Positions 1-64,000 of a stretch of DNA of 64,000 nucleotides are shown one piece after another. The DNA is taken from the NCBI RefSeq assembly GCF_900110075.1, contig NZ_FOCJ01000002.1:558001-622000 (forward strand). The letters run 5' to 3'. The notes under the pieces were generated by a model. It searched no databases, was not told the DNA's origin, and was given only the letters and a program-made list of their open reading frames with translations. Position numbers and translations under genes: made by a program. Within the stretch, counting starts at the first letter, position 1. Each line of letters begins with the position of its first letter. The stretch is from Paenibacillus sp. OV219. Lineage in GTDB: Bacteria > Bacillota > Bacilli > Paenibacillales > Paenibacillaceae.

Positions 1-185
1 TCGCTAACGCCCAGCTGCAGAAGGACTGGAAGGAGCAAGGGGAAGAAGCTTTCACCTTCGAGGAATTGGAACGCAAGGATGCAGCGGAAGTGAAGGATGT
101 CCGCTGGGAGATGAAGATGATGAAGAAGCTGTGGCTCGAGAAGCTGCAGCCTTATGGAGAAAGAGGATACAACACGATTCAATAG
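1..185 (+). CDS. C-terminal end of an unidentified protein (partial)
   Basis: An open frame enters from the left edge and ends at TAG 183-185, giving about 60 residues. The visible tail is very rich in charged residues (KDWKEQGEEAF, ELERKDAAEVKDVRWEMK) and ends in ...YGERGYNTIQ, which looks helical. No motif allows me to name a family. A rho-independent terminator follows 15 bp downstream, which supports this being a real gene end rather than a chance frame. Confidence 0.55.
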   Translation, partial: ANAQLQKDWKEQGEEAFTFEELERKDAAEVKDVRWEMKMMKKLWLEKLQPYGERGYNTIQ

Positions 186-199
186 CTGCTGCATACGCC

Positions 200-235
200 G
201 CCTTCATGAACGAATTCGTTCATGGAGGCTTTTTT
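200..235 (+). terminator. Rho-independent terminator
   Basis: The inverted repeat arms are GCCTTCATGAACG and CGTTCATGGAGGC around an AATT loop, with one G·U pair, followed by six T. It closes the partial gene at the left edge. Confidence 0.85.
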
Positions 236-381
236 CGCTCCTTTTGACACCGACATTCATCTTAATCATTTACACGACCATTAATTGGTATTAGTATAAA
301 TATAATTTTATGGCTGGTTAGGAAATCCTTATACAGATCAACCTGGTACATACTGCACCCTGGAAAGGAAGTTGTCGCGCT

Positions 382-2400
382 TTGGAATTATTTCATGCTG
401 TCCTACTCATGCTGCTCATGATCGGGTTCTCCCATGTCATTAGTCGGTTCATTCCTGCTATTCCATCCCCGCTGATCCTGATAGCGCTCGGAGCGATTGT
501 CGCTTTGTTGCCGTCAGGCGTGCATCTGGAGATGGAGCCGGAGCTCTTCTTTATTCTGTTTATCGCACCACTGCTCTATAATGACGGCAAGCATACGCCT
601 CGCAGAGAGCTGTGGCGGCTTCGCGCTCCGATTCTGCTCCTCGCGGTCGGGCTTGTGTTCATAACTGTGCTCGTCGCTGGCTACGCGATTCACTGGCTCA
701 TTCCAACGATTCCGCTTCCTGCTGCGTTTGGGCTTGCCGCCATTCTATCGCCGACAGATGCTGTCGCCGTAGGCGCACTCGCGAAACGAATCCATATGCC
801 GGAGACGTTGCTTCGTTTACTCGAGGGAGAGTCGCTAATGAACGACGCCTCGGGACTTGTCGCGTTCAACTTTGCAATCGCGGCAACTGTAACAGGTGTT
901 TTCTCCATGACGCATGCCATCTTCAGCTTTCTTGTCATTGCCATTGGGGGCTTGCTGATAGGAGTCATTGTCGCTTTGCTCATCGTATGGCTTGGCGTCA
1001 CACTGCGCAGAAGCGGACTTGAGGACGTGACACTTCATATGCTGATTCAGATTCTGACACCGTTCCTGCTCTATCTGATTGCAGAGGAGATCGGCGTCTC
1101 TGGCATCTTGGCTGCAGTGGCTGGCGGGCTTGTCCATGCGATTGAACGGGACCGGGTCGATTCCGCCATGCTTCGTCTGAACATCGTCTCGAACAATACA
1201 TGGTCGGTGCTCCTATACGTGCTGAATGGACTCGTCTTTCTATTGCTCGGCTTGCAAATTCCGCATGTGACCAGCGTTGTGCTTCGCAATGCATCCATCG
1301 ACAATACACAGGTGTTCATTTACGCCTTTCTAATCTTCCTGCTGCTCGTGGTGCTGCGATTCGTCTGGACGTTTATTTTCACTCGCAATCAGAGACTGTT
1401 CGGAGTTGAGCAGAAGCAGGGGCAGGAGATGCCTGATTACAAAATGCTGCTGCTTACCTCACTCGGCGGCGTCCGCGGTGCAGTAACGTTGGCTGGTGCT
1501 TTCTCGATTCCTTACGTGCTTCGAAGCGGGGAGGCATTCCCGGAGCGTGACATGATGATCTTCATAGCAGCCATTGTCATCTTGATTTCTTTGGTGGTGT
1601 CAAGCGCATTGCTGCCTCTCCTTGCGAAGAGGAAGGAAGCGCCAGCCGAGCAGAATCGGTTGGAGCAGCATGCTCGGATTCGCGTGCTGCAAGCTGCGAT
1701 CGAAACGCTCAAGACGGAACAGAAACCAGAGAATGAAGCTGCCGCTATCTCTGTCATGACCGATTACCAGAAGTGGGTGCAAGAAGAGGCGTATCTCTCT
1801 CATACATCCGATTCGGGCCAGCCAAGATGCCGAGATACAGAAACAGAGCTGCGTATAAAGGCAATTGCAGCTGAACGCAGATGTATCGAAGCGATGGTGG
1901 AGGAAGGCAGTGCCGATGTGGAACAAGCGGCGAAGGTGACGGAGCTGCTCGATCAGATGGAGCTTGTGCTTACGAAGCGTACTCGCATCGGGCAAGTGCT
2001 CATCAAGATGTTTATGAAGAAGCTGTTCGCAAAGGACCGTAAGAAAAGCATGAATCATTATGAGGAACGGGAAGCGATGAAAGGGCTCAAAATCTCGATG
2101 TGCAAATCTGCGATAGTCGAATTAGGCGAGCAGAAACGACCGGAGACCGAAACAGAAACAAACTATGTGATTTCGCAATACAAGCAGATGCTCGGCCGAT
2201 TGTCGCTCTTGCAGGGCTCGCGTGCTTCTGAAGATTTGCAGCAGAACGATATGAAGAAAGAAATGTACTGGGTCGCCATTCAAGCAGAGCGAGATATGGT
2301 CCAAACGTTGTATGAAAGCGGCGAAATTTCTCGTGAGCTGGCAAGTGGATTAAGAGGAACGATTCGTGATCGTGAAACGGCGATATCAGAGATTATGTAG
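382..2400 (+). CDS. nhaK: CPA1-family Na+(K+)/H+ antiporter, NhaK-like
   Basis: Inner-membrane monovalent cation/proton exchanger involved in pH and sodium homeostasis. The N-terminal ~410 residues form about 12 hydrophobic segments. They carry the CPA1 ion-site signatures SPTDAVAV (about residues 123-130) and LEGESLMNDASG (about 147-158), whose acidic residues are the family's ion-binding positions. The last ~250 residues are a hydrophilic cytoplasmic tail rich in Glu/Lys. Total length of 672 aa is close to what I recall for B. subtilis NhaK (YvgP). The start is TTG at 382 with the ribosome site AAAGGAAG about 10 bp upstream; the next in-frame ATG (codon 10) has no comparable site. The upstream ~195 bp holds a TATAAT at 301-306 but no convincing -35. 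The symbol is by similarity of length and motifs; NhaG would be the alternative. Confidence 0.85.
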   Translation: MELFHAVLLMLLMIGFSHVISRFIPAIPSPLILIALGAIVALLPSGVHLEMEPELFFILFIAPLLYNDGKHTPRRELWRLRAPILLLAVGLVFITVLVAGYAIHWLIPTIPLPAAFGLAAILSPTDAVAVGALAKRIHMPETLLRLLEGESLMNDASGLVAFNFAIAATVTGVFSMTHAIFSFLVIAIGGLLIGVIVALLIVWLGVTLRRSGLEDVTLHMLIQILTPFLLYLIAEEIGVSGILAAVAGGLVHAIERDRVDSAMLRLNIVSNNTWSVLLYVLNGLVFLLLGLQIPHVTSVVLRNASIDNTQVFIYAFLIFLLLVVLRFVWTFIFTRNQRLFGVEQKQGQEMPDYKMLLLTSLGGVRGAVTLAGAFSIPYVLRSGEAFPERDMMIFIAAIVILISLVVSSALLPLLAKRKEAPAEQNRLEQHARIRVLQAAIETLKTEQKPENEAAAISVMTDYQKWVQEEAYLSHTSDSGQPRCRDTETELRIKAIAAERRCIEAMVEEGSADVEQAAKVTELLDQMELVLTKRTRIGQVLIKMFMKKLFAKDRKKSMNHYEEREAMKGLKISMCKSAIVELGEQKRPETETETNYVISQYKQMLGRLSLLQGSRASEDLQQNDMKKEMYWVAIQAERDMVQTLYESGEISRELASGLRGTIRDRETAISEIM

Positions 2401-2410
2401 GGGAGAAGCT

Positions 2411-3793
2411 ATGGAGCCAATTGCGCTAAGTAAGAAAGAGAATGCAGAGGGAAGCCGCGTCGGTTATTTATTTTCCAATCGGGATCTGCTGAGGCTGTTT
2501 CTGCCACTGACTGTAGAACAGGGATTGGAATTTCTCGTTGGCATAATCTCATCTGTCATGGTTGCCTTCGTGGGAGAGGCGGCCGTGTCAGGTGTGTCGC
2601 TTGTGGAATCTGTCATGGCTTTGTTGATCAGTTTATTTGGCGCGCTAGCAACAGGCGGTGCGGTCATAGCCGGACAATATATCGGATCGAAACAGGTGAG
2701 AGAAGCTCGTGAATCCGCACAGCAAATGTTCTGGTTCGTTAGCGTAATCTCGGTCGTCATTATGTTTGTTGTCTATGCACTCAAATCTTTCATTCTATTT
2801 ACGTTGTTTGGGCAAATATCGGATGAGGTGCGAGGTCATGCCGATACGTATCTTATGATTGTTTCGCTCTCTATTCCTTTTCTAGCTATTTATAATGCGG
2901 GGGCGGCGATTTTCCGTACGACTGGTAATGCAGTCGTCTCGATGAAAGTCGCGCTGCTCATGAATGTTATCAATGTGGCGGGAAGTGCGCTGTTGCTGTA
3001 CGGGTTTCATATGGGGACCGAGGGTGTTGCAATCCCGGCACTGGTATCCCGAATTGTTGCAGCTGCTATCATTATCGTAGTTGTTATAAATCCGGATTAT
3101 ATGTTGCATATGAAAAGAAGCTTGAAGCATAAGTTCGACTGGAGGATGATCAAGCAAATTTTGCGTATCGGGATTCCGTTCGGGCTTGAGAACAGCCTAT
3201 TCTTTATCGGCCGGATTATTGTGCTGAGTCTTGTATCGACCTTCGGTACGGCAGCGATAACGGCCAATGCTATCGGCGGCTCACTTGCGATATTTCAAGT
3301 ATTGCCGGGGGTTGCGATTAATTTAGGGATGACTGCCATAATTGCCAGATGTGTCGGGGCAGGGGAATACGCGCAGGCCAGATATTACACCAAGAAGATT
3401 ATGGCGATTGTGTATGCCTCTCAACTGGTGTTTATTTCGTTCATCATCGCCTTGCTTCCGCTCATTATGAAGGTATACGGGCTCTCAGAAGCTACTGCAG
3501 ACTTGACCTATCATATTGCCTTGTGGCACGGACTTGTTGCGATCATACTTTGGCCGTTTGCGTATACGCTGCCCGTTACGTTCAGAGCTGCGGGAGATGC
3601 GAAGTATCCAATGACAATTGGCATTATGACGATGTTTCTGTTCCGAGTCGTTCTGGCGTACCTGCTCGGGGTGCATTTTCATATGGGCGTATTCGGAACT
3701 TGGATTGCGATGTTCGCTGACTGGTTCGTCAGATTCATCTGTTTCACTTATCGGTATTTGAGTGGAAAATGGATGCGGTATCGGGTGATCTGA
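2411..3793 (+). CDS. MATE-family multidrug/toxin efflux transporter
   Basis: A 460-residue integral membrane protein made of two six-helix MatE bundles, the usual length for MATE antiporters that export cationic drugs using a Na+ or H+ gradient. Internal Gly-rich segments (VSLVESVMALLISLFGALAT, ATGGAVIAGQYIG) and the second-half repeat (ITANAIGGSLAIFQ, GVAINLGMTAIIARCVGAGE) are typical of the family. The frame is open further upstream into the antiporter gene. I chose ATG 2411, 10 bp after the antiporter stop, because GGGAGAAG precedes it. It is probably co-transcribed with the antiporter. The substrate cannot be read from the sequence. Confidence 0.88.
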   Translation: MEPIALSKKENAEGSRVGYLFSNRDLLRLFLPLTVEQGLEFLVGIISSVMVAFVGEAAVSGVSLVESVMALLISLFGALATGGAVIAGQYIGSKQVREARESAQQMFWFVSVISVVIMFVVYALKSFILFTLFGQISDEVRGHADTYLMIVSLSIPFLAIYNAGAAIFRTTGNAVVSMKVALLMNVINVAGSALLLYGFHMGTEGVAIPALVSRIVAAAIIIVVVINPDYMLHMKRSLKHKFDWRMIKQILRIGIPFGLENSLFFIGRIIVLSLVSTFGTAAITANAIGGSLAIFQVLPGVAINLGMTAIIARCVGAGEYAQARYYTKKIMAIVYASQLVFISFIIALLPLIMKVYGLSEATADLTYHIALWHGLVAIILWPFAYTLPVTFRAAGDAKYPMTIGIMTMFLFRVVLAYLLGVHFHMGVFGTWIAMFADWFVRFICFTYRYLSGKWMRYRVI

Positions 3794-3850
3794 GAATAGA
3801 GCAACTATTCCGTTTGAGAATGACAGATGTTTATTATTCCAAATATTGTA

Positions 3851-3877
3851 ACTCATATCGCTGATTTTCATAGAATA
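3851..3877 (+). promoter_or_regulatory. Sigma-K-like promoter of the first small paralogue
   Basis: The -10 CATAGAATA (3869-3877) matches the sigma-K consensus CATANNNTA exactly. An AC dinucleotide at 3851-3852, 16 nt upstream, fits the sigma-K -35. Sigma K is the late mother-cell sigma factor in sporulation, so expression of the downstream gene late in sporulation is inferred. The region from 3864 to 3886 is base-for-base identical to that upstream of the paralogue at 13636. Confidence 0.6.
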
Positions 3878-3910
3878 GAGCATGTCTTATTAAGAAAGAG
3901 GTGCTAAGAA

Positions 3911-4279
3911 ATGCCCTATTCTACAGGAGTCGTGACGAATACTAGATTTTTCGGTACAGCCGCTTCTTCTCTCGTTGTGAGCACAAGAAATCTCGATGTA
4001 ATTAACTCGACAACAGTAACCGTTCATATATTCGCGTCCGTATCTTCGACTGTATTCTATACCGCATATTTGACTTCTTATGTCGTAGCGGCTAATTCAT
4101 TTGATGTAAGAAGCTTTTCAATTGGCGGTAATGTCGCTTATGAAGTACAGCTAAACTCGACTATTACCAATGTTTTGTTCACTGCCACTGGATTAGACGA
4201 ATTCGGGAATTTGACGGAGGATCAGCGTCATCCTCAGGCGGAACTCATTTTTATTCCGGTACTAAGCCCGGTTTTTTAA
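3911..4279 (+). CDS. Small protein, candidate late-sporulation (spore-surface) protein, paralogue 1
   Basis: Encodes 122 residues beginning MPYSTGVVTNTRFFGTA. It is rich in Val, Thr, Ser, Asn and aromatic residues, with alternating polar/hydrophobic stretches that suggest a beta-sandwich. It has no signal peptide, membrane segment or Cys. More than half of its residues match the protein at 13636-14016, including RNLDV, IFASV, FYTAY, SYVV, GNV.YEVQLN and GL.EFGNL. The ribosome site is AAGAGGTGCTAAG. The gene is monocistronic between a sigma-K-like promoter and its own terminator, so a product of the mother cell laid on the spore is plausible. This is inference: I do not recognise a characterised family. 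Confidence 0.75.
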   Translation: MPYSTGVVTNTRFFGTAASSLVVSTRNLDVINSTTVTVHIFASVSSTVFYTAYLTSYVVAANSFDVRSFSIGGNVAYEVQLNSTITNVLFTATGLDEFGNLTEDQRHPQAELIFIPVLSPVF

Positions 4280-4282
4280 CGA

Positions 4283-4313
4283 TAAGGGGCTCCCATCTGG
4301 GAGCCCCTTATTG
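4283..4313 (+). terminator. Rho-independent terminator
   Basis: Perfect 13-bp stem (TAAGGGGCTCCCA with TGGGAGCCCCTTA) and a 2-nt loop, starting just after the small-gene stop and followed by TTGT. The U-tract is short. Confidence 0.8.
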
Positions 4314-4382
4314 TCATTTCGGATACCTTGTAATGATAAAGTCCATCGCGGGATATGCATATAAAATTACCAGTCGTTGAGA

Positions 4383-4411
4383 TTGACAATCATTCTCAAT
4401 GGTACTACGAT
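4383..4411 (+). promoter_or_regulatory. Fur-regulated sigma-A promoter of the iron-uptake operon
   Basis: TTGACA (4383-4388), 17-nt spacer and TACGAT (4406-4411) form a good housekeeping promoter. The -35 lies inside TGACAATCATTCTCA (4384-4398), which matches the Fur 7-1-7 consensus TGATAATNATTATCA at all but two defined positions. Fe-loaded Fur bound there would block RNA polymerase, giving iron repression of the four-gene operon downstream. Confidence 0.75.
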
Positions 4412-4456
4412 GCTCTCTAGTTTGTACAGAGAGAATATTGTGGGAGGAAGAGAATC

Positions 4457-5638
4457 ATGAAGAAATTAGTATGGACTGGTTGTATTGGGATTGGCGCATT
4501 AATTATAGCAGGCTGTTCGAGTACGGATAATGGTCAGAAGGATAATGCAAGTGCAAGCGCAAGTACGAATGTTAGTGCAAATGCGAATGCGAACACAAGT
4601 ACAAATGCAAACACAAGCGCAAATGCTGCCACTGAAGCTGTATCGATCGTGGACGGCAGAGGCAAAGAGGTTGTTCTTAAGAATGGATACGCCAAAAATT
4701 TTGTGCTGTTTCCAAACGAGGGAACAGAAATATTTTCGATAACGCAATCGGTTGAACCTTTCTTGGGTATGCGAAAAGGAGATCAAGAGTCTAATATTGC
4801 TGGCGGCGCTGTTGCAAAACAATACCCGGAGATATTAAAGGTGAATAATAACATCATGCAAGCTGATGGAAGTGCGCCTAATGTTGAGGGAATTCTGAAG
4901 CTGGCCCCTGATGTGGTTTATCAATGGACTACCCATGGTGATGGTGCAATTAAACCGCTTGAGGATGCCGGCGTTAATGTTGTTGCTGTCAATTGGGGTA
5001 CTTACGAGGATGACATTGAGAGATATACATTATACGGCAAGGCGCTAGGAAAGCAGGATCGAGTGGATGAGGTCTTTGCACACCAGGCTAAAGCCAAAGA
5101 AGATGTGCTTAAAGTAACTCAGAATCTAACTGAGGATGAGCGTCAAGATCATGTTTTTGTTAGTGCAATTAATGATAATCAAATCAACGTATGGGGAACA
5201 GAACTCCCTCACACCCCTGTACATAAGGTGGAAAACGCAGCCTTTACCAAAGGCAAAATATCCGATATCGATGCGGATATCAATGTAGAAACGTTGCTCA
5301 AATGGGATCCAGATATGATTGTGATCGGCGAATGGGCAAAGGATATCACACCGGACTATTTCTTTAAGCATCCCGTTCTGAAAAATTTGAGAGCGGTTAA
5401 AGAAAAAAGAGTGTATAAAAGCCCAACCGCTTCTTTACTTGATAATCCGGGAATCAACTGGTACTTCTATTCGGTATTAGCGTATCCAGACAAGTTCAAA
5501 GGATTTGATATGCGTAAACAGGTCCGTGAAGATTATAAATTGCTATACAACATCGATCTAACGGAAGAAGATATTGATTCCGTCTTGAATGTCGCAGAGA
5601 ACAAAACCAGCAAAAATTTCGATCTGTTCATGCAATAA
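4457..5638 (+). CDS. Iron/siderophore ABC transporter substrate-binding lipoprotein
   Basis: A 393-residue secreted solute-binding protein of the FecB/FhuD-like class (periplasmic binding, PF01497 type). The signal peptide ends in lipobox IIAGC, so Cys is lipidated and anchors the protein outside the membrane. Residues ~25-60 are a low-complexity Asn/Ala/Ser/Thr linker. The body has the class pattern of VLFPNEGTEIFSITQ, then ILKLAPDVVYQW, VNVVAVNWG and LLKWDPDMIVIGEW. The ribosome site is GGGAGGAAG. A Fur-box promoter lies upstream; permease and ATPase follow at once. The ligand is probably a ferric siderophore or heme-like iron source, but the exact one cannot be told. Confidence 0.85.
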   Translation: MKKLVWTGCIGIGALIIAGCSSTDNGQKDNASASASTNVSANANANTSTNANTSANAATEAVSIVDGRGKEVVLKNGYAKNFVLFPNEGTEIFSITQSVEPFLGMRKGDQESNIAGGAVAKQYPEILKVNNNIMQADGSAPNVEGILKLAPDVVYQWTTHGDGAIKPLEDAGVNVVAVNWGTYEDDIERYTLYGKALGKQDRVDEVFAHQAKAKEDVLKVTQNLTEDERQDHVFVSAINDNQINVWGTELPHTPVHKVENAAFTKGKISDIDADINVETLLKWDPDMIVIGEWAKDITPDYFFKHPVLKNLRAVKEKRVYKSPTASLLDNPGINWYFYSVLAYPDKFKGFDMRKQVREDYKLLYNIDLTEEDIDSVLNVAENKTSKNFDLFMQ

Positions 5639-5651
5639 GGAGTAGCCCAGG

Positions 5652-6665
5652 ATGACAATAGAGAGACGTAAGTTTCTAAAGAAGTTTTATCTTGTATCGA
5701 TAATTGCTTTGTTCGTTTTCATGGTGGCAGCGATTTGTATCGGAAGATACACAATCGCGCCACTTGATGTTTTGAATTCACTATTTAACCCAACTTCGAT
5801 TTCTGACCCTACGGTTCCAGTCGTTGTACAGGAAGTTAGAATTCCTCGTGTGCTGTTAGCTGTGGTTGTAGGAGCTGGTATAGCAGTTGCTGGTGCTTCT
5901 TTGCAGGCGATTTTCGGGAATCCACTCGTAAGTGAGGAAATTCTAGGTGTGTCCTCAGGAGCAAGCTTTGGTGCAGCACTTGGAATCGTAACTATCGGAA
6001 CGACGCTGGGTACACAAACCTCGGCCGTATTCTTTGGATTTGCAGCCATGTATCTGACCTATATAATCGCTAGAAGACGTGGGCGCGTTACGGTGCTCAT
6101 GCTCGTTCTTGCAGGAATTATAACAAGCTCAGTATTCGGCTCAGGTGTTTCCCTATTAAAGTACTTCGCGGATCCGAGAAATGAGCTTCCCGCGATCACT
6201 TTCTGGCTTATGGGCTCACTTGCCAGTGCTTCCAAGGAAACGATCTTTAGGACAATGCCAAGCATTATCATTTCTCTATTCTTTCTCTACAGATACAGAT
6301 GGCAGCTAAATCTGCTTTCATTAGAAGAAGATGAAGCGGTTTCGTTGGGTGTAAATATTAAGAAAATGCGTGTCATTATTATATTTTTCACAACAGTCAT
6401 CGTGGCGGCGGCTGTATCGATAGCTGGTGTTATTAGTTTTGTGGGACTTATTGTACCGCATTTTACGCGGATGATCGTCGGAACAGACAATAAGCATCTA
6501 ATACCGGCCACTATGATTATGGGTGCGATATTTGTGCTCATTACAGATACCCTCGCTAGATCTTTAACAGGCTCCGAAATTCCATTATCCATATTGAGTT
6601 CGCTTCTGGGTGTGCCATTCTTTATCTATCTGCTTAGAAGAACAGGGGGAGTGCTCGATGATTAG
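5652..6665 (+). CDS. FecCD-family iron/siderophore ABC permease
   Basis: A 337-residue polytopic permease of the BtuC/FecCD family (about 10 membrane helices). Recognisable segments are VRIPRVLLAVVVGAGIAVAG, FGNPLVSEEILGVSSGASFG and AGVISFVGLIVPHFTRMIVG, the last being the family's ATPase-coupling loop. Length matches the family. It starts 14 bp after the binding-protein stop with AAGGAG as ribosome site. One permease gene suggests a homodimeric channel. Confidence 0.93.
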   Translation: MTIERRKFLKKFYLVSIIALFVFMVAAICIGRYTIAPLDVLNSLFNPTSISDPTVPVVVQEVRIPRVLLAVVVGAGIAVAGASLQAIFGNPLVSEEILGVSSGASFGAALGIVTIGTTLGTQTSAVFFGFAAMYLTYIIARRRGRVTVLMLVLAGIITSSVFGSGVSLLKYFADPRNELPAITFWLMGSLASASKETIFRTMPSIIISLFFLYRYRWQLNLLSLEEDEAVSLGVNIKKMRVIIIFFTTVIVAAAVSIAGVISFVGLIVPHFTRMIVGTDNKHLIPATMIMGAIFVLITDTLARSLTGSEIPLSILSSLLGVPFFIYLLRRTGGVLDD

Positions 6666-7460
6666 AGTAGATAATCTAAATTTTCAGTACCCCAATTCTC
6701 AAAGAGAGATATTCAAAGAGTTATCCTTTCACGTAAAAAAGGGTGAAACATTAGCGATTCTGGGAGCAAACGGGATCGGAAAGACAACTTTTCTAAAATG
6801 CTTATTGGGCTTCCTGGATTATAAATCAGGCAATATCTTTATCAATGATGAATCGGTTAAAACAATGTCTGCAAGTAAGTTCTGGAAACAAGTCGCCTAC
6901 GTTCCGCAGTCGAAGAGAGCGGCGTTTGGATTTACTGGTCTTGAAATGACCGTTATGGGCTTATCTCCTCATGTAAAAATGGGCAAGCTCCCTACCAAAG
7001 AGGATTACGAGAGAGCGTATGAGCAATTAAGAAAGCTCGGAATTGAGCATCTTAGTGAACGAAATTGTAATAACATGAGTGGCGGAGAGCTGCAAATGGT
7101 GTTGATTGCAAGAGCTCTTATCAAGGAGCCGCAAATCCTTATTATGGATGAGCCTGAATCCCATCTTGATATGAGAAATCAGCTTAAAGTTTTGAATATT
7201 GTCGAAGAGTTGAATGAACAAGGGGAATATTCGATCATTATCAATACTCATTTCCCTCAACATGCCTTTCGTATCGCACAGTCAACGCTGCTCCTCGGAA
7301 AAGACGGGTATATTTTCGATAAAACGGAGCTTGTGGTGAACACAACGAATTTACGACATTATTTTGGAATCAATTCTGAAATATTATCGTACGACCTGGC
7401 TGATAAATCCTATTCCACTATATTACCGATCGATCTGCAAACGGCTGAAGAGGTCATAAG

Positions 7461-7464
<4 letters not shown>
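6658..7464 (+). CDS. Iron/siderophore ABC transporter ATP-binding protein
   Basis: A 268-residue ATPase of the FepC/FhuC type. Walker A is GANGIGKTT, the ABC signature is MSGGELQMV, Walker B is ILIMDEPESHLD, and a switch His sits in NTHFPQHA. The frame is open further 5', but I chose ATG 6658 because AGGGGGA precedes it and the protein then begins at MIRVDNLNFQYP, as in homologues. The start overlaps the permease stop by 8 bp, indicating translational coupling. It energises uptake through the permease at 5652-6665. Confidence 0.93.
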
Positions 7465-9480
<2,016 letters not shown>

Positions 9481-9530
9481 TCATCTATTCTTCATTCATT
9501 ATGTTCTACAGCTCACATCGAACGTTATCA

Positions 9531-9545
9531 CATTCGTCTCGAATG
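9531..9545. promoter_or_regulatory. Palindromic candidate operator between aldo/keto reductase and araC-type gene
   Basis: CATTCG-TCT-CGAATG is a perfect 6-bp dyad in the divergent 166-bp gene-to-gene gap. Its position suits a regulator controlling one or both genes. AraC proteins more often use direct repeats, so the bound factor is not certain. Confidence 0.4.
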
Positions 9546-9631
9546 ATTGCCTAATCCTCTCAAACCACTTAAGTACTAAGTAAAGTTGGATTATAATGAA
9601 GCTAATAAAGCTGACGGAAGAGGGGAATCGA

Positions 9632-10525
9632 ATGTCTGGAATAAACATGACACAGCAGCAAGAGCTTACCAACATTATTGAACGGTATTCAGATGGGGAT
9701 GGTGTACATAAAACTGCGATTCCATCTTTATATTTCTTACGTCGGTCAAGTACGAGCGAGCCAAGCCACGGTGTATATAAGCCGTCTTTTTGTATGATTG
9801 TACAAGGAGCTAAGGAGGTGTGGTTAGCACAGGATCGTTTCAAGTACAGTCCTGCAGATTATCTTGTCGCTTCCGTACATTTGCCAGTCAATTCCCAGGT
9901 TACTGAAGCTACTCCAGAGCTGCCGTACTTGGGTCTGAAGCTTGAATTTGAACCGAGCCAGATCATTGAGGTGTTACATGATTCGGAACTGTTGGTCGAT
10001 CCGAAGGTAAATCCGAAACGTGCGATGTATGTCAGTCATATTGAATCGTCTTTATTGGATGCGGTCGTCAGGCTGGCTCGGCTGTTAGATAATCCAAACG
10101 AAATACCTGTGCTAGCTCCAATATTTACGAAAGAAATCCTTTATAGGGTGTTGCAGGGTGAGAACGGGGATATCTTGAAAGGGCTTGTAATGGAAGAGAG
10201 CGCCATCAACCAAATCCGCGATGTGATCGAACATATTGTAAACCATTATGAGCGTTCCTTCCGTATTGAGGAGCTCGCAGAAATAGCGAATATGAGTGTT
10301 TCCACTTTTCATCGGCACTTTAAAGAAGTCACGGCTTTGAGTCCTATTCAATATCAGAAGCAAATGAGACTCCAGGAAGCCCGTCGTTTATTATTAACCG
10401 AGTCCTCAGACGCCTCTGACGTAGCATTTCGTGTAGGTTATGAAAGTACGTCTCAGTTCAGTCGTGAATATTCCCGGATGTTTGGATTCCCGCCTCGCCA
10501 AGATATTAAGCGCTTAAAAGCATAG
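9632..10525 (+). CDS. AraC-family transcriptional regulator with AraC_N sensor domain
   Basis: A 297-residue regulator. The N-terminal part (about 1-175) resembles the AraC_N type (PSFCMIVQGAKEVWLAQDRF, then YLVASVHLPV). The C-terminal ~100 residues hold two helix-turn-helix motifs (RIEELAEIANMSVSTFHRHF and SDVAFRVGYESTSQFSREYS). ATG 9632 was preferred over the ATG at 9596 because AGAGGGGAATCG precedes it. It is transcribed divergently from the aldo/keto reductase. The same pairing occurs in E. coli, where the AraC_N protein YqhC activates aldehyde reductase genes, so an aldehyde-stress role is a reasonable inference. Confidence 0.88.
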   Translation: MSGINMTQQQELTNIIERYSDGDGVHKTAIPSLYFLRRSSTSEPSHGVYKPSFCMIVQGAKEVWLAQDRFKYSPADYLVASVHLPVNSQVTEATPELPYLGLKLEFEPSQIIEVLHDSELLVDPKVNPKRAMYVSHIESSLLDAVVRLARLLDNPNEIPVLAPIFTKEILYRVLQGENGDILKGLVMEESAINQIRDVIEHIVNHYERSFRIEELAEIANMSVSTFHRHFKEVTALSPIQYQKQMRLQEARRLLLTESSDASDVAFRVGYESTSQFSREYSRMFGFPPRQDIKRLKA

Positions 10526-10545
10526 AGGATTACCCAGTAATAGTA

Positions 10546-10575
10546 GGCAGGCCACTAGAGGCTTGCCTTTTCTTT
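10546..10575 (+). terminator. Rho-independent terminator
   Basis: Stem GGCAGGCC/GGCTTGCC (one G·U) with loop ACTAGA, followed by TTTTCTTTG. It follows the AraC-type gene. Confidence 0.75.
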
Positions 10576-10704
10576 GTTGTAATGGAGGTTGAGAGGATTA
10601 GGCAATGATTCAGCATGAATGAGATAACGATACAGGTTGTACTTACTGCATAATTAGTATGGCTACATGAGTGACAACTAACTGGATATGAAGGAGAAGT
10701 TATT

Positions 10705-11904
10705 TTGTACACACGATTGAGAAAATTGTTTGCAATTAAAGGCTATCGTTTATTTGTCATTTGTGTTCTATTTGTTGGATTTGGGATTTCGATTACAATG
10801 CCGTACTTAGCTCTCTATTGTACGGAGGAGCTCGGTATGAGCGCAGGAACATTTGGCTTTTTTACAGCTGTAAGTTCATTAAGTGGCGTATTTGCAAATT
10901 CGCTCATTGGTAAATATTCGGATCGCAATTTGGATCGCAAGTTTATTATTATAATGGCCACAGTTTCATCTGCAGCGGGCTATGCTTCTTATGTAATGTT
11001 TGATAATTACTTGATTTTGCTCATACTCGTTGGTTTTTTTAGTGGTTTGGGAGCAGCCGCCATGCCTCAAATTTATGCTTATGCTCAGGAGTCGGCCAAT
11101 GAAAGCAACTCGGATGACAAGACGTTTGCCATGTCAACATTACGTACCTTAGTGTCACTAGGGTTTCTAGTCGGACCTTTAGTTGGAACAGTGATCTTAG
11201 GAGTAGTTGGATATAAGGGGCTATTTCTCGGGACATCCACCATATTTCTTGTTATCGCCTCACTTGTACTTCTATATTTACCTAGGAAGAGAGCGGCTCA
11301 AAAGAAGAGAGTAGGCACCGCTGAGGCCAATTCGTTCAACCGGAGGAAAATTTGGTATCCATTGCTTGCTTTCATCCTACTATTTGCGGTAAATGCTATT
11401 AATGGGATCATCACGCCATTGTTTATTGTAAACGAGCTTCATGGTACACATACTGATGTCGGATTGGTTGTAAGCATCTGTGCTGGACTTGAGATCCCCA
11501 TTATGTTCGCGCTAGGCGCACTAGGCAGGAAGTTATCGAACCATACATTAATGATTAGCGCTTGCTTTATTGCACTGATGTACAACGTCATATTAAGCGT
11601 CTCAACGGACTCCTGGCAGATTATCGGAGCGCAGCTGCTTCAGGCGGTGTTTGTTGCGATCGTTATGGGTAATGGGCTAAGCTATTTCACGGAGCTGCTG
11701 CCAAACTCGCCAGGGATGTCCTCTTCAATCTATTACAACGGAACCATTATTGGCAGGTTACTCGGCAACTTAGGTGGCGGTCTCGTCGCACAGTATGTAG
11801 GGATTCGTGATGTTTATTGGGTCAGCCTAATCGTTGTTGTTGTTTCGTTCATTATTTTATGGAGGACAAGAGCTCAGAAGGGTACTGAAGCAGCATCCGC
11901 CTAA
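10705..11904 (+). CDS. MFS transporter, sugar-efflux (SET) type
   Basis: A 399-residue, 12-helix major facilitator. The N-terminal half has [14 protein letters not shown] and [14 protein letters not shown], the MFS loop 2-3 pattern as seen in SetA/SetB sugar exporters. A basic central loop ([11 protein letters not shown]) separates two six-helix halves. TTG 10705 is the start, with AAGGAGAAG 7 nt upstream. The cupin gene follows 29 bp downstream and may be co-transcribed. The substrate is not determinable. Confidence 0.85.
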
Positions 11905-11933
11905 ATGGTATGAATATCGGAGGGATTGATAAC

Positions 11934-12329
11934 ATGGAAATCAGAAGAATTGGGTCACAGCCTTCAGGCAAAGGGTCAGCAGATTATTTTACGGGCACGG
12001 TTCGCCTTGATCCATTAATGGAAACGGCCGATCCAGCGCGTGTAGTTGCAGCAAGCGTTACGTTCGAGCCGGGGGCGCGGACAGCATGGCATACGCACCC
12101 ACTTGGACAAACGCTGATCGTAACGGCAGGAAAGGGACGGGTTCAGCGAGAGGGTGGTCAAATCGAGGAAATCAGTCCCGGCGACGTAGTCTGGTTCCCG
12201 CCAGGCGAGAAGCATTGGCACGGAGCATCACCGACGACGGCGATGACCCATATTGCCATTCAAGAGCGTCTTGATGGGAAAACGGTTGAATGGTTGGAGA
12301 AAGTGAGTGAGGAGCAATACAATTCCTAA
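11934..12329 (+). CDS. Cupin-domain protein
   Basis: A 131-residue single-domain cupin with both motifs: [17 protein letters not shown] (metal-binding His-X-His) and [17 protein letters not shown] (second Glu/His). It is similar to small stress-associated cupins often annotated as (R)-mandelonitrile lyase-like or carboxymuconolactone-decarboxylase-associated. ATG 11934 was chosen over the earlier ATG 11910 for its GGAGGG ribosome site. A metal-dependent enzyme is likely but the reaction is unknown. Confidence 0.85.
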
Positions 12330-12343
12330 TCACATGAAATAGA

Positions 12344-12378
12344 GAGGCCTTCGCGATTGTTAGCGGGGGTCTCTTCTG
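12344..12378 (+). terminator. Probable terminator after the cupin gene
   Basis: A 12-bp imperfect stem (AGAGGCCTTCGC with GCGGGGGTCTCT, three G·U pairs) and loop GATTGTTA, followed by only a weak T-rich stretch. Confidence 0.5.
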
Positions 12379-12543
12379 CGTTGTAGGGATAACTTTTCGT
12401 TATAGGCATTTAACTTATTGATAGTACTGCACGCGGGTAGCCAAGTGTTAAAGTAAATGAGCCGGTGAGATACTACAAGTTGAACGAAACATTCCGTACT
12501 TCCTAGCTACTTACCGTTAACTTCTCTTAAAGGAGCAGATAAC

Positions 12544-13054
12544 ATGGATCACTTGTTTACACCGTTTCAGATAAAAGGTCTTGAGCTCAAGAACCGGGTC
12601 GTTATGCCGCCGATGTGCCAGTATGCCGTCAAGAATAAGGACGGAATCGCAAACGATTGGCATTATAACCACTATGTAAGCCGTGCAATCGGAGGCGCTA
12701 GAAGAGAGAATTGCATTCTCTAAAGTCTATCGAGACGCTGGAGTAGATATGTTTCATGTCAGCTCCGGACGGGAAGGTCCGATTCTCGCGCACGGAAGGC
12801 CGGGTACTCATGTCGCGTATCAAGTGCCGATGGCTAGAGAAATCAGACATGCATTGAATATGCCTGTCATTGCCGTCGGTAGGCTAGACGAGCCTACACT
12901 CGCGAATGCCGTCGTTGGCAATGAAGAAGCTGGGCTAGCGGCTGTAGGACGTGGTATGTTAAGAAATCCTTATTGGGCACTAGAGGCTGCCGCTGAACTA
13001 GGTAAAGAAATTCAATATCCAGGCGTGTATGGGCTTGGATTTGGAATCAAATGA
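12544..13054 (+). pseudogene. Old Yellow Enzyme (NamA/YqjM-like NADPH dehydrogenase) remnant
   Basis: The first 51 codons from ATG 12544 (ribosome site AAAGGAGC) are a clear OYE N-terminus: MDHLFTPFQIKGLELKNR, PPMCQYA, NDWHYNHYVSRAIGG. This frame then hits TAA at 12721. The family's C-terminal part (YRDAGVDMFHVSSG, YQVPMAREIR, GRGMLRNPYWALEAAAELG) continues in another frame. Comparison with a ~338-residue NamA implies an internal deletion of roughly 180 residues plus a frame change, removing most of the FMN barrel. The gene is certainly non-functional. Its 3' end is duplicated in tandem. Confidence 0.85.
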
Positions 13055-13180
13055 AGAAGCTGGGCTAGCGGCTGTAGGACGTGGTATGTTAAGAAATCCT
13101 TATTGGGCACTAGAGGCTGCCGCTAAACTAGGTAAAGAAATTCAATATCCAGGCGTGTATGGGCTTGGATTTGGAATCAA
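12921..13180 (+). repeat. 130-bp tandem duplication of the Old Yellow Enzyme 3' end
   Basis: Bases 12921-13050 are repeated at 13051-13180 with one difference (GCTGAAC versus GCTAAAC). Both units start ATGAAGAAGCTGGG. The junction created the TGA stop at 13052; the second copy retains what is probably the original TAA at 13182. The near identity implies a recent event. Confidence 0.95.
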
Positions 13181-13208
13181 ATAAACGAAATAACTGGAGG
13201 TCATGGTC

Positions 13209-13442
13209 ATGGTTTTGACAAAAGAACTTACTACTGTGCAACAAGTGATGAAACGTTGGAAAATGAACCGTAACGCTTTGCTCGAACTCGTCGAGCTGCT
13301 GCCTGAATCAGGTGGGACTTATCGCCCTTGGGATAATGGGATGACTACGATTGAACTGATCCACCATCTTGCGTTGGACAGAACGGATTGCGGCTGGAAC
13401 GCAAAGCTCTATAGTCGATCATTCAATAGGTTATGCTCTTGA
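13209..13442 (+). pseudogene. DinB-family protein fragment
   Basis: A 77-residue frame starting MVLTKELTTVQQVMKRW. The pattern RNALLELVELLPE ... YRPWDNGMTTIELIHHL is the first helix pair of a DinB/YfiT-like four-helix metal protein, normally about 150-165 aa. After HHLALDRTD the sequence becomes unrelated and stops. ATG 13209 is favoured over 13203 because CTGGAGG lies 8 nt upstream. The rest of the gene is missing, and a 12-G run follows at once. A complete DinB gene lies at 57438-57920. Confidence 0.65.
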
Positions 13443-13445
13443 GGC

Positions 13446-13457
13446 GGGGGGGGGGGG
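13446..13457. repeat. Homopolymer of 12 G
   Basis: GGCGGGG... contains 12 consecutive G immediately after the broken DinB frame. Such a tract is slippage-prone and may be a mutation or assembly artefact. Confidence 0.9.
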
Positions 13458-13592
13458 AGTGTAAAGATGAAGTTTATTGAACATGCAAGACATTGAAGCC
13501 GCAAGAAATAAGTGCGGGTGATCCCCAATAAACCAAAAATGTAAAAATAGTTCATGTCCTATAATACTGCCCAGTCATTACATCATTATTTT

Positions 13593-13601
13593 CATAGAAT
13601 A
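13593..13601 (+). promoter_or_regulatory. Sigma-K-like -10 of the second small paralogue
   Basis: CATAGAATA fits CATANNNTA exactly and lies in a 23-bp block (13588-13610) identical to 3864-3886. No AC is found at the ideal -35 spacing here, so the -35 is weaker than in the first copy. Confidence 0.55.
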
Positions 13602-13635
13602 GAGCATGTCCACTAAGAAAGTGTGGTGAGACGCC

Positions 13636-14016
13636 ATGCCTTATTCTACTGGTCCTGTAACGAATACTAGAGATTTCGGAACAGCTTCAACTAATATTGT
13701 TGTAAGTGTAAGAAATCTAGATGTGACTACCCCAGTAACGATTATCGCAGAGATTTTTGCTTCTGTTGATTCCAGTACGTTCTATACTGCATACCAACTC
13801 TCGTATGTAGTACCTCCGAACTCTTATAATGTTAGGGAGTTCTTTATTGCGGGAAATGTAACCTATGAGGTTCAGCTTAATACAATGGATGTTAGCCCGC
13901 CTGATGTATTAATGGCTGTTACTGGTCTTAACGAATTCGGAAATCTAGTCGAGGAGCAACTCTTTAATCAGAATGAGCTTATCCTTATTTCTGCAATGAG
14001 TCCTCCTATTATTTAA
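13636..14016 (+). CDS. Small protein, candidate late-sporulation (spore-surface) protein, paralogue 2
   Basis: A 126-residue paralogue of the 3911-4279 product, starting MPYSTGPVTNTRDFGTAS and sharing RNLDV, EIFASV, FYTAY, LSYVV, GNVTYEVQLN and GLNEFGNL. There is no signal peptide, Cys or membrane segment; predicted mostly beta. It is a single gene between its own sigma-K-like promoter and terminator. The ribosome site is GTGGTGAG. Spore coat/exosporium location is inferred from the promoter only. Two diverged copies about 10 kb apart point to an older duplication with the promoter conserved. Confidence 0.75.
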   Translation: MPYSTGPVTNTRDFGTASTNIVVSVRNLDVTTPVTIIAEIFASVDSSTFYTAYQLSYVVPPNSYNVREFFIAGNVTYEVQLNTMDVSPPDVLMAVTGLNEFGNLVEEQLFNQNELILISAMSPPII

Positions 14017-14029
14017 TTAATTCGTTTCT

Positions 14030-14062
14030 TAATAAGGCTGCCGTTCAACGGGAGCCTTATTA
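14030..14062 (+). terminator. Rho-independent terminator
   Basis: Outer stem TAATAAGGCT/AGCCTTATTA and inner stem CCGTT/AACGG around one C. It lies just after the second small paralogue and is likely bidirectional. Confidence 0.75.
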
Positions 14063-14415
14063 ACCACTTCTGATCCTAATTCGTCCCCAAACGCAAAAAA
14101 ACAGACTGTTTAGTCTGTTCGGCTGTTTGTTGTCATAAAAAAAAACCGGGGCCCCATTGCTGGGGCCCCTTTCATGGGAGAGGAGAAACCGGACGAAGAG
14201 CTTATGGGGAAACGTAAGTCTTCTCCGCGGTTGTCTACGGCATCTCGCGACGCCGATATCTTAAGAATGCCCACATCAGGGGGAAATATACGTCAGCATT
14301 AATTTATTCCTTTGGCATTGTGGGTTAGGTTAGCGTATGTAAGGTATTTAGAATTAAAGTTTCCTCACAAGCGTCATGTATAGACTGAATTATTAGAAAA
14401 TTAAATGAAAACCCG
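14063..14415. other. Intergenic stretch with two further hairpins
   Basis: No gene is seen. ACAGACT-GTTT-AGTCTGT (14101-14118) is preceded by a run of A, and GGGGCCCC-ATTGCT-GGGGCCCC (14148-14169) by nine A, so on the minus strand both look like terminators with U-tracts. No minus-strand gene ends here, so they may be relics. 14200-14415 shows nothing recognisable. Confidence 0.5.
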
Positions 14416-14461
14416 ATGACAAAACAACGTTTCGCTTATATGATGTTAGTAAAACTAACAT
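14416..14461 (+). promoter_or_regulatory. Promoter and palindromic operator of the allantoin operon
   Basis: ATGACA (14416-14421), 17-nt spacer and TATGAT (14439-14444) form a good sigma-A promoter. A perfect dyad ATGTTAGT-AAA-ACTAACAT (14443-14461) begins inside the -10 and covers the expected transcription start, a position where a bound dimer would repress. The regulator is not encoded next to the operon. Confidence 0.6.
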
Positions 14462-14483
14462 TATCGAAATGGAGGCGGTTGGC

Positions 14484-15887
14484 ATGGCGGCTTACGACTT
14501 CATTTTGCAGAACACAGTCGCTGTTACCCCGGAAGGCGTGGTGAAACGCGATATCGGCGTGTTAGAAGGACGGATCTCAGCGATTGAGGCGAAGCTACAG
14601 AACGATAGCTGTCCGGTTATTGATGCGGCGGGACTGACCGTCATGCCTGGCGGAGTGGATGTACATGTTCACTTCAATGAGCCAGGCATGGGGCATTGGG
14701 AAGGGTTCGAGACTGGCTCGGCGGCGCTGGCGGCGGGCGGCACGACAACATATTTTGATATGCCGCTTAATGGCCGTCCGCCAACGGTTACTGCTTCGGC
14801 TTTCGAGCAGAAGCTTGACACTGCGTTAGGGAAATCGGCTGTTGATTACGCGCTATGGGGCGGGCTTATGCCGGGCTATGTGGATCGGCTTGGTGAGCTT
14901 GCGGAATCTGGAGTCATCGGATTCAAAGCTTTCATGTCTTCGCCTGGTATGCCTCTTGAGGATGATTTTCGGGAATCGGATGAAGCGGTGCTGCTTGAGG
15001 GGATGAGGGAGGTTGCTCGTCTTGGGTCCATTCTTGCACTGCATGCTGAGGATAATGAGCTTGTAGCGCGGCTCTCGACCATTGCACAAGCTGCTGGATA
15101 TACGGATGCATACAGCTACACCGCGTCAAGGCCCATTGCGGCGGAAGTGCTTGCGGTCGAACGGGCGCTTTCGCTTGCGGAACAAACGGGATGCAAGCTT
15201 CATTTTGTCCATGTGAGCAGTGCGGTGGCGCTCTCGAAGATTACGGAAGCTCGCCACCGTGGAATGGATGTGTCGGCGGAGGTGTGTACGCACCAGCTGA
15301 TGCTGACGGCAGACGATCTCGCTCGGCTAGGACCAGTTGCTAAATGCGCGCCTCCGCTGCGTACCGGCTCGAATATGGAAGCGTTATGGGCTGCCCTCAT
15401 CCGCGGAGAGGTTGATATGATTGCATCGGACCATTCCCCCTGTGAGACTTTAATGAAAGAAGGCGATGATTTCTTCGCGGCATGGGGCGGGATATCAGGT
15501 GCGCAGCATCGGATAGAGCTAATGATTGACGAAGGGCATCTGAAGCGGGGCATACCACTGACGTTAATGGCAGAACTGCTCGCAGGGAAACCTGCGGAGC
15601 GTTTCGGCCTTGGGGGTCTTAAAGGTCGTCTCGAAGTGGGAATGGATGCGGATTTCGTGCTCATTGATCTGAAGCAAAGCTATAAAATAGAAACGGAGGA
15701 CCTGCTCTACTTGCACCCGCACAGTCCATTCGTTGGACGGGAAGTCGGCTGTAAAGTAATGGCGACCTTCTGCAGAGGCCAGCTCGTATACTCTGCTGAT
15801 CAAGGAGTTCTCGTGAACCGTATCGGTAAGTTCCTGAAAGCTACTGGGGATTCGCGGCGAGCTCGGACTCGCAAGGTAGAGCGATGA
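14484..15887 (+). CDS. allB: Allantoinase
   Basis: Cyclic amidohydrolase that opens the hydantoin ring of allantoin to allantoate in purine catabolism; cytoplasmic, dinuclear-metal TIM barrel. Visible features are the metal motif MPGGVDVHVHFNEPG, the allantoinase-typical HWEGFETG and FDMPLNGRPPT, the carboxylated Lys in GVIGFKAFMSSPG, later His ligands in LHAEDNE and KLHFVHVSS, and Asp in SDHSPCE. The close match to E. coli AllB around AWGGISGAQ argues against dihydropyrimidinase. Length is 467 aa. ATG 14484 has GGAGGCGG 5 nt upstream; an earlier in-frame ATG at 14469 has none. First gene of a six-gene operon. Confidence 0.93.
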   Translation: MAAYDFILQNTVAVTPEGVVKRDIGVLEGRISAIEAKLQNDSCPVIDAAGLTVMPGGVDVHVHFNEPGMGHWEGFETGSAALAAGGTTTYFDMPLNGRPPTVTASAFEQKLDTALGKSAVDYALWGGLMPGYVDRLGELAESGVIGFKAFMSSPGMPLEDDFRESDEAVLLEGMREVARLGSILALHAEDNELVARLSTIAQAAGYTDAYSYTASRPIAAEVLAVERALSLAEQTGCKLHFVHVSSAVALSKITEARHRGMDVSAEVCTHQLMLTADDLARLGPVAKCAPPLRTGSNMEALWAALIRGEVDMIASDHSPCETLMKEGDDFFAAWGGISGAQHRIELMIDEGHLKRGIPLTLMAELLAGKPAERFGLGGLKGRLEVGMDADFVLIDLKQSYKIETEDLLYLHPHSPFVGREVGCKVMATFCRGQLVYSADQGVLVNRIGKFLKATGDSRRARTRKVER

Positions 15888-17167
15888 AGAGCGTGGAGAA
15901 GTTAGGAACGGAGGCGGAGGGATGGCTCCGTGAACTCGGGCAGTTCGGGGCTGATGCGATTCGTGGAGGAGTGACAAGGCTTCTATATACAGAGGAGTGG
16001 GTGAACGCTCAGCTATGGATTGCAGAGGAGATGAAGCAAGAAGGGCTTGAGGTTCGGACAGATGAGGTCGGCAATGTATATGGCAGGCTAAGTGGGACGA
16101 CCCCTGAATTGCGAGCTATTGTTACAGGTTCACATGTCGATACGGTAGTCTGCGGCGGCATATATGATGGTTCTTATGGTATTGTTGCAGCTATTATCGC
16201 ACTGCGCGAGCTGAAACAACGTTACGGGCAGCCTCGTCGCACAATCGAAGCTGTATCGCTTAGCGAGGAGGAAGGGAGTCGGTTTCCGCTTACTTGCTGG
16301 GGTTCTGGGTCTATTACTGGAAAATACTTGGTTGAGGATGCCGTGCACATTCGATCTGAATCGGAGGGTCTCACGCTCTCGGATGCGATGAGGGATGCGG
16401 TTGGCAAACTGATCGCTGGCGCCGGCATTTCGCTCGAACCTGCGCTGAGACATGATGTTGAAGCGTTCATAGAACTTCACATTGAGCAAGGAGGAGTGTT
16501 GGAGGAAGAGGGGGTTGCACTCGGAATTGTAGACCGGATTGTCGGCCAGAAGCGGGCGACGATTACGGTTCTCGGTGAATCGAATCATGCCGGTACGACA
16601 CCGATGCATATGCGCCGTGATGCGCTTCATGCCTCTGTCGCGATGATAGCCGCGTTGAATGAGTTGGCTTCTGAAGCAGGAGCTCCGCTGACATTCACGG
16701 TCGGTTCACTTCAAGTTGAACCGAATTTGTCAAATGTCATCCCAGGCAAAGTTGTGTTTACGATTGATATGCGTCATCCTTCGGATGAGAAGCTTCAGGT
16801 GTATTATGACCGAGCGGCGGCGATAACGGAGCGTGAGGCGGGACGTTTCGGTGTTGATGCCCGCATTGAACTATGGATGAACGAACCATCCGCCGGAATG
16901 AACGCTGGGCTTCGGCTGCTGCTCGAACAGAGCTGCATTCGCAGTGATGCCAGCTGGAAGTTGATGCCTAGTGGAGCGGGACATGATGCTCAGCTGTTTG
17001 CCGCGCATTGCAAAACGGCGATGTTATTCGTTCCGAGCCGAGGCGGTATCAGTCACTCGCCGTTCGAATATACGCCTCCTGCTTATCTTGGGACGGGAAT
17101 ACACGGTCTAATTGACCTACTATATGAGCTTGCGTACACAGACGTATATGAAGACGAATGGGGGTAA
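15884..17167 (+). CDS. Zn-dependent amidohydrolase: allantoate amidohydrolase / ureidoglycolate amidohydrolase type
   Basis: A 427-residue M20-fold hydrolase of the hydantoinase/carbamoylase group (AllC/HyuC). Metal ligands appear in VTGSHVDTV, YDGSYGIVAA, LSEEEGSRFPL and FIELHIEQGGVLEEEG. The NHAGTTPMHMRRDAL segment marks the dimerisation lid. In this context it most likely hydrolyses allantoate, releasing ammonia and CO2. The related ureidoglycolate amidohydrolase and N-carbamoyl-amino-acid hydrolases cannot be excluded from sequence alone. The start overlaps allB by 4 bp (ATGA), indicating tight coupling. Confidence 0.85.
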   Translation: MKSVEKLGTEAEGWLRELGQFGADAIRGGVTRLLYTEEWVNAQLWIAEEMKQEGLEVRTDEVGNVYGRLSGTTPELRAIVTGSHVDTVVCGGIYDGSYGIVAAIIALRELKQRYGQPRRTIEAVSLSEEEGSRFPLTCWGSGSITGKYLVEDAVHIRSESEGLTLSDAMRDAVGKLIAGAGISLEPALRHDVEAFIELHIEQGGVLEEEGVALGIVDRIVGQKRATITVLGESNHAGTTPMHMRRDALHASVAMIAALNELASEAGAPLTFTVGSLQVEPNLSNVIPGKVVFTIDMRHPSDEKLQVYYDRAAAITEREAGRFGVDARIELWMNEPSAGMNAGLRLLLEQSCIRSDASWKLMPSGAGHDAQLFAAHCKTAMLFVPSRGGISHSPFEYTPPAYLGTGIHGLIDLLYELAYTDVYEDEWG

Positions 17168-18475
17168 ATGGTCAACATGAAAGCAGCCCACATTAAGCTC
17201 GAGGCATGGATTGAGAAGCATGAGCATGAGATGATAGCACTCCTCCAACGGCTCGTGCAAATGCCTTCTGATAACCCGAAGGGAGATTGTCTCGCGATTG
17301 CGGAGCTCGTCTTCAATGAGTTGTCTGCTCTAGGTTTCGCACCTAGGATGGACGTGGTTCCGCACGAGGATGTGCGAGCGGCCGGGATGATCGCGGTTAG
17401 CAATGTTGTTGCTGACACGAGGCTTGGCGAAGGGCAAGGGCTGGTGATCGTGCTTAACGCACATGGCGACGTGGTGCCGCCTGGCGATGGTTGGAGCTGC
17501 GATCCATATGGCGGCATGATTGAAGCCGGCAAGCTATTCGGCCGTGGTGCAGCTGTGTCCAAATCTGATATTGCTGTGTACACATATGCAGTTATGGCGC
17601 TTCGAGATAGCGGTGTGTGGGAAGCGCAGCAACAGCAGCAACAGCATCAACAGCCTGGCGGCACGCTCGCGCTCGCTTTTACTTTCGACGAGGAAACAGG
17701 TGGAGAGCTTGGGCCGAAGCGGCTACTCGAACAAGGAACGATTAAGCCTGACTACGCAATCGTAGCTGGTTTCACGCATGCAGCCGTGACATCGCATAAT
17801 GGCTGTCTTCATCTAGAAGTATCGCTCAAGGGGCGGTCGGCCCATGCGGCGATTCCGCATACCGGTGCTGATGCGCTCGAGGCGATGACGGAAGTGCTGA
17901 TGGAGCTCTATGACTATCGTGCTGAATTGGGACAGCGGCATTCAGGTGTCATTGGCATCGAGTCTCCGACGCTTGTAGTGGGGTTGATTCAAGGGGGCAT
18001 CAATACGAATGTCGTGCCTGACCGATGTACGATCCGGCTGGACAGACGTATTATTCCGGAGGAGAATCCAGAGCTTGCTGAGCAAGAATTGCGTGAGTTG
18101 ATTGCAAGGACGGCTGCCCGTTTCCCACAGATTGAATTAGATGTGCACCGCGTTCTGCTCGCGCGTCCTTTCTGTGAAGTGGAAGGGACAGAGCAGCTGC
18201 TTTGCGCGCTTCGCCCGAACTGGTCGGCTGTCATGGGCGGCGTGGAGATGCCTGTGGTTGGTGTGCCGCTTTACGCGGATGCGAGGCATTTCACGGAGGC
18301 TGGCGTTCCTACTGTTATGTTTGGCGCTGGTCCGCGCACGTTGGAAGAAGCGAATGGTCATCGGGCAGATGAGCATGTGCAGATTCGCGATCTGACATTA
18401 GCGGTTCGCATCCTGTCTTTTATGCTGTATGATCTACTTAATGATGCCACTTTCCTGGCGGAAAATGACAAGTAG
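17168..18475 (+). CDS. M20-family (ArgE/DapE) deacylase in the allantoin operon
   Basis: A 435-residue metallo-deacylase. Metal-binding motifs are LNAHGDVVPPGDGW, FGRGAAVSKSD, the Glu-Glu of FDEETGGELG and the C-terminal ADARHFTEAG. The dimerisation domain begins at HLEVSLKGRSAHAAIPHTG. A Gln-rich insert (about residues 153-162, QQQQQQHQQ) is unusual and sits in a surface loop. The start is ATG 17168, directly after the upstream stop; ATG 17177 is an alternative with better spacing from the G-rich site. Its reaction is not given by sequence; in this operon it could act on ureidoglycolate or another N-acyl/N-carbamoyl intermediate. Confidence 0.82.
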   Translation: MVNMKAAHIKLEAWIEKHEHEMIALLQRLVQMPSDNPKGDCLAIAELVFNELSALGFAPRMDVVPHEDVRAAGMIAVSNVVADTRLGEGQGLVIVLNAHGDVVPPGDGWSCDPYGGMIEAGKLFGRGAAVSKSDIAVYTYAVMALRDSGVWEAQQQQQQHQQPGGTLALAFTFDEETGGELGPKRLLEQGTIKPDYAIVAGFTHAAVTSHNGCLHLEVSLKGRSAHAAIPHTGADALEAMTEVLMELYDYRAELGQRHSGVIGIESPTLVVGLIQGGINTNVVPDRCTIRLDRRIIPEENPELAEQELRELIARTAARFPQIELDVHRVLLARPFCEVEGTEQLLCALRPNWSAVMGGVEMPVVGVPLYADARHFTEAGVPTVMFGAGPRTLEEANGHRADEHVQIRDLTLAVRILSFMLYDLLNDATFLAENDK

Positions 18476-18500
18476 ATGATGAGACAGGAGCTGGTAAGTA

Positions 18501-19457
18501 GTGAAAATTGTAGTTTTGGACGGTTATACGCTAAATCCGGGTGATCTGAATTGGGATGAAATCGGATCGCTCGGCGAGCTGGTTGTGTATGACCGCACGG
18601 CGAAAGAAGATATCGTAACTCGAGCGGCCGATGCCGAAATTGTGCTGACGAACAAGACTCCGTTGTCTGCGGAATGTATCGGCAAGCTGCCGCATCTCAG
18701 ATACATCGGCGTTCTCGCGACGGGTTACAATATCGTGGATACACAGGCTGCTGCACAACGTGGCATCGTCGTCACAAACGTGCCGGATTACAGCACACAT
18801 TCCGTCGTGCAGCTTGTATTTGCGCTGCTGCTTGCACATGCATCTCAAGTGAGCGCGCATAGTGATGCCGTTCATCGCGAGCAGTGGGCGACCTGCCCGG
18901 ATTTCTCGTTCACGCTAAGCCCGCTGCGCGAAATCTCCGGCAAGACGCTTGGCATTATCGGTTTTGGTCAGATTGGCCAGCAAGTGGCACGGGCTGCGCT
19001 TGCTTTTGGCATGGAAGTTATTGTGCATACGCGGACAGTCAAACTCGTTCCGGGATTAGAAACCGTTCGTTTCGTTCCGCGTGAAGAGCTGTTCCGCATG
19101 GCTGACGTTGTTTCGCTACACAGTCCGCTAACGTCAGATACGACTGGTATCGTGAACAGCGATACACTCGATCTTATGAAGCGTTCTGCCTTTTTGATCA
19201 ATACCGCACGCGGCGGTCATGTCGTTGAGGCAGACTTGGCTCAAGCGCTGAACAGCGGCCGCATAGCCGGAGCGGGGCTGGATGTCCTCAGCGTAGAGCC
19301 GCCGCCTGCCGACAATCCGCTGCTGCATGCGGCAAACTGTATCATCACGCCGCATATTGCGTGGGCGACGGTGGAGGCGCGCAGCCGTCTCATGTCGATT
19401 GCGGCGAACAATTTGCGCGCGTTCCTGAGCGCTGATATTCAGAATCAGGTGAACTAG
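18501..19457 (+). CDS. D-2-hydroxyacid dehydrogenase (glyoxylate/hydroxypyruvate reductase type)
   Basis: A 318-residue NAD(P)-dependent dehydrogenase. It has the Rossmann motif LGIIGFGQIGQQVA, the substrate loop GVLATGYNIVDT, the catalytic Arg in NTARGGHVVEAD, Glu in AGLDVLSVEPP and His in ITPHIAWAT. The TGYNxVD loop and GLDVL pattern are those of glycerate dehydrogenase/hydroxypyruvate reductases. The start is GTG 18501, 25 bp after the deacylase. Glyoxylate is the carbon end product of allantoin breakdown, so reduction to glycolate (or hydroxypyruvate to glycerate) is the natural inference here. Confidence 0.87.
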   Translation: MKIVVLDGYTLNPGDLNWDEIGSLGELVVYDRTAKEDIVTRAADAEIVLTNKTPLSAECIGKLPHLRYIGVLATGYNIVDTQAAAQRGIVVTNVPDYSTHSVVQLVFALLLAHASQVSAHSDAVHREQWATCPDFSFTLSPLREISGKTLGIIGFGQIGQQVARAALAFGMEVIVHTRTVKLVPGLETVRFVPREELFRMADVVSLHSPLTSDTTGIVNSDTLDLMKRSAFLINTARGGHVVEADLAQALNSGRIAGAGLDVLSVEPPPADNPLLHAANCIITPHIAWATVEARSRLMSIAANNLRAFLSADIQNQVN

Positions 19458-19461
19458 GCCA

Positions 19462-19836
19462 ATGCGGGGATTCGGCATTATTATGGGATTTGACGGGTTG
19501 GGATGGCTGCTGCATACCTATGCGGGTATTCCTTTGCCGTCGCATGTACTGGGGCTGTTGCTGCTTGTGGCAGCTCTGTTTACGCGTGTCATCAAACTGG
19601 AGTGGGTAGAAGAGAGTGCTACTTTCCTGACGAAGCATATGATGCTGTTCTTCATACCGCTCCTCGCGGGTGTTACTGCCTTCGCCAAGATGCTAGGCGA
19701 CTCCTGGCTTGCAGCTGTAGTGTCTCTAACAGCAGGGACACTTGTCATTCTGCTGTCCACGGGCATTGCGACTCAATTTATCATCGCGTACCGCCGAAAG
19801 GAGGTGGCGGACGTTGAACAACAGTCTGATTGCTGA
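19462..19836 (+). CDS. CidA/LrgA-family membrane protein
   Basis: A 124-residue protein with about four membrane segments. GIPLPSHVLGLLLLVAALF and LTKHMMLFFIPLLAGV are the family's two hallmark regions. ATG 19462 lies 4 bp after the dehydrogenase stop; an in-frame TGA just upstream fixes this as the earliest start, so the first helix is slightly shorter than usual. It overlaps the LrgB-type gene by 23 bp. Known roles of the pair include autolysis control, pyruvate transport in Bacillus, and glycolate/glycerate transport in plant plastids (PLGG1). Here it is encoded with glyoxylate-producing enzymes. Confidence 0.85.
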   Translation: MRGFGIIMGFDGLGWLLHTYAGIPLPSHVLGLLLLVAALFTRVIKLEWVEESATFLTKHMMLFFIPLLAGVTAFAKMLGDSWLAAVVSLTAGTLVILLSTGIATQFIIAYRRKEVADVEQQSDC

Positions 19837-20503
19837 TCCGATCTTCGGCACGACGCTGACTATCGCGGCATATGGCGCTGCGCTCTTCCTGAAACGAAGA
19901 TGGAGCTGGTTGCATCCTTTAATCGCAGCGCCTCTCCTCGTTTATGTTGTATTGCAACTAGGCGACATTCCCTATAGTGCGTACCGGGTTGGCGGGGATA
20001 TGGTTACCTACTTCCTTGGGCCAGCAACTGTCGCGATGGCGGTCCCGCTGTATAAACATGCGATTCGGCTGCGTCATCTGCTGCCATCGCTGCTTCTTGG
20101 TGCTTTCGTCGGGAGTTTGCTAGGGTTGCTCGTAAATGCGCTGTCGGTCATTCTGTTTGGGGGCACAGAATCGTTTCTGCATTCGGCGCTGCCTAAGTCC
20201 GTGACTGCGGCGGTAGCGATTGATTTGTCTCGCTGGCTAGGAGGTTCGCCAGAATTGACGGCTGCGCTTACGGTGACGACCGGTCTAATCGGCAGCGTTG
20301 TTGGACCTCCACTGCTTCGGCTATGCGGGGTCACCGATAAGATTGCAGCTTCAATTGCGATTGGTGCGGCTGCGCATGGCATCGGTTCGGCAAGACTGTT
20401 GTCCGAATCGGAGGAGCAAGGCGGGCTAAGCGGATTCTCAATGGCTGCTTGCACCGTATTTACTCCTGTATTATTGCTGCCCGTTCATGCTTGGTTGCTA
20501 TAG
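19814..20503 (+). CDS. LrgB/CidB-family membrane protein
   Basis: A 229-residue polytopic protein. It has the LrgB landmarks LGPATVAMAVPLYKH, LHSALPKSVTAAVAIDLS, GGSPELTAALTVTTGLIG and ASIAIGAAAHGIGSARLL. TTG 19814 is the start, with an excellent AAAGGAGGT 7 nt upstream; the longer reading frame lacks a ribosome site. It is presumed to form one transport complex with the CidA/LrgA-type protein. It is the last gene of the allantoin operon, an unusual location; transport of glycolate or glycerate is the inferred function. Confidence 0.88.
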   Translation: MNNSLIADPIFGTTLTIAAYGAALFLKRRWSWLHPLIAAPLLVYVVLQLGDIPYSAYRVGGDMVTYFLGPATVAMAVPLYKHAIRLRHLLPSLLLGAFVGSLLGLLVNALSVILFGGTESFLHSALPKSVTAAVAIDLSRWLGGSPELTAALTVTTGLIGSVVGPPLLRLCGVTDKIAASIAIGAAAHGIGSARLLSESEEQGGLSGFSMAACTVFTPVLLLPVHAWLL

Positions 20504-20632
20504 AAGGCATTGTGAGATTTCGAGCAATTTTTACATATTTCAGCTTTTCTTAAGGTTTGTTGCCTAAATATCTGATATAGTGGCACAGTAAAGCAATAGC
20601 AGATTTCAAATGTTGGAAGGGAGACTTCAATC

Positions 20633-21766
20633 TTGAGCGAGAAAGAGAAAGAGTTTGATAAGGAAGCCCAGCTAGATGCAGTCAATAAAGAAGAGCAAGA
20701 AGGAGTCTTCTCGGTAGAATCGCGCGAAGAGCTTGAAGATAGCCGTGATGAAGCGAGTGTAGAGGCTGAAGAAAATGAAGAAGAGGAAGAGACGAAAGAG
20801 GCAGCGAAGCCAGCGGCCAATGGCGGCGGCAGAGCGTGGATGTATATCTCCATCGGTCTTGCAATTGTTCTTCTCGTATTCCTCGTGAAGTCGCCATTTG
20901 GCAGTAGCGGCGGTAACGAAACGGTTGGTTCCGTCAATGGCACCTCGATTACGAAGGATCAGCTGTATGATGCAATGGCGAAGGTTGGCGGCCAACAAAC
21001 GTTGGACAACCTTATTCAAGATGAACTTGTGAAACAAGAAGCCGATAAGAAGGGTATTGTAATCGGCGATAAAGAAGTAGATGCAGAAATTGCTAAGATT
21101 AAGAAGCAATTCCCGACAGATGCAGATTTCGAAGCTGCACTGCAGCAAGCGGGCATGTCTCTTGATGACTTGAAAGCACAAACGCCAATGCAGCTTCGTA
21201 TTTCGAAGCTTGTTGAGCCGCAAGTCAAAGTAACTGACGACGACGTGAAGAAATATTTTGACGAGAATAAAGCAACTTTCGACGAGCCTGAGCAAGTGAA
21301 GGCTTCCCACATTCTTGTGGCAACAAAAGAAGAAGCTGATGCGATTGAGAAGCAGTTGAAAGACGGCGGTGATTTCGCAGCGATCGCAAAAGAGAAATCG
21401 ACGGATCCTGGCAGCAAAGATGCTGGCGGCGACCTCGGTTACTTCAGCGCAGACAAGATGGATCCTGATTTCGCAAAAGTGGCGTTCGAGCTGAAAGCCG
21501 GCGAGACTAGCGCGCCAGTAAAGACGCAATTCGGTTACCATATCATTAAAGTATTTGATCATAAAGCAGGTAAACAAGCGACTCTCGACGAGAAGAAGGC
21601 GGATATTAAGGATACACTGATTCGTCAGAAAGTATCGGAGCTTTCTCCAACATGGCTCGCGGATTTGAAATCCAAATCCCAAATCACAAACACGTTGAAG
21701 CAAGATGAAGCGGCAGCACCAGAGGCAGCGGCACCTGAGACGACGACAAACGGCATCACAAATTAA
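20633..21766 (+). CDS. Membrane-anchored peptidyl-prolyl isomerase / foldase (PrsA-SurA-like)
   Basis: A 377-residue type II membrane protein that probably assists folding of exported proteins. Residues 1-66 are an acidic cytoplasmic stretch, 68-86 one membrane helix (MYISIGLAIVLLVFLVK), about 95-205 a SurA_N-like chaperone domain, and about 222-315 a parvulin/PpiC domain (KASHILVATKEEAD, GGDLGYFSADKMDPDF, TQFGYHIIKV). It ends in an Ala/Pro/Glu/Thr tail. It lacks the lipobox of classic PrsA. The start is TTG 20633 with GGAAGGGA upstream. Single gene with its own terminator. Confidence 0.87.
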   Translation: MSEKEKEFDKEAQLDAVNKEEQEGVFSVESREELEDSRDEASVEAEENEEEEETKEAAKPAANGGGRAWMYISIGLAIVLLVFLVKSPFGSSGGNETVGSVNGTSITKDQLYDAMAKVGGQQTLDNLIQDELVKQEADKKGIVIGDKEVDAEIAKIKKQFPTDADFEAALQQAGMSLDDLKAQTPMQLRISKLVEPQVKVTDDDVKKYFDENKATFDEPEQVKASHILVATKEEADAIEKQLKDGGDFAAIAKEKSTDPGSKDAGGDLGYFSADKMDPDFAKVAFELKAGETSAPVKTQFGYHIIKVFDHKAGKQATLDEKKADIKDTLIRQKVSELSPTWLADLKSKSQITNTLKQDEAAAPEAAAPETTTNGITN

Positions 21767-21780
21767 TAATTTTCAACTCC

Positions 21781-21830
21781 AACAACCATCACCAGCCAAT
21801 AATTGGCTTGGTGATGGTTGTTTCTTTTGT
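21781..21830 (+). terminator. Rho-independent terminator
   Basis: Long stem (AACAACCATCACC with GGTGATGGTTGTT, plus GCCAA/TTGGC) followed by TTTCTTTT. It ends the foldase gene. Confidence 0.9.
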
Positions 21831-21926
21831 GGCACAATGTACGTAATTACAAAACGTCTAGAGCCAGTAGCATGAGATTCCAGTCAAGTTCTTGTAAGCT
21901 AAGTTGACATCAGGAGATAGTAAATC

Positions 21927-21977
21927 TTTACAAGTGTTCAAATTATGTTTTACAAATGCTTAAATTCGTTGTATTAT
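21927..21977 (+). promoter_or_regulatory. oppA promoter with 22-bp-spaced direct repeats
   Basis: TTTACA (21949-21954), 17-nt spacer and TATTAT (21972-21977) form a sigma-A promoter. TTTACAAGTGTTCAAATT (21927-21944) and TTTACAAATGCTTAAATT (21949-21966) are direct repeats, 15 of 18 identical, exactly 22 bp apart, i.e. on the same helix face. The second overlaps the -35, suggesting a regulator site. An isolated TTGACA at 21904 has no well-placed -10. Confidence 0.5.
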
Positions 21978-22027
21978 TGGCTTCGGGTTTAAAAATATAA
22001 ACAAATACATGGAGGCGGGCTCAAGTA

Positions 22028-23665
22028 ATGAAGAAAAAACTGCTAGTACTTGTTTCACTCATGCTGGTCTTCACAGGCGTATTGTCAGCTTGTGGCAAGA
22101 GCGGATCTGGAGACGACCAAACGTTTCGGATGAACCTGACAACCGAACCGCCTAGTCTCGATGTAGCACAAGCACAGGATCAAGTATCCTTTACTGTGCT
22201 GAGCGGCCTTTTCGAAGGTTTGACGCGTATGGACAAAGATGGCAACATCGTTCCAGGCGTTGCTGAGAAATGGGACGTTTCTGAAGACGGCAAGAAATTT
22301 ACTTTCCACCTGCGCAGCGATGCGAAATGGTCGAATGGTGACCCAGTAACAGCACAAGACTTCGAATATTCTTGGAAGCGTACTTTGGATCCGAAACTGA
22401 ATCCACCAGCACCGTATGCTTACCAACTCTACTACATTAAAAATGCTCAAAACTACAACGTTGAAGCGGACAACCCTGATCATATCAGCGATCCTGCACA
22501 AGTTGGCGTTAAAGCAATCGACGATGCAACGCTTGAAGTTGAGTTGGAGAACCCAACACCTTACTTCCTGAACATCACAGCGTTCTTCACATCATACCCA
22601 GTCCACAAGTCGGCGCAAACAAACGCTAACTGGGCTGCAGAAGCTAAAGATTACATCTCCAACGGTCCTTTCAAAATGACTGCTTGGAAACACGGCGATT
22701 CCCTAGAACTCGTACCTAACGATAACTACTGGGATAAGAAAGACATCCACCTGAGCAGCGTTAAGTTCTCCATGGTTAAAGATCCTAACACTGAGCTTAG
22801 CATGTACAAAACAGGCAAACTTGACTGGGCTGGCTCGCCAACAGGTTCGATCCCAGCTGAGCAACTTGACAAATTCCGTCAAGAGAAAAACGCTGAGCTT
22901 CAAATCAAACCAATTGCAAGCACATACTACTACAACTTCAACAACGAGAAGAAGCCTTTCAACAACGTAAAAGTACGTAAGGCGCTTTCGATGGCGATCA
23001 ACCGCCAAGACATCGTTGATAAAGTAACTAAAGCAGGTCAAACACCAGCATTCGGTTTCGTATCCGGCGGTATCCACGGCGTGAACGGCGAATACCGTGC
23101 AGAAGTGAAAGACGACTACTTCAAAGAAGACGTAGCAGAAGCGAAGAAATTGCTTGCTGAAGGTCTTCAAGAAGAAGGCATGACTTCGATGCCTGAGTTC
23201 ACGCTTACTTTCAATGAAGGTCTGCACAAGACTGTAGCTGAAGCAATCGCGAACATGTGGAAAGAAAACCTTGGCATCACTGCTAAGACTGAAGTACAAG
23301 AATGGAAGATCTTCCTGAAAAACCGTCAAAGCTTGAACTATGACGTTGCACGCGCTGGTTGGGGAGCTGACTACAACGACCCAATGACGTTCATCGACAT
23401 GTTCACATCTAAAGGCGGAAACAACGATATCGGCTTCAAGAATGCAGATTACGATGCACTCGTTAAAGAAGCTTATGCAACAAACGATCAACAAAAACGT
23501 GTAGACGCAATGGCTAAAGCTGAGAAGATCCTTATCGGTGACAACCAAGCCATTATGCCGCTGTACTACTACACTTCTGCACAATTGATCAAACCATATG
23601 TGAAGAACTATGTAGTTGACTACTCCGGTAACATCGACTATAGCCACATCACGATTGAAAAATAA
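22028..23665 (+). CDS. oppA: Oligopeptide ABC transporter substrate-binding lipoprotein
   Basis: A 545-residue extracellular peptide-binding protein (SBP_bac_5 family). The signal peptide ends in LSAC, and the lipidated Cys is at about residue 22. Family features are TTEPPSLDVAQAQD, VAEKWDVSEDGKKFTFHLR, WSNGDPVTAQDFEYSWKRTL and RKALSMAINRQDIVDKV. GGAGGCGGG is the ribosome site. Codon choice is narrow (AAC, CAA, GAA, CGT), as in highly expressed genes. It precedes the permease genes, separated by a strong hairpin that probably allows excess of this component. Confidence 0.93.
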   Translation: MKKKLLVLVSLMLVFTGVLSACGKSGSGDDQTFRMNLTTEPPSLDVAQAQDQVSFTVLSGLFEGLTRMDKDGNIVPGVAEKWDVSEDGKKFTFHLRSDAKWSNGDPVTAQDFEYSWKRTLDPKLNPPAPYAYQLYYIKNAQNYNVEADNPDHISDPAQVGVKAIDDATLEVELENPTPYFLNITAFFTSYPVHKSAQTNANWAAEAKDYISNGPFKMTAWKHGDSLELVPNDNYWDKKDIHLSSVKFSMVKDPNTELSMYKTGKLDWAGSPTGSIPAEQLDKFRQEKNAELQIKPIASTYYYNFNNEKKPFNNVKVRKALSMAINRQDIVDKVTKAGQTPAFGFVSGGIHGVNGEYRAEVKDDYFKEDVAEAKKLLAEGLQEEGMTSMPEFTLTFNEGLHKTVAEAIANMWKENLGITAKTEVQEWKIFLKNRQSLNYDVARAGWGADYNDPMTFIDMFTSKGGNNDIGFKNADYDALVKEAYATNDQQKRVDAMAKAEKILIGDNQAIMPLYYYTSAQLIKPYVKNYVVDYSGNIDYSHITIEK

Positions 23666-23690
23666 GATTAACAAGAAAATTTAAGGGTTC

Positions 23691-23721
23691 AGGGATATAT
23701 ATGGGAACCATATATATCCCT
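23691..23721 (+). terminator. Hairpin between oppA and oppB (attenuator or mRNA-processing stem)
   Basis: Perfect 14-bp stem (AGGGATATATATGG with CCATATATATCCCT) and loop GAA. It is followed by TCTCTT rather than a pure U-tract, so partial termination or 3' stabilisation of the oppA message is more likely than a full stop. Confidence 0.65.
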
Positions 23722-23747
23722 TCTCTTATGATTGGGGAGGGCTTGGG

Positions 23748-24683
23748 ATGGCTCGGTATATAGGTGGTAAGTTTCTCAACATAATCGTTTCGCTGCTAAT
23801 TCTAGCCACCGCGACCTTTTTCTTGATGAAGGCTGTCCCAGGGGACCCTTTCACACAAGAAAAAGCAATTCCGCCTGAAATTAAGGCGCAGATTATGGCA
23901 CACTACGGTTTGGACAAGCCAATTTGGCATCAGTATTTGATTTACATGAAGAACCTGCTTCAGTTTGACCTTGGCGAATCGATGAAGAGCTCGAATCGTA
24001 CGGTTACAAGCATTATTACAGATTCATTTTCAACATCTTTCAAAATAGGTATTATTGCGATCATTGTTTCTGTCATCATTGGGGTTTACCTTGGTATGAT
24101 GGCTGCGCTGAAGCATAAGAAATTTATCGATAATTTCTTTATGTTTATTGCGGTATTAGGGATCTCGATTCCAAGCTTCGTCGTTGGTGCGATGATTCAA
24201 TATTTCCTTGGTGTTAAATTCCCGATCTTTACAGTTGCAGGGCTGGAAGGGCCGTTGGATTACGTGCTTCCCGTATTTGCACTGTCAACTCTTCCGATTG
24301 CATTCATCGCGAGGCTGACTCGCTCAACCATGCTCGAGGTACTGACCTCGGACTATATTCGTACTGCAAAAGCAAAAGGGCTTACGCCTCATGCTGTTCT
24401 TTGGCAGCACGGCTTGCGTAATGGTATTCTGCCGGTTGTCACTTATCTAGGTCCGATGACAGCGAACGTTATTACTGGTTCTGTCGTCGTGGAACAAATC
24501 TTTGGTTTGCCTGGCCTCGGTGCTTATTTCGTAGACAGTATCTCAAACCGGGATTATACCCTCATTATGGGGATCACGATCTTCTATGCCGTAATCCTTA
24601 TGGCGGCACGCTTCGTAACGGATATTCTTTACATTATCATTGATCCGCGTATCAAAATCAGCGGAGGTGTCGTTAAGAAATGA
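23748..24683 (+). CDS. oppB: Oligopeptide ABC transporter permease OppB
   Basis: A 311-residue permease with six predicted helices. It has the OppB N-terminus FLMKAVPGDPF and the EAA loop that contacts the ATPases (YIRTAKAKGLTPHAVLWQHG). The C-terminal DPRIKISGG is typical. ATG 23748 follows GGGGAGGG. It overlaps oppC by 4 bp, and works with OppC as the transmembrane heterodimer. Confidence 0.94.
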   Translation: MARYIGGKFLNIIVSLLILATATFFLMKAVPGDPFTQEKAIPPEIKAQIMAHYGLDKPIWHQYLIYMKNLLQFDLGESMKSSNRTVTSIITDSFSTSFKIGIIAIIVSVIIGVYLGMMAALKHKKFIDNFFMFIAVLGISIPSFVVGAMIQYFLGVKFPIFTVAGLEGPLDYVLPVFALSTLPIAFIARLTRSTMLEVLTSDYIRTAKAKGLTPHAVLWQHGLRNGILPVVTYLGPMTANVITGSVVVEQIFGLPGLGAYFVDSISNRDYTLIMGITIFYAVILMAARFVTDILYIIIDPRIKISGGVVKK

Positions 24684-25627
24684 GCACACAACTGAAGGAA
24701 ATTCAGCAGAACGACGTGGATGCGGGATCGCTCTTCGAGAAGCTTCCGCAGCGTCATAAAGAGGCTGAGATCATTACGGCAGAAAGCCGCTCGACTTTCC
24801 AAGAAAGCTGGGCACGCCTTCGCAAGAACAAGTATGCGATGACAGGCATGTATGTCCTGATTCTTATCATAATTTTGGCGATTGTTTGCCCGATGCTTTC
24901 TCCGTATAATACGTATACGAACGATTTGGACAATCAATTTGCAAAGCCATCGGCATCGCATTGGTTCGGTACGGACAACCTGGGCCGTGATTTGTTCACA
25001 CGTTCATGGAGAGGTGTTCAAATCTCTCTAATCGTTGGTTTTACGGCTGCGCTTATCGATCTTGTTATTGGGGTAGCGTACGGCGGTATTATGGGCTTTG
25101 CAGGCAAACGTGTCGGTAATGCGATGAATAAGTTCGCTGAAGTGCTATATGCAATTCCGTATATGCTTGTCGTTATTTTGCTGGGCGTTGTTATGGGATC
25201 TGGATTATTCACGATTATCATGGCATTGTCGATTACTGGCTGGATTACGATGTCTTGGATCGTTCGCGGACAGATCCTGCAACTCAAGAACCAGGAGTAT
25301 GTGCTTGCAGCTCAATCGATGGGGGCAAGCGGCTCGCGTATTCTGTTCCGCCACTTAATTCCGAACACTCTCGGACCGATCATCGTTACCGTAACGCTTT
25401 CGGTACCGTCTGCTATATTTACTGAAGCCTTCCTGAGCTTCTTGGGTCTAGGTGTTCAGTCGCCGGATGCTTCACTCGGTTCATTGATTAGCGAAGCGAT
25501 TTCTTCATGGACGCTGTACCCATGGGTAATGGCTATTCCGGCATCACTTCTTTGTATCACGATGATTGCATTCAATATTTTCGGTGATGGTCTGCAAGAT
25601 GCATTCGATCCGAAAATGAAAAAATAA
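24680..25627 (+). CDS. oppC: Oligopeptide ABC transporter permease OppC
   Basis: A 315-residue permease. It has a long cytoplasmic N-terminus, then a first helix from TGMYVLILIIILAIVCP, the family block HWFGTDNLGRDLFTRSWRG, and the EAA loop EYVLAAQSMGASGSRILFRH. It ends DGLQDAFDPKMKK, as expected. The start overlaps oppB (ATGA). Confidence 0.94.
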   Translation: MSTQLKEIQQNDVDAGSLFEKLPQRHKEAEIITAESRSTFQESWARLRKNKYAMTGMYVLILIIILAIVCPMLSPYNTYTNDLDNQFAKPSASHWFGTDNLGRDLFTRSWRGVQISLIVGFTAALIDLVIGVAYGGIMGFAGKRVGNAMNKFAEVLYAIPYMLVVILLGVVMGSGLFTIIMALSITGWITMSWIVRGQILQLKNQEYVLAAQSMGASGSRILFRHLIPNTLGPIIVTVTLSVPSAIFTEAFLSFLGLGVQSPDASLGSLISEAISSWTLYPWVMAIPASLLCITMIAFNIFGDGLQDAFDPKMKK

Positions 25628-25647
25628 CCTGCGCTGGGAGTGAGCTT

Positions 25648-26646
25648 ATGAGCAATCCGATTCTTAATATTTCTGATTTGCATATCTCGTTTCATGTGCG
25701 CGGTGGAGAGGTTCAGGCCGTTCGCGGAGTTAGCTTGGAAGTTAACCGCGGCGAGTCTGTTGCGATTGTCGGCGAGTCCGGCAGTGGCAAGAGCGTAACA
25801 GCTCAATCTATTCTTCGTTTGATTCCAACGCCTCCGGGCGAGTTCAAACAAGGCTCCATTACGTTTAAAGGCGAAGATTTGCTAGCCAAAACAGAGAAAG
25901 AAATGGAGTCCATCCGCGGTAAGGAGATCGGCATGATCTTCCAGGACCCAATGACTTCTCTTAATCCTACACTTACAGTTGGTCGTCAAATTTCTGAAGT
26001 GCTTCATAAGCACCAGAAAATGAACGCTGCTGATTCAACAAATCGGGCAATTGAGTTGCTAACATTAGTTGGTATTCCTAACGCTGCTGAGCGTGTGAAA
26101 CAATATCCGCACCAATTCTCTGGCGGTATGCGCCAGCGTGTAATGATTGCAATCGCTCTTGCATGTAACCCTTCTCTTCTCATTGCGGATGAACCGACAA
26201 CGGCGCTTGACGTTACGATTCAAGCTCAAATCATGACGCTGATGAAAGAGCTTCAACAGAAGACTGGGACGTCGATCATCCTGATCACGCATGACCTTGG
26301 TATCGTAGCGGATATGTGCGACCGAGTTGTCGTTATGTACGCAGGCAAGGTTGTCGAGACTGGCACGAAGCAAGAAATCTTCAAAAACCCGCAGCATCCG
26401 TATACAAGAGGCTTGCTGCGTTCGCTTCCGCGTCTGGATCAGAAGAAGGACGAGGCGCTCGTTCCGATCATCGGAACACCGCCGGATATGTCTTCGCCGC
26501 CTACAGGCTGCGCATTCTGTGCGCGTTGTGACGAAGCGATGCGTATTTGTGTCGACAACGATCCGCAGGCATACGTGCTGAGTGAAACGCAAACTGCGAA
26601 ATGTTGGCTCCATGACTCGGCCCTTAAAGGGGGAGAGAGCGCATGA
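25648..26646 (+). CDS. oppD: Oligopeptide ABC transporter ATP-binding protein OppD
   Basis: A 332-residue ATPase. Walker A is [10 protein letters not shown], the Q-loop is [10 protein letters not shown], the signature is [10 protein letters not shown], Walker B is [12 protein letters not shown], and the switch His is in ITHDLGIVA. The C-terminal oligopeptide/dipeptide extension carries Cys (GCAFCARC...C), which in this subfamily can hold an Fe-S cluster. It begins 21 bp after oppC and overlaps oppF by 4 bp. Confidence 0.94.
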
Positions 26647-27608
26647 AAACGAACAATAACATGCTGATTGAAGTTGATCAGTTGAAGAAATATTTTGACG
26701 TTGGTAAAGGTAAGATGCTGAAAGCGGTTAATGATATTTCCTTCGGCATTCGCGAGGGTGAGACGCTCGGTATGGTTGGCGAATCCGGCTGCGGTAAATC
26801 GACTGCGGGCAGAACGATTCTACGTTTGTATGAGCCAACTTCCGGTGCTGTTAATTTCAAGGGCCAGAACATTGTCAAAGCGAAAAGTTCATCACTGAAG
26901 GCGCTGCGCCGCGAAATGCAAATGATCTTCCAAGATCCATATGCATCGCTGAACCCGCGTTGGAAGGTAGAAGACTTGATCGCGGAGCCAATTGATATTC
27001 ACGGCCTTGCGAATGGCTCAAAAGACCGTAAGCTGCAAGTAGAACGTTTGCTTGACCGCGTAGGTCTTCGTTCGGAGCATGCAACGCGTTATCCGCATGA
27101 GTTTTCCGGCGGCCAGCGTCAGCGGATCGGGATTGCCCGCGCACTTGCCGTTAATCCGAAGTTTATCGTCTGTGATGAGCCGATCTCGGCACTTGACGTA
27201 TCTATTCAGGCGCAAGTTGTTAACTTGCTGCAAGATTTGCAGCGTGACTTGGGTCTAACGTACTTGTTCATCGCGCATGACCTTGCGATGGTTAAACATA
27301 TCAGTGACCGTGTTGCCGTTATGTACTTGGGTAAAATGGTGGAGCTTGCAGAAAGTGAAGAGCTTTATGCAAATCCGAAGCACCCGTACACCAAAGCGCT
27401 TATGTCCGCGATCCCTGTTCCGGACCCTGATGTAGAAGAAACGAAAGAACGTATCGTTCTAACTGGTGATCTGCCGAGTCCGATTAGCCCGCCAAGCGGC
27501 TGCCAATTCCGTACACGCTGTCCGTTTGCGACAGAGAAATGTGCGAACGAAGTGCCGATCTTCCGCGAAGTAGAGCCGAACCACTGGGCTGCTTGCCATT
27601 ATGCATAA
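26643..27608 (+). CDS. oppF: Oligopeptide ABC transporter ATP-binding protein OppF
   Basis: A 321-residue ATPase partner of OppD. Walker A is [11 protein letters not shown], the signature is [10 protein letters not shown], Walker B is [12 protein letters not shown], and the switch His is in IAHDLAMVK. Its C-terminal extension also has the Cys pattern [14 protein letters not shown]. Last gene of oppABCDF, followed by a strong terminator. Confidence 0.94.
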
Positions 27609-27624
27609 TTCGTACGAATAGAAG

Positions 27625-27664
27625 AGGACGTTTCGCGTTAGTACCCGCGAAACGTCCTTCTTTG
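27625..27664. terminator. Bidirectional terminator between oppF and arginase gene
   Basis: Perfect 13-bp stem (AGGACGTTTCGCG with CGCGAAACGTCCT), loop of 8 nt, followed by TTCTTTG. It lies between converging gene ends. Confidence 0.85.
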
Positions 27665-27673
27665 TGTGCGAGG

Positions 27674-28582
27674 CTAGAGGATTCGTTCACCGAGGAGCGA
27701 GCCAATGAGCTCGACAGCAAGTCTTGCCGTTCTCCCGCTCGGATCAAGCGAAGGATTCAATTCAACAATATCGGCGGAAGTTACTCGCCCGCAGTCGTAC
27801 AGCATCTCCATCGCGAGATGCGCCTCGCGGTAGTTCAATCCGCCTCGGACGGGAGTTCCGGTTCCAGGCGCCTCACCGGGGTCAACACAGTCGATGTCGA
27901 AGCTGACATGGATGCCTTCGGAGCCATACGAGGCAATAGCGATTGCGCGCTCCATGACACGGGCCATGCCGATACGATCAATGTCGTGCATCGTGAAGCA
28001 GCTGATGCCGCTAGCGTATATATTCCGCTTCTCGCCTTCATCAAGCTCGCGGCTGCCGACGAGGACGACGCGCTTGGATTGCAGCTTCGGGTTCTGACCA
28101 TACATATTCGTGAAACGTGTGTCGCCAAGACCGAGACTGGCTGCGAGCGCCATGCCGTGCAGATTTCCTGAAGGTGTCGTCTTGGGTGTATTCATATCGG
28201 CATGCGCATCAATCCAAATGACTCCGAGCTGCTGGATGTGCTGAGTTAAGCCGGCAATTGTGCCGATTGAGATGCTGTGATCGCCGCCGATCGTCAGTGG
28301 AAAGGCGCCGCTCTTGGCGATAGCAAGGACCAATTCGGCAACGTCCTCGTTCATTGTTTGTACGCGGCCCCAGTTGCGCATTCTTTCCATGGAACGGCGA
28401 TCCTTCGATAGCTTCTGCCATTCGAGCGGAGGAAGCAGAGTAGCGGACCTTTTCAGCTGCTTGAGCTTCTCCATTAGCCCAGCTTGCAGGACGGCTTGCG
28501 GCCCGCCGTCTGCACCGGGACGGCTTGCTCCGTGATGGAACGGTACTGGAAGGACGGTGACCGGCTGCCGATGTTTGCTCAT
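27674..28582 (-). CDS. rocF: Arginase
   Basis: Mn2+-dependent hydrolysis of L-arginine to ornithine and urea. It has all three ureohydrolase signatures: TIGGDHSISIGT, WIDAHADMNTP, and SFDIDCVDPGEAPGTGTPVR, which hold the two-metal centre. It also has GNLHGMAL. The protein is 302 aa, the family length. The frame is open 22 codons further upstream, but GGAGGG precedes ATG at 28582. It stands alone here with no other arginine-catabolic genes; agmatinase or formimidoglutamase are less likely given the arginase-type spacing. Confidence 0.9.
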   Translation of the reverse strand: MSKHRQPVTVLPVPFHHGASRPGADGGPQAVLQAGLMEKLKQLKRSATLLPPLEWQKLSKDRRSMERMRNWGRVQTMNEDVAELVLAIAKSGAFPLTIGGDHSISIGTIAGLTQHIQQLGVIWIDAHADMNTPKTTPSGNLHGMALAASLGLGDTRFTNMYGQNPKLQSKRVVLVGSRELDEGEKRNIYASGISCFTMHDIDRIGMARVMERAIAIASYGSEGIHVSFDIDCVDPGEAPGTGTPVRGGLNYREAHLAMEMLYDCGRVTSADIVELNPSLDPSGRTARLAVELIGSLLGERIL

Positions 28583-28683
28583 GTGGAATTCCCTCCTTTT
28601 GCCATACGAGGCAGGCTTGCGATCTGTTTGCTTATATATAGGCGCCAAGAGGGGAGGTCATGACAAACAAGCATGTGAATCCT

Positions 28684-28712
28684 TTAACACGGACGGGAAA
28701 TTGTGTTACGAT
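28684..28712 (+). promoter_or_regulatory. Sigma-A-like promoter upstream of rsmD
   Basis: TTAACA (28684-28689), 17-nt spacer, TACGAT (28707-28712). It lies about 45 bp before the rsmD start in the divergent gap with the arginase gene. Confidence 0.55.
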
Positions 28713-28758
28713 ATTATTTATAAATTGGCAAGCGGAATGAAAGGGGCTTTGGACAGCT

Positions 28759-29361
28759 TTGAGAGTAATTGCAGGGTCGGCGAAAGGCCGGTCTTTAAAA
28801 GCGGTGCCGGGAAAAAACACGAGACCGACAACCGATAAAGTGAAAGAAGCGATATTTAGTATGATTGGCCCGTATTTCGATGGCGGCATGGTGCTCGACC
28901 TGTTCGCAGGTACGGGAGGACTAGGCATTGAGTCATTGAGCAGAGGGATGGAGCGCGGGGTGTTCGTTGATCTGGACGGCGGCAGTATTGAAGTGATCAA
29001 GCATAATGTACAAGCTGCCCGCGTAGCGGAAAATGCGGAGATTTACCGTACAGAAGCGCTTCGTGCGCTGAAAGCGCTGGAGAAGCGAGGACTGCAGTTT
29101 GAGCTTGTTTTTCTGGACCCGCCTTATCGGATGAAGGAAATGGACACGCTGATGGCAGAGCTCGCTGGACGGGGCTTATTGGCGCCTCGCGCGAAAATTG
29201 TCGTCGAGCATGATGCTGAGGTTATCTATCCGGAGTCAATCGAAGGGATCGTCCAGATGAAACGATCGCAATACGGCGATACCGCTGTAACGGTCTATCG
29301 ATATGAGCAAGATGGAGAACAGCAAGGCGAATTCAATGAAGAAACAAGAGATGGCGAATAA
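28759..29361 (+). CDS. rsmD: 16S rRNA (guanine966-N2)-methyltransferase RsmD
   Basis: A 200-residue SAM-dependent methyltransferase that modifies 16S rRNA G966 in the 30S subunit. Motifs are [27 protein letters not shown], the SAM loop [18 protein letters not shown] and the catalytic FLDPPY. The start is TTG 28759 with AAGGGG 11 nt upstream; no ATG fits the conserved N-terminus. It is followed by coaD as in Bacillus (ylbH-ylbI). Confidence 0.93.
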
Positions 29362-29390
29362 AGCCAACTGTACATATGGAGGCTAATAAC

Positions 29391-29903
29391 ATGACAGCTA
29401 CAACGAGATTACCCGGGCAGAAGGTGGCTGTATATCCGGGCAGCTTCGATCCTGTTACATGCGGACACTTGGACATCATCCGCCGCGCTGCCAAACAATT
29501 CGATCATTTAATCGTTGCGGTGCTCAACAATACGAGTAAGAATCCGCTCTTCTCGGTGGAGGAACGCAAGGCGCTGCTTGCGGAAGTGACGAAGGATCTG
29601 CCGAATGTGACGATTGACAGCTTCCGCGATCTGCTGGTCAATTTCATGCGCTCAAAGGATGCTCATGTCATTGTCAGAGGAATCCGCTCTGTGACGGATT
29701 TTGAGTATGAGCTGCAGATGGCGTCAACGAACCATCAGCTCGATGGCGAGATCGAGACGATCTTCATGATGACGAATCCGAAGTATTCGTACCTCAGTTC
29801 AAGCATTGTAAAAGAGATCGCGCGTTTCAACGGGAACGTGACGGATCTCGTCCCACCTGTAGTGGCGGAAGCACTGGTGGAGAAGTACACGGACCGTACT
29901 TAG
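29391..29903 (+). CDS. coaD: Phosphopantetheine adenylyltransferase
   Basis: Transfers AMP to 4'-phosphopantetheine, the penultimate step of CoA synthesis. It has the nucleotidyltransferase HxGH-type motif in [35 protein letters not shown], and [11 protein letters not shown]. The protein is 170 aa, slightly longer than most because of a short N-terminal tail. ATG 29391 follows GGAGG; an earlier ATG at 29376 overlaps that ribosome site. Confidence 0.95.
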
Positions 29904-29905
29904 CG

Positions 29906-29940
29906 AAAGCGAGCCACGCTTAGTTTAGCGGGTCGCGTTT
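29906..29940. terminator. Probable bidirectional terminator between coaD and ylbJ
   Basis: Imperfect stem from AAAGCGAGCCACGCT to AGCGGGTCGCGTTT around TAGTTT, sited at the converging 3' ends and overlapping the end of ylbJ. The T-tracts are short on both sides. Confidence 0.45.
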
Positions 29941-31176
29941 CGCCCGTGAGGCTATCGTTATGGCTGTGGAGATCATGACGAGAACGGATACGGCGAGTAG
30001 GAACCCAAACAGCAGAACGGGCGTATACGGCCATAGGGAATGCAGATCGCTAGCGCGAATCGTAGCATCCGTGGCAGCGCCTGTTTTTTCTGTTTGCGTG
30101 AAGGCGGGAGCGGCGGTTGGGAAGAGGGCTTGTATGAGCTTGCCGGCAGGCTTCCATGCCAGAAGTGTGATGATGAAAGCGAGCAGGCTTTGAACAAGCC
30201 GAGATGCTGCGAGTCGGGCAAGTGATAAGCCGGAGCCGGTAAGCATGCCGCCGGCTTGTAGGAGTGCGCTTAAGCCGCTCCAGCTCAGCACGGCTGCACA
30301 GCATGCGGCGGTCCAGGGGATACCGCCTGCGAATTTTGTAGTTGCAGCGGCATAAACGCCGATATGGCTCTCTAGAAAAGCAGGGAGTAAGAACGCGGGA
30401 ATATTCTCTGGCATGAGTGGCTGCAAGAGGCGGACAAGAACAGCTGCGAACATCATGAAGCCGCCGATAGCCATTAGCTTGTAGACAGATACAACGACAG
30501 AGTCGCCAAGTGCTTTGCCAAATGTGCGGCCGTCGCGCTTGTTGGCAGCTTGCATTGCTGTAGAGGCACGTCGCAGCAGCGAGGAAGGCGGCGCTTGTTT
30601 GGCGCGTGTATCGTAATTATCTGTTGTTTCTGAATCAGGATTGTTGCGAGTTGAAGCTGGGGCGGACGCAGCTGCAGGAGTGAAGTGCGCTGTAACGAAA
30701 GATGTCAGTAATGCTGATAGCCATACAGCTGCTGCGATAGCCGCGCCAAGCTCCGGGTGATGAAGAAAGCCAGAGCCGACGACGAGCAGCATAAACAGCG
30801 GGCTTGGCATATGCGAGAGTGCGAGCAGTCGCTGGCCTTCAGCGATCGTCACGAGCTTGCTGCGGCGAAGGGAAGCGACGGCTTCAGCGCCAAGCGGGAA
30901 CCCGCCTGTCCAGCCGAGCGCCATGGCGATGCCTGATTCGCCCGGCAGGCGGAATAGCCGCCGCATGAGCGGGTGAAGCAATGTGCCGAGGGCGTGGACA
31001 GCGCCGAAGGTGAGCATGAGCTCAAGCAGTGCAAGGAATGGAAGAAGTCCGGGGAAGACGATATTCCACCAGACAGTTAATCCTTGCAATGAAGCTTGAA
31101 AAGCTTCGTCCGGCCGAATGATGATGGCGGCTACGAGCAGGATGGATAAACAAGCGTACGTAATGGTGCGCGTCAT
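29920..31176 (-). CDS. ylbJ: Sporulation integral membrane protein YlbJ
   Basis: A 418-residue protein with about eight membrane segments and the nucleoside-recognition (Gate) pattern: WWNIVFPGLLPFLALLELML, GWTGGFPLGAEAVASLRRS, and in the second half SVYKLMAIGGFMMFAAVLVR. In B. subtilis ylbJ is a sporulation gene needed for heat-resistant spores. Between the halves is a hydrophilic loop of ~50 residues. ATG 31176 with TGGAGTGAG upstream was chosen over GTG 31185. The upstream minus strand has TCATATT, resembling a sigma-E -35, but the matching -10 is poor. Confidence 0.85.
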   Translation of the reverse strand: MTRTITYACLSILLVAAIIIRPDEAFQASLQGLTVWWNIVFPGLLPFLALLELMLTFGAVHALGTLLHPLMRRLFRLPGESGIAMALGWTGGFPLGAEAVASLRRSKLVTIAEGQRLLALSHMPSPLFMLLVVGSGFLHHPELGAAIAAAVWLSALLTSFVTAHFTPAAASAPASTRNNPDSETTDNYDTRAKQAPPSSLLRRASTAMQAANKRDGRTFGKALGDSVVVSVYKLMAIGGFMMFAAVLVRLLQPLMPENIPAFLLPAFLESHIGVYAAATTKFAGGIPWTAACCAAVLSWSGLSALLQAGGMLTGSGLSLARLAASRLVQSLLAFIITLLAWKPAGKLIQALFPTAAPAFTQTEKTGAATDATIRASDLHSLWPYTPVLLFGFLLAVSVLVMISTAITIASRAKRDPLN

Positions 31177-31195
31177 ACAACTCACTCCATTGCAG

Positions 31196-31249
31196 ATATA
31201 GTGTCTCTGAGTAACTCATATCAGAATATGACAAACAGAGCCACTATAT
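31196..31249. repeat. Inverted repeat between ylbM and ylbJ
   Basis: Arms ATATAGTGTCTCTG and CAGAGCCACTATAT pair at 13 of 14 positions around a 26-nt loop that itself contains CATAT/ATATG. It has no T-tract, so it is more likely an attenuator, operator or mRNA stabiliser than a standard terminator. Confidence 0.6.
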
Positions 31250-31293
31250 TGTTACGCTTGTCTTCTTGCGGTTAGACCAAGCTTATAGCTAGC

Positions 31294-32541
31294 TTAGTCA
31301 ATCGTAATCGGCTTTTCATAGTAATCGCGAAACAGATCGCGAGGCGTTGGGTCTGGCCATCCCAACGCATAGATGGAGGTCGCCTGGATATCAAGCGCCA
31401 AGAAAGGATCATGATCCTGTGCGCGGGCGGCGCTGGTTAGGATCGGCAGCTTCGCCGTCTTGCGCATCCGCTTTAGCAGTTCCTGGCCTCGCTTCGTAAA
31501 ACCGAGCACGCGAATATATTGAATCCCTTCGCGAAGCCTCTCGCGCGATAGCAGTTCCTTCGAGTGCCCGAGCAGTACGGCAAGCAAGGCTCGTTGGAGC
31601 TTCGTGCGGGTGTAGCGCTTCGTCTTCAGTTTGTCCAGCAGCGACTCGAAATGAAGGGCTTCTAGTTCAGGGAGCATTCGTTTGATCCGGTATTCGAGCC
31701 CTTCGCTCATCTCATGATACCTCTCAAGCGCTACAGTTGGCTCGCTCACGAGTTTATGGAACAAAGCCGATTCGTACTGCGCCCAGCTGTTTCGGGCGCG
31801 TCCGAGCGCGTTGTCGCGAAGCAGCAGCTCCAGCGTAGAGGCGGGAACATAAGGCGCTGCATCCGTTGGTGATGCAGCGTCGCCCAAGACGATGCCGCGA
31901 ATCGCAGTTGCGCTCGCAATTTGCGCGTCAGTAATACTTGTCTGCGAGTAGCCGGCCTTCTCGCGACGCACCGTAAAAGGCTCAATCGCGCTGCCAAGCC
32001 GCTCCAGCGCGAGCAAATAATGCAGCCCAAGTGTATTATTGGGCTGCGCAAGCGGAAACGCGGCGGCTTCATCATCGCCCGCGGCCAGCATGAACCGGCG
32101 GACTGCCTCGCTATACGCAGCCGGATAGCTCACGCCGCCGCTGAGGCAATCCGCCATGAGCCCCTCGAATGCCGCGGGCTCATGTGCGAGCTGCCGGGCA
32201 ACCCGCCGCAGCGGCCCGATATCGCCGGCCTCGCTGCCGAAGCAGAGCGCGTCTACGACGCCTGTCGCCTCAAGCAGCGCCACAGCGCCGTAGCCGAACC
32301 ATTCCGCCGCCTGCGTAGAATAGGCGGCGGGCAGTTCAATGACAACGTCGCAGCCGCCGCGTAGCGCCATCTCGGCGCGCGTCCATTTATTCAGCAGCGC
32401 GGGCTCGCCGCGCTGCAGGAAGTGCCCGCTCATCACGGCGATGACAGCATCGCTGTTCGTTATTTTGAGCGATTGCTGTAAATGATAGTGATGACCGTTA
32501 TGAAATGGGTTATACTCGACAATAAGCCCAACTGTCCGCAT
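31294..32541 (-). CDS. tmcAL: tRNA(Met) cytidine acetate ligase TmcAL (YlbM)
   Basis: A 415-residue enzyme that uses ATP and acetate to form N4-acetylcytidine at the wobble base of elongator tRNA-Met. The nucleotidyltransferase-like N-terminus has GLIVEYNPFHNGHHYHLQQS and VIAVMSGHFLQRGEPALLNK. PNNTLGLHYLLALERLGS and YSQTSITDAQIASATAIRG continue the family pattern. ATG 32541 has GGAGGA upstream; the longer reading frame lacks one. In B. subtilis, ylbK and ylbL lie between ylbJ and this gene; here they are absent. Confidence 0.92.
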   Translation of the reverse strand: MRTVGLIVEYNPFHNGHHYHLQQSLKITNSDAVIAVMSGHFLQRGEPALLNKWTRAEMALRGGCDVVIELPAAYSTQAAEWFGYGAVALLEATGVVDALCFGSEAGDIGPLRRVARQLAHEPAAFEGLMADCLSGGVSYPAAYSEAVRRFMLAAGDDEAAAFPLAQPNNTLGLHYLLALERLGSAIEPFTVRREKAGYSQTSITDAQIASATAIRGIVLGDAASPTDAAPYVPASTLELLLRDNALGRARNSWAQYESALFHKLVSEPTVALERYHEMSEGLEYRIKRMLPELEALHFESLLDKLKTKRYTRTKLQRALLAVLLGHSKELLSRERLREGIQYIRVLGFTKRGQELLKRMRKTAKLPILTSAARAQDHDPFLALDIQATSIYALGWPDPTPRDLFRDYYEKPITID

Positions 32542-32646
32542 TGCTATTCCTCCAAAAGTAGGATATATAAGCACAAAACGGTATGCTTTTTCTGGGTGAA
32601 GTTGTAATCGTTTTTGCTTTTGTTATAATATCACGTCGTGAAAATG

Positions 32647-32676
32647 TTGACAAAACTATTCAATAGTCGATATAAT
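32647..32676 (+). promoter_or_regulatory. Sigma-A promoter of yceD-rpmF
   Basis: TTGACA (32647-32652), 18-nt spacer and TATAAT (32671-32676): both hexamers match consensus perfectly. The yceD start is 26 bp downstream. Confidence 0.85.
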
Positions 32677-32702
32677 AAACTTTGTTTGTTTGGAGTGATC
32701 GT

Positions 32703-33212
32703 ATGGAGATTAATGTTCGAGAATTAGCGTCCAAAGGATTGAAGATTTCTTATCAATCAAGCTTGGACACCGACTGGCTGAAGCAAGTTCGTAAAGACAT
32801 CATCAGTACGAGCCCGATGGAAGTCAATATGACCACTTGGGGCGAAGACAGTGTTGCCCATGTGGAGGGAAAGCTGTCCGTCGATGCTGAGCTTGCGTGC
32901 TCACGGTGTTTGGAGCCGACACATACGCATGTTGTCGTTCCGTTTTATGAGCGTTTCAAGCCAGAGTCGAAGCTAACTGGCGATGAAGAAGAGGCCATCA
33001 TTCCAGTGGAGGAAGACAAGCTCGAGCTGGACCCATTTCTTGAAGAAATGCTAATGCTCGCGTTGCCTTTTGTGCCGCTTTGTAAAGAAGACTGTAAGGG
33101 TCTTTGCCACTCCTGTGGCACTAACTTGAATGAGCAAAATTGCGGTTGTTCAACCGATCGTATTGATCCAAGACTCGCCGCCTTGAAAGATTTTTTCAAC
33201 AACGGAGATTAA
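32703..33212 (+). CDS. YceD family protein (DUF177, YlbN-like)
   Basis: A 169-residue cytoplasmic protein, conserved directly upstream of rpmF in most bacteria and linked to 23S rRNA/ribosome assembly. It has LACSRCLEP (first CxxC) and a C-terminal cluster CKEDCKGLCHSCGTNLNEQ that with CGC forms a probable zinc site. The acidic middle is also typical. ATG 32703 follows TGGAGTGATC. It is co-transcribed with rpmF. Confidence 0.88.
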   Translation: MEINVRELASKGLKISYQSSLDTDWLKQVRKDIISTSPMEVNMTTWGEDSVAHVEGKLSVDAELACSRCLEPTHTHVVVPFYERFKPESKLTGDEEEAIIPVEEDKLELDPFLEEMLMLALPFVPLCKEDCKGLCHSCGTNLNEQNCGCSTDRIDPRLAALKDFFNNGD

Positions 33213-33289
33213 GTGAAGGGCTTGCTTAATACTCAATGATGCATTACAATCATGCATCTGCGCCGAATTCTGTTAAGGAGGTGGGAAAC

Positions 33290-33463
33290 ATGGCAGTACC
33301 ACAACGTAGAACGTCCAAAACACGTCGTGACAAACGCCGCACGCATTTCAAACTGGCGGTGCCAGGTATGGTGAAATGTGAGCAATGCGGAGAGTTGAAA
33401 TTGTCTCACCGTGTGTGCAAGGTTTGCGGGACATACAAAGCAAGAGAGATCATCAAGCAATAG
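33290..33463 (+). CDS. rpmF: Ribosomal protein L32
   Basis: A 57-residue large-subunit protein starting [19 protein letters not shown], with a C4 zinc ribbon (CEQCGE ... CKVCGTY). AAGGAGGTG lies 6 nt upstream of ATG 33290; the frame is open further 5' but without homology. Confidence 0.97.
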
Positions 33464-33476
33464 TTTTAGGCAGATA

Positions 33477-33513
33477 ATAGTACTTCATCCTAAGGGTGAA
33501 GTACTATTTTTTT
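33477..33513 (+). terminator. Rho-independent terminator
   Basis: 14-bp stem (ATAGTACTTCATCC with GGGTGAAGTACTAT, one G·U) and loop TAA, followed by seven T. It ends the yceD-rpmF unit. Confidence 0.92.
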
Positions 33514-33581
33514 ACTTTGTAGAATCGTTGGCTTGCGCCATTTGTCGTGGCCATATTGGACCGCAATTAGGCGACTGAATA

Positions 33582-33629
33582 TTGCGCGATGCTGTTTTCT
33601 TCTATATACTATTAGTACCTGGTTATAAT
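33582..33629 (+). promoter_or_regulatory. fapR operon promoter with FapR operator
   Basis: TTGCGC (33582-33587), 17-nt spacer and TATACT (33605-33610) form the promoter. Immediately downstream, ATTAGTACCTGGTTATAAT (33611-33629) fits the FapR inverted-repeat operator (TTAGTACC...TACTAA type). Its position on the start site implies FapR represses its own operon, relieved by malonyl-CoA. Confidence 0.8.
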
Positions 33630-33689
33630 AGCAGCTTGTAATGGTGTATGATGATAAGCAGAGGTACATACTTAGAACATTAGGCAAAG

Positions 33690-34307
33690 GTGGTGTGTGC
33701 CATCGAACGTCTTCCGAAGAAACAGAGACATCAGCTGCTGCAAAGTTTGATTGAGGACAATCCGTTCATTACGGATCAGGAGCTGACACGTCAACTAAAG
33801 GTTAGTATTCAAACGGTGCGGCTTGACCGGCTAGAGCTCGGCATTCCCGAGCTGCGGGAACGAATGAAGTTAATGGCGGAACGTTCGTATGACCCCGTCC
33901 GTTCACTGCCGCTGCACGAGATAATCGGGGATATTGTAGATTTGCAGCTGGACCACAGCGGCATCTCGCTTTTTGAAATTAAAGAGGAACATGTATTTTC
34001 AAGAACCGGCATTGCCCGCGGACATCATGTCTTTGCTCAGGCGAACTCACTAGCGGTTGCAGTTATTAACGATGAGATTGCGCTCACGGCAACTGCGGAC
34101 ATCAGGTTCGTACGTTCTGTGAAGCTTGGAGAGAAATGCATTGCGAAAGCTTACGTGCGTTCTGGCTCCGGCGGCCGCAGCAAGGCGAAGGTTGAAGTTT
34201 GCTCTTACGTAGGCGATGAGATGGTATTTCAAGGCCATTTCATCATCTTCCGTTCCGCAGGCGAGCCGGTCATCGAGGGAGGAATGAATGGTGCGGATCG
34301 CAATTGA
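33690..34307 (+). CDS. fapR: FapR, malonyl-CoA-responsive repressor of lipid synthesis
   Basis: Global repressor of fatty-acid and phospholipid genes. The N-terminal DeoR-like helix-turn-helix is ITDQELTRQLKVSIQTVRLD; the C-terminal hot-dog domain that binds malonyl-CoA includes EHVFSRTGIARGHHVFAQAN and LTATADIRF. The start is uncertain. GTG 33690 gives 205 aa but leaves the ribosome site AAAGGTGGTG overlapping the start. Homologues align from about residue 5, where an ATC codon (33702) sits 5 nt after that site. The 3' end overlaps plsX by 20 bp. First gene of fapR-plsX-fabH-fabD. Confidence 0.93.
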   Translation: MVCAIERLPKKQRHQLLQSLIEDNPFITDQELTRQLKVSIQTVRLDRLELGIPELRERMKLMAERSYDPVRSLPLHEIIGDIVDLQLDHSGISLFEIKEEHVFSRTGIARGHHVFAQANSLAVAVINDEIALTATADIRFVRSVKLGEKCIAKAYVRSGSGGRSKAKVEVCSYVGDEMVFQGHFIIFRSAGEPVIEGGMNGADRN

Positions 34308-35280
34308 CGCGATGGGAGGCGACCATGCCCCTTCACTAATCGTGCAAGGCGCAGTGGAAGCAGCACTGGAATGGCCGGAGCTCCGAATTATTCTTGTCGG
34401 GGATACGGCGCAGATTGAGAAGCATCTTGGCACGAAGAAGCCTTCCAATATTGAAATCATTCATGCGGATGATGTCATTGGGCCTGAAGATGAACCTGTT
34501 AAAGCCGTTCGGCGGAAGAAAACTTCCTCGATGGTCATGGCTGGTCAGCTCGTGCGGGAAGGTCATGCGGAAGCGATGCTCTCTGCAGGCAATACTGGCG
34601 CGCTGATGACGACAGGACTGCTCGTCGTTGGACGGATGGAAGGCATGGAGCGCCCAGCGCTCGTAACCATGCTGCCGACGATGGATGATGTAGGCTGTCT
34701 CGCGCTTGACCTTGGTGCGAATATGGATGCGAAGCCGGAGCACTTGCTTCAGTATGCCATTATGGGAAGTATTTATCGCAGCAAAATGAACGGCATGGAG
34801 AAGCCTCGGGTTGGGCTGCTTAATGTCGGAACTGAGGCGATGAAAGGGAATGAGCTGACGAAAGCGGCTTACGAGCTGCTGGAATCTGCACCGATCAATT
34901 TTATTGGCAATGTGGAAGCGCGCGATGTGCTGCTCCGCAATTGCGATGTCCTTATTTGTGACGGCTTTGCCGGCAATATTATGCTTAAAGCGATGGAAGG
35001 TACGGCGGGAACGCTATTCAAAGCGATCCGCGACGTATTCACAAGCAGCTTACTAACGAAGCTTGCGGCGGCAATCGTTTTGCCGAGAATGAAGCAGCTT
35101 CGGGGTAAAATGGATTATAAAGAGCATGGCGGCGCGCCGCTGCTTGGCGTGAACGGTCTCGTTGTTAAATGCCACGGCTCTTCGGATGTGAAAGCAGTCA
35201 AAAATGCTGTAAGGCAAGCGAAATTAGCAATTGAGAGCAACTTAATTTCGTCAATCGCAGCTGAAATTAGCAGGAAGTGA
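34288..35280 (+). CDS. plsX: Phosphate acyltransferase PlsX
   Basis: Peripheral membrane enzyme converting acyl-ACP to acyl-phosphate, the first step toward phosphatidic acid via PlsY. The protein is 330 aa. Motifs are IAIDAMGGDHAP, VIGPEDEPVKAVRRKKTSSM, LSAGNTGALMTTGL, LALDLGANMDAKPEHL and CDGFAGNIMLKAMEG. ATG 34288 has GAGGGAGGA upstream within the fapR end. Its place after fapR is conserved in Firmicutes. Confidence 0.96.
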   Translation: MVRIAIDAMGGDHAPSLIVQGAVEAALEWPELRIILVGDTAQIEKHLGTKKPSNIEIIHADDVIGPEDEPVKAVRRKKTSSMVMAGQLVREGHAEAMLSAGNTGALMTTGLLVVGRMEGMERPALVTMLPTMDDVGCLALDLGANMDAKPEHLLQYAIMGSIYRSKMNGMEKPRVGLLNVGTEAMKGNELTKAAYELLESAPINFIGNVEARDVLLRNCDVLICDGFAGNIMLKAMEGTAGTLFKAIRDVFTSSLLTKLAAAIVLPRMKQLRGKMDYKEHGGAPLLGVNGLVVKCHGSSDVKAVKNAVRQAKLAIESNLISSIAAEISRK

Positions 35281-35288
35281 GTGGGACT

Positions 35289-36275
35289 ATGCAACTACAT
35301 CCCGTAGGCATTCTCGGCACGGGCAAATATGTGCCAGAGCGGATTTTGACGAATCAGGAATTGGAACAGATGGTTGAGACGAACGACGAATGGATCGTGT
35401 CGCGGACTGGCATGCGCGAGCGCCGGATTGCAGCTCCTGAGCAAGCAACGTCGGATCTCGCGCTTAACGCCTCCAAGGCGGCGCTGGCAGCTGCCGGCAT
35501 TACAGCAGAGGATCTTGATCTAATCATAGTAGCAACGATTACACCGGATATGTTCTTCCCGTCGACAGCCTGCTTGTTGCAGGAGAAGCTCGGAGCGAAG
35601 AAAGCGGCAGCATTTGACTTGTCGGCTGCTTGTTCCGGTTTCATCTACGGTCTAGCAACAGCTTCGAACATGATCGCAACTGGCATGTATAAGCATGTGC
35701 TCGTAGTCGGCGCGGAGACATTGTCCCGCATTACAGACTATACAGACCGCAACACGTGTATCCTGTTCGGCGATGGCGCAGGCGCGGTTGTGCTTGGTCA
35801 AGTGGCGGAGGGTCGCGGCTTCCAATCGTTTGAGCTTGGCGCTGACGGCGCAGGCGGCGAATTGCTCAAAGTGTGTGCAGGCGGTTCGCGTATACCTTCT
35901 TCTCCGGAGAGTATCGAGAACAAGCAGCACTTCATCTATATGGCGGGCAACGAAGTGTTCAAATTTGCGGTTCGCATCATGGGTAATGCCGCTGAAGAAG
36001 CGCTGCGTAAAGCAGGTATGGACAAAGGGGATATCGATCTCCTGATTCCACATCAAGCGAATATTCGGATCATCAACTCGGCGATTAACCGACTCGATCT
36101 GCCTCCTGAAAAATGTATGATCAACCTTGATAAATACGGCAACGTGTCAGCTGCGTCCATTCCGATTGCACTGGCAGAAGCTGTTGAGCAGAACCGCGTG
36201 AAGGAAGGCGACAAGCTTGTCATGGTTGGCTTCGGCGGCGGTTTGACTTGGGGCGCTTCCGTACTCATTTGGTAA
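35289..36275 (+). CDS. fabH: 3-oxoacyl-ACP synthase III (FabH)
   Basis: Condenses an acyl-CoA primer with malonyl-ACP to start fatty-acid chains; in Gram-positives usually prefers branched primers. The catalytic triad is visible: Cys about 115 in DLSAACSGF, His in IPHQANIRII, and Asn in YGNVSAASIP. The GFGGGLTWG end is typical. ATG 35289 has AGGAAGTGAG upstream; an in-frame GTG at 35277 is an alternative. Length 328 aa. Confidence 0.96.
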   Translation: MQLHPVGILGTGKYVPERILTNQELEQMVETNDEWIVSRTGMRERRIAAPEQATSDLALNASKAALAAAGITAEDLDLIIVATITPDMFFPSTACLLQEKLGAKKAAAFDLSAACSGFIYGLATASNMIATGMYKHVLVVGAETLSRITDYTDRNTCILFGDGAGAVVLGQVAEGRGFQSFELGADGAGGELLKVCAGGSRIPSSPESIENKQHFIYMAGNEVFKFAVRIMGNAAEEALRKAGMDKGDIDLLIPHQANIRIINSAINRLDLPPEKCMINLDKYGNVSAASIPIALAEAVEQNRVKEGDKLVMVGFGGGLTWGASVLIW

Positions 36276-36328
36276 ATTATTCTTTCATTATTAGTGTTCG
36301 AAAATAGCCAGTTCGGAGGTGCAATGGT

Positions 36329-37255
36329 TTGAGCAAAATCGCTTTTGTATTTCCCGGCCAAGGGGCACAAGCCGTTGGCATGGGTAAAGATGTTTATGAA
36401 GCTGTAGATGCATCTCGCGCAATCATTGACTCAGCGGACGCAGCACTCGGCTTTGCGCTTAGCGATATTATTTTTAACGGTCCTGAAGAAAAGCTGAAGC
36501 AGACTGCGAATACACAGCCAGCATTGCTTGCTGTAAGTATTGCGCTTCTGGAAGCGTTGAAGGACCGCGGCATCAAGCCAGACTTCGTCGCAGGCCATAG
36601 CCTCGGCGAATACAGCGCTCTTGTAGCAGCGGGATCGCTTTCCTTTGCGGATGCTGTCCGTACAGTACGTGCACGCGGCGAATTTATGGAGCAAGCAGTA
36701 CCAAGTGGTCAAGGTGCAATGGCAGCTGTACTCGGCGCAGAACGCGAAGCTCTCGCGGCACTTTGCGCAAGCGTGTCGGCTGATGCAGGCTCAGTCGAGC
36801 TAGCAAACGTAAACTGCCCTGGCCAGATCGTAGTATCGGGAACAGCGGCAGGCGTTCAAGGTGTAGTAGAGCGCGGCAAAGAAGCCGGCGCGAAGCGCGT
36901 TATTCCGTTAGAAGTGAGCGGCCCGTTCCATTCGTCGTTAATGAAGCCAGCAGCTGAGAAACTCGCAGAGGTTCTCTCGAACGTGCAAGTCAACGACGCA
37001 GCTGTCCCGGTCATCGCGAACGTAACGGCTAAGCCTGTCACAGCAGCGGAAGAAATCCGCAGCTTGCTCACAGAACAAGTGTATTCCCCGGTTCTATGGG
37101 AAGACAGCGTCAAATATTTGATCGAGCAAGGCGTAGACACTTTCGTCGAAATCGGCTCAGGCACAGTGTTAGCGGGCTTGATTAAGAAGATTGACAAGTC
37201 GGTTACTATCATTTCGATCAACAGCTTGGAAGCTCTGAAGGCAGTAGCTCTCTAA
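36329..37255 (+). CDS. fabD: Malonyl-CoA:ACP transacylase (FabD)
   Basis: Loads malonyl onto ACP. It begins SKIAFVFPGQGAQAVGMG; the nucleophilic Ser is in GHSLGEYSAL, and the catalytic His is in SGPFHSSLMKPA. The start is TTG 36329 with GGAGGTG 7 nt upstream; the nearby ATG at 36324 is in another frame and stops after two codons. Length 308 aa. Unusually, the next gene, fabG, is over 600 bp away, beyond a hairpin array. Confidence 0.95.
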   Translation: MSKIAFVFPGQGAQAVGMGKDVYEAVDASRAIIDSADAALGFALSDIIFNGPEEKLKQTANTQPALLAVSIALLEALKDRGIKPDFVAGHSLGEYSALVAAGSLSFADAVRTVRARGEFMEQAVPSGQGAMAAVLGAEREALAALCASVSADAGSVELANVNCPGQIVVSGTAAGVQGVVERGKEAGAKRVIPLEVSGPFHSSLMKPAAEKLAEVLSNVQVNDAAVPVIANVTAKPVTAAEEIRSLLTEQVYSPVLWEDSVKYLIEQGVDTFVEIGSGTVLAGLIKKIDKSVTIISINSLEALKAVAL

Positions 37256-37256
37256 T

Positions 37257-37463
37257 CGCCTCAGGCGATATTCTCGCCTCAGGCGCAATAGCACCGCAGG
37301 TGCAGTTCTCAGTTTAGCACCACAGGTGCAGGTTTTCGGGTTTAGCACCGCAGGTGCAGGTTTTCGGGTTTAGCACCGCAGGTGCAGGTTTTCGGGTTTA
37401 GCACCGCAGGTGCAGGTTTTTGGGTTTAGCACCGCAGGTGCAATGGTTTTGCGCCGCAGGCGC
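37257..37463. repeat. Tandem array of small triloop hairpins in the fabD-fabG gap
   Basis: Nine short palindromes: CGCC-TCA-GGCG at 37257 and 37275, then GCACC-GCA-GGTGC (one with ACA) at 37291, 37317, 37345, 37373, 37401 and 37429, then GCGCC-GCA-GGCGC at 37451. From 37317 to 37429 the unit is exactly 28 bp, with the spacer AGGTTTTCGGGTTTA. The last unit changes both arms (A to G and T to C), preserving pairing. There is no coding potential. Confidence 0.9.
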
Positions 37464-37466
37464 AAC

Positions 37467-37738
37467 GTGCCGGATACGGCACAAGCCGGCGCAGGCGGTG
37501 ACACTAACACCGGCGGGGGTATGCCGCCGGGCAAGAAGCCAGCCGAAGGCGCGCAGGCTGACCACTCGCTCTAACCTAAAGCGTGTCCCGCAAGGGACGA
37601 AAGCGAGCCCAGCACGCACTACCGCACCATGCGTCTCTGTAACGCGTAACGTTACCATGGTCCCGCAGGGACACCAGGTCGCTAAACAACGCCAAACGTT
37701 AAGCGTGTCCCGCGAGGGACGAAAGCGAGGCCCAGCAC
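37467..37738. repeat. Second hairpin family in the fabD-fabG gap
   Basis: Hairpins are GTGCCG-GATA-CGGCAC (37467-37482), CCGGCGG/CCGCCGG (37510-37530), GTCCC-GCAA-GGGAC (37585-37598), GTCCC-GCA-GGGAC (37660-37672) and GTCCC-GCGA-GGGAC (37707-37720). Two of the loops are GNRA tetraloops. A ~36-bp direct repeat containing this stem and ACGAAAGCGAG plus CCCAGCAC occurs at 37580-37615 and 37702-37738. The remainder to 37873 holds TCCCCCT-AGTT-AGGGGGA (37820-37837) and the fabG ribosome site; no gene is seen. Confidence 0.85.
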
Positions 37739-37873
37739 TTACGCCACCTCGCGAGCGCTTCTCTGTAGCACAAACGTTAGACCTTTCCGGGTGTCCAGAG
37801 GGTCGGTAGACCCTTGGGGTCCCCCTAGTTAGGGGGATTTAGGGGGTACTTAAAGAAAAATGGAGGTTTTCCC

Positions 37874-38626
37874 ATGAGTTTTTGCGACCTTACAGGTAAG
37901 ATAGCTCTAGTCACGGGAGCATCCCGCGGCATAGGCCGCTCCATCGCCATAGCGCTGGCTGAAGCAGGTGCAGACGTTGCCATCAACTATTCCGGCAGCG
38001 AGGCAGCAGCAGCTGAGACGGCGCAAGCAATCGATGCGCTTGGACGCCGTTCGCTCGTGCTCAAAGCGAACGTCGGCAAAACCGATGAATTCGATAGCAT
38101 GGTCAAGCAGGTTGTCGAAACATTCGGCTCCATTGACATCCTCGTGAATAATGCGGGCATTACGCGTGACAATCTAATCATGCGCATGAAGGAAGAAGAG
38201 TTTGATCAAGTCATTGAGACGAATCTTAAAGGCGTATTCAACGGCATCAAGGCGGTAACGCGTCAAATGATGAAGCAACGCTCGGGCCGGATCATTAATA
38301 TCTCCTCTGTTGTCGGTGTTCTCGGTAATCCGGGGCAGGCTAACTATGTGGCAGCGAAGGCAGGCGTTATCGGCTTGACGAAGGCTTCTGCGCGAGAGCT
38401 GGCTTCCCGCGGTATTACTGTGAACTGCGTTGCGCCTGGCTTTATTCAGACGGATATGACCGATAAGCTGCCGCAGGAGATGCGTGAGAAGCTTGCTGCG
38501 GATATTCCGCTTGCAAGACTTGGAAATCCAGAAGATATTGCGGCAGCTGTCCGCTTCTTGGCATCTGGCTCAGCAGCTTACATGACAGGCCAAACGATCC
38601 ATGTAGACGGCGGCATGTACATGTAA
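37874..38626 (+). CDS. fabG: 3-oxoacyl-ACP reductase FabG
   Basis: NADPH-dependent short-chain dehydrogenase reducing beta-ketoacyl-ACP in each elongation cycle. It has the cofactor motif [16 protein letters not shown], and the catalytic Ser (ISSVVG) and Tyr-x-x-x-Lys (YVAAKAG). It ends IHVDGGMYM, as typical. Length 250 aa. GGAGG lies 8 nt upstream. Confidence 0.96.
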
Positions 38627-38708
38627 AGCTAGCCAAATAGCTTTAGAATCGCGGAGTATGGCATTTTGCAATCAATTCTCGTATAATACCATGGAGGAGG
38701 TGAACCGG

Positions 38709-38945
38709 ATGTCCGATGTATATGATCGTGTAAAACGCATCGTTGTCGACCGCCTTGGCGTTGATGAATCGGAGGTGTCTCTAGAGGCTTCGTTTAAAGA
38801 AGATCTTGGAGCAGACTCTCTTGATGTCGTAGAACTCGTCATGGAACTGGAAGATGAGTTCGATATGGAAATCTCTGATGAAGATGCAGAGAAAATTACG
38901 AGTGTAGGGGAAGTTGTTAATTACATATCTTCTCTAGCTAAGTAA
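38709..38945 (+). CDS. acpP: Acyl carrier protein
   Basis: A 78-residue acidic four-helix carrier. Phosphopantetheine attaches to Ser about 37 in [15 protein letters not shown] 38709 follows GAGGAGGTG; the upstream open codons are not conserved. TATAAT occurs at 38682 but without a well-spaced -35. A terminator follows. Confidence 0.97.
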
Positions 38946-38954
38946 AGAACGGAT

Positions 38955-38985
38955 AAGTCCCGCCCGTCAAAGCGGGACTTCTCTC
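38955..38985 (+). terminator. Terminator after acpP
   Basis: Stem AAGTCCCGC/GCGGGACTT with loop CCGTCAAA, followed by CTCTCC. The weak U-tract suggests partial read-through into fabF. Confidence 0.7.
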
Positions 38986-39082
38986 CATATTTAAGGCATC
39001 TGCCATTATGAATGCTGTAAGCGCATTAGCGTTTTTATAGATATCGTTAACCAATAGGGTTTCCAATCAGAGGTGAATCGTA

Positions 39083-40324
39083 ATGAAACAGAGAGTAGTC
39101 GTTACGGGCATGGGAGTTATGACTTCGCTCGGTTCCGATTTAAATACATTTTGGGGTAATTTGATGGAAGGGAAGTCCGGTGTTTCTGTCATTGATGCAT
39201 TTGACTTCTCCGAATATCCGACACGAATTGCAGCCGAAATCAAGAACTTCAATCCAGAAGATTACAATATCGACAAGAAAGAAGCGCGCCGTATGGACCG
39301 CTTCGTTCAATTCGCTGTTGTAGCCAGCCTGCTAGCTGTGAAGAATGCTGCACTTGATATCGGCAACAATGTCGATGCTGAGCGCATTGGCGTTATGATC
39401 GGCTCAGGTATCGGCGGACTTGGCACATGGGAAGATCAGCATAATATTTTGCTGGAGAAAGGTCCTAAGCGTGTTAGCCCGTTCTTCATTCCGATGATGA
39501 TCGCGAACATGGCTTCCGGCCAAGTATCGATGGCAACAGGCGCGAAAGGCCCGAACAGCACAGCAGTAACTGCTTGTGCGACGGGTACTCATTCCATCGG
39601 TGACTCGTTCAAAATGATTCAGCGCGGCGATGCAGACGTTATGATCTGCGGCGGTGCTGAAGCGACAATCCGTCCGACAGGCATGGCAGGCTTTTGCTCG
39701 ATGCGTGCGATGTCGACACGTAACGATGAGCCAGCTAAGGCTTCCCGTCCATTCGACAAAGACCGCGACGGTTTCGTCATGGGCGAAGGCTCCGGTGTGC
39801 TCATTCTGGAATCGCTTGAGCATGCGCAGCAGCGCGGTGCTCATATCTATGCGGAGATCATCGGCTACGGCATGAGCGGCGATGCGCATCACATGACAGA
39901 GCCGGATCCGGATGGCGCAGCGCGTTGTATGGTTAAAGCACTTCGTGATGGCGGGATCGAACCGACTCAGATCGACTATATCAATGCGCACGGAACATCA
40001 ACGCCAGTTGGTGACCTTTCCGAGACGACTGCGATTAAGAAGACGTTCGGTGAGCATGCATACAAGCTGGCAGTCAGCTCGACGAAGTCGATGACAGGTC
40101 ACTTGCTGGGCGCAGCGGGCGGTGTAGAGGCGGTTATTCTCGGCCTTACACTTCAGAACGGCGTTATTGCACCAACGATCAATCTCGATAATCAAGATCC
40201 TGAATGCGATCTCGATTATGTCCCTAACACACCGAGAGAAGCAGACGTGAAATACGCTTTGTCTAATTCGTTCGGTTTTGGCGGTCATAACGCTACGATC
40301 GTGATGAAAAAATATGAAGCATGA
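39083..40324 (+). CDS. fabF: 3-oxoacyl-ACP synthase II (FabF)
   Basis: Elongating condensing enzyme, 413 aa. Catalytic Cys about 165 in [12 protein letters not shown], His in [12 protein letters not shown], Lys in [16 protein letters not shown], and the C-terminal [13 protein letters not shown]. The ribosome site is AGAGGTGA. Its end overlaps rnc by 11 bp. Confidence 0.97.
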
Positions 40325-41006
40325 TAAGTTTGAAGAGCTGCAGCAGCGTCTGCAGCTCCGATTTCGTACGGTGCGCCTGCTGAAGCAGGCGTTCACCCAT
40401 ACTTCTTATGTGAACGAACATCGTCAGAGTGCTATGGAGCATAACGAGAGGCTTGAATTTCTAGGGGATGCGATTCTGCAGCTCACCGTCTCGGAGTTCT
40501 TGTACCGGACGTTCCCGGAGCGGCCCGAAGGCCAGTTAACCCGGATGAGAGCTTCGATCGTATGCGAGCCTTCGCTTGCCCGTTTCGCGGAAATGCTAGA
40601 TTTGGGTTCACATGTCCTTCTTGGACGAGGTGAGGAGCAGCTGGGAGGAAGGCAGAGACCGGCACTGCTCGCTGACTTGTTTGAAGCGTTCGTCGGCGGG
40701 ATTTACCTTGATCAAGGGCTGGAATCCGTCAGAGCTTTTCTTGCGACACATATGTTCCCGCATATCGACAGCGATGGCGGTTTGCTCGTAAAGGACTTCA
40801 AATCGACGCTGCAAGAGAAAGCGCAGCATGCGAGCATGGGTCCGATTGAGTACCGGATTATGGAAGAACGCGGTCCGGCACATGACCGAGAGTTCGTTGT
40901 AGAAGTATATATCGGGGATACGTCTTACGGCTCCGGAGCCGGCAGGACGAAGAAAGAGGCTGAGCAGCAGGCTGCAGCGGAAGCTTGGAGAAAGCTTGCT
41001 CAGTAA
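40314..41006 (+). CDS. rnc: Ribonuclease III
   Basis: Double-strand-specific endonuclease for rRNA precursors and mRNA. Length 230 aa. The RNase III signature [15 protein letters not shown] and acidic [15 protein letters not shown] form the catalytic domain (about 1-155). The C-terminal dsRNA-binding domain ends [19 protein letters not shown] 40314 lies within the fabF end, with only a weak ribosome site, so translational coupling is likely. Confidence 0.95.
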
Positions 41007-41019
41007 TAAGGTTAAGCCG

Positions 41020-41052
41020 AAATTCTGGTGCCTTTTGGTAACCGGATTTTTT
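41020..41052 (+). terminator. Probable terminator after rnc
   Basis: Imperfect stem AAATTCTGGTGCC with GGTAACCGGATTT (one bulge, one mismatch) around TTTT, followed by T-rich sequence. Confidence 0.5.
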
Positions 41053-41146
41053 GCATTTAAGGGCATTTTTACGAACTGGAAAAGGTTACTCGTCATGTCC
41101 TTTTTCGGCAAGTATGGTACAATAGTCGTTGAGGTGAAGGTAAGCG

Positions 41147-44100
41147 ATGTTCCTGAAAAGGATTGAATTAGCCGGGTTTAAGTCGTTTGCCGATAAGACG
41201 GAGTTGGAATTCGTCCGAGGTATTACGGCTGTTGTTGGCCCGAACGGCAGCGGGAAGAGCAATATTAGTGATAGCATCCGCTGGGTATTGGGTGAGCAAA
41301 GCGCGAAGAGTCTTCGCGGCGGCAAGATGGAAGATATTATTTTTGCGGGCAGCGATGCGCGCAAAGCGGTGAACTTCGGCGAAGTATCGCTCACGCTGGA
41401 CAATTCCGACAATGCGTTGCCGCTTGATTTTAACGAGGTAACGGTCACACGCCGTGTTCATCGTAGCGGTGATAGCGAATATTTGATTAACAAGCAGTCA
41501 TGCCGACTGAAAGATATAACGGAACTGTTCATGGATACGGGTATCGGTAAAGAGGCGTATTCCATTATCGGACAAGGCCGGATTGAAGAGATTCTAAGTA
41601 CCCGTTCGGAAGACCGACGCGGTATCTTTGAAGAAGCATCAGGCATCGTGAAGTATAAGTCGCGTAAACGCGAGGCGCAGAAGAAGCTGGATGAGACGGA
41701 GACTAACCTGCTGCGTATTCACGATTTGGTAACGGAGCTCGAAGACCAGGTTGAACCGCTGCGCGTGCAATCAGAGAAAGCGATTCAGTACAAGCAGCTG
41801 CGAGATCAGTTGAAGCATGCAGAAATTTCGATGTATGTACATAACATTGATACCGTACACAAGTCATGGAATGAATCGAATGCGAAGATGGCAAAGCTGC
41901 AGGAAGAGCAGCTTGTGCTTTCCACAGTCGTAAGCAAGCATGATGCGGTGCTCGAGAAGGACCGTTTGAAGCTGCGTGAGCTGGAGGAGACGCTTGACCG
42001 ACTTCATGAGTCGATGCTGCAATATAGCGAAGAGTATGAGAAATGCGAAGGCTACGGCGAGGTGCTCAAGGAGCGTAAACGCAACTTGGAGCAGAACCGG
42101 ACGCAGCTCGAAGCGACGCTCGCTGCACAGAATGAGCGAATTCAGGCGCTGACGAAGGAAGAGGCGGAGTTCCGCGGCAAGGCGGCTGCGCTTGATAGCG
42201 ATTTGAACGCGCTGCGGGCGAAGCTGACGCTTGAAGAAGCGCAGCTTCTTGGTACCGCTGCATCGGCATCCGGTGATGCGGAAGAATCGCTCAAAGGCGA
42301 GCTGCTTGATGTGCTGAGTACGATGGCTCAGCTGCGCAATGAAATCCGTTATGCGAATCAGCAGGAAGATGCGCTGCAGCGCCGGATGGAACGGCTCGGC
42401 GCTGAGCATACAAAGTGGCAAGAGCAGCACGATAAGCTGAAGGCTAGACGAGCTGAGCTGACGCAGAAGCTTGAGGCGACGCTCTCTGACATTAACAAGT
42501 TCCGTAACAAGTACATTACGGAAGCTGAGCAGCTGCAGAACGGCCAGAAGCTGCTAGAGGAAGCAGGCGGCGCAGTCCGCAAGTGGGAGCAGAAGCTTGA
42601 AGCACTCACCTCTCGCCGAGACACGATGAAAGAGATGCAGGACGACCTTGATGGCTTTATGCAAGGCGTCCGTGAGATCTTGAAAGCATCTCGCCGTACA
42701 TCTGGCGGTGTTGAGGGCGTACACGGCGCTGTCGCGGAACTTATTCGCGTGCCAGAGAAGGTCGAGCTCGCGATTGAGACCGCGCTTGGCGGCGCGCTCC
42801 AGCATGTTGTCATGAACGATGAGCGCTCCGCACGCGCGGCGATTGCGTTCTTGAAGTCTCGGCAGCTTGGACGAGCTACATTTCTGCCACTGGATGTTAT
42901 TCGCGGGCGGAATATTCCGGAGCATGATCGCAGAACAATTGCCGGCATGGAAGGTTTCGTCGGCATAGCCGCTGAGCTTGTCTCATGCGATGCGAAGTAT
43001 GCGCAGATCGCGGAAAGTTTACTCGGCAACGTGCTTATCTCTGAGACGCTCGAGCATGCGAACCGAATTGCGGCACGGTGTCAGTACCGATTCCGAGTCG
43101 TTACTCTCGAAGGTGACGTCGTTAATGCAGGCGGTTCGATGACAGGCGGCAGCATTCAGAAGAAAGGCGCCAATCTGCTCGGCCGTACGCGGCAGATTGA
43201 ACAGCTAGATGAAGAGATTAAAGTGACAGGGGAGCAAATTACGAAGCTTCGCGACCGGATCAGCGACCTCCGCAAGGAGCAGTCGATTCGCAATCAGAAC
43301 GTCGATGACTTACGCGCACAAGGTGAGAAGGTACGGATAGAGGAGCAGCACTTGCGTGCGGAGCTCCAGCAGCTCGATAATGAGCAGCGCCATCTGGATG
43401 ATCAGGCACTGCTGTTCCAAGCGGACAGTGCCGGGCATAAATCGGAGCAGCAGCAACTGAGCCTGTCGGCGAAGGATGCGGAAGAACGGCTTGAGGTGCT
43501 GACGAAGGAAGAACTGCGGCTGCAGGAAGGGATTCGTATGGCTGAAGATCGCCGTAAAGCCGGCGAATCGGCCAAAGAGCAACTGCAGGATCAGTTGACG
43601 GATCTTAAGATCGCCCTAGCCAAGACTGACCAAGAGAAGATGTCATTCGAGGACCAAGCTGCCCGTATCCGAACGGATGTGGGCCGCGCGAAGCAGGAGC
43701 TATCCGGCTTGCGCGAAATGCTTATGCGCCAAGAGGAAGAGACGTCTCAGCATGCGGCTGAGAGCGTGAAGCAGGTTGAACAGCTAAACGCTTTGAAGCT
43801 GAAGAAGGATTCCTGCGCGGAGCAGACAGACTTGAAACGCGCCGAGCGTGCTGAGCTTACTCGTGAGCTTGAGCAGGGCGAGAGCGAGACGAAGGAGCAG
43901 CGCACACAGCTGCGCAGCATCGAAGATCAGCTTCGACAGATCGAAATTGGAGTGAACCGTCTTGATGTTGAACTTGATAACCTGCTTCGTAAGCTAAGCG
44001 AGGAATACGAGCTCAGCTACGAGCTGGCGAAGGAACGCTATCCGGTTCCAGAGGATGTACTGGCTGCTCAGAACGAAGTGCGTGAACTGAAGCGTCGAAT

Positions 44101-44722
44101 CACGACCCTTGGGGAAGTAAACCTTGGCGCAATTGATGAGTACGAACGTGTAAGGGAGCGGTACACGTTCTTGAATGATCAGAAGAACGATCTTATCGAA
44201 GCGAAGACGACGCTGTATCAAGTCATTCGCGAGATGGACGAAGAGATGAGCAAGAGATTCCGCATCACCTTCGAAGCGATTCGGGGCCACTTTGTCGTTG
44301 TCTTCGCGAAGCTGTTCGGCGGTGGACGCGCTGACCTCATCATGGTCGATCCAGATCGGGTACTCGATAGCGGTATTGATATCGTAGCCCAACCCCCTGG
44401 CAAGAAGCTGCAGAATTTGCAGCTACTCTCCGGCGGCGAGCGCGCACTTACTGCTATAGCGCTATTGTTTGCAATTTTGCAAGTAAAACCAGTGCCATTC
44501 TGCGTGCTCGATGAGGTTGAAGCTGCGCTTGACGAAGCGAATGTTGCGCGATTCGCACAATACTTGCGCGAATTCTCGGAACTTACGCAGTTTATCGTCG
44601 TAACACACCGTAAAGGGACGATGGAGGAAGCTGATGTACTCTATGGGGTAACGATGGAGGAAGGCGGCGTTTCGAAGCTCGTTTCGGTCCGGTTGGAGGA
44701 CGAAGAAGCGGTATCTGCTTAA
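41147..44722 (+). CDS. smc: Chromosome partition protein SMC
   Basis: A 1191-residue ATPase that with ScpA/ScpB compacts and segregates the chromosome. The N-terminal head has Walker A GPNGSGKSNISDSI (about 31-44). Two long coiled coils flank the hinge (about 515-670, with GVHGAVAELIRV and GGSMTGGSIQKKG near its end). The C-terminal head has LSGGERALTAIALLFA and Walker B FCVLDEVEAALDEANV. ATG 41147 follows GAGGTGAAGG. Full family length; ftsY follows after a terminator-like hairpin. Confidence 0.97.
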   Translation: MFLKRIELAGFKSFADKTELEFVRGITAVVGPNGSGKSNISDSIRWVLGEQSAKSLRGGKMEDIIFAGSDARKAVNFGEVSLTLDNSDNALPLDFNEVTVTRRVHRSGDSEYLINKQSCRLKDITELFMDTGIGKEAYSIIGQGRIEEILSTRSEDRRGIFEEASGIVKYKSRKREAQKKLDETETNLLRIHDLVTELEDQVEPLRVQSEKAIQYKQLRDQLKHAEISMYVHNIDTVHKSWNESNAKMAKLQEEQLVLSTVVSKHDAVLEKDRLKLRELEETLDRLHESMLQYSEEYEKCEGYGEVLKERKRNLEQNRTQLEATLAAQNERIQALTKEEAEFRGKAAALDSDLNALRAKLTLEEAQLLGTAASASGDAEESLKGELLDVLSTMAQLRNEIRYANQQEDALQRRMERLGAEHTKWQEQHDKLKARRAELTQKLEATLSDINKFRNKYITEAEQLQNGQKLLEEAGGAVRKWEQKLEALTSRRDTMKEMQDDLDGFMQGVREILKASRRTSGGVEGVHGAVAELIRVPEKVELAIETALGGALQHVVMNDERSARAAIAFLKSRQLGRATFLPLDVIRGRNIPEHDRRTIAGMEGFVGIAAELVSCDAKYAQIAESLLGNVLISETLEHANRIAARCQYRFRVVTLEGDVVNAGGSMTGGSIQKKGANLLGRTRQIEQLDEEIKVTGEQITKLRDRISDLRKEQSIRNQNVDDLRAQGEKVRIEEQHLRAELQQLDNEQRHLDDQALLFQADSAGHKSEQQQLSLSAKDAEERLEVLTKEELRLQEGIRMAEDRRKAGESAKEQLQDQLTDLKIALAKTDQEKMSFEDQAARIRTDVGRAKQELSGLREMLMRQEEETSQHAAESVKQVEQLNALKLKKDSCAEQTDLKRAERAELTRELEQGESETKEQRTQLRSIEDQLRQIEIGVNRLDVELDNLLRKLSEEYELSYELAKERYPVPEDVLAAQNEVRELKRRITTLGEVNLGAIDEYERVRERYTFLNDQKNDLIEAKTTLYQVIREMDEEMSKRFRITFEAIRGHFVVVFAKLFGGGRADLIMVDPDRVLDSGIDIVAQPPGKKLQNLQLLSGGERALTAIALLFAILQVKPVPFCVLDEVEAALDEANVARFAQYLREFSELTQFIVVTHRKGTMEEADVLYGVTMEEGGVSKLVSVRLEDEEAVSA

Positions 44723-44759
44723 TTGCTGCAGCTTGCAGCAAAGAACGAACGTATTGTAG

Positions 44760-44805
44760 AGCCGGAGCTTAGGCAGCAGCATGATTGCGCCTGGGCCCGG
44801 CTTTT
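44760..44805 (+). terminator. Terminator or attenuator between smc and ftsY
   Basis: AGCCGG and GCTTAGGC pair with GCCTGGGC and CCGGCT (two G·U, one bulge), followed by TTTT. A smaller palindrome (TTGCTGCAGCTTGCAGCAA) lies at 44723-44741. Confidence 0.65.
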
Positions 44806-44831
44806 GCAACTAAAGGGATGGAGGACATCAG

Positions 44832-45833
44832 ATGAGTTTTTTTAAACGGTTGAAAGAAAGCATTGCACAGAAGACCGAAGCAGTTACATCGAAGTTCAAG
44901 GAAGGTCTGACGAAGACGCGGACGGCTTTCGTAGGCAAGATCGAAGATCTGATTTCACGCCGCAAGAAGATTGACGAAATGTTCTATGAAGAGCTCGAAG
45001 AAATTCTAATTGGCGCGGATGTCGGCGTAAATACGGTGATGGAACTTATTGATGATTTACGTGCAGAAGTGAAGAAACGTAAAATCGAGAATGCATCCGA
45101 TCTGCAGCCAATTCTGTCCGAGAAGCTTGTAGATCTACTTAAAGGCAATGCAGCAACAGCGCTGCGCATGGCAGATCAAGGCATGACTGTCATTCTGTTC
45201 GTAGGCGTTAACGGCGTCGGCAAGACAACGACAATCGGCAAGCTCGCGCACAAGTTCAAGAGCGAAGGTAAGAGCGTTCTACTTGCAGCAGGCGATACAT
45301 TCCGCGCAGGTGCGATTGAGCAGCTGGAGGTATGGGGCAAGCGCGTTGGCGTTGACGTGATCAAGCAGGAATCAGGCGCAGACCCAGCCGCGGTTATGTA
45401 CGATGCGGTTCATGCGGCGAAGCAACGCGGCATTGATGTGCTGCTGTGCGATACGGCTGGACGTTTGCAGAATAAGCATAACTTGATGGAAGAACTGAAC
45501 AAGATCTTCCGCGTCATTCAGCGTGAAGTGCCAAGTGCGCCGCATGAGGTACTGCTCGTTCTCGATGCTGCAACAGGTCAGAATGCGCTTAGCCAAGCGA
45601 AGTTGTTCGGCGAGAAGAGCGGCGTAACGGGTCTCGTATTGACGAAGCTCGATGGTACGGCAAAAGGCGGTATTGTCATTGCAATCCGCAATGAGCTGGA
45701 TCTGCCGGTGAAGCTGGTCGGTCTTGGCGAGAAAATGGACGATCTGCAGGAGTTTGATTCCGAGCAATTCGTTCACGCGCTGTTCGGTGGGCTGCTTCAA
45801 AGTGTTGAAGAAGAGGCTGAAACGGCGGAATAA
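44832..45833 (+). CDS. ftsY: Signal recognition particle receptor FtsY
   Basis: Membrane-associated GTPase that docks SRP-ribosome complexes. Length 333 aa, with a short basic/amphipathic N-terminus rather than the long acidic A domain of E. coli. NG-domain motifs are GVNGVGKTTTIGKLAH (G1), LLAAGDTFRAGA, CDTAGRLQNKHNLM (G3) and TKLDGTAKGG (G4/G5). The ribosome site is GGATGGAGG. Confidence 0.96.
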   Translation: MSFFKRLKESIAQKTEAVTSKFKEGLTKTRTAFVGKIEDLISRRKKIDEMFYEELEEILIGADVGVNTVMELIDDLRAEVKKRKIENASDLQPILSEKLVDLLKGNAATALRMADQGMTVILFVGVNGVGKTTTIGKLAHKFKSEGKSVLLAAGDTFRAGAIEQLEVWGKRVGVDVIKQESGADPAAVMYDAVHAAKQRGIDVLLCDTAGRLQNKHNLMEELNKIFRVIQREVPSAPHEVLLVLDAATGQNALSQAKLFGEKSGVTGLVLTKLDGTAKGGIVIAIRNELDLPVKLVGLGEKMDDLQEFDSEQFVHALFGGLLQSVEEEAETAE

Positions 45834-45865
45834 TCATTGTCATCGCAGGCGTCAACCTTTTTTAC

Positions 45866-45895
45866 TTGACAGCCTATATTGAGATGCGCTATGAT
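45866..45895 (+). promoter_or_regulatory. Sigma-A promoter of ylxM-ffh
   Basis: TTGACA (45866-45871), 18-nt spacer and TATGAT (45890-45895), about 55 bp before the ylxM start. Confidence 0.75.
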
Positions 45896-45950
45896 AAGCG
45901 TCGTGGAATTGGTGTAAAGGTAATTGCCTTGACGCAAAGGAGTGGGAAGC

Positions 45951-46325
45951 ATGATGATCCATGAATCTGACGCCCTGGCGAAGACGAACCGAATAAATAT
46001 GCTGTTTGACTTCTATGAGAAGTTGCTGACTGAGAAGCAGCAAACTTTTCTTAAATATTATTTTCATGATGATTATACACTCGGTGAAATTGCTGCCGAG
46101 TTCGATATTACAAGGCAAGCTGTGTATGAGCATGTGAAGCGTGCCGGAACGGTTCTGGAGAGCTACGAGAGCAAGCTTGGGTTGATGCGCAAGCACGCTG
46201 CTTCGGAGAACTGGCTGAACAAGTTGGAGTCGCTCGCAGATCTAGCAGGGTCGAATGAAGAGCTTCGAACGAAGCTTCAAGACATTGCAAAGGGATTGCG
46301 CGATGAAGTAAATGGCGCTACATAG
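45951..46325 (+). CDS. ylxM: YlxM, SRP-associated helix-turn-helix protein
   Basis: A 124-residue protein, conserved directly upstream of ffh in Firmicutes. Its sigma-70 region-4-like helix-turn-helix (YTLGEIAAEFDITRQAVYEH) lies in residues ~35-65, with a helical C-terminus. In streptococci YlxM binds SRP and modulates it. ATG 45951 follows AAAGGAG; ATG 45954 is an alternative. Start to ffh: same transcription unit. Confidence 0.92.
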   Translation: MMIHESDALAKTNRINMLFDFYEKLLTEKQQTFLKYYFHDDYTLGEIAAEFDITRQAVYEHVKRAGTVLESYESKLGLMRKHAASENWLNKLESLADLAGSNEELRTKLQDIAKGLRDEVNGAT

Positions 46326-46348
46326 TAAGAACAAAGGAGGTGACGATC

Positions 46349-47722
46349 ATGGCATTTGAAGGATTGTCCAGCAGGCTGCAGAACGTGTTTGGCAAACTGC
46401 GCGGCAAAGGCAAAGTGTCCGAGGATGATGTTAACGAAGCGATGCGCGAGGTGCGGTTAGCCTTATTGGAAGCCGATGTTAACTTCAAGGTCGTCAAGGA
46501 TTTCATCGCGAAGGTGAAGGAACAGGCTATCGGAGCGGAAGTGATGAAGAGCTTCACGCCTGGCATGGTCGTCGTCGATATCGTAAACAAAGAGCTTACG
46601 GAGCTAATGGGCGGTACGCAATCGAAGTTGGCTAAATCGAATAAGCCACCGACTGTCATTCTGATGGCTGGTCTGCAAGGTGCAGGTAAAACAACTTCCA
46701 GCGCTAAGCTGGCGAAGCTTCTCCTCAAGGACAAGCATAAGCCGCTCATGATTGCTGGCGATATTTACCGCCCTGCAGCGATCAAGCAGCTGCAAGTACT
46801 CGGCGAGCAGATCGGTGTTCCTGTCTTTACGCTAGGTGATCAAACGTCACCGGTCGAAATTGCACGCGCAGGTCTTCAACACGCGAAGGACAACGGTCAT
46901 GATTATGTCATTATCGATACAGCGGGACGTCTTCATATTGATGAAGCGCTCATGGCTGAGATTCGTCAGATCCATGATGTATCGAAGCCGGATGAAGTGC
47001 TCCTGGTTGTCGATGCAATGACAGGTCAAGAAGCTGTTAATGTTGCACAGAGTTTCCATAGCCAACTTGAGCTGACAGGTGTTATTCTTACGAAGCTGGA
47101 CGGCGATACGCGCGGTGGTGCTGCGCTGTCGGTTAAAGCAGTAACCGGTTGTCCGATTAAATTCGCGGCGACTGGCGAGAAGATTGAACCACTTGAGCCG
47201 TTCCATCCGGAGCGGATGGCTTCCCGAATTCTCGGCATGGGCGATATGCTCTCGCTGATCGAGAAAGCCCATTCGACCATTGACGCTGAGAAAGCGGCTG
47301 AGATGGAGCGCAAGATGCGCACGGCGGAGTTCACGTTCGAGGATTTCCTAGATCAGATGGAACAGGTTCGCAAGCTTGGACCGCTGGATCAGCTGCTCGA
47401 CATGATGCCTGGTATGGGCAAAATGAAGGATATGAAGAACTTCAAGGTGGATGAGAAGCAGATTGGCCGCGTCGAAGCGATTGTGAAGTCGATGACGAAA
47501 GCTGAGAAGCAGAAGCCTGAAATTCTGAATCACAGCAGACGTAAGCGTATCGCTACGGGAAGCGGCACTTCCATTACGGAAGTTAACCGCCTCATTAAGC
47601 AGTTTGACGATATGAAGAAGATGATGAAGCAATTCTCCTCGATGATGGGTCCTAAAGGTCCAAAGGGCGGCATGAAAGGTCTGAAGAACATGCTGCCGAA
47701 AGGCATGAAGTTCCCTTTCTAA
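46349..47722 (+). CDS. ffh: Signal recognition particle protein Ffh
   Basis: GTPase subunit of SRP, 457 aa. N/G domain: GLQGAGKTTSSAKLA (G1), IYRPAAIKQL, DTAGRLHIDEALM (G3) and TKLDGDTRGG (G4). The C-terminal M domain, Met-rich and binding 4.5S/6S RNA and signal peptides, contains HSRRKRIATGSGTSITEVNR and MKKMMKQFSSMMG. ATG 46349 follows AAAGGAGGTG. Confidence 0.97.
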   Translation: MAFEGLSSRLQNVFGKLRGKGKVSEDDVNEAMREVRLALLEADVNFKVVKDFIAKVKEQAIGAEVMKSFTPGMVVVDIVNKELTELMGGTQSKLAKSNKPPTVILMAGLQGAGKTTSSAKLAKLLLKDKHKPLMIAGDIYRPAAIKQLQVLGEQIGVPVFTLGDQTSPVEIARAGLQHAKDNGHDYVIIDTAGRLHIDEALMAEIRQIHDVSKPDEVLLVVDAMTGQEAVNVAQSFHSQLELTGVILTKLDGDTRGGAALSVKAVTGCPIKFAATGEKIEPLEPFHPERMASRILGMGDMLSLIEKAHSTIDAEKAAEMERKMRTAEFTFEDFLDQMEQVRKLGPLDQLLDMMPGMGKMKDMKNFKVDEKQIGRVEAIVKSMTKAEKQKPEILNHSRRKRIATGSGTSITEVNRLIKQFDDMKKMMKQFSSMMGPKGPKGGMKGLKNMLPKGMKFPF

Positions 47723-47770
47723 GCCAGGAGATAAGCATACGAAAATTTTTTGAAGGAGGTGAATTTCAAA

Positions 47771-48043
47771 ATGGCAGTACGTATTCGTTTGAAACGTATC
47801 GGTGCACATAAAGCGCCTTTCTACCGTGTGGTAGTATCGGATTCCCGTTCCCCGCGTGACGGTCGCTTCATTGAGGAAATCGGCACTTATAACCCGGTTG
47901 CTCAACCGGCACAAGTGAACATCGATGAAGAGAAAGCTCTTAAATGGCTTCAAGACGGAGCTCAAGCTTCTGACACAGTTCGTAACTTGCTTTCCAAAGC
48001 AGGCGTTATGACTAAGCTTCACGAAGCGAAGCTTCAAAAATAA
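47771..48043 (+). CDS. rpsP: Ribosomal protein S16
   Basis: A 90-residue 30S protein starting [20 protein letters not shown], with [22 protein letters not shown] 47771 follows AAGGAGGTG; the extra upstream codons simply read through this site. Confidence 0.97.
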
Positions 48044-48069
48044 CTACTCGATGCGGGGGGCCTATTGTG

Positions 48070-48300
48070 ATGAAAGATTTGATTCTTGTCATAGCGAAGG
48101 CTTTAGTGGATTACCCGGAGGACGTGCGTGTCGACGTGAAAGAAGACGATCGCGGCACCGTCTATCTGCTGTCGGTGAACCCTGACGATGTCGGGAAAGT
48201 CATCGGCAAGCAGGGACGAATTGCCAAAGCGCTGCGGACGGTTGTCACATCGGCTGCCGTCAAATCGCATAAGCGCGTCATGGTCGATATTATTTCATAG
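48070..48300 (+). CDS. khpA: KH-domain RNA-binding protein KhpA
   Basis: A 76-residue protein that is a single KH domain; the GXXG loop lies in VGKVIGKQGRIAKALRT. In Firmicutes KhpA pairs with KhpB and affects cell-division and sporulation mRNAs. ATG 48070 was preferred over GTG 48067; the ribosome site GCGGGGGG is near either. Two terminator-like hairpins follow before rimM. Confidence 0.93.
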   Translation: MKDLILVIAKALVDYPEDVRVDVKEDDRGTVYLLSVNPDDVGKVIGKQGRIAKALRTVVTSAAVKSHKRVMVDIIS

Positions 48301-48318
48301 CGATCGTACATCGAGACA

Positions 48319-48396
48319 GGGTTAGGATACGTACGTATCCTAGCCCTTTTTCGATGTTAATAATGACTAGGATACGAATGTATCCTAGCTCTTTTT
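48319..48396 (+). terminator. Duplicated pair of terminator hairpins between khpA and rimM
   Basis: The first hairpin is 48319-48346: near-perfect palindrome GGGTTAGGATACG with CGTATCCTAGCCC, then TTTTT. The second, CTAGGATACGAATGTATCCT plus AG (48367-48388), is also followed by T5. The flanks (GATGTTAATAA after each) are repeated too, so this is a ~48-bp tandem duplication of a terminator inside a conserved operon. Confidence 0.85.
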
Positions 48397-48428
48397 GATG
48401 TTAATAACGAATAAGGCAGGAGACAATA

Positions 48429-48944
48429 ATGGAACAGTGGTTATCGGTCGGTAAATTAGTGAATACGCACGGCATCCGCGGCGAAGTGAAAATTGTGTTG
48501 CAAACGGATTTTCCTGAGGAGCGTTTCGCCCCAAACTCGGTGTTGACGTTGCTTGAGCCGGAATCGAAGCGGAAATTCGAAGTGGAAGTGGTAAGCGCTA
48601 GGCTGCACAAGAATATGTACGTCGTGAAGTTTAAAGGCTGGGACGACATTAATGATGTTGAGAAGTACAAAGGCTGGGAGCTGAAGGTGTCCAAGGAAGA
48701 CCTTGTGCCGCTTGAAGAAGGTGAGTACTACCATCACCAAGTAATTGGTTGTACGGTTGTAACTGATGAAGGTGCTGAGCTTGGCGTCATTACGGAGATT
48801 CTATCACCTGGTGCGAACGATGTGTGGGTCGTACAACCGAAGAAGGGCAAGGAAGTGCTCATTCCTGTAATTGATGATGTCGTGCTCGATGTCAATATTG
48901 CCTCCAAGATAGTTCAAGTACACCTGATGGAAGGGCTGATCTAG
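48429..48944 (+). CDS. rimM: Ribosome maturation factor RimM
   Basis: A 171-residue 30S assembly factor. The N-terminal RimM domain starts [17 protein letters not shown]; the C-terminal PRC-barrel includes [36 protein letters not shown] and VHLMEGLI. The ribosome site is GGCAGGAGA. It is followed 4 bp later by trmD. Confidence 0.96.
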
Positions 48945-48948
48945 CCTT

Positions 48949-49695
48949 ATGCGTATTGATGTATTAACGCTGTTCCCAGAGATGTTCCACGGTGTATTCG
49001 GTGCGAGCATTCTCGGCAAAGCGCGAGATAAAGGTATTGTAAGCCTGAACGCGGTTAACTTCCGTGATTATGCGAATAATAAACATAATACGGTTGATGA
49101 CTATCCATACGGCGGCGGTGGAGGCATGGTGCTGAAGCCTGAGCCGCTCTTCGCTGCTGTAGAGGAGCTTATGCCCGAAGGCGGACAGCGTCCTCGCGTC
49201 ATTCTGCTTTGCCCGCAAGGGGAGCCCTACACGCAAAAGAAAGCCGAGGAGCTGTCGCAGCATGACCATCTGGTGTTCGTGTGTGGCCACTATGAGGGCT
49301 ACGATGAGCGTATTAGGCAGCATCTCGTCACCGATGAAATATCGCTTGGCGATTATGTGCTAACAGGCGGCGAGCTTCCGGCTATGGTTATTATCGACAG
49401 TGTCGTTCGTTTGCTTCCAGGCGCACTGGGCAATGAGAACTCAGCAGTGACCGATTCGTTCAGCACAGGGCTGCTTGAGCATCCTCACTATACGCGTCCT
49501 GCGGTGTTCCGCGATTGGGAAGTGCCTGATGTGCTGCTCTCCGGACATCATGCGAATGTAGAGGTTTGGCGGCGTCAGCAGTCCATTCTGCGCACACTAG
49601 AACGCCGTCCTGAGTTGCTTGAAACGGCTGAGCTGACTAAGAAAGAACGACTGTGGCTTAATGAAATCATCAAAGAACGTGCGAACACAGAATAA
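48949..49695 (+). CDS. trmD: tRNA (guanine37-N1)-methyltransferase TrmD
   Basis: SPOUT-fold methyltransferase making m1G37 to prevent frameshifting. Length 248 aa. Motifs are [40 protein letters not shown] and the knot region [19 protein letters not shown] 48949 lies 4 bp beyond the rimM stop. Confidence 0.97.
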
Positions 49696-49740
49696 AGCTA
49701 ATGCTCTAGCATACTTCGATAGATTTTCAGAAAAGTGTTG

Positions 49741-49769
49741 TTGTGTTCTAGGCGGTAATATGTTATATT
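49741..49769 (+). promoter_or_regulatory. Promoter upstream of rplS
   Basis: TTGTGT (49741-49746), 17-nt spacer and TATATT (49764-49769), in the trmD-rplS gap. Confidence 0.5.
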
Positions 49770-49775
49770 ATCAGA

Positions 49776-49885
49776 TGTTGCTTTGTTAACTCGGACGGTC
49801 CGCTATGAAGCCATGATCCGTTTCGTTTGTTCTGAAGGATTCGGGTAGCTTATATGAACGTCTATGGTGGAAGGAGTGAATATAA
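49776..49885 (+). ncRNA. Candidate L19 leader (autoregulatory 5' UTR)
   Basis: About 110 nt of untranslated leader lies between the promoter and rplS. It contains complementary pieces (GGACGGTCC at 49794-49802; GATCCGTTTC and GAAGGATTC). Structured L19 leaders are known in Firmicutes and bind L19 to feed back on rplS. I cannot fold it or compare it with the family here, so the call rests on position and these short pairings. Confidence 0.4.
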
Positions 49886-50227
49886 ATGAATCTTTTACAA
49901 ATCATTGCGCAAGAAAATCTTCGTACAGATATGCCTAACTTTCGCCCAGGCGATTCGTTGAAAGTGCATGTTAAAGTAATCGAGGGTTCGCGTGAGCGTG
50001 TACAGTTGTTCGAAGGCGTTGTTATCAAACGTCGCGGCGGCGGTATCTCCGCTACTTTCACAGTGCGTAAAATCTCGTACGGTGTTGGTGTGGAAAGAAC
50101 TTTCCCACTGAACTCGCCGAAGATCGAGAAGATTGAAGTTGCTCGTCGTGGTAAAGTTCGCCGCGCGAAACTGTACTATCTTCGTGAACTTCGCGGTAAA
50201 GCTGCGAGAATTAAAGAAATTCGTTAA
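49886..50227 (+). CDS. rplS: Ribosomal protein L19
   Basis: A 113-residue 50S protein at the subunit interface. Typical segments are [53 protein letters not shown] and [15 protein letters not shown]. The ribosome site is GGAAGGAGTG. Confidence 0.97.
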
Positions 50228-50241
50228 TGAACGTCAAGAGG

Positions 50242-50267
50242 GGGACTTGCGCAAACAAGTCCCTTTT
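50242..50267 (+). terminator. Rho-independent terminator after rplS
   Basis: Perfect 8-bp stem GGGACTTG/CAAGTCCC with loop CGCAAA, followed by TTTTCGTTTTT. Confidence 0.88.
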
Positions 50268-50325
50268 CGTTTTTCTACATATGTGTTTAAAATGTAAACT
50301 CCGATTATAGAAGAGGGTGGATAGC

Positions 50326-51015
50326 GTGGATCAACAACGCCGGACGGAAGAAAACGAACAAGAAGCTAAGCAGAATGATGTAGTAGCAACTGCTGAAGAG
50401 AGTGCAGATACGCCAGTCGCTACAAGCAGCCGTTCAGGCAACCGAACGCAGAAGGAAGTGATGGAATGGGTCAAAGCACTCGCCATTGCAGCGATACTCG
50501 TTCTTGTCATTCGCTATTTCCTGTTTGCTCCGTTTATTGTTGACGGGCCTTCGATGGAGCCTAACTTCTATACCGGTGAGCGGTTAATTGTTAATAAAGT
50601 GATTTATGATATTAGAGAACCGAAGCGCGGCGAAGTGATCGTGTTCCACGTGCCTGAGGAAGGCCGGGATTTCATTAAACGCGTCGTTGGCGTACCTGGC
50701 GATAAAGTGAAGTACGAAGGTGACAATTTGTACATTAACGGCAAGAAGGTCGATGAGCCTTACTTGGCAGAATCGATCGCTAATGCGAAAGCGAACGGTG
50801 AGATTTTTAATAACGAAGGTGCAGACCGCAACTTCCCGAACGCGAACTTTACGACGGATGTTGTGCCTGAAGGCACAGTGCTTGCGTTCGGTGACAACCG
50901 CCGTAACAGTAAGGACAGTCGGATGATTGGTTTTGTTTCGGACAAGGAAATCGTCGGCAGAGCAGATATTATTTTCTGGCCTGCTGCGAAAATGTCTTTC
51001 GTGAAACATGGATGA
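50326..51015 (+). CDS. sipS: Type I signal peptidase
   Basis: Membrane serine protease (Ser/Lys dyad) that removes signal peptides. Length 229 aa. The N-terminal ~45 residues are hydrophilic and acidic; one membrane helix lies at about 49-68 (ALAIAAILVLVIRYFLFAPF). Ser about 76 is in DGPSMEPNF, Lys about 118 in RDFIKRVVGVPGD, and box E is FGDNRRNSKDSR. The start is GTG 50326, 6 nt after GAGGGTGG; GTG 50317 overlaps this site. The symbol is by analogy with the B. subtilis Sip family. Confidence 0.93.
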   Translation: MDQQRRTEENEQEAKQNDVVATAEESADTPVATSSRSGNRTQKEVMEWVKALAIAAILVLVIRYFLFAPFIVDGPSMEPNFYTGERLIVNKVIYDIREPKRGEVIVFHVPEEGRDFIKRVVGVPGDKVKYEGDNLYINGKKVDEPYLAESIANAKANGEIFNNEGADRNFPNANFTTDVVPEGTVLAFGDNRRNSKDSRMIGFVSDKEIVGRADIIFWPAAKMSFVKHG

Positions 51016-51029
51016 GGTGAGTTAACAAG

Positions 51030-51902
51030 ATGACGATTCAATGGTTTCCCGGCCACATGACAAGGGCCCGGAGGGAAATTGAGGCTAAGCTTAAGCTAAT
51101 TGATATTGCAATTGAACTGCTTGATGCGAGAGTTCCACTCTCTAGCCGAAACCCGATGGTGGACGACATTCTCAAAGGGAAGCCTCGCTTGATTTTGCTC
51201 AATAAGACAGATTTGGCAGATGCCCGGACAACGGACAAGTGGATGGCTTATTTTGCAGATATGGGGCATACAAGTCTTGCAATAGATGCTTCGACTGGCA
51301 CGAGAGTGAATGAAATTCCGGTAAGAGTGAAACAACTGCTGCATGAGAAGATAGCACGCCAAGTGTCCAAGGGCATCACGCCACGTGCTGTTCGCGGTCT
51401 AATCGTCGGCATACCGAACGTCGGCAAATCGACGCTCATTAACCGTCTCGCAGGTCGCGCAATCGCGGCAACAGGCGACCGTCCTGGTGTGACGAAAGGT
51501 CAACAGTGGATTAAAGTCGGCACAGAGATGGAACTTCTCGATACTCCGGGTATTTTGTGGCCGAAGTTCGAGGATCAGCACGTCGGCATGAAGCTGGCAA
51601 TGACTGGTGCAATTAAAGAACAGGTCATCAATGTGGAAGAAGTTGCCTTCTTCGCTGTGAAAGAACTGACGAAGCGTTATTGGGATACAATGGCGGAACG
51701 CTTCAGTTTGACGAAACCGCCAAGTGATTACGATGATGCGGATGAAATTGTGCGTGTCATGGAAGATATCGGGCGTAAGCGCGGCTGTCTCGTGAGCGGC
51801 GGTCGGGTTGATTTGGAGAAAGCATCCGGCATCATTCTGCGTGAGCTCCGGGCAGGCAACCTGGGCCGGATTACGTTGGAATCACCGGAAGATATGATGT
51901 AG
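51030..51902 (+). CDS. rbgA: Ribosome biogenesis GTPase RbgA (YlqF)
   Basis: Circularly permuted GTPase needed for late 50S assembly. Length 290 aa. Motifs occur in the permuted order G4 (LNKTDLAD), G1 ([12 protein letters not shown]), G2 region ([12 protein letters not shown]) and G3 ([11 protein letters not shown]). It begins [16 protein letters not shown]. The C-terminal helical domain contacts 23S rRNA. The ribosome site is GAGGTGAG. Confidence 0.96.
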
Positions 51903-51995
51903 AAATTGTATGGACGGCTGCCTTGATTGTATGAGGGAGCCGTTTGTCGTTTCATGGGACTGGGATAACGCGAGTGGGGAAGCGGGGGACAGAGG

Positions 51996-52619
51996 ATGCT
52001 GGAGTTTGAAAAGCCGCTATGGGCACAAGGCTTCCGTTATATTGCCGGGGTTGATGAAGTTGGCCGGGGTTGCTTGTTCGGCGACGTGGTTGCTGCGGCG
52101 GTTATTTTGCCAGAAGGGCTTGTACTTGAAGGCATTGATGATTCAAAGAAGCTGACCGAGAAGAAGCGTGATGAGCTATATGAGGTCATTATGGAGCATG
52201 CGGAAGCATGGGCTGTCGCGCGAGTTGATGCATCTGTTGTAGATACGATCAATATTAAGCAAGCGGCACGGCTGGCGATGAAGCAAGCGATCCAGATGCT
52301 GTCGGTACAGGCGGAGTATTTGCTCGTCGATGCAGAGATGGTAGACCTCCATTTGCCGCAGGAAGCGATTATTAAAGGCGATGCAAGGAGCCAGTCTATT
52401 GCGGCTGCTTCGATTATGGCGAAAGTGACTCGAGACCGTCTTTGCCAAGGCGAGTGGAATGATCTGTACCCGGAATACGGTATTGCGATACATAAAGGGT
52501 ATGCAACGAAGCTGCATCGTGAGAAGCTGCTTGAGCATGGTCCAAGCCCGATGCACCGTCAGAGCTTCCTTCGGAAGCTGTTTGCAGAGCAGGAAGTAGA
52601 GCAGCAGCTGTTGTTTTAG
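51996..52619 (+). CDS. rnhB: Ribonuclease HII
   Basis: Removes RNA from RNA-DNA hybrids. Length 207 aa. The catalytic acidic residues are in AGVDEVGRGCLFGDVVAAAV, LLVDAEMVDL and GDARSQSIAAASIMAKVTRD. DSKKLTEKKR is also typical. ATG 51996 follows GGGGGACAGAGG. Confidence 0.95.
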   Translation: MLEFEKPLWAQGFRYIAGVDEVGRGCLFGDVVAAAVILPEGLVLEGIDDSKKLTEKKRDELYEVIMEHAEAWAVARVDASVVDTINIKQAARLAMKQAIQMLSVQAEYLLVDAEMVDLHLPQEAIIKGDARSQSIAAASIMAKVTRDRLCQGEWNDLYPEYGIAIHKGYATKLHREKLLEHGPSPMHRQSFLRKLFAEQEVEQQLLF

Positions 52620-52648
52620 TTGAAAGTGACGTGTTGCTGCTGTGTTTG

Positions 52649-52687
52649 ACCGCTGGTTCCGGTATAATCGGAGTCAGCGGTTTTTTA
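52649..52687 (+). terminator. Rho-independent terminator after rnhB
   Basis: Stem ACCGCTG/CAGCGGT with a ~19-nt loop, followed by TTTTTTATTTT. Confidence 0.85.
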
Positions 52688-53078
52688 TTTTGGACGGGTA
52701 ATAAGAAAAAGATAGACGGGATAAAGATAGCAAAATGATGAATGGCAATATATAGATAGCTGGATAAACATGTGGGGATAAAAATAGTAGGAATAAAGAT
52801 AAGAGCCGATTATAGTTGGAAAGTTGGGGGTAGAGTTAAAGTGGTCTGGCAGACATGCTAATTGAGTGGAAGGTTGCAGAAGAAGATTAAAAGTGGCCCA
52901 GTGGACCGGCTGCTTGGGTGGTAAATCACGGGAGTAAGATAAAGTGGGGATTAATGTGCTGAGTTGCGATTGAATTGTTCGTTTTTGTGGTTAAGATGCA
53001 CTTACCGCAAACCGATAAAAGAGATATAGATTTATGTGCGCGTATAGTAATTGGCATGTGCAGGAAGGATGCGTTCGG
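52688..53078 (+). other. Purine-rich, gene-free stretch upstream of the FliK-like gene
   Basis: About 390 bp with no plausible gene. The + strand is strongly purine-rich and repeats degenerate pieces such as GGGATAAAGATAG, GGATAAACATG, GGGATAAAAATAG, GGAATAAAGATAAG and GTAAGATAAAG. No clear promoter was found. The ribosome site AGGAAGGA of the next gene lies at 53061-53068. Confidence 0.6.
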
Positions 53079-55013
53079 ATGACGTTATCAATTGGACAGT
53101 TGATGAAAGGCTTGCTCGGCGATTCGCAGCCTGTGGAAGGAAAAGCGCTGGAGTTGAAAGTTGGCCAAATCGTACGTGCGGTGCTCGTTAAGATGCTGGA
53201 TGATCAGGAAGGGATCATTCAAATTAACGGGACCCAGGTACAGGCAAAGCTGGAGACGCCGCTGCAGCCAGGGCAATCGACTTTGCTGCAGGTGCAGCCT
53301 CAGTCGATGGATGGGACGCTTGTGCTGAAGCAGGTAGATCAGCAGACAGCCGCAATGCCCGAAGCGACGATGAAAGAATGGCTCAAGGGAGCGGGTTTGC
53401 CAGAGCAGAAATGGACCGCGCAGCTGGTGAATGATTTGAAACAAAGCGGCGTTCCGCTAACTCGAGAGACTGCAGGGCAGTTCAAACAAGCGCTTGCCGA
53501 GATTCCTCAAGGTGCTGATCCAAAGACTTGGATGAATGCGGCGTCACTCGCGGCGAAGCGAGGTTTGCCGATGACAAGCGCGACGATTAGCGCTCTAGCA
53601 CAGACGCAATCCGGCGCTCCAGCACATGTGCTGCTGGAAGCTCTGGAGAAGGGGCTTGCCGCTTGGAGCAGCGGCACTGCCGCCGCTAAGGATGGAGCGG
53701 CGGGAGGTGCTGCGCAGCCGCCGACAGCAGGGCAAGCGGCAGCAGCGAAGCTGCAGGCGCTGCTTGCCGAAGGCGCAGCGCTTATGCGCGAAGCGCCAGG
53801 GGCCCGCGCCGCAGCGGAGCCGGCGACGGCCCGAGCAGCAGGCGAAGCTGCTGCGGGACCGTCCGCGCGAAGCGCGGATGCGGGCGCGGGAGCGAGCTCG
53901 GCTGCGCCGAGCGCCCGCGCTGGCGGCGAAGCCGCCGCAGGCGCGGGGGCGCAGCCCGCGCCGGCGCCAGCGCCGCAGGCCGCGGCCGGCGCCATGGCTG
54001 CGCGCAGCGCAGCCGCGCAGCCGGCGGGCGCGCAGCCGCCGGCAAGCTCCGGCGCAGCAGCGCCGGAGCAGCCAAACCATGCCGCTGCAGCCGGAGCCCC
54101 GGCTCCTAGCAGCGGCGGCACGCCAACCCCGCAGCCAGCCGTCCCGCAGAACTGGGTCGGCCAGCTTATGAAATGGCTCGGCGTCGACCATGAACGACTG
54201 CTCGCGGCTTCCGCAACAGATGACCAGCTTCAGACGTCGCCGAAGCTGTCAACAGTGCAACCTAATGAGGCTGCACAAGAGACGCAGCAGCCTCACACCA
54301 ATGCCGATGCCGCAGCCAAAGAACCGGCTCGCGTAGGTGCAAACAGCGTGGTCATCGAACGCGCGCTGCAGCAGCTGCAAGCGAATCAGCTTTCTGCGCC
54401 TGGATTGGCGCAATCGCAGGAAGGCGAAGGCATCAAACATGCTGCTTCCGACACAATGAAGAGCGCGCTGATGACTTTAGCGAGCGCGGATGATGTACCG
54501 CAAGCGCTGAAAGATACAGCTCAGCAGCTCGTTTCCCATATTACCGGTCAGCAGCTGCTGCTTACGCCGGAGAAGACGGGCTCGCTTTTCTCCCATGTAA
54601 CGATGTTTATCCCGATGAAAGGGGCCGACGGCAGCCAGACAGCGTCCGTCCATATTCAAACACGCCGCGACCGCAAAGGAGAGCTGGATGCTGACAATTG
54701 CCGCCTGCTCTTTGACCTTCGGATGAATACTTTAGGCGATACGGTCGTAGATGTACAGGTTGTCGATAAGATTGTGAGTGTGAATCTTTGGAACGATCAT
54801 CCAATGACCGGGGAGTTGGCAGAGTCCTCCCGGCCGGAATTGACTGAAGCGCTGCAGAAGAGCGGCTACCAGTTGCTTACACTGAAAGCGACTCCGATGC
54901 CCAATCGAATGGCAGCCCGAATGAATGCAGCAGATGGGGCGACAGCGGCTACCCAATCAAATGGACAAGAATGGACGGCGAAGCCCTATAAAGGAGTGGA
55001 CTTCCGCGTATGA
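53079..55013 (+). CDS. FliK-like protein with Ala-rich centre (YlqG-type)
   Basis: A 644-residue protein. The N-terminus (about 1-200) begins MTLSIGQLMKGLLGDSQPVE and has a small beta-rich part (GQIVRAVLVKMLDDQEGIIQ). Residues ~200-350 are a very GC-rich, Ala/Pro/Gly/Gln low-complexity linker. The C-terminal ~110 residues (LRMNTLGDTVVDVQVVDKIV through SGYQLLTLKATPMP) resemble the FliK hook-length-control C-terminal domain. No signal peptide or membrane helix. ATG 53079 has AGGAAGGA upstream; the frame stays open 15 codons further 5'. It overlaps the FlhB-like gene by 4 bp. Its position matches B. subtilis ylqG. FliK switches the export gate by binding the FlhB C-domain, so this pair may form an analogous module; function unproven. 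Confidence 0.75.
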   Translation: MTLSIGQLMKGLLGDSQPVEGKALELKVGQIVRAVLVKMLDDQEGIIQINGTQVQAKLETPLQPGQSTLLQVQPQSMDGTLVLKQVDQQTAAMPEATMKEWLKGAGLPEQKWTAQLVNDLKQSGVPLTRETAGQFKQALAEIPQGADPKTWMNAASLAAKRGLPMTSATISALAQTQSGAPAHVLLEALEKGLAAWSSGTAAAKDGAAGGAAQPPTAGQAAAAKLQALLAEGAALMREAPGARAAAEPATARAAGEAAAGPSARSADAGAGASSAAPSARAGGEAAAGAGAQPAPAPAPQAAAGAMAARSAAAQPAGAQPPASSGAAAPEQPNHAAAAGAPAPSSGGTPTPQPAVPQNWVGQLMKWLGVDHERLLAASATDDQLQTSPKLSTVQPNEAAQETQQPHTNADAAAKEPARVGANSVVIERALQQLQANQLSAPGLAQSQEGEGIKHAASDTMKSALMTLASADDVPQALKDTAQQLVSHITGQQLLLTPEKTGSLFSHVTMFIPMKGADGSQTASVHIQTRRDRKGELDADNCRLLFDLRMNTLGDTVVDVQVVDKIVSVNLWNDHPMTGELAESSRPELTEALQKSGYQLLTLKATPMPNRMAARMNAADGATAATQSNGQEWTAKPYKGVDFRV

Positions 55014-55312
55014 GGGAGAACAACAATACAACATCGCAGCCTCTCCCGAACAAGAAGGCAGTTGCGCTTAAATATGAACCAGGTGAACGGAATGCCCCTG
55101 TTGTCGTTGCGAAAGGGCAAGGAAGGATCGCCGAAGCGATATTAGAGAAAGCAGCGGAGAACGGCGTTCCTGTCCAGCAGGACAAGTCACTTGTCGAAGT
55201 GCTCTCCAAACTCGATCTGGATCAAGAGGTCCCTCCTGAGCTATATGCATTGGTTGCTGAGATCCTATCATTCGTCTATCGTTCCGATCAGAGGGCAGGT
55301 GGCAAAAAATGA
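55010..55312 (+). CDS. Stand-alone FlhB C-terminal-domain-like protein (YlqH-type)
   Basis: A 100-residue soluble protein. KKAVALKYEPGERNAPVVVA, AEKAGENGVPV-like NGVPVQQDKSLVEVLSKLDL and VPPELYALVAEILSFVYR are unmistakably the cytoplasmic C-terminal domain of FlhB/YscU export-gate proteins. The membrane part is absent. The autocleavage tetrapeptide Asn-Pro-Thr-His expected just before the AVALKY strand is replaced by LPNKK, so self-cleavage is not expected. It is coupled to the FliK-like gene (ATGA) and to the yraN gene (ATGA). Helicobacter FlhX is a known separate FlhB C-domain that can function in export. Confidence 0.88.
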   Translation: MRENNNTTSQPLPNKKAVALKYEPGERNAPVVVAKGQGRIAEAILEKAAENGVPVQQDKSLVEVLSKLDLDQEVPPELYALVAEILSFVYRSDQRAGGKK

Positions 55313-55725
55313 CGAGCAGACGGCAGTCTAATGAAGAAAAAAAGGCTGATTCACGACAAACGATTGGCAAGTTCGGGGAGGAACAAGCTGCCCGTTATCT
55401 AGACGAACAAGGTTATTATGTTTTAGCACGGAATTGGCGCTGTCGCTCAGGCGAGCTTGATATCATCGCTCAAACCGCCGATACATTCGTCATTATCGAA
55501 GTGCGGACCCGCAGACAAGGTGGGAGATTCGGTACAGCAGCAGAATCAGTAGATTTCCGGAAGCAGTATCAAGTACGAGCAACGGCTGAGGTTTATATAT
55601 CACTTCAGAAGCTGCACGGTCAGCCGGTCAGGTTCGATGTTATTGCGATAACCGCTGTTCCAACACCGAGCGAGCCTATTCCCTATCAAATTACTGAACT
55701 GAAACATATCAAAGCTGCTTTTTAA
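55309..55725 (+). CDS. YraN/UPF0102 family endonuclease-like protein
   Basis: A 138-residue protein with a restriction-endonuclease-like fold. It has IGKFGEEQAARYLDEQGYYV, NWRCRSGELDIIAQ and FVIIEVRTRRQGGRFG, the PD-(D/E)xK core. The usual Lys of EVKTR is Arg here (EVRTR), as in some members. It probably acts on branched DNA, and is often found near comM and dprA. The start overlaps the FlhB-like gene by 4 bp. Confidence 0.88.
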   Translation: MTSRRQSNEEKKADSRQTIGKFGEEQAARYLDEQGYYVLARNWRCRSGELDIIAQTADTFVIIEVRTRRQGGRFGTAAESVDFRKQYQVRATAEVYISLQKLHGQPVRFDVIAITAVPTPSEPIPYQITELKHIKAAF

Positions 55726-55731
55726 CAAATA

Positions 55732-55755
55732 AGAGATGCCCACCTAGGCATCTCT
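55732..55755. terminator. Bidirectional terminator
   Basis: Perfect 9-bp stem AGAGATGCC/GGCATCTCT with a short loop (CACCTA region), between converging yraN and comM ends; T-rich on both sides. Confidence 0.8.
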
Positions 55756-55764
55756 TTCTGATTT

Positions 55765-57321
55765 CTAAAGCGCATATAGCTTTCGATCCAATCCTCGGTA
55801 ACCGATCGCTTCTGCAACATGCGGACTGTCCACTAGCTCACTCTGCTCCAGGTCTGCAATTGTTCTCGCAAGTTTTAATATTCGGTCATGCGCTCGTAAA
55901 CTTACGCCTAGTGAGTCAAAAGCAAGGCGCAGCAGCTCATCCGCTTCTCTTGTAAGCTGCACAGCTCTTCGCAATGAAGCTCCAGCCAGATCGGTAAGTG
56001 GCCTTCCGAGAGCGTCAGTACGAGCGTTTCGGTATTTGATAGCTTGCAGCACAATCTGCTTCATCTGCGCAGAAGTCATGCCGATATGCAAGTCCGCTGT
56101 CGCAGGCGGTCGAGCGACCTCAATATGCATATCTATTCGGTCGAGGAGTGGACCGGAGATTTTGGCGCGGTACCTTAAGAGATACGCCTCGCTGCAGCTG
56201 CAGCGTTGATCCTCTGAATCATGGCCATAGTAGCCACAAGGGCAAGGATTCATAGAAGCTGCCAATAGAAAATGTGCCGGGAACCGAAATACCGCCCGGC
56301 TTCTTGCTATAGTCACCTCACGATCCTCGAGCGGTTGACGAAGCACTTCGAGTGCGGCTCGTGAAAATTCAGGCAGCTCGTCCAGAAACAAGACACCGCG
56401 ATGAGCAAGTGTCACTTCACCTGGCCGCGGTATCGAGCCGCCACCGATCAATCCTGCTGTGGATATGGTGTGGTGAGGACTGCGGAATTGGCGTTCCTTC
56501 ATCAGCGAAGGGATGCCTCCAGGGAGCTTGCCGGCTGCGCTATATATCTTCGTTACTTGCAGTGCCTCTTCTTCTGCGAGTGGAGGCATAATGCCGGGAA
56601 GCCGCTTGGCGAGCATCGTTTTACCTGTGCCAGGCGGACCTGACAGCAACAAATTATGCATGCCAACTGCTGCGATCAGAAGCGCCCGCTTCGCGTGGTG
56701 CTGTCCAAGCACATCCCCGAAATCACCATGTAGATGGATACTCTCGACTAGCAGGCTATTCTGAACATCTCGAGAATGGACGGCATGATATTGCAGCGAT
56801 CGCCAAGCTTCTTTGTCTGAATCGGCATCCTTCAGCTCTAGCAAATGAGTGATAGCGAACAGCTCGAGCCCTTCAATGCAGGAAGCTTCTGAAGCATTGA
56901 TATGAGGAAGCAGCACTTTCGTGTGGCCTCTAAGCTTAGCTTGTTCCACCATTGCAAGGACACCTGATATCGCGCGCACCTCGCCGTTCAGCGCGAGTTC
57001 GCCGAGAATTATCATATCTCGGAACAATTCGGCCCGCAGTTGTCCGCTCGCGACTAAGACGCCAACTGCGATTGCGAGATCAAAGGCAGTTCCTTCTTTG
57101 CGCAAGTCAGCTGGAGCAAGGTTAACGGTAATTCGTTCCATTGGGAACATGAAACCACAGTTCTTGATCGCAGCACGTACACGTTCGACAGATTCTCGCA
57201 CGGCGGGATCGGGAAGGCCAACGACATTTACTTGTGGGAGTCCATTTGAAATATCGACTTCCACGGCAATCATTCTGCCTTCCACACCATATACGCTGCC
57301 GCTGCAAATTTGAGTATACAA
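55765..57321 (-). CDS. comM: YifB/ComM-family Mg-chelatase-like AAA+ ATPase
   Basis: A 518-residue protein; ComM is a helicase promoting branch migration during natural transformation. The N-terminal Lon-protease-like fold includes VEVDISNGLPQVNVVGLPDP and NLAPADLRKEGTAFDLAIA. The AAA+ part has Walker A LLSGPPGTGKTMLAKRLPGI and Walker B GVLFLDELPEFSRAALE. A zinc-like Cys group (NPCPCGYYG ... CSCS) follows. The C-terminal Mg_chelatase C domain ends RGLDRKLYAL. The start is TTG 57321 behind CGGAGGTG; the preceding codons are not conserved. Opposite strand to its neighbours. Confidence 0.92.
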   Translation of the reverse strand: MYTQICSGSVYGVEGRMIAVEVDISNGLPQVNVVGLPDPAVRESVERVRAAIKNCGFMFPMERITVNLAPADLRKEGTAFDLAIAVGVLVASGQLRAELFRDMIILGELALNGEVRAISGVLAMVEQAKLRGHTKVLLPHINASEASCIEGLELFAITHLLELKDADSDKEAWRSLQYHAVHSRDVQNSLLVESIHLHGDFGDVLGQHHAKRALLIAAVGMHNLLLSGPPGTGKTMLAKRLPGIMPPLAEEEALQVTKIYSAAGKLPGGIPSLMKERQFRSPHHTISTAGLIGGGSIPRPGEVTLAHRGVLFLDELPEFSRAALEVLRQPLEDREVTIARSRAVFRFPAHFLLAASMNPCPCGYYGHDSEDQRCSCSEAYLLRYRAKISGPLLDRIDMHIEVARPPATADLHIGMTSAQMKQIVLQAIKYRNARTDALGRPLTDLAGASLRRAVQLTREADELLRLAFDSLGVSLRAHDRILKLARTIADLEQSELVDSPHVAEAIGYRGLDRKLYAL

Positions 57322-57437
57322 AACAAAAAACACCTCCGTCGTTATCGGATGAAGGTGCTTCCTCACTAGTCCGTGTCATATCATGCTTCACATGTATGAT
57401 AGTCCATCATTGAAAATACTGTCAACAATGCTCGATT

Positions 57438-57920
57438 TCATTCCGATTGAATGGATTGCTGAATAAATCGCTCGATTTGTTCCTTGTGGTGTGTATCGTG
57501 ATCGACAAAATCCTCTAAGTACGCCAATACCGTGAACGGATTGCCGTCTCCATCACGATAAACTTCATTATGATGCGTCTCATTTAATGATTTTAACTTT
57601 CCAACTAGCTCACTACGTACTTCAATACATGCAGTGATAAGTTCTTCATGGCTGATTGACTTTGCATATGTAGCAGCATTCTCATTAAACTGATCGAAAT
57701 TAGAATGTTTGAATGTTAGTGGTGTGCCAGCGGCGATTGGAGTTATCGCTTCGCGTAGGAAATGACGATCCCACAACATAATGTGAGCGATCACTTGCTG
57801 TGTCGACCATTTGCCAGGTTCGAGCGGAGAGGTCCACTCACCGTTTGAGAGACCGCGCAACGAAGCCGCGAACGAAATCATGGATTCAAAAGTAACCATT
57901 AATATTGGAATCGTGCGCAT
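57438..57920 (-). CDS. DinB/YfiT-like metal-dependent four-helix protein
   Basis: A 160-residue DinB-superfamily protein. The His ligands of the family appear in QQVIAHIMLWDRHFL and FVDHDTHHKEQIERF. Members include putative thiol S-transferases and metal-dependent hydrolases; this one cannot be assigned further. ATG at 57920 has GAGGAGC upstream on the minus strand. It lies between comM and sucC, an insertion relative to the B. subtilis order. Confidence 0.85.
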   Translation of the reverse strand: MRTIPILMVTFESMISFAASLRGLSNGEWTSPLEPGKWSTQQVIAHIMLWDRHFLREAITPIAAGTPLTFKHSNFDQFNENAATYAKSISHEELITACIEVRSELVGKLKSLNETHHNEVYRDGDGNPFTVLAYLEDFVDHDTHHKEQIERFIQQSIQSE

Positions 57921-58243
57921 GACTCAGAACAGCTCCTCAATCAAGAATGATGATATGCAATCATAATAATACGAACCTATGTTCGGTGTCAATATTTTGT
58001 AAAAGTTAGGTAATACTAATCGTGAACTGCCATCCGTCATGAGGCTTTTCAATGCAAAAGCAATGTTTTCATCTTCATATATTAACTTTCATCGCTTTTC
58101 ATATCGAATTGAGATGAAATTAATATCAAAAAAGATGGCATCTTGAGCTAAAAAAATAGTAAAGCTATGACGAAACGTGTTACAATACTTATGGTTTTGT
58201 GTACATACGTAGTAGTTAACTGCGGATAGGAGGATTTTCGTAA
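57921..58243 (+). other. Intergenic region upstream of sucC
   Basis: About 320 bp, AT-rich, no gene. TACAAT at 58181-58186 is a possible -10 about 60 bp before sucC but lacks a clear -35. The ribosome site ATAGGAGGA ends 9 bp before the sucC start. Nothing else recognisable. Confidence 0.5.
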
Positions 58244-59404
58244 ATGAATATCCATGAGTATCAAGGAAAACAATTGCTAAAACAATACGGAGTTGCGGTG
58301 CCGGAAGGCAAAGTAGCATTCTCCGTTGAAGAAGCGGTAGAAGCAGCGAAATCGCTCGGTACGCCGGTCGTCGTTGTTAAAGCGCAAATCCATGCGGGTG
58401 GCCGCGGTAAAGCGGGCGGCGTTAAAGTTGCCAAAAATTTGGATGAGGTTCGCGACTACGCAAGCCAAATTCTAGGTAAAGTTCTCGTCACGCACCAAAC
58501 AGGCCCAGAAGGTAAAGAGGTTAAGCGTCTCTTGATCGAGCAAGGCTGCGACATTAAGAAGGAATACTACATCGGTCTCGTTGTTGACCGTGTAACAGGA
58601 CGCATCGTTATGATGGCATCCGAAGAGGGCGGCACAGAGATCGAAGAGGTTGCTGAGCATACGCCTGAGAAGATTTTCAAAGAAGTAATCGATCCAGCGG
58701 TTGGCCTTCAAGTGTTCCAAGCGCGCAAGCTTGCTTATTCCATCAACATTCCTAACGAGCTGGTGAACAAAGCGGCTAAATTCATGCTGTCCTTGTATGC
58801 TGCTTTCGTTGAGAAGGATTGCTCGATTGCAGAGATCAACCCGCTCGTCGTTACTGGCGACGGCAACGTAATGGCGCTTGACGCCAAGCTGAACTTCGAT
58901 TCCAACGCACTGTATCGTCACAAAGACATTCTCGAACTTCGTGACCTGGATGAAGAAGATGAGAAGGAAATTCAAGCGTCCAAGTTCGACCTCAGCTACA
59001 TCGCGCTCGATGGCAACATCGGTTGCATGGTTAACGGAGCAGGTCTTGCTATGGCGACAATGGATATTATCAAGTACTACGGCGGCGACCCTGCGAACTT
59101 CCTGGACGTAGGCGGCGGTGCTACGAAAGAAAAAGTAACGGAAGCGTTCAAGATCATTCTCTCCGATGAGAAGGTTAAAGGCATTTTCGTTAACATTTTC
59201 GGCGGCATTATGAAATGCGATATTATCGCAGACGGTGTTATTTCAGCAGCGAAGGAGCTCGGTCTTGACCGTCCGCTCGTCGTTCGTCTGGAAGGCACTA
59301 ACGTAGAGCTCGGCAAGAAAATGTTGAATGAATCCGGACTAAACATCGTGGCTGCGGATTCGATGGCCGACGGTGCACAAAAAATCGTTGCGCTTGTGAA
59401 GTAA
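58244..59404 (+). CDS. sucC: Succinyl-CoA synthetase (ADP-forming) beta subunit
   Basis: TCA-cycle enzyme interconverting succinyl-CoA and succinate with nucleotide phosphorylation. Length 386 aa. The ATP-grasp N-terminal domain starts [20 protein letters not shown] and has [19 protein letters not shown] and [12 protein letters not shown]. The C-terminal CoA-ligase domain has [13 protein letters not shown] and [16 protein letters not shown]. Strongly biased codons suggest high expression. Followed by sucD after 58 bp. Confidence 0.97.
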
Positions 59405-59462
59405 GGCATCTGAAGTCGCACTTTCCGCGGCAAATGAATTCATTTAGGGGATGTGAGTTTCG

Positions 59463-60392
59463 ATGAGCATTTTGGTAGACAAGAATACTAAAGTCATTAC
59501 ACAAGGTATTACCGGTGCAACAGGTCTTTTCCATGCGAAAGGCGCCTTGGAATACGGTACTCAAATGGTTGGCGGCGTTACACCTGGCAAAGGCGGCACG
59601 AACGTTGACATTACACTTGAGAACGGCACAGTAGTATCCCTTCCTGTATTCAATACAGTTGCTGATGCAGTGGCTAAGACTGGCGCCACTGCTTCGGTTA
59701 TTTACGTACCACCAGCATTCGCTGCAGATTCCATCTTGGAAGCTGTCGATGCTGAGCTGGATCTCGTTATCTGTATTACAGAAGGTATTCCTGTAATCGA
59801 CATGATTAAAGTGACTCGGTACATGGAAGGCCGCAAAACGCGCCTGATCGGACCGAACTGCCCAGGTGTTATTACGCCAGGCGAGTGCAAAATCGGCATC
59901 ATGCCGGGCTATATCCATACAAAAGGCCATGTAGGCGTCGTTTCCCGTAGCGGAACGCTTACCTACGAGGCAGTTCACCAACTGACAACTCGCGGCATTG
60001 GTCAATCCTCTGCAGTAGGTATCGGAGGCGACCCTGTTAAAGGTTCGGAGTTCATTGACATTCTGAACATGTTCAATGAAGATCCGGACACTTATGCGGT
60101 TATCATGATCGGTGAAATCGGCGGCTCCGCAGAAGAAGAAGCGGCTGAGTGGGTTAAAGCTAACATGAAGAAGCCTGTTGTCGGCTTCATCGGCGGCGCA
60201 ACAGCGCCTCCAGGCAAACGTATGGGACATGCTGGCGCAATCATCTCCGGCGGCAAAGGTACTGCAGCTGAGAAGATTTCAACGCTGGAGAAATGCGGTA
60301 TCCGTGTAGCTCCAACGCCTTCCGAAATGGGCTCCACGCTTGTGAGTGTTCTGGAAGAGCGCGGCATGCTCGACAAGTGCAAAACACACTAA
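59463..60392 (+). CDS. sucD: Succinyl-CoA synthetase (ADP-forming) alpha subunit
   Basis: A 309-residue subunit that binds CoA and carries the phosphorylated His. Motifs are [20 protein letters not shown] (CoA-binding), [34 protein letters not shown] and active-site His about 256 in [15 protein letters not shown]. Forms an alpha-beta complex with SucC. GGGGATGTGAG precedes the start; a strong terminator ends the operon. Confidence 0.97.
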
Positions 60393-60426
60393 GCTGATCA
60401 ATGCCAATTGCATATAACGAAAAGGT

Positions 60427-60477
60427 AAGCAACCTTTCGAATTGCCCTCACCAAGGGCTTTCGAAGGTTGCTTTTTT
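60427..60477 (+). terminator. Rho-independent terminator after sucCD
   Basis: Long stem AAGCAACCTTTCGA with TCGAAGGTTGCTT, plus inner GCCCT/AGGGC, followed by TTTTTT. Confidence 0.93.
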
Positions 60478-60566
60478 CATTATTTACCATATTCGGCTTG
60501 CATTCTGGTTGCTGCGAAGGCACAATAAAGAAGAATGCGAGCCTTCGAATCGGGAGGCGGCGCTAT

Positions 60567-61694
60567 ATGAACATGGAATTTGGCAAGCGCAGAGAGCTGT
60601 TAATCACAATGCACGAAACACCAGGTGTCGGTTGGCAATCAATCAGAAAGGCTGCCGAGTGCGGTGAATGGCATGCTTTCGAGCGATTTACGCCGGAGGC
60701 ATGGGTGACGTCGGCAGGGTTAAAGCTTGATCAGGCGCGTGCATTATCGAATGCGTTTTCAAGCGTTGATGTAAAAGCAAGAGATGAAAGAATGAAGGAG
60801 CTTGGTATTAAAGTCATAACGAGACTGGACGAAGGCTACCCGGAATTGTTAATGGAATCACCCCAGCCACCATGGGTTTTATATGCGATTGGCAAGGATA
60901 CACTGCTGAAGAGGCCGTCAATTGCGATTGTCGGGTCGCGAGGACCGACGACCTATGGACGAAGAACGGCTTCTGAGCTTGCTAGGAAGCTCTCTGAGCG
61001 AGGTTTAACAGTTGTGAGTGGCATGGCAAGGGGGATTGATGCTTTAGCGCATGAGGGAGCTTTACAGGGCTCTGGAAGCACGATTGCTGTTCTTGGCACA
61101 CCTGTCGATATAATCTATCCAGCTGACAATCGCCAGCTTTATGCTGAAATTGCGAAGAACGGGCTGATTCTTTCAGAGGTGCCAATTGGAACGCCGTTTC
61201 ATCCCGGCTTGTTTCCGCTTCGGAATCGGATTATCGCTGCATTGTCTCTCGGTACTGTCGTCGTCGAGGCGGCAGAGCGCAGCGGCTCGCTCATAACGGC
61301 CGATCAAGCGCTAGAAATGTCGCGTGACGTGTTCGCTGTACCAGGACCGATCTCTTCTCCAAAGAGTGCGGGCACGAACGGTTTGATTCGCCAAGGTGCT
61401 AAGCTTGTCTCGTCATATGAGGATATTATTGAAGAATATTCCGGACTGCCGATATATAATCAAGCGGTATCACTATCAAGCGGACAAGCGGAATCATCAC
61501 CCGGCAACCTGGAGCTCGAACTGAGCGCAAATGAAGCGATTATCTATCGTTTATTGAGCGATGAGCCACGAACCGTAGACCAACTTCACGAGCTTTCATC
61601 GTTCCCTTTTGGACTTTTGCATTCAGTTCTGATAAATTTAACTTTAAAACGTAAGATTGAACAGCATTCAGGTTCCATATATAGTGTAATGTAG
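60567..61694 (+). CDS. dprA: DNA-processing protein DprA (Smf)
   Basis: A 375-residue protein that binds incoming single-stranded DNA and loads RecA in natural transformation. The N-terminal SAM-like region is followed by the Rossmann-like core: IAIVGSRGPTTYGRRTASEL, VVSGMARGIDALAHEGAL, FPLRNRIIAALS and VVEAAERSGSLITADQAL. A C-terminal winged-helix-like domain starts near EAIIYRLLSDEPRTVDQL. ATG 60567 follows GGGAGGCGG; the upstream open frame runs into the sucD terminator and is not coding. comM and yraN lie nearby. Confidence 0.94.
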   Translation: MNMEFGKRRELLITMHETPGVGWQSIRKAAECGEWHAFERFTPEAWVTSAGLKLDQARALSNAFSSVDVKARDERMKELGIKVITRLDEGYPELLMESPQPPWVLYAIGKDTLLKRPSIAIVGSRGPTTYGRRTASELARKLSERGLTVVSGMARGIDALAHEGALQGSGSTIAVLGTPVDIIYPADNRQLYAEIAKNGLILSEVPIGTPFHPGLFPLRNRIIAALSLGTVVVEAAERSGSLITADQALEMSRDVFAVPGPISSPKSAGTNGLIRQGAKLVSSYEDIIEEYSGLPIYNQAVSLSSGQAESSPGNLELELSANEAIIYRLLSDEPRTVDQLHELSSFPFGLLHSVLINLTLKRKIEQHSGSIYSVM

Positions 61695-61720
61695 CATGTA
61701 GTTGAGAGGAGGGCGCAGCG

Positions 61721-63826
61721 ATGGCAGATTCCCTTGTCATTGTCGAGTCACCGGCAAAAGCGAAGACAATTGGAAAATATCTCGGCAGCAAGTTTATCGT
61801 GAAAGCATCGATGGGTCATATCCGTGATTTGCCGAAGAGCCAGATCGGTGTTGAAGTAGAGAATGATTTCAACCCCAAATATATAACGATTCGCGGTAAA
61901 GGCAGCATCTTGAAGGAATTGAAGGATGCTAGTAAAAAAGTAAAAAAAGTATATCTCGCAGCTGACCCTGATCGCGAAGGGGAAGCAATTGCATGGCACT
62001 TGGCGCATTATCTCGAAATTGATGAAAGTGATTCTTGCCGAGTTGTCTTTAACGAGATTACAAAGCAAGCAGTAAAGGATGCCTTTAAAGCGCCACGTCC
62101 GATTAATATGGACTTAGTGAATGCGCAGCAAGCGCGTCGTATTCTTGACCGGCTTGTCGGTTATAAGATTAGTCCACTTCTATGGAAGAAAGTGAAGAAG
62201 GGGCTGTCGGCAGGCCGCGTTCAATCCGTTGCGGTTAAGCTAATAATTGACCGCGAGAATGAAATTGATGCTTTCGTTCCTGTTGAGTATTGGACGATAA
62301 CAGCGCAGCTGAAGCAAGGTGCAACGACATTCGAAGCGAAGTATCATTCGCTGAATGGCGAGAAGCGCGAGCTAGGCAACGAAGCGGACGTTCAAGAAGT
62401 GATGAAGGCGATGGGCGATTCGGCGTTCACCGTCAGTGAAGTCAAAGAGAAAGAACGGCTGCGCAATCCGGCAGCACCGTTCATTACGAGCTCCTTGCAG
62501 CAAGAAGCCGCTCGTAAGCTAGGCTACCGCGCGTCTAAGACGATGTCGGTCGCACAGCAGCTTTACGAGGGCGTCGATCTCGGCAAAGAAGGCACAGTCG
62601 GTCTCATCACCTACATGAGAACGGACTCGACACGAATCTCGCCTATCGCGCAAGAAGAAGCGAAGAATTATATTGAAGAGAAATATGGCCCGGCGTATTC
62701 TCCTGAGCAGCCACGCGTATACACGAAGAAGAACAGCAATGCGCAGGATGCGCATGAAGCAGTCCGTCCTACTTCTGTATTCCGTGATCCGGAGTCGGTG
62801 AAGGAGTTCCTGAGCCGCGATCAGTTCAGGCTATATAAGCTCGTTTGGGATCGGTTCGTAGCGAGCCAAATGTCGTCAGCTGTATTGGATACAATGACAG
62901 TAGATTTGAAAGTAGGTTCTGGAGCTATATTCAGAGCAGTTGGCTCGAAAGTAAAGTTCCCGGGCTTTATCAAAATCTATGTCGAGGGCAATGACGACGG
63001 TACAACAACAGATGATGAGAAGTTCCTGCCACCGCTTGCTGTCGGTGAAGTGGTAAGTGCAGAAGCGATTGATCCGAAGCAGCACTTTACGCAGCCTCCA
63101 CCACGCTACTCTGAAGCCCGTCTAGTGCGCATGATGGAAGAAGTAGGCATCGGAAGGCCAAGTACGTACGCGCCGACGCTGGAGACGATCCAGAAGCGTG
63201 GCTACGTCGCGATGGAGGAGAAGAAGTTTATTCCGACCGAGCTCGGTGAACTCGTTATTCAGATGATGGAAGAGTTCTTCCCGGAAATTCTCGATGCGGA
63301 GTTTACGGCGCATATGGAAGACGATCTCGACCATGTGGAAGACGGCAAGGAAGATTGGGTGAAAGTGCTTGCTAACTTCTATAGCTCTTTCGAGAAGCGG
63401 CTTGAGTACGCTGAGGAAGAGATGAAGGAAGTTGAACTGCAGGACGAAATCTCCGATGAGTTGTGTGAGAAGTGCGGGAAGCATCTCGTGTACAAGATGG
63501 GCCGGTTCGGCAAGTTCCTGGCTTGTTCCGGATTCCCGGACTGCCGGAATACGAAGCCGATTGTCAAGGATATCGGCGTCACTTGTCCGAAATGCCATGA
63601 AGGTAAAATCATCGAACGCCGGAGCAAGAAAGGCCGTTACTTCTACGGCTGCGATCAATACCCTGGCTGCGACTACGTCTCGTGGGATAAGCCGGTTAGC
63701 AAGCCTTGCCCTCAGTGCAATAGCGTAATGGTTGAGAAACGTAATAAGAGTGGCGCGAAGCTCCTCTGTACGCAGTGCGACTATAATGAAGAAGTTATTG
63801 AAGATATGGAGCCGGCGGAACTATAA
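61721..63826 (+). CDS. topA: DNA topoisomerase I
   Basis: Type IA topoisomerase that relaxes negative supercoils. Length 701 aa. The Toprim domain starts [19 protein letters not shown] and has [35 protein letters not shown] and [14 protein letters not shown] follow. The active-site Tyr is about residue 298 in [11 protein letters not shown]. Three C-terminal zinc ribbons are visible (CEKCGKHL ... [10 protein letters not shown] ... C and CPQCNSVM ... CTQC). GAGGAGGG precedes ATG 61721. Confidence 0.97.
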
Positions 63827-63898
63827 CGCCGGCCTGCCCTATGTCAGCAGGCATGAAATTGAAACAGGATTGGTTATCTTGAAAGGATGGTAAGTGCA

Positions 63899-64000
63899 TT
63901 GTCAGAATTGCAACGTGTAACAGTTATCGGAGCGGGGCTTGCAGGCAGCGAGGCTGCTTGGCAGATCGCATCGCAAGGAGTACCTGTTACTCTTTATGAA
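63899..64000 (+). CDS. trmFO: tRNA (uracil54-C5)-methyltransferase TrmFO, N-terminal part
   Basis: Thirty-four codons run off the right edge. The N-terminus [19 protein letters not shown] has the FAD-binding GxGxxG pattern of the folate-dependent tRNA methyltransferase TrmFO (Gid). The start is TTG 63899 with AAAGGATGG about 8 nt upstream. The order topA-trmFO is the usual one in Firmicutes, which supports the name. Confidence 0.88.

Follow-up and report, generated by a model that had tools for sequence, protein, structure and literature searches.

Breakdown of allantoin begins with AllB, which opens allantoin, and AllC, which removes ammonia and CO2 from allantoate; in E. coli the allantoin regulon also contains glyoxylate carboligase and tartronate semialdehyde reductase, and breakdown is coupled there to a glyoxylate-consuming branch that uses NAD(P)H. 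As for carriers of the LrgA/LrgB family, in the parts of PMC5626966 and PMC8805020 that we draw upon, PLGG1, the plant LrgAB homologue, carries glycolate and glycerate, pyruvate is carried by the Bacillus subtilis pair PftAB (YsbAB) and by Staphylococcus aureus LrgAB, and CidA and LrgA of S. aureus have holin activity (the last from PMC8805020). Among the papers listed by our literature search, none places LrgAB in purine breakdown. The window, i.e. the whole stretch of 64,000 nucleotides from Paenibacillus sp. OV219 that was analysed, contains both kinds of genes in one run of six open frames, all on the + strand, in the order allB, allC, M20, HADH, lrgA, lrgB:

14137..14230, + strand, match to the RF00516 'ylbH leader' RNA, 5′ of the run (77.3 bits, gathering 50)
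14469..15887, + strand, allB, allantoinase (TIGR03178 above cut-off; closest solved structures are allantoinases)
15884..17167, + strand, allC-type allantoate amidohydrolase of the hydantoinase/carbamoylase family (TIGR01879 above cut-off)
17168..18475, + strand, M20 ArgE/DapE-like hydrolase (PF01546, PF07687)
18405..18433, + strand, promoter-like site TTCGCA-17-TATGAT inside the M20 3′ end (consensus match; such sites occur at chance-level number)
18501..19457, + strand, HADH, D-2-hydroxyacid dehydrogenase, GTG start (PF00389, PF02826)
19462..19836, + strand, lrgA, small membrane subunit (PF03788 above cut-off)
19814..20503, + strand, lrgB, large membrane subunit, TTG start (PF04172 above cut-off)
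20633..21766, + strand, prsA-like foldase with PPIC-type and SurA_N domains, a conserved downstream neighbour outside the proposed pathway

The junctions along the run measure -4 (allB/allC), 0 (allC/M20), +25 (M20/HADH), +4 (HADH/lrgA) and -23 bp (lrgA/lrgB), the last for a start of lrgB chosen at the TTG at 19814 (the listed frame begins at 19742). An earlier note had described six genes in this order with overlaps or gaps of at most 25 bp, and the frames bear this out. We tentatively read the run as a purine-nitrogen operon with a putative glyoxylate outlet, an explanation to which, taken whole, we give somewhat less than an even chance. AllB would open allantoin and AllC would then strip ammonia and CO2 from allantoate; the M20 hydrolase, in the place taken by a PucG-like aminotransferase in other members of the genus, would free glyoxylate from a ureide intermediate; HADH, spending NAD(P)H, would reduce it to give glycolate (or glycerate from hydroxypyruvate); and LrgAB, related to PLGG1, would carry the hydroxy acid across the membrane. 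Export would take place when allantoin is the nitrogen source, and re-entry followed by oxidation through GlcD/GlcF would be possible. As for its origin, lrgAB would have joined behind HADH in one genus, most members of which then lost the allantoin part and kept HADH-lrgAB. If this is true, bacterial LrgAB gains a substrate and a pathway beyond pyruvate, and the plant glycolate/glycerate carrier gains a bacterial parallel.

The first enzymes had been assigned to allantoin breakdown from the start, and this assignment holds. AllB scores 538.4 bits with the equivalog TIGR03178 (cut-off 357.85) and has the allantoinases 3hm7, 8hfd and 3e74 as closest solved structures. The AllC protein passes the cut-off of the subfamily TIGR01879 and stays below that of the AllC equivalog TIGR03176 (419.3 vs 597.75); its closest solved structures are the allantoate amidohydrolases 1z2l and 4pxd. 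The M20 protein reached no NCBIfam cut-off among the 25 models listed out of 47, and it is by gene context that it becomes a candidate enzyme for the step from a ureide to glyoxylate or oxalurate. Among the best 80 of at least 562 confirmed M20 loci, a sample whose counts lean to close relatives and in which L059 and L073 are the already counted genomes G023 and G041, 49 carry AllC-family genes and 38 carry purine genes. An illustration is provided by the operon of G001 (L026), which comprises, in this order, genes for xdh subunits, OHCU decarboxylase/uricase, HIU hydrolase, allB, allC, M20 and malate synthase G. Because this operon ends in malate synthase G, its product is very likely glyoxylate. 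Like the window, it has an M20-type ureide branch with a glyoxylate sink last, but the sink is malate synthase, and the HADH-lrgAB of G001 lies elsewhere, behind an M20 remnant.

A Bacillus-type operon, found in 10 genomes of the genus (L044-L053), has an allantoinase and an allantoate amidohydrolase in the same order as the window; its third gene, however, encodes an aminotransferase and not M20, and HADH and lrgAB matches are absent at these loci. We call this class V aminotransferase PucG-like; the protein passed no NCBIfam cut-off. M20 was found in 7 and the PucG-like aminotransferase in 10 of 28 genomes, never both (E 1e-80 and E 1e-40, respectively), an exclusion that among the 17 allB genomes has a chance of 1 in 19,448 when related genomes are treated as independent. 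Since a PucG-like gene (68% identity) accompanies M20 in Fictibacillus L074, M20 is no simple PucG replacement. It is unlikely, though far from negligible, that two things hold jointly: that M20 is an unrecognised ureidoglycolate/ureidoglycine hydrolase of Bacilli and Proteobacteria, often present without PucG, and that HADH-LrgAB is a glyoxylate valve, which would reduce the carbon left over from purine scavenging and exchange glycolate/glycerate, as a free-living counterpart of the PLGG1 shuttle. This would put forward one candidate enzyme family for the allantoate-to-glyoxylate step across more than one bacterial phylum.

The ureide step could also belong to HADH itself, as a ureidoglycolate dehydrogenase making oxalurate, with LrgAB moving oxalurate or oxamate. 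Ureidoglycolate is a 2-hydroxy acid, and HADH adjoins the M20 hydrolase in 6 genomes; but among the best 80 of at least 562 M20 loci it is found at 2, which are those of the genomes G023 and G041, the M20 operon of G001 runs directly into malate synthase, and HADH is kept in genomes with no allantoinase match of >=47% identity. We therefore consider this improbable. As an obligatory ureide step HADH is disfavoured by the other 78 of these best 80 loci (some on short contigs), which are without a nearby HADH match.

HADH as a reducer of glyoxylate, the role first proposed for it, stands in part. The protein has both D-2-hydroxyacid dehydrogenase domains and the Arg, Glu and His motifs expected of a glyoxylate/hydroxypyruvate reductase; a GxGxxG motif was located, and ARGG begins at residue 236, SVEPP at 264 and TPHIAW at 283, supplying the Arg, Glu and His that we take to be the catalytic residues. 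It met no NCBIfam cut-off and is below those of the named-reductase equivalogs (PRK13243, 210.6/455 bits; GhrA, 99.1/403; GhrB, 157/492). On its side are the allantoin link in two genera and the absence of three other outlets: family or protein searches of the genome of the window (G000) found no malate synthase, no PucG-like gene and no glyoxylate carboligase over the cut-off, which favours HADH as the glyoxylate outlet. The search for carboligase gave matches below the cut-off only, in 28/28 genomes, and judged from their score these are taken for acetolactate synthases or relatives; the TPP enzyme of L067 likewise passed no cut-off in the 25 models listed. Like the E. coli regulon, the run would couple allantoin breakdown to a glyoxylate-consuming branch that uses NAD(P)H, with HADH plus a membrane pair in place of the carboligase. 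G000 also has a GlcD over the cut-off with a GlcF-like gene adjoining, so that glycolate could be re-oxidised and cannot be regarded as a dead end. A strong GlcD (>540 bits) is present in 15/16 HADH-lrgAB genomes vs 2/5 with HADH and without intact lrgAB, p 0.028, a value that treats related genomes as independent and depends on a 540-bit line drawn afterwards; this co-occurrence would fit uptake as well.

lrgA and lrgB are adjacent genes of the LrgA and LrgB families, overlapping by 23 bp, and each is the single match of its kind in G000. LrgB is below the cut-off of TIGR00659 (166.3 vs 249.7 bits), LrgA reaches at most 69.3 of 124 bits and is below the named CidA/LrgA cut-offs, and with LrgB as query a search of solved structures turned up no convincing relative (best E 0.042). 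With PLGG1, as far as the cited texts describe it, the window shares an LrgA/LrgB family membrane carrier beside glyoxylate/glycolate chemistry, but the plant protein is one fused chain, whereas the putative carrier of the window is made of two. PftAB and S. aureus LrgAB are, in the same texts, LrgA-LrgB gene pairs, as in the window; this likeness is one of family, and the LrgA and LrgB of the window are below the cut-off of every NCBIfam model matched. A role of LrgAB here as hydroxy-acid carrier is thus putative, as is the direction of transport.

The earlier note had tied LrgAB to purine breakdown, and in this form the claim is not supported by the comparison: lrgAB tracks HADH, and adjoins allantoin genes in 2/22 genomes of the genus and at none of the best 80 of at least 562 M20 loci. 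As to the co-occurrence in other genomes that it proposed to look for, the full six-gene order recurs in one other of the 22 genomes (G018, making two with G000), and HADH-lrgAB alone is the rule of the genus (16/22). G018 is a distant member of the genus with a repeat-filled gap of 592 bp between HADH and lrgA, and the tight six-gene spacing was seen in the window alone. Fourteen of the 16 HADH-lrgAB genomes have no allantoin genes in front, and 5 keep HADH-lrgAB without an allantoinase match of >=47% identity. HADH without intact lrgAB alongside was found in 5 genomes (G003, G009, G012, G013, and G017, where lrgAB is decayed); for genomes with two lrgB places the one at HADH was read, and for G012 the C23 one together with its HADH locus.

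These counts suit a different explanation, namely that HADH-lrgAB is a free-standing 2-oxoacid/2-hydroxyacid module with its own promoter, for pyruvate/lactate or glycolate, for instance, taken up or released, and that the allantoin genes are inherited neighbours with no shared function. LrgAB-type carriers do move pyruvate in B. subtilis and S. aureus, in the portions of the literature cited above, and the GlcD co-occurrence can be counted on the same side. So can the heptamer TATGATC, which lies at most 110 nt upstream of HADH in 12/19 relatives without intact M20 there (shuffled sequence expects 0.16); in the M20 tail of the window it may be a candidate promoter for HADH-lrgAB. An internal promoter separating lrgAB from the enzymes was among the findings that the earlier note named as refuting its reading. 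The GlcD and GlcF-like genes of G000, the five allantoinase-free genomes with HADH-lrgAB and the promoter-like site in the M20 tail count against the overflow reading. Two observations speak against a free-standing module: the allB-M20-HADH block is also present in a second genus, amid genes of cell-shape and sporulation type, and the trees of M20, allB and HADH all fit an old link. We regard such a module as a serious possibility, though clearly short of an even chance.

In the second genus the block occurs, without lrgAB there, in 4/6 genomes read, beside mre, min, rodA/ftsW-type and M23/M50-peptidase genes (outside the window's genus, 19/32 HADH loci were read). Since sub-blocks recur across genera, we reject a chance neighbourhood. 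The pair (G000,G018) joins the second genus in the trees of M20 (98/95) and allB (93/92), and the HADH tree, built from 40 of the 53 genomes of the family that have an HADH match, the window's included, puts both genera together with moderate values (85/77). M20 remnants precede HADH in G001 (score 92 vs best 38 in 60 shuffles), in G017 (276 vs shuffle best 43) and, weakly, in G003 (50 vs 46). Together, remnants and compatible trees suggest an old allB-M20-HADH block, to which lrgAB was added and from which the allantoin genes were repeatedly lost; on the same grounds a fresh insertion of allantoin genes before a resident HADH-lrgAB was set aside. The block is probably older than the split of the two genera. 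In the purine-nitrogen reading, the remains in some relatives suggest that the run is an old arrangement dismantled piecemeal since, with the outlet surviving and its promoter perhaps derived from the tail of a lost gene. The mre clusters of G073 and G082, and also that of G034, a genome outside both genera, have HADH and no allantoin genes, so that HADH may predate its allantoin partners at this site.

The neighbours of the run bear on one more explanation, in which LrgAB is a holin/antiholin-like or envelope system linked to the downstream prsA-like gene. The family name points this way, as does the holin activity of S. aureus CidA and LrgA in the part of PMC8805020 cited, and the prsA-like gene comes next, 3′ of lrgB or HADH, in 21/21 genus genomes with HADH. 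However, 129 bp separate lrgB from it (20633), it remains where lrgAB was lost (L027-L030), and the constant partner of lrgAB is HADH, upstream; this explanation appears very improbable. On the 5′ side, position 14416, where the noted stretch starts, is a promoter-like site of a kind present at chance number (9 found, 8.7 expected). The RF00516 RNA is not, as a rule, the leader of the run, being inverted relative to HADH in 4/21 HADH genomes, in one of which it lies 24 kb from HADH.

The order proposed in the earlier note, in which allantoin genes run into a D-2-hydroxyacid dehydrogenase (HADH) gene and an LrgAB-type pair, was borne out in the window, where allB, allC, a gene for an ArgE/DapE-like hydrolase (M20), HADH, lrgA and lrgB lie on the same strand, with successive junctions of -4, 0, +25, +4 and -23 bp, and 129 bp separate lrgB from the prsA-like gene that follows. 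The run and a promoter-like sequence inside it are placed as follows:

14469-20503, + strand, open frames allB-allC-M20-HADH-lrgA-lrgB
18405-18433, promoter-like TTCGCA-17-TATGAT, in the M20 tail

Assignment at the level of Pfam families is good for all six genes. Allantoinase is the sole one over the cut-off of a curated single-function model; AllC matches a subfamily model, and M20, HADH, LrgA and LrgB exceed no cut-off among the curated models shown. The closest solved structures are allantoinases for AllB, allantoate amidohydrolases for AllC and DapE/ArgE entries for M20. For HADH the closest is 5tx7, a 2-hydroxyacid dehydrogenase entry with unstated substrate, and glycerate dehydrogenase/glyoxylate reductase entries come far behind it.

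The short distance from M20 to HADH (25 bp), together with the overlaps elsewhere, favours a single predicted transcript for the run; the promoter-like site in the M20 tail counts against it. Since TATGAT also encodes Tyr-Asp in the conserved end of M20, the site in the window may be coding only. Among the 19 relatives without an intact M20 at this place, 12 carry TATGATC 51-88 nt upstream of HADH, against a mean of 0.16 in shuffled sequence, the genomes being related to one another; in these relatives the motif may have turned into the promoter of HADH-lrgAB.

In our sample of 22 genomes of the genus, the window's own (G000) included, HADH is present in 21 and is adjoined by near full-length lrgA and lrgB in 16 (G000, G001, G002, G004, G006, G007, G008, G010, G011, G014, G015, G016, G018, G019, G020 and G021); the pair is decayed in G017 and absent beside HADH in G003, G009, G012 and G013. 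The link to allantoin genes drawn in the earlier note is narrower, as these stand ahead of HADH in G000 and G018 and in none of the other genomes. An allantoinase of at least 47% identity is encoded in 13 of the 22, and none was found in five of the 16 HADH-lrgAB genomes (G002, G008, G011, G020 and G021). G018 has the gene order of the window, with M20 and HADH overlapping by 4 bp and a 592-bp gap between HADH and lrgA (locus L002, 4120-4711) that holds no convincing gene and consists mostly of direct repeats, namely 51-bp units and a 119-121-bp duplication.

A search for M20 in 197 genomes of the family (E 1e-80 or better) found it in seven: G000, G018, G001 and four genomes of a second genus (G023, G041, G053 and G063), in which allB-M20-HADH form a block. 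By Pfam, this block is preceded by genes for MreB, MreC, MreD, MinC, a MinD-type ATPase and a RodA/FtsW-type protein, and followed by M23 peptidase, M50 peptidase and RNase E/G genes, the two peptidase genes being presumably spoIVFA and spoIVFB. In these four genomes allC shares a contig with allB at a distance of about 42-46 kb, and in G041 and G063 the stretch matching it holds one TAA. Two further members of the second genus (G073 and G082), in which no AllC match was found, have HADH in the same mre neighbourhood without allB or M20, and so has G034, of a third genus (L031, 6853-7959, between mreC-mreD and the M23/M50 peptidase genes), without allantoin genes. HADH at the mre-cluster site may thus be older than its allantoin partners and, given G034, the site may predate the second genus. 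LrgA or LrgB (E 1e-8) was found beside HADH at none of the 19 loci read of the 32 outside the window's genus; lrgB lies elsewhere in many of these HADH genomes, including all six of the second genus.

The six-gene arrangement looks old rather than accidental. M20 of G000 and G018 group together (support 99/96) and join those of the second genus (98/95), as do the corresponding allB (100/99 and 93/92). Directly upstream of HADH in G001, 31 residues of the M20 end persist in frame, with the position of the stop codon unchanged (score 92, against at most 38 in 60 shuffles), and G017 keeps a stop-interrupted remnant of 96 residues (276, best shuffle 43). A short stretch in G003 (50, best shuffle 46) is weak taken alone. 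None of the remaining 16 genus genomes without intact M20 at HADH scored above its best shuffle, the nearest being G004, G019, G006 and G002 (equalled by 3, 5, 9 and 9 of 60 shuffles), and no remnant was found ahead of HADH in G073, G082 or G034. In the HADH tree the sequences of the two genera form sister groups, moderately supported (85/77), and G000 and G018 stand separately inside the first; allB-M20 may conceivably have joined HADH on separate occasions instead. The simplest history that we see is that of an old allB-M20-HADH block, behind which lrgAB joined in one genus, followed by repeated loss of the allantoin part. G001, whose HADH clusters with those of the window and G021 (100/100), has lost its allB-M20 copy and now carries elsewhere a different purine operon, whose M20 clusters with Mesobacillus (86/91).

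As to the suggestion that HADH and LrgAB form an overflow route for purine carbon, the part concerning HADH is plausible. G000 lacks a malate synthase match, which five of the 28 genomes checked have; like all 28 it is without a glyoxylate carboligase above the cut-off, and it has no PucG-like aminotransferase gene, so HADH is the best local candidate for consuming glyoxylate. According to PMC5626966 and PMC8805020, plastid LrgAB-type proteins carry glycolate/glycerate and those of B. subtilis and S. aureus pyruvate; by analogy, it is a fair guess that LrgAB is a putative carrier for the HADH product. Counting against it, G000 encodes GlcD over cut-off with an adjoining GlcF-like gene, which in principle would allow re-oxidation of glycolate. 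A strong GlcD (>540 bits, a line drawn after the scores were known; G013 has one of 333 bits) occurs in 15 of the 16 HADH-lrgAB genomes, G018 being without one, versus two of the five with HADH and no intact lrgAB (p 0.028, kinship ignored). This association is as compatible with exchange or uptake as with export. Among the titles and abstract beginnings listed from an open literature library, none places LrgAB in purine breakdown or reports a ureide hydrolase of the M20 kind seen here; an E. coli purine cluster holds another M20 gene, ygeY (PMC4016543).

The unexpected gain of the analysis is that M20 is likely a widespread purine-ureide enzyme. In other members of the genus allC is followed by a class V aminotransferase gene, which we take to be PucG-like from its position; it reached no NCBIfam cut-off. 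M20 is found in seven and the PucG-like gene in ten of the 28 genomes, and never both; a counter-example outside the 28 is Fictibacillus gelatini (L074), where M20 and a PucG-like gene (68% identity) share one locus. The operon of G001 (L026, 3900-15701), a gene run from xanthine to malate, comprises xanthine dehydrogenase subunits, an OHCU decarboxylase/uricase fusion, HIU hydrolase, allB, allC, M20 and malate synthase G, so that only M20 stands between AllC and the glyoxylate-using enzyme. In a wider scan, an AllC-family match occurs at 49 of the best 80 of at least 562 M20 loci, and OHCU decarboxylase/uricase, HIU hydrolase or allantoinase (at least 38%) at 38 of these 80, including 15 of the 16 Bacilli loci among them (L059-L074). 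We infer that M20 cleaves ureidoglycolate or ureidoglycine, releasing urea or ammonia. Urea may be a product at some Neobacillus and Bacillus loci (L060 and L064), as runs of OHCU decarboxylase, uricase, HIU hydrolase, allB, (allC) and M20 continue there into urease genes. At L074 (7559-18158), allB-M20 are followed by tartronate-semialdehyde-reductase-like and class II aldolase genes, then GlcD/GlcE-like and GlcF-like genes, with the PucG-like gene beyond; the reductase-like and glycolate oxidase-like genes are all below cut-offs.

Upstream of the run lies a match to an Rfam model:

14137-14230, RF00516 'ylbH leader'

Exactly one copy occurs in each of the 22 genus genomes. It is on the same strand and 5' of HADH, of the allantoin genes or of their remnant in 17 of the 21 HADH genomes, and on the opposite strand in G006, G010, G016 and G019. 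In eight aligned sequences about 90 bases of the site are near-identical, and its end hairpin (14137-14170) is preceded by an A run; read on the minus strand, the hairpin comes before a stretch of T, resembling an intrinsic terminator. The RNA may be transcribed from the other strand than the one modelled in Rfam. Some relatives have open frames on both strands here. At 12544-13181 of the window an NADPH-dehydrogenase (NamA-like) gene is broken into pieces in three different frames, matching residues 1-52, 226-343 and again 300-343, with 53-225 unmatched; G001 and G021 have the full 343-residue frame.
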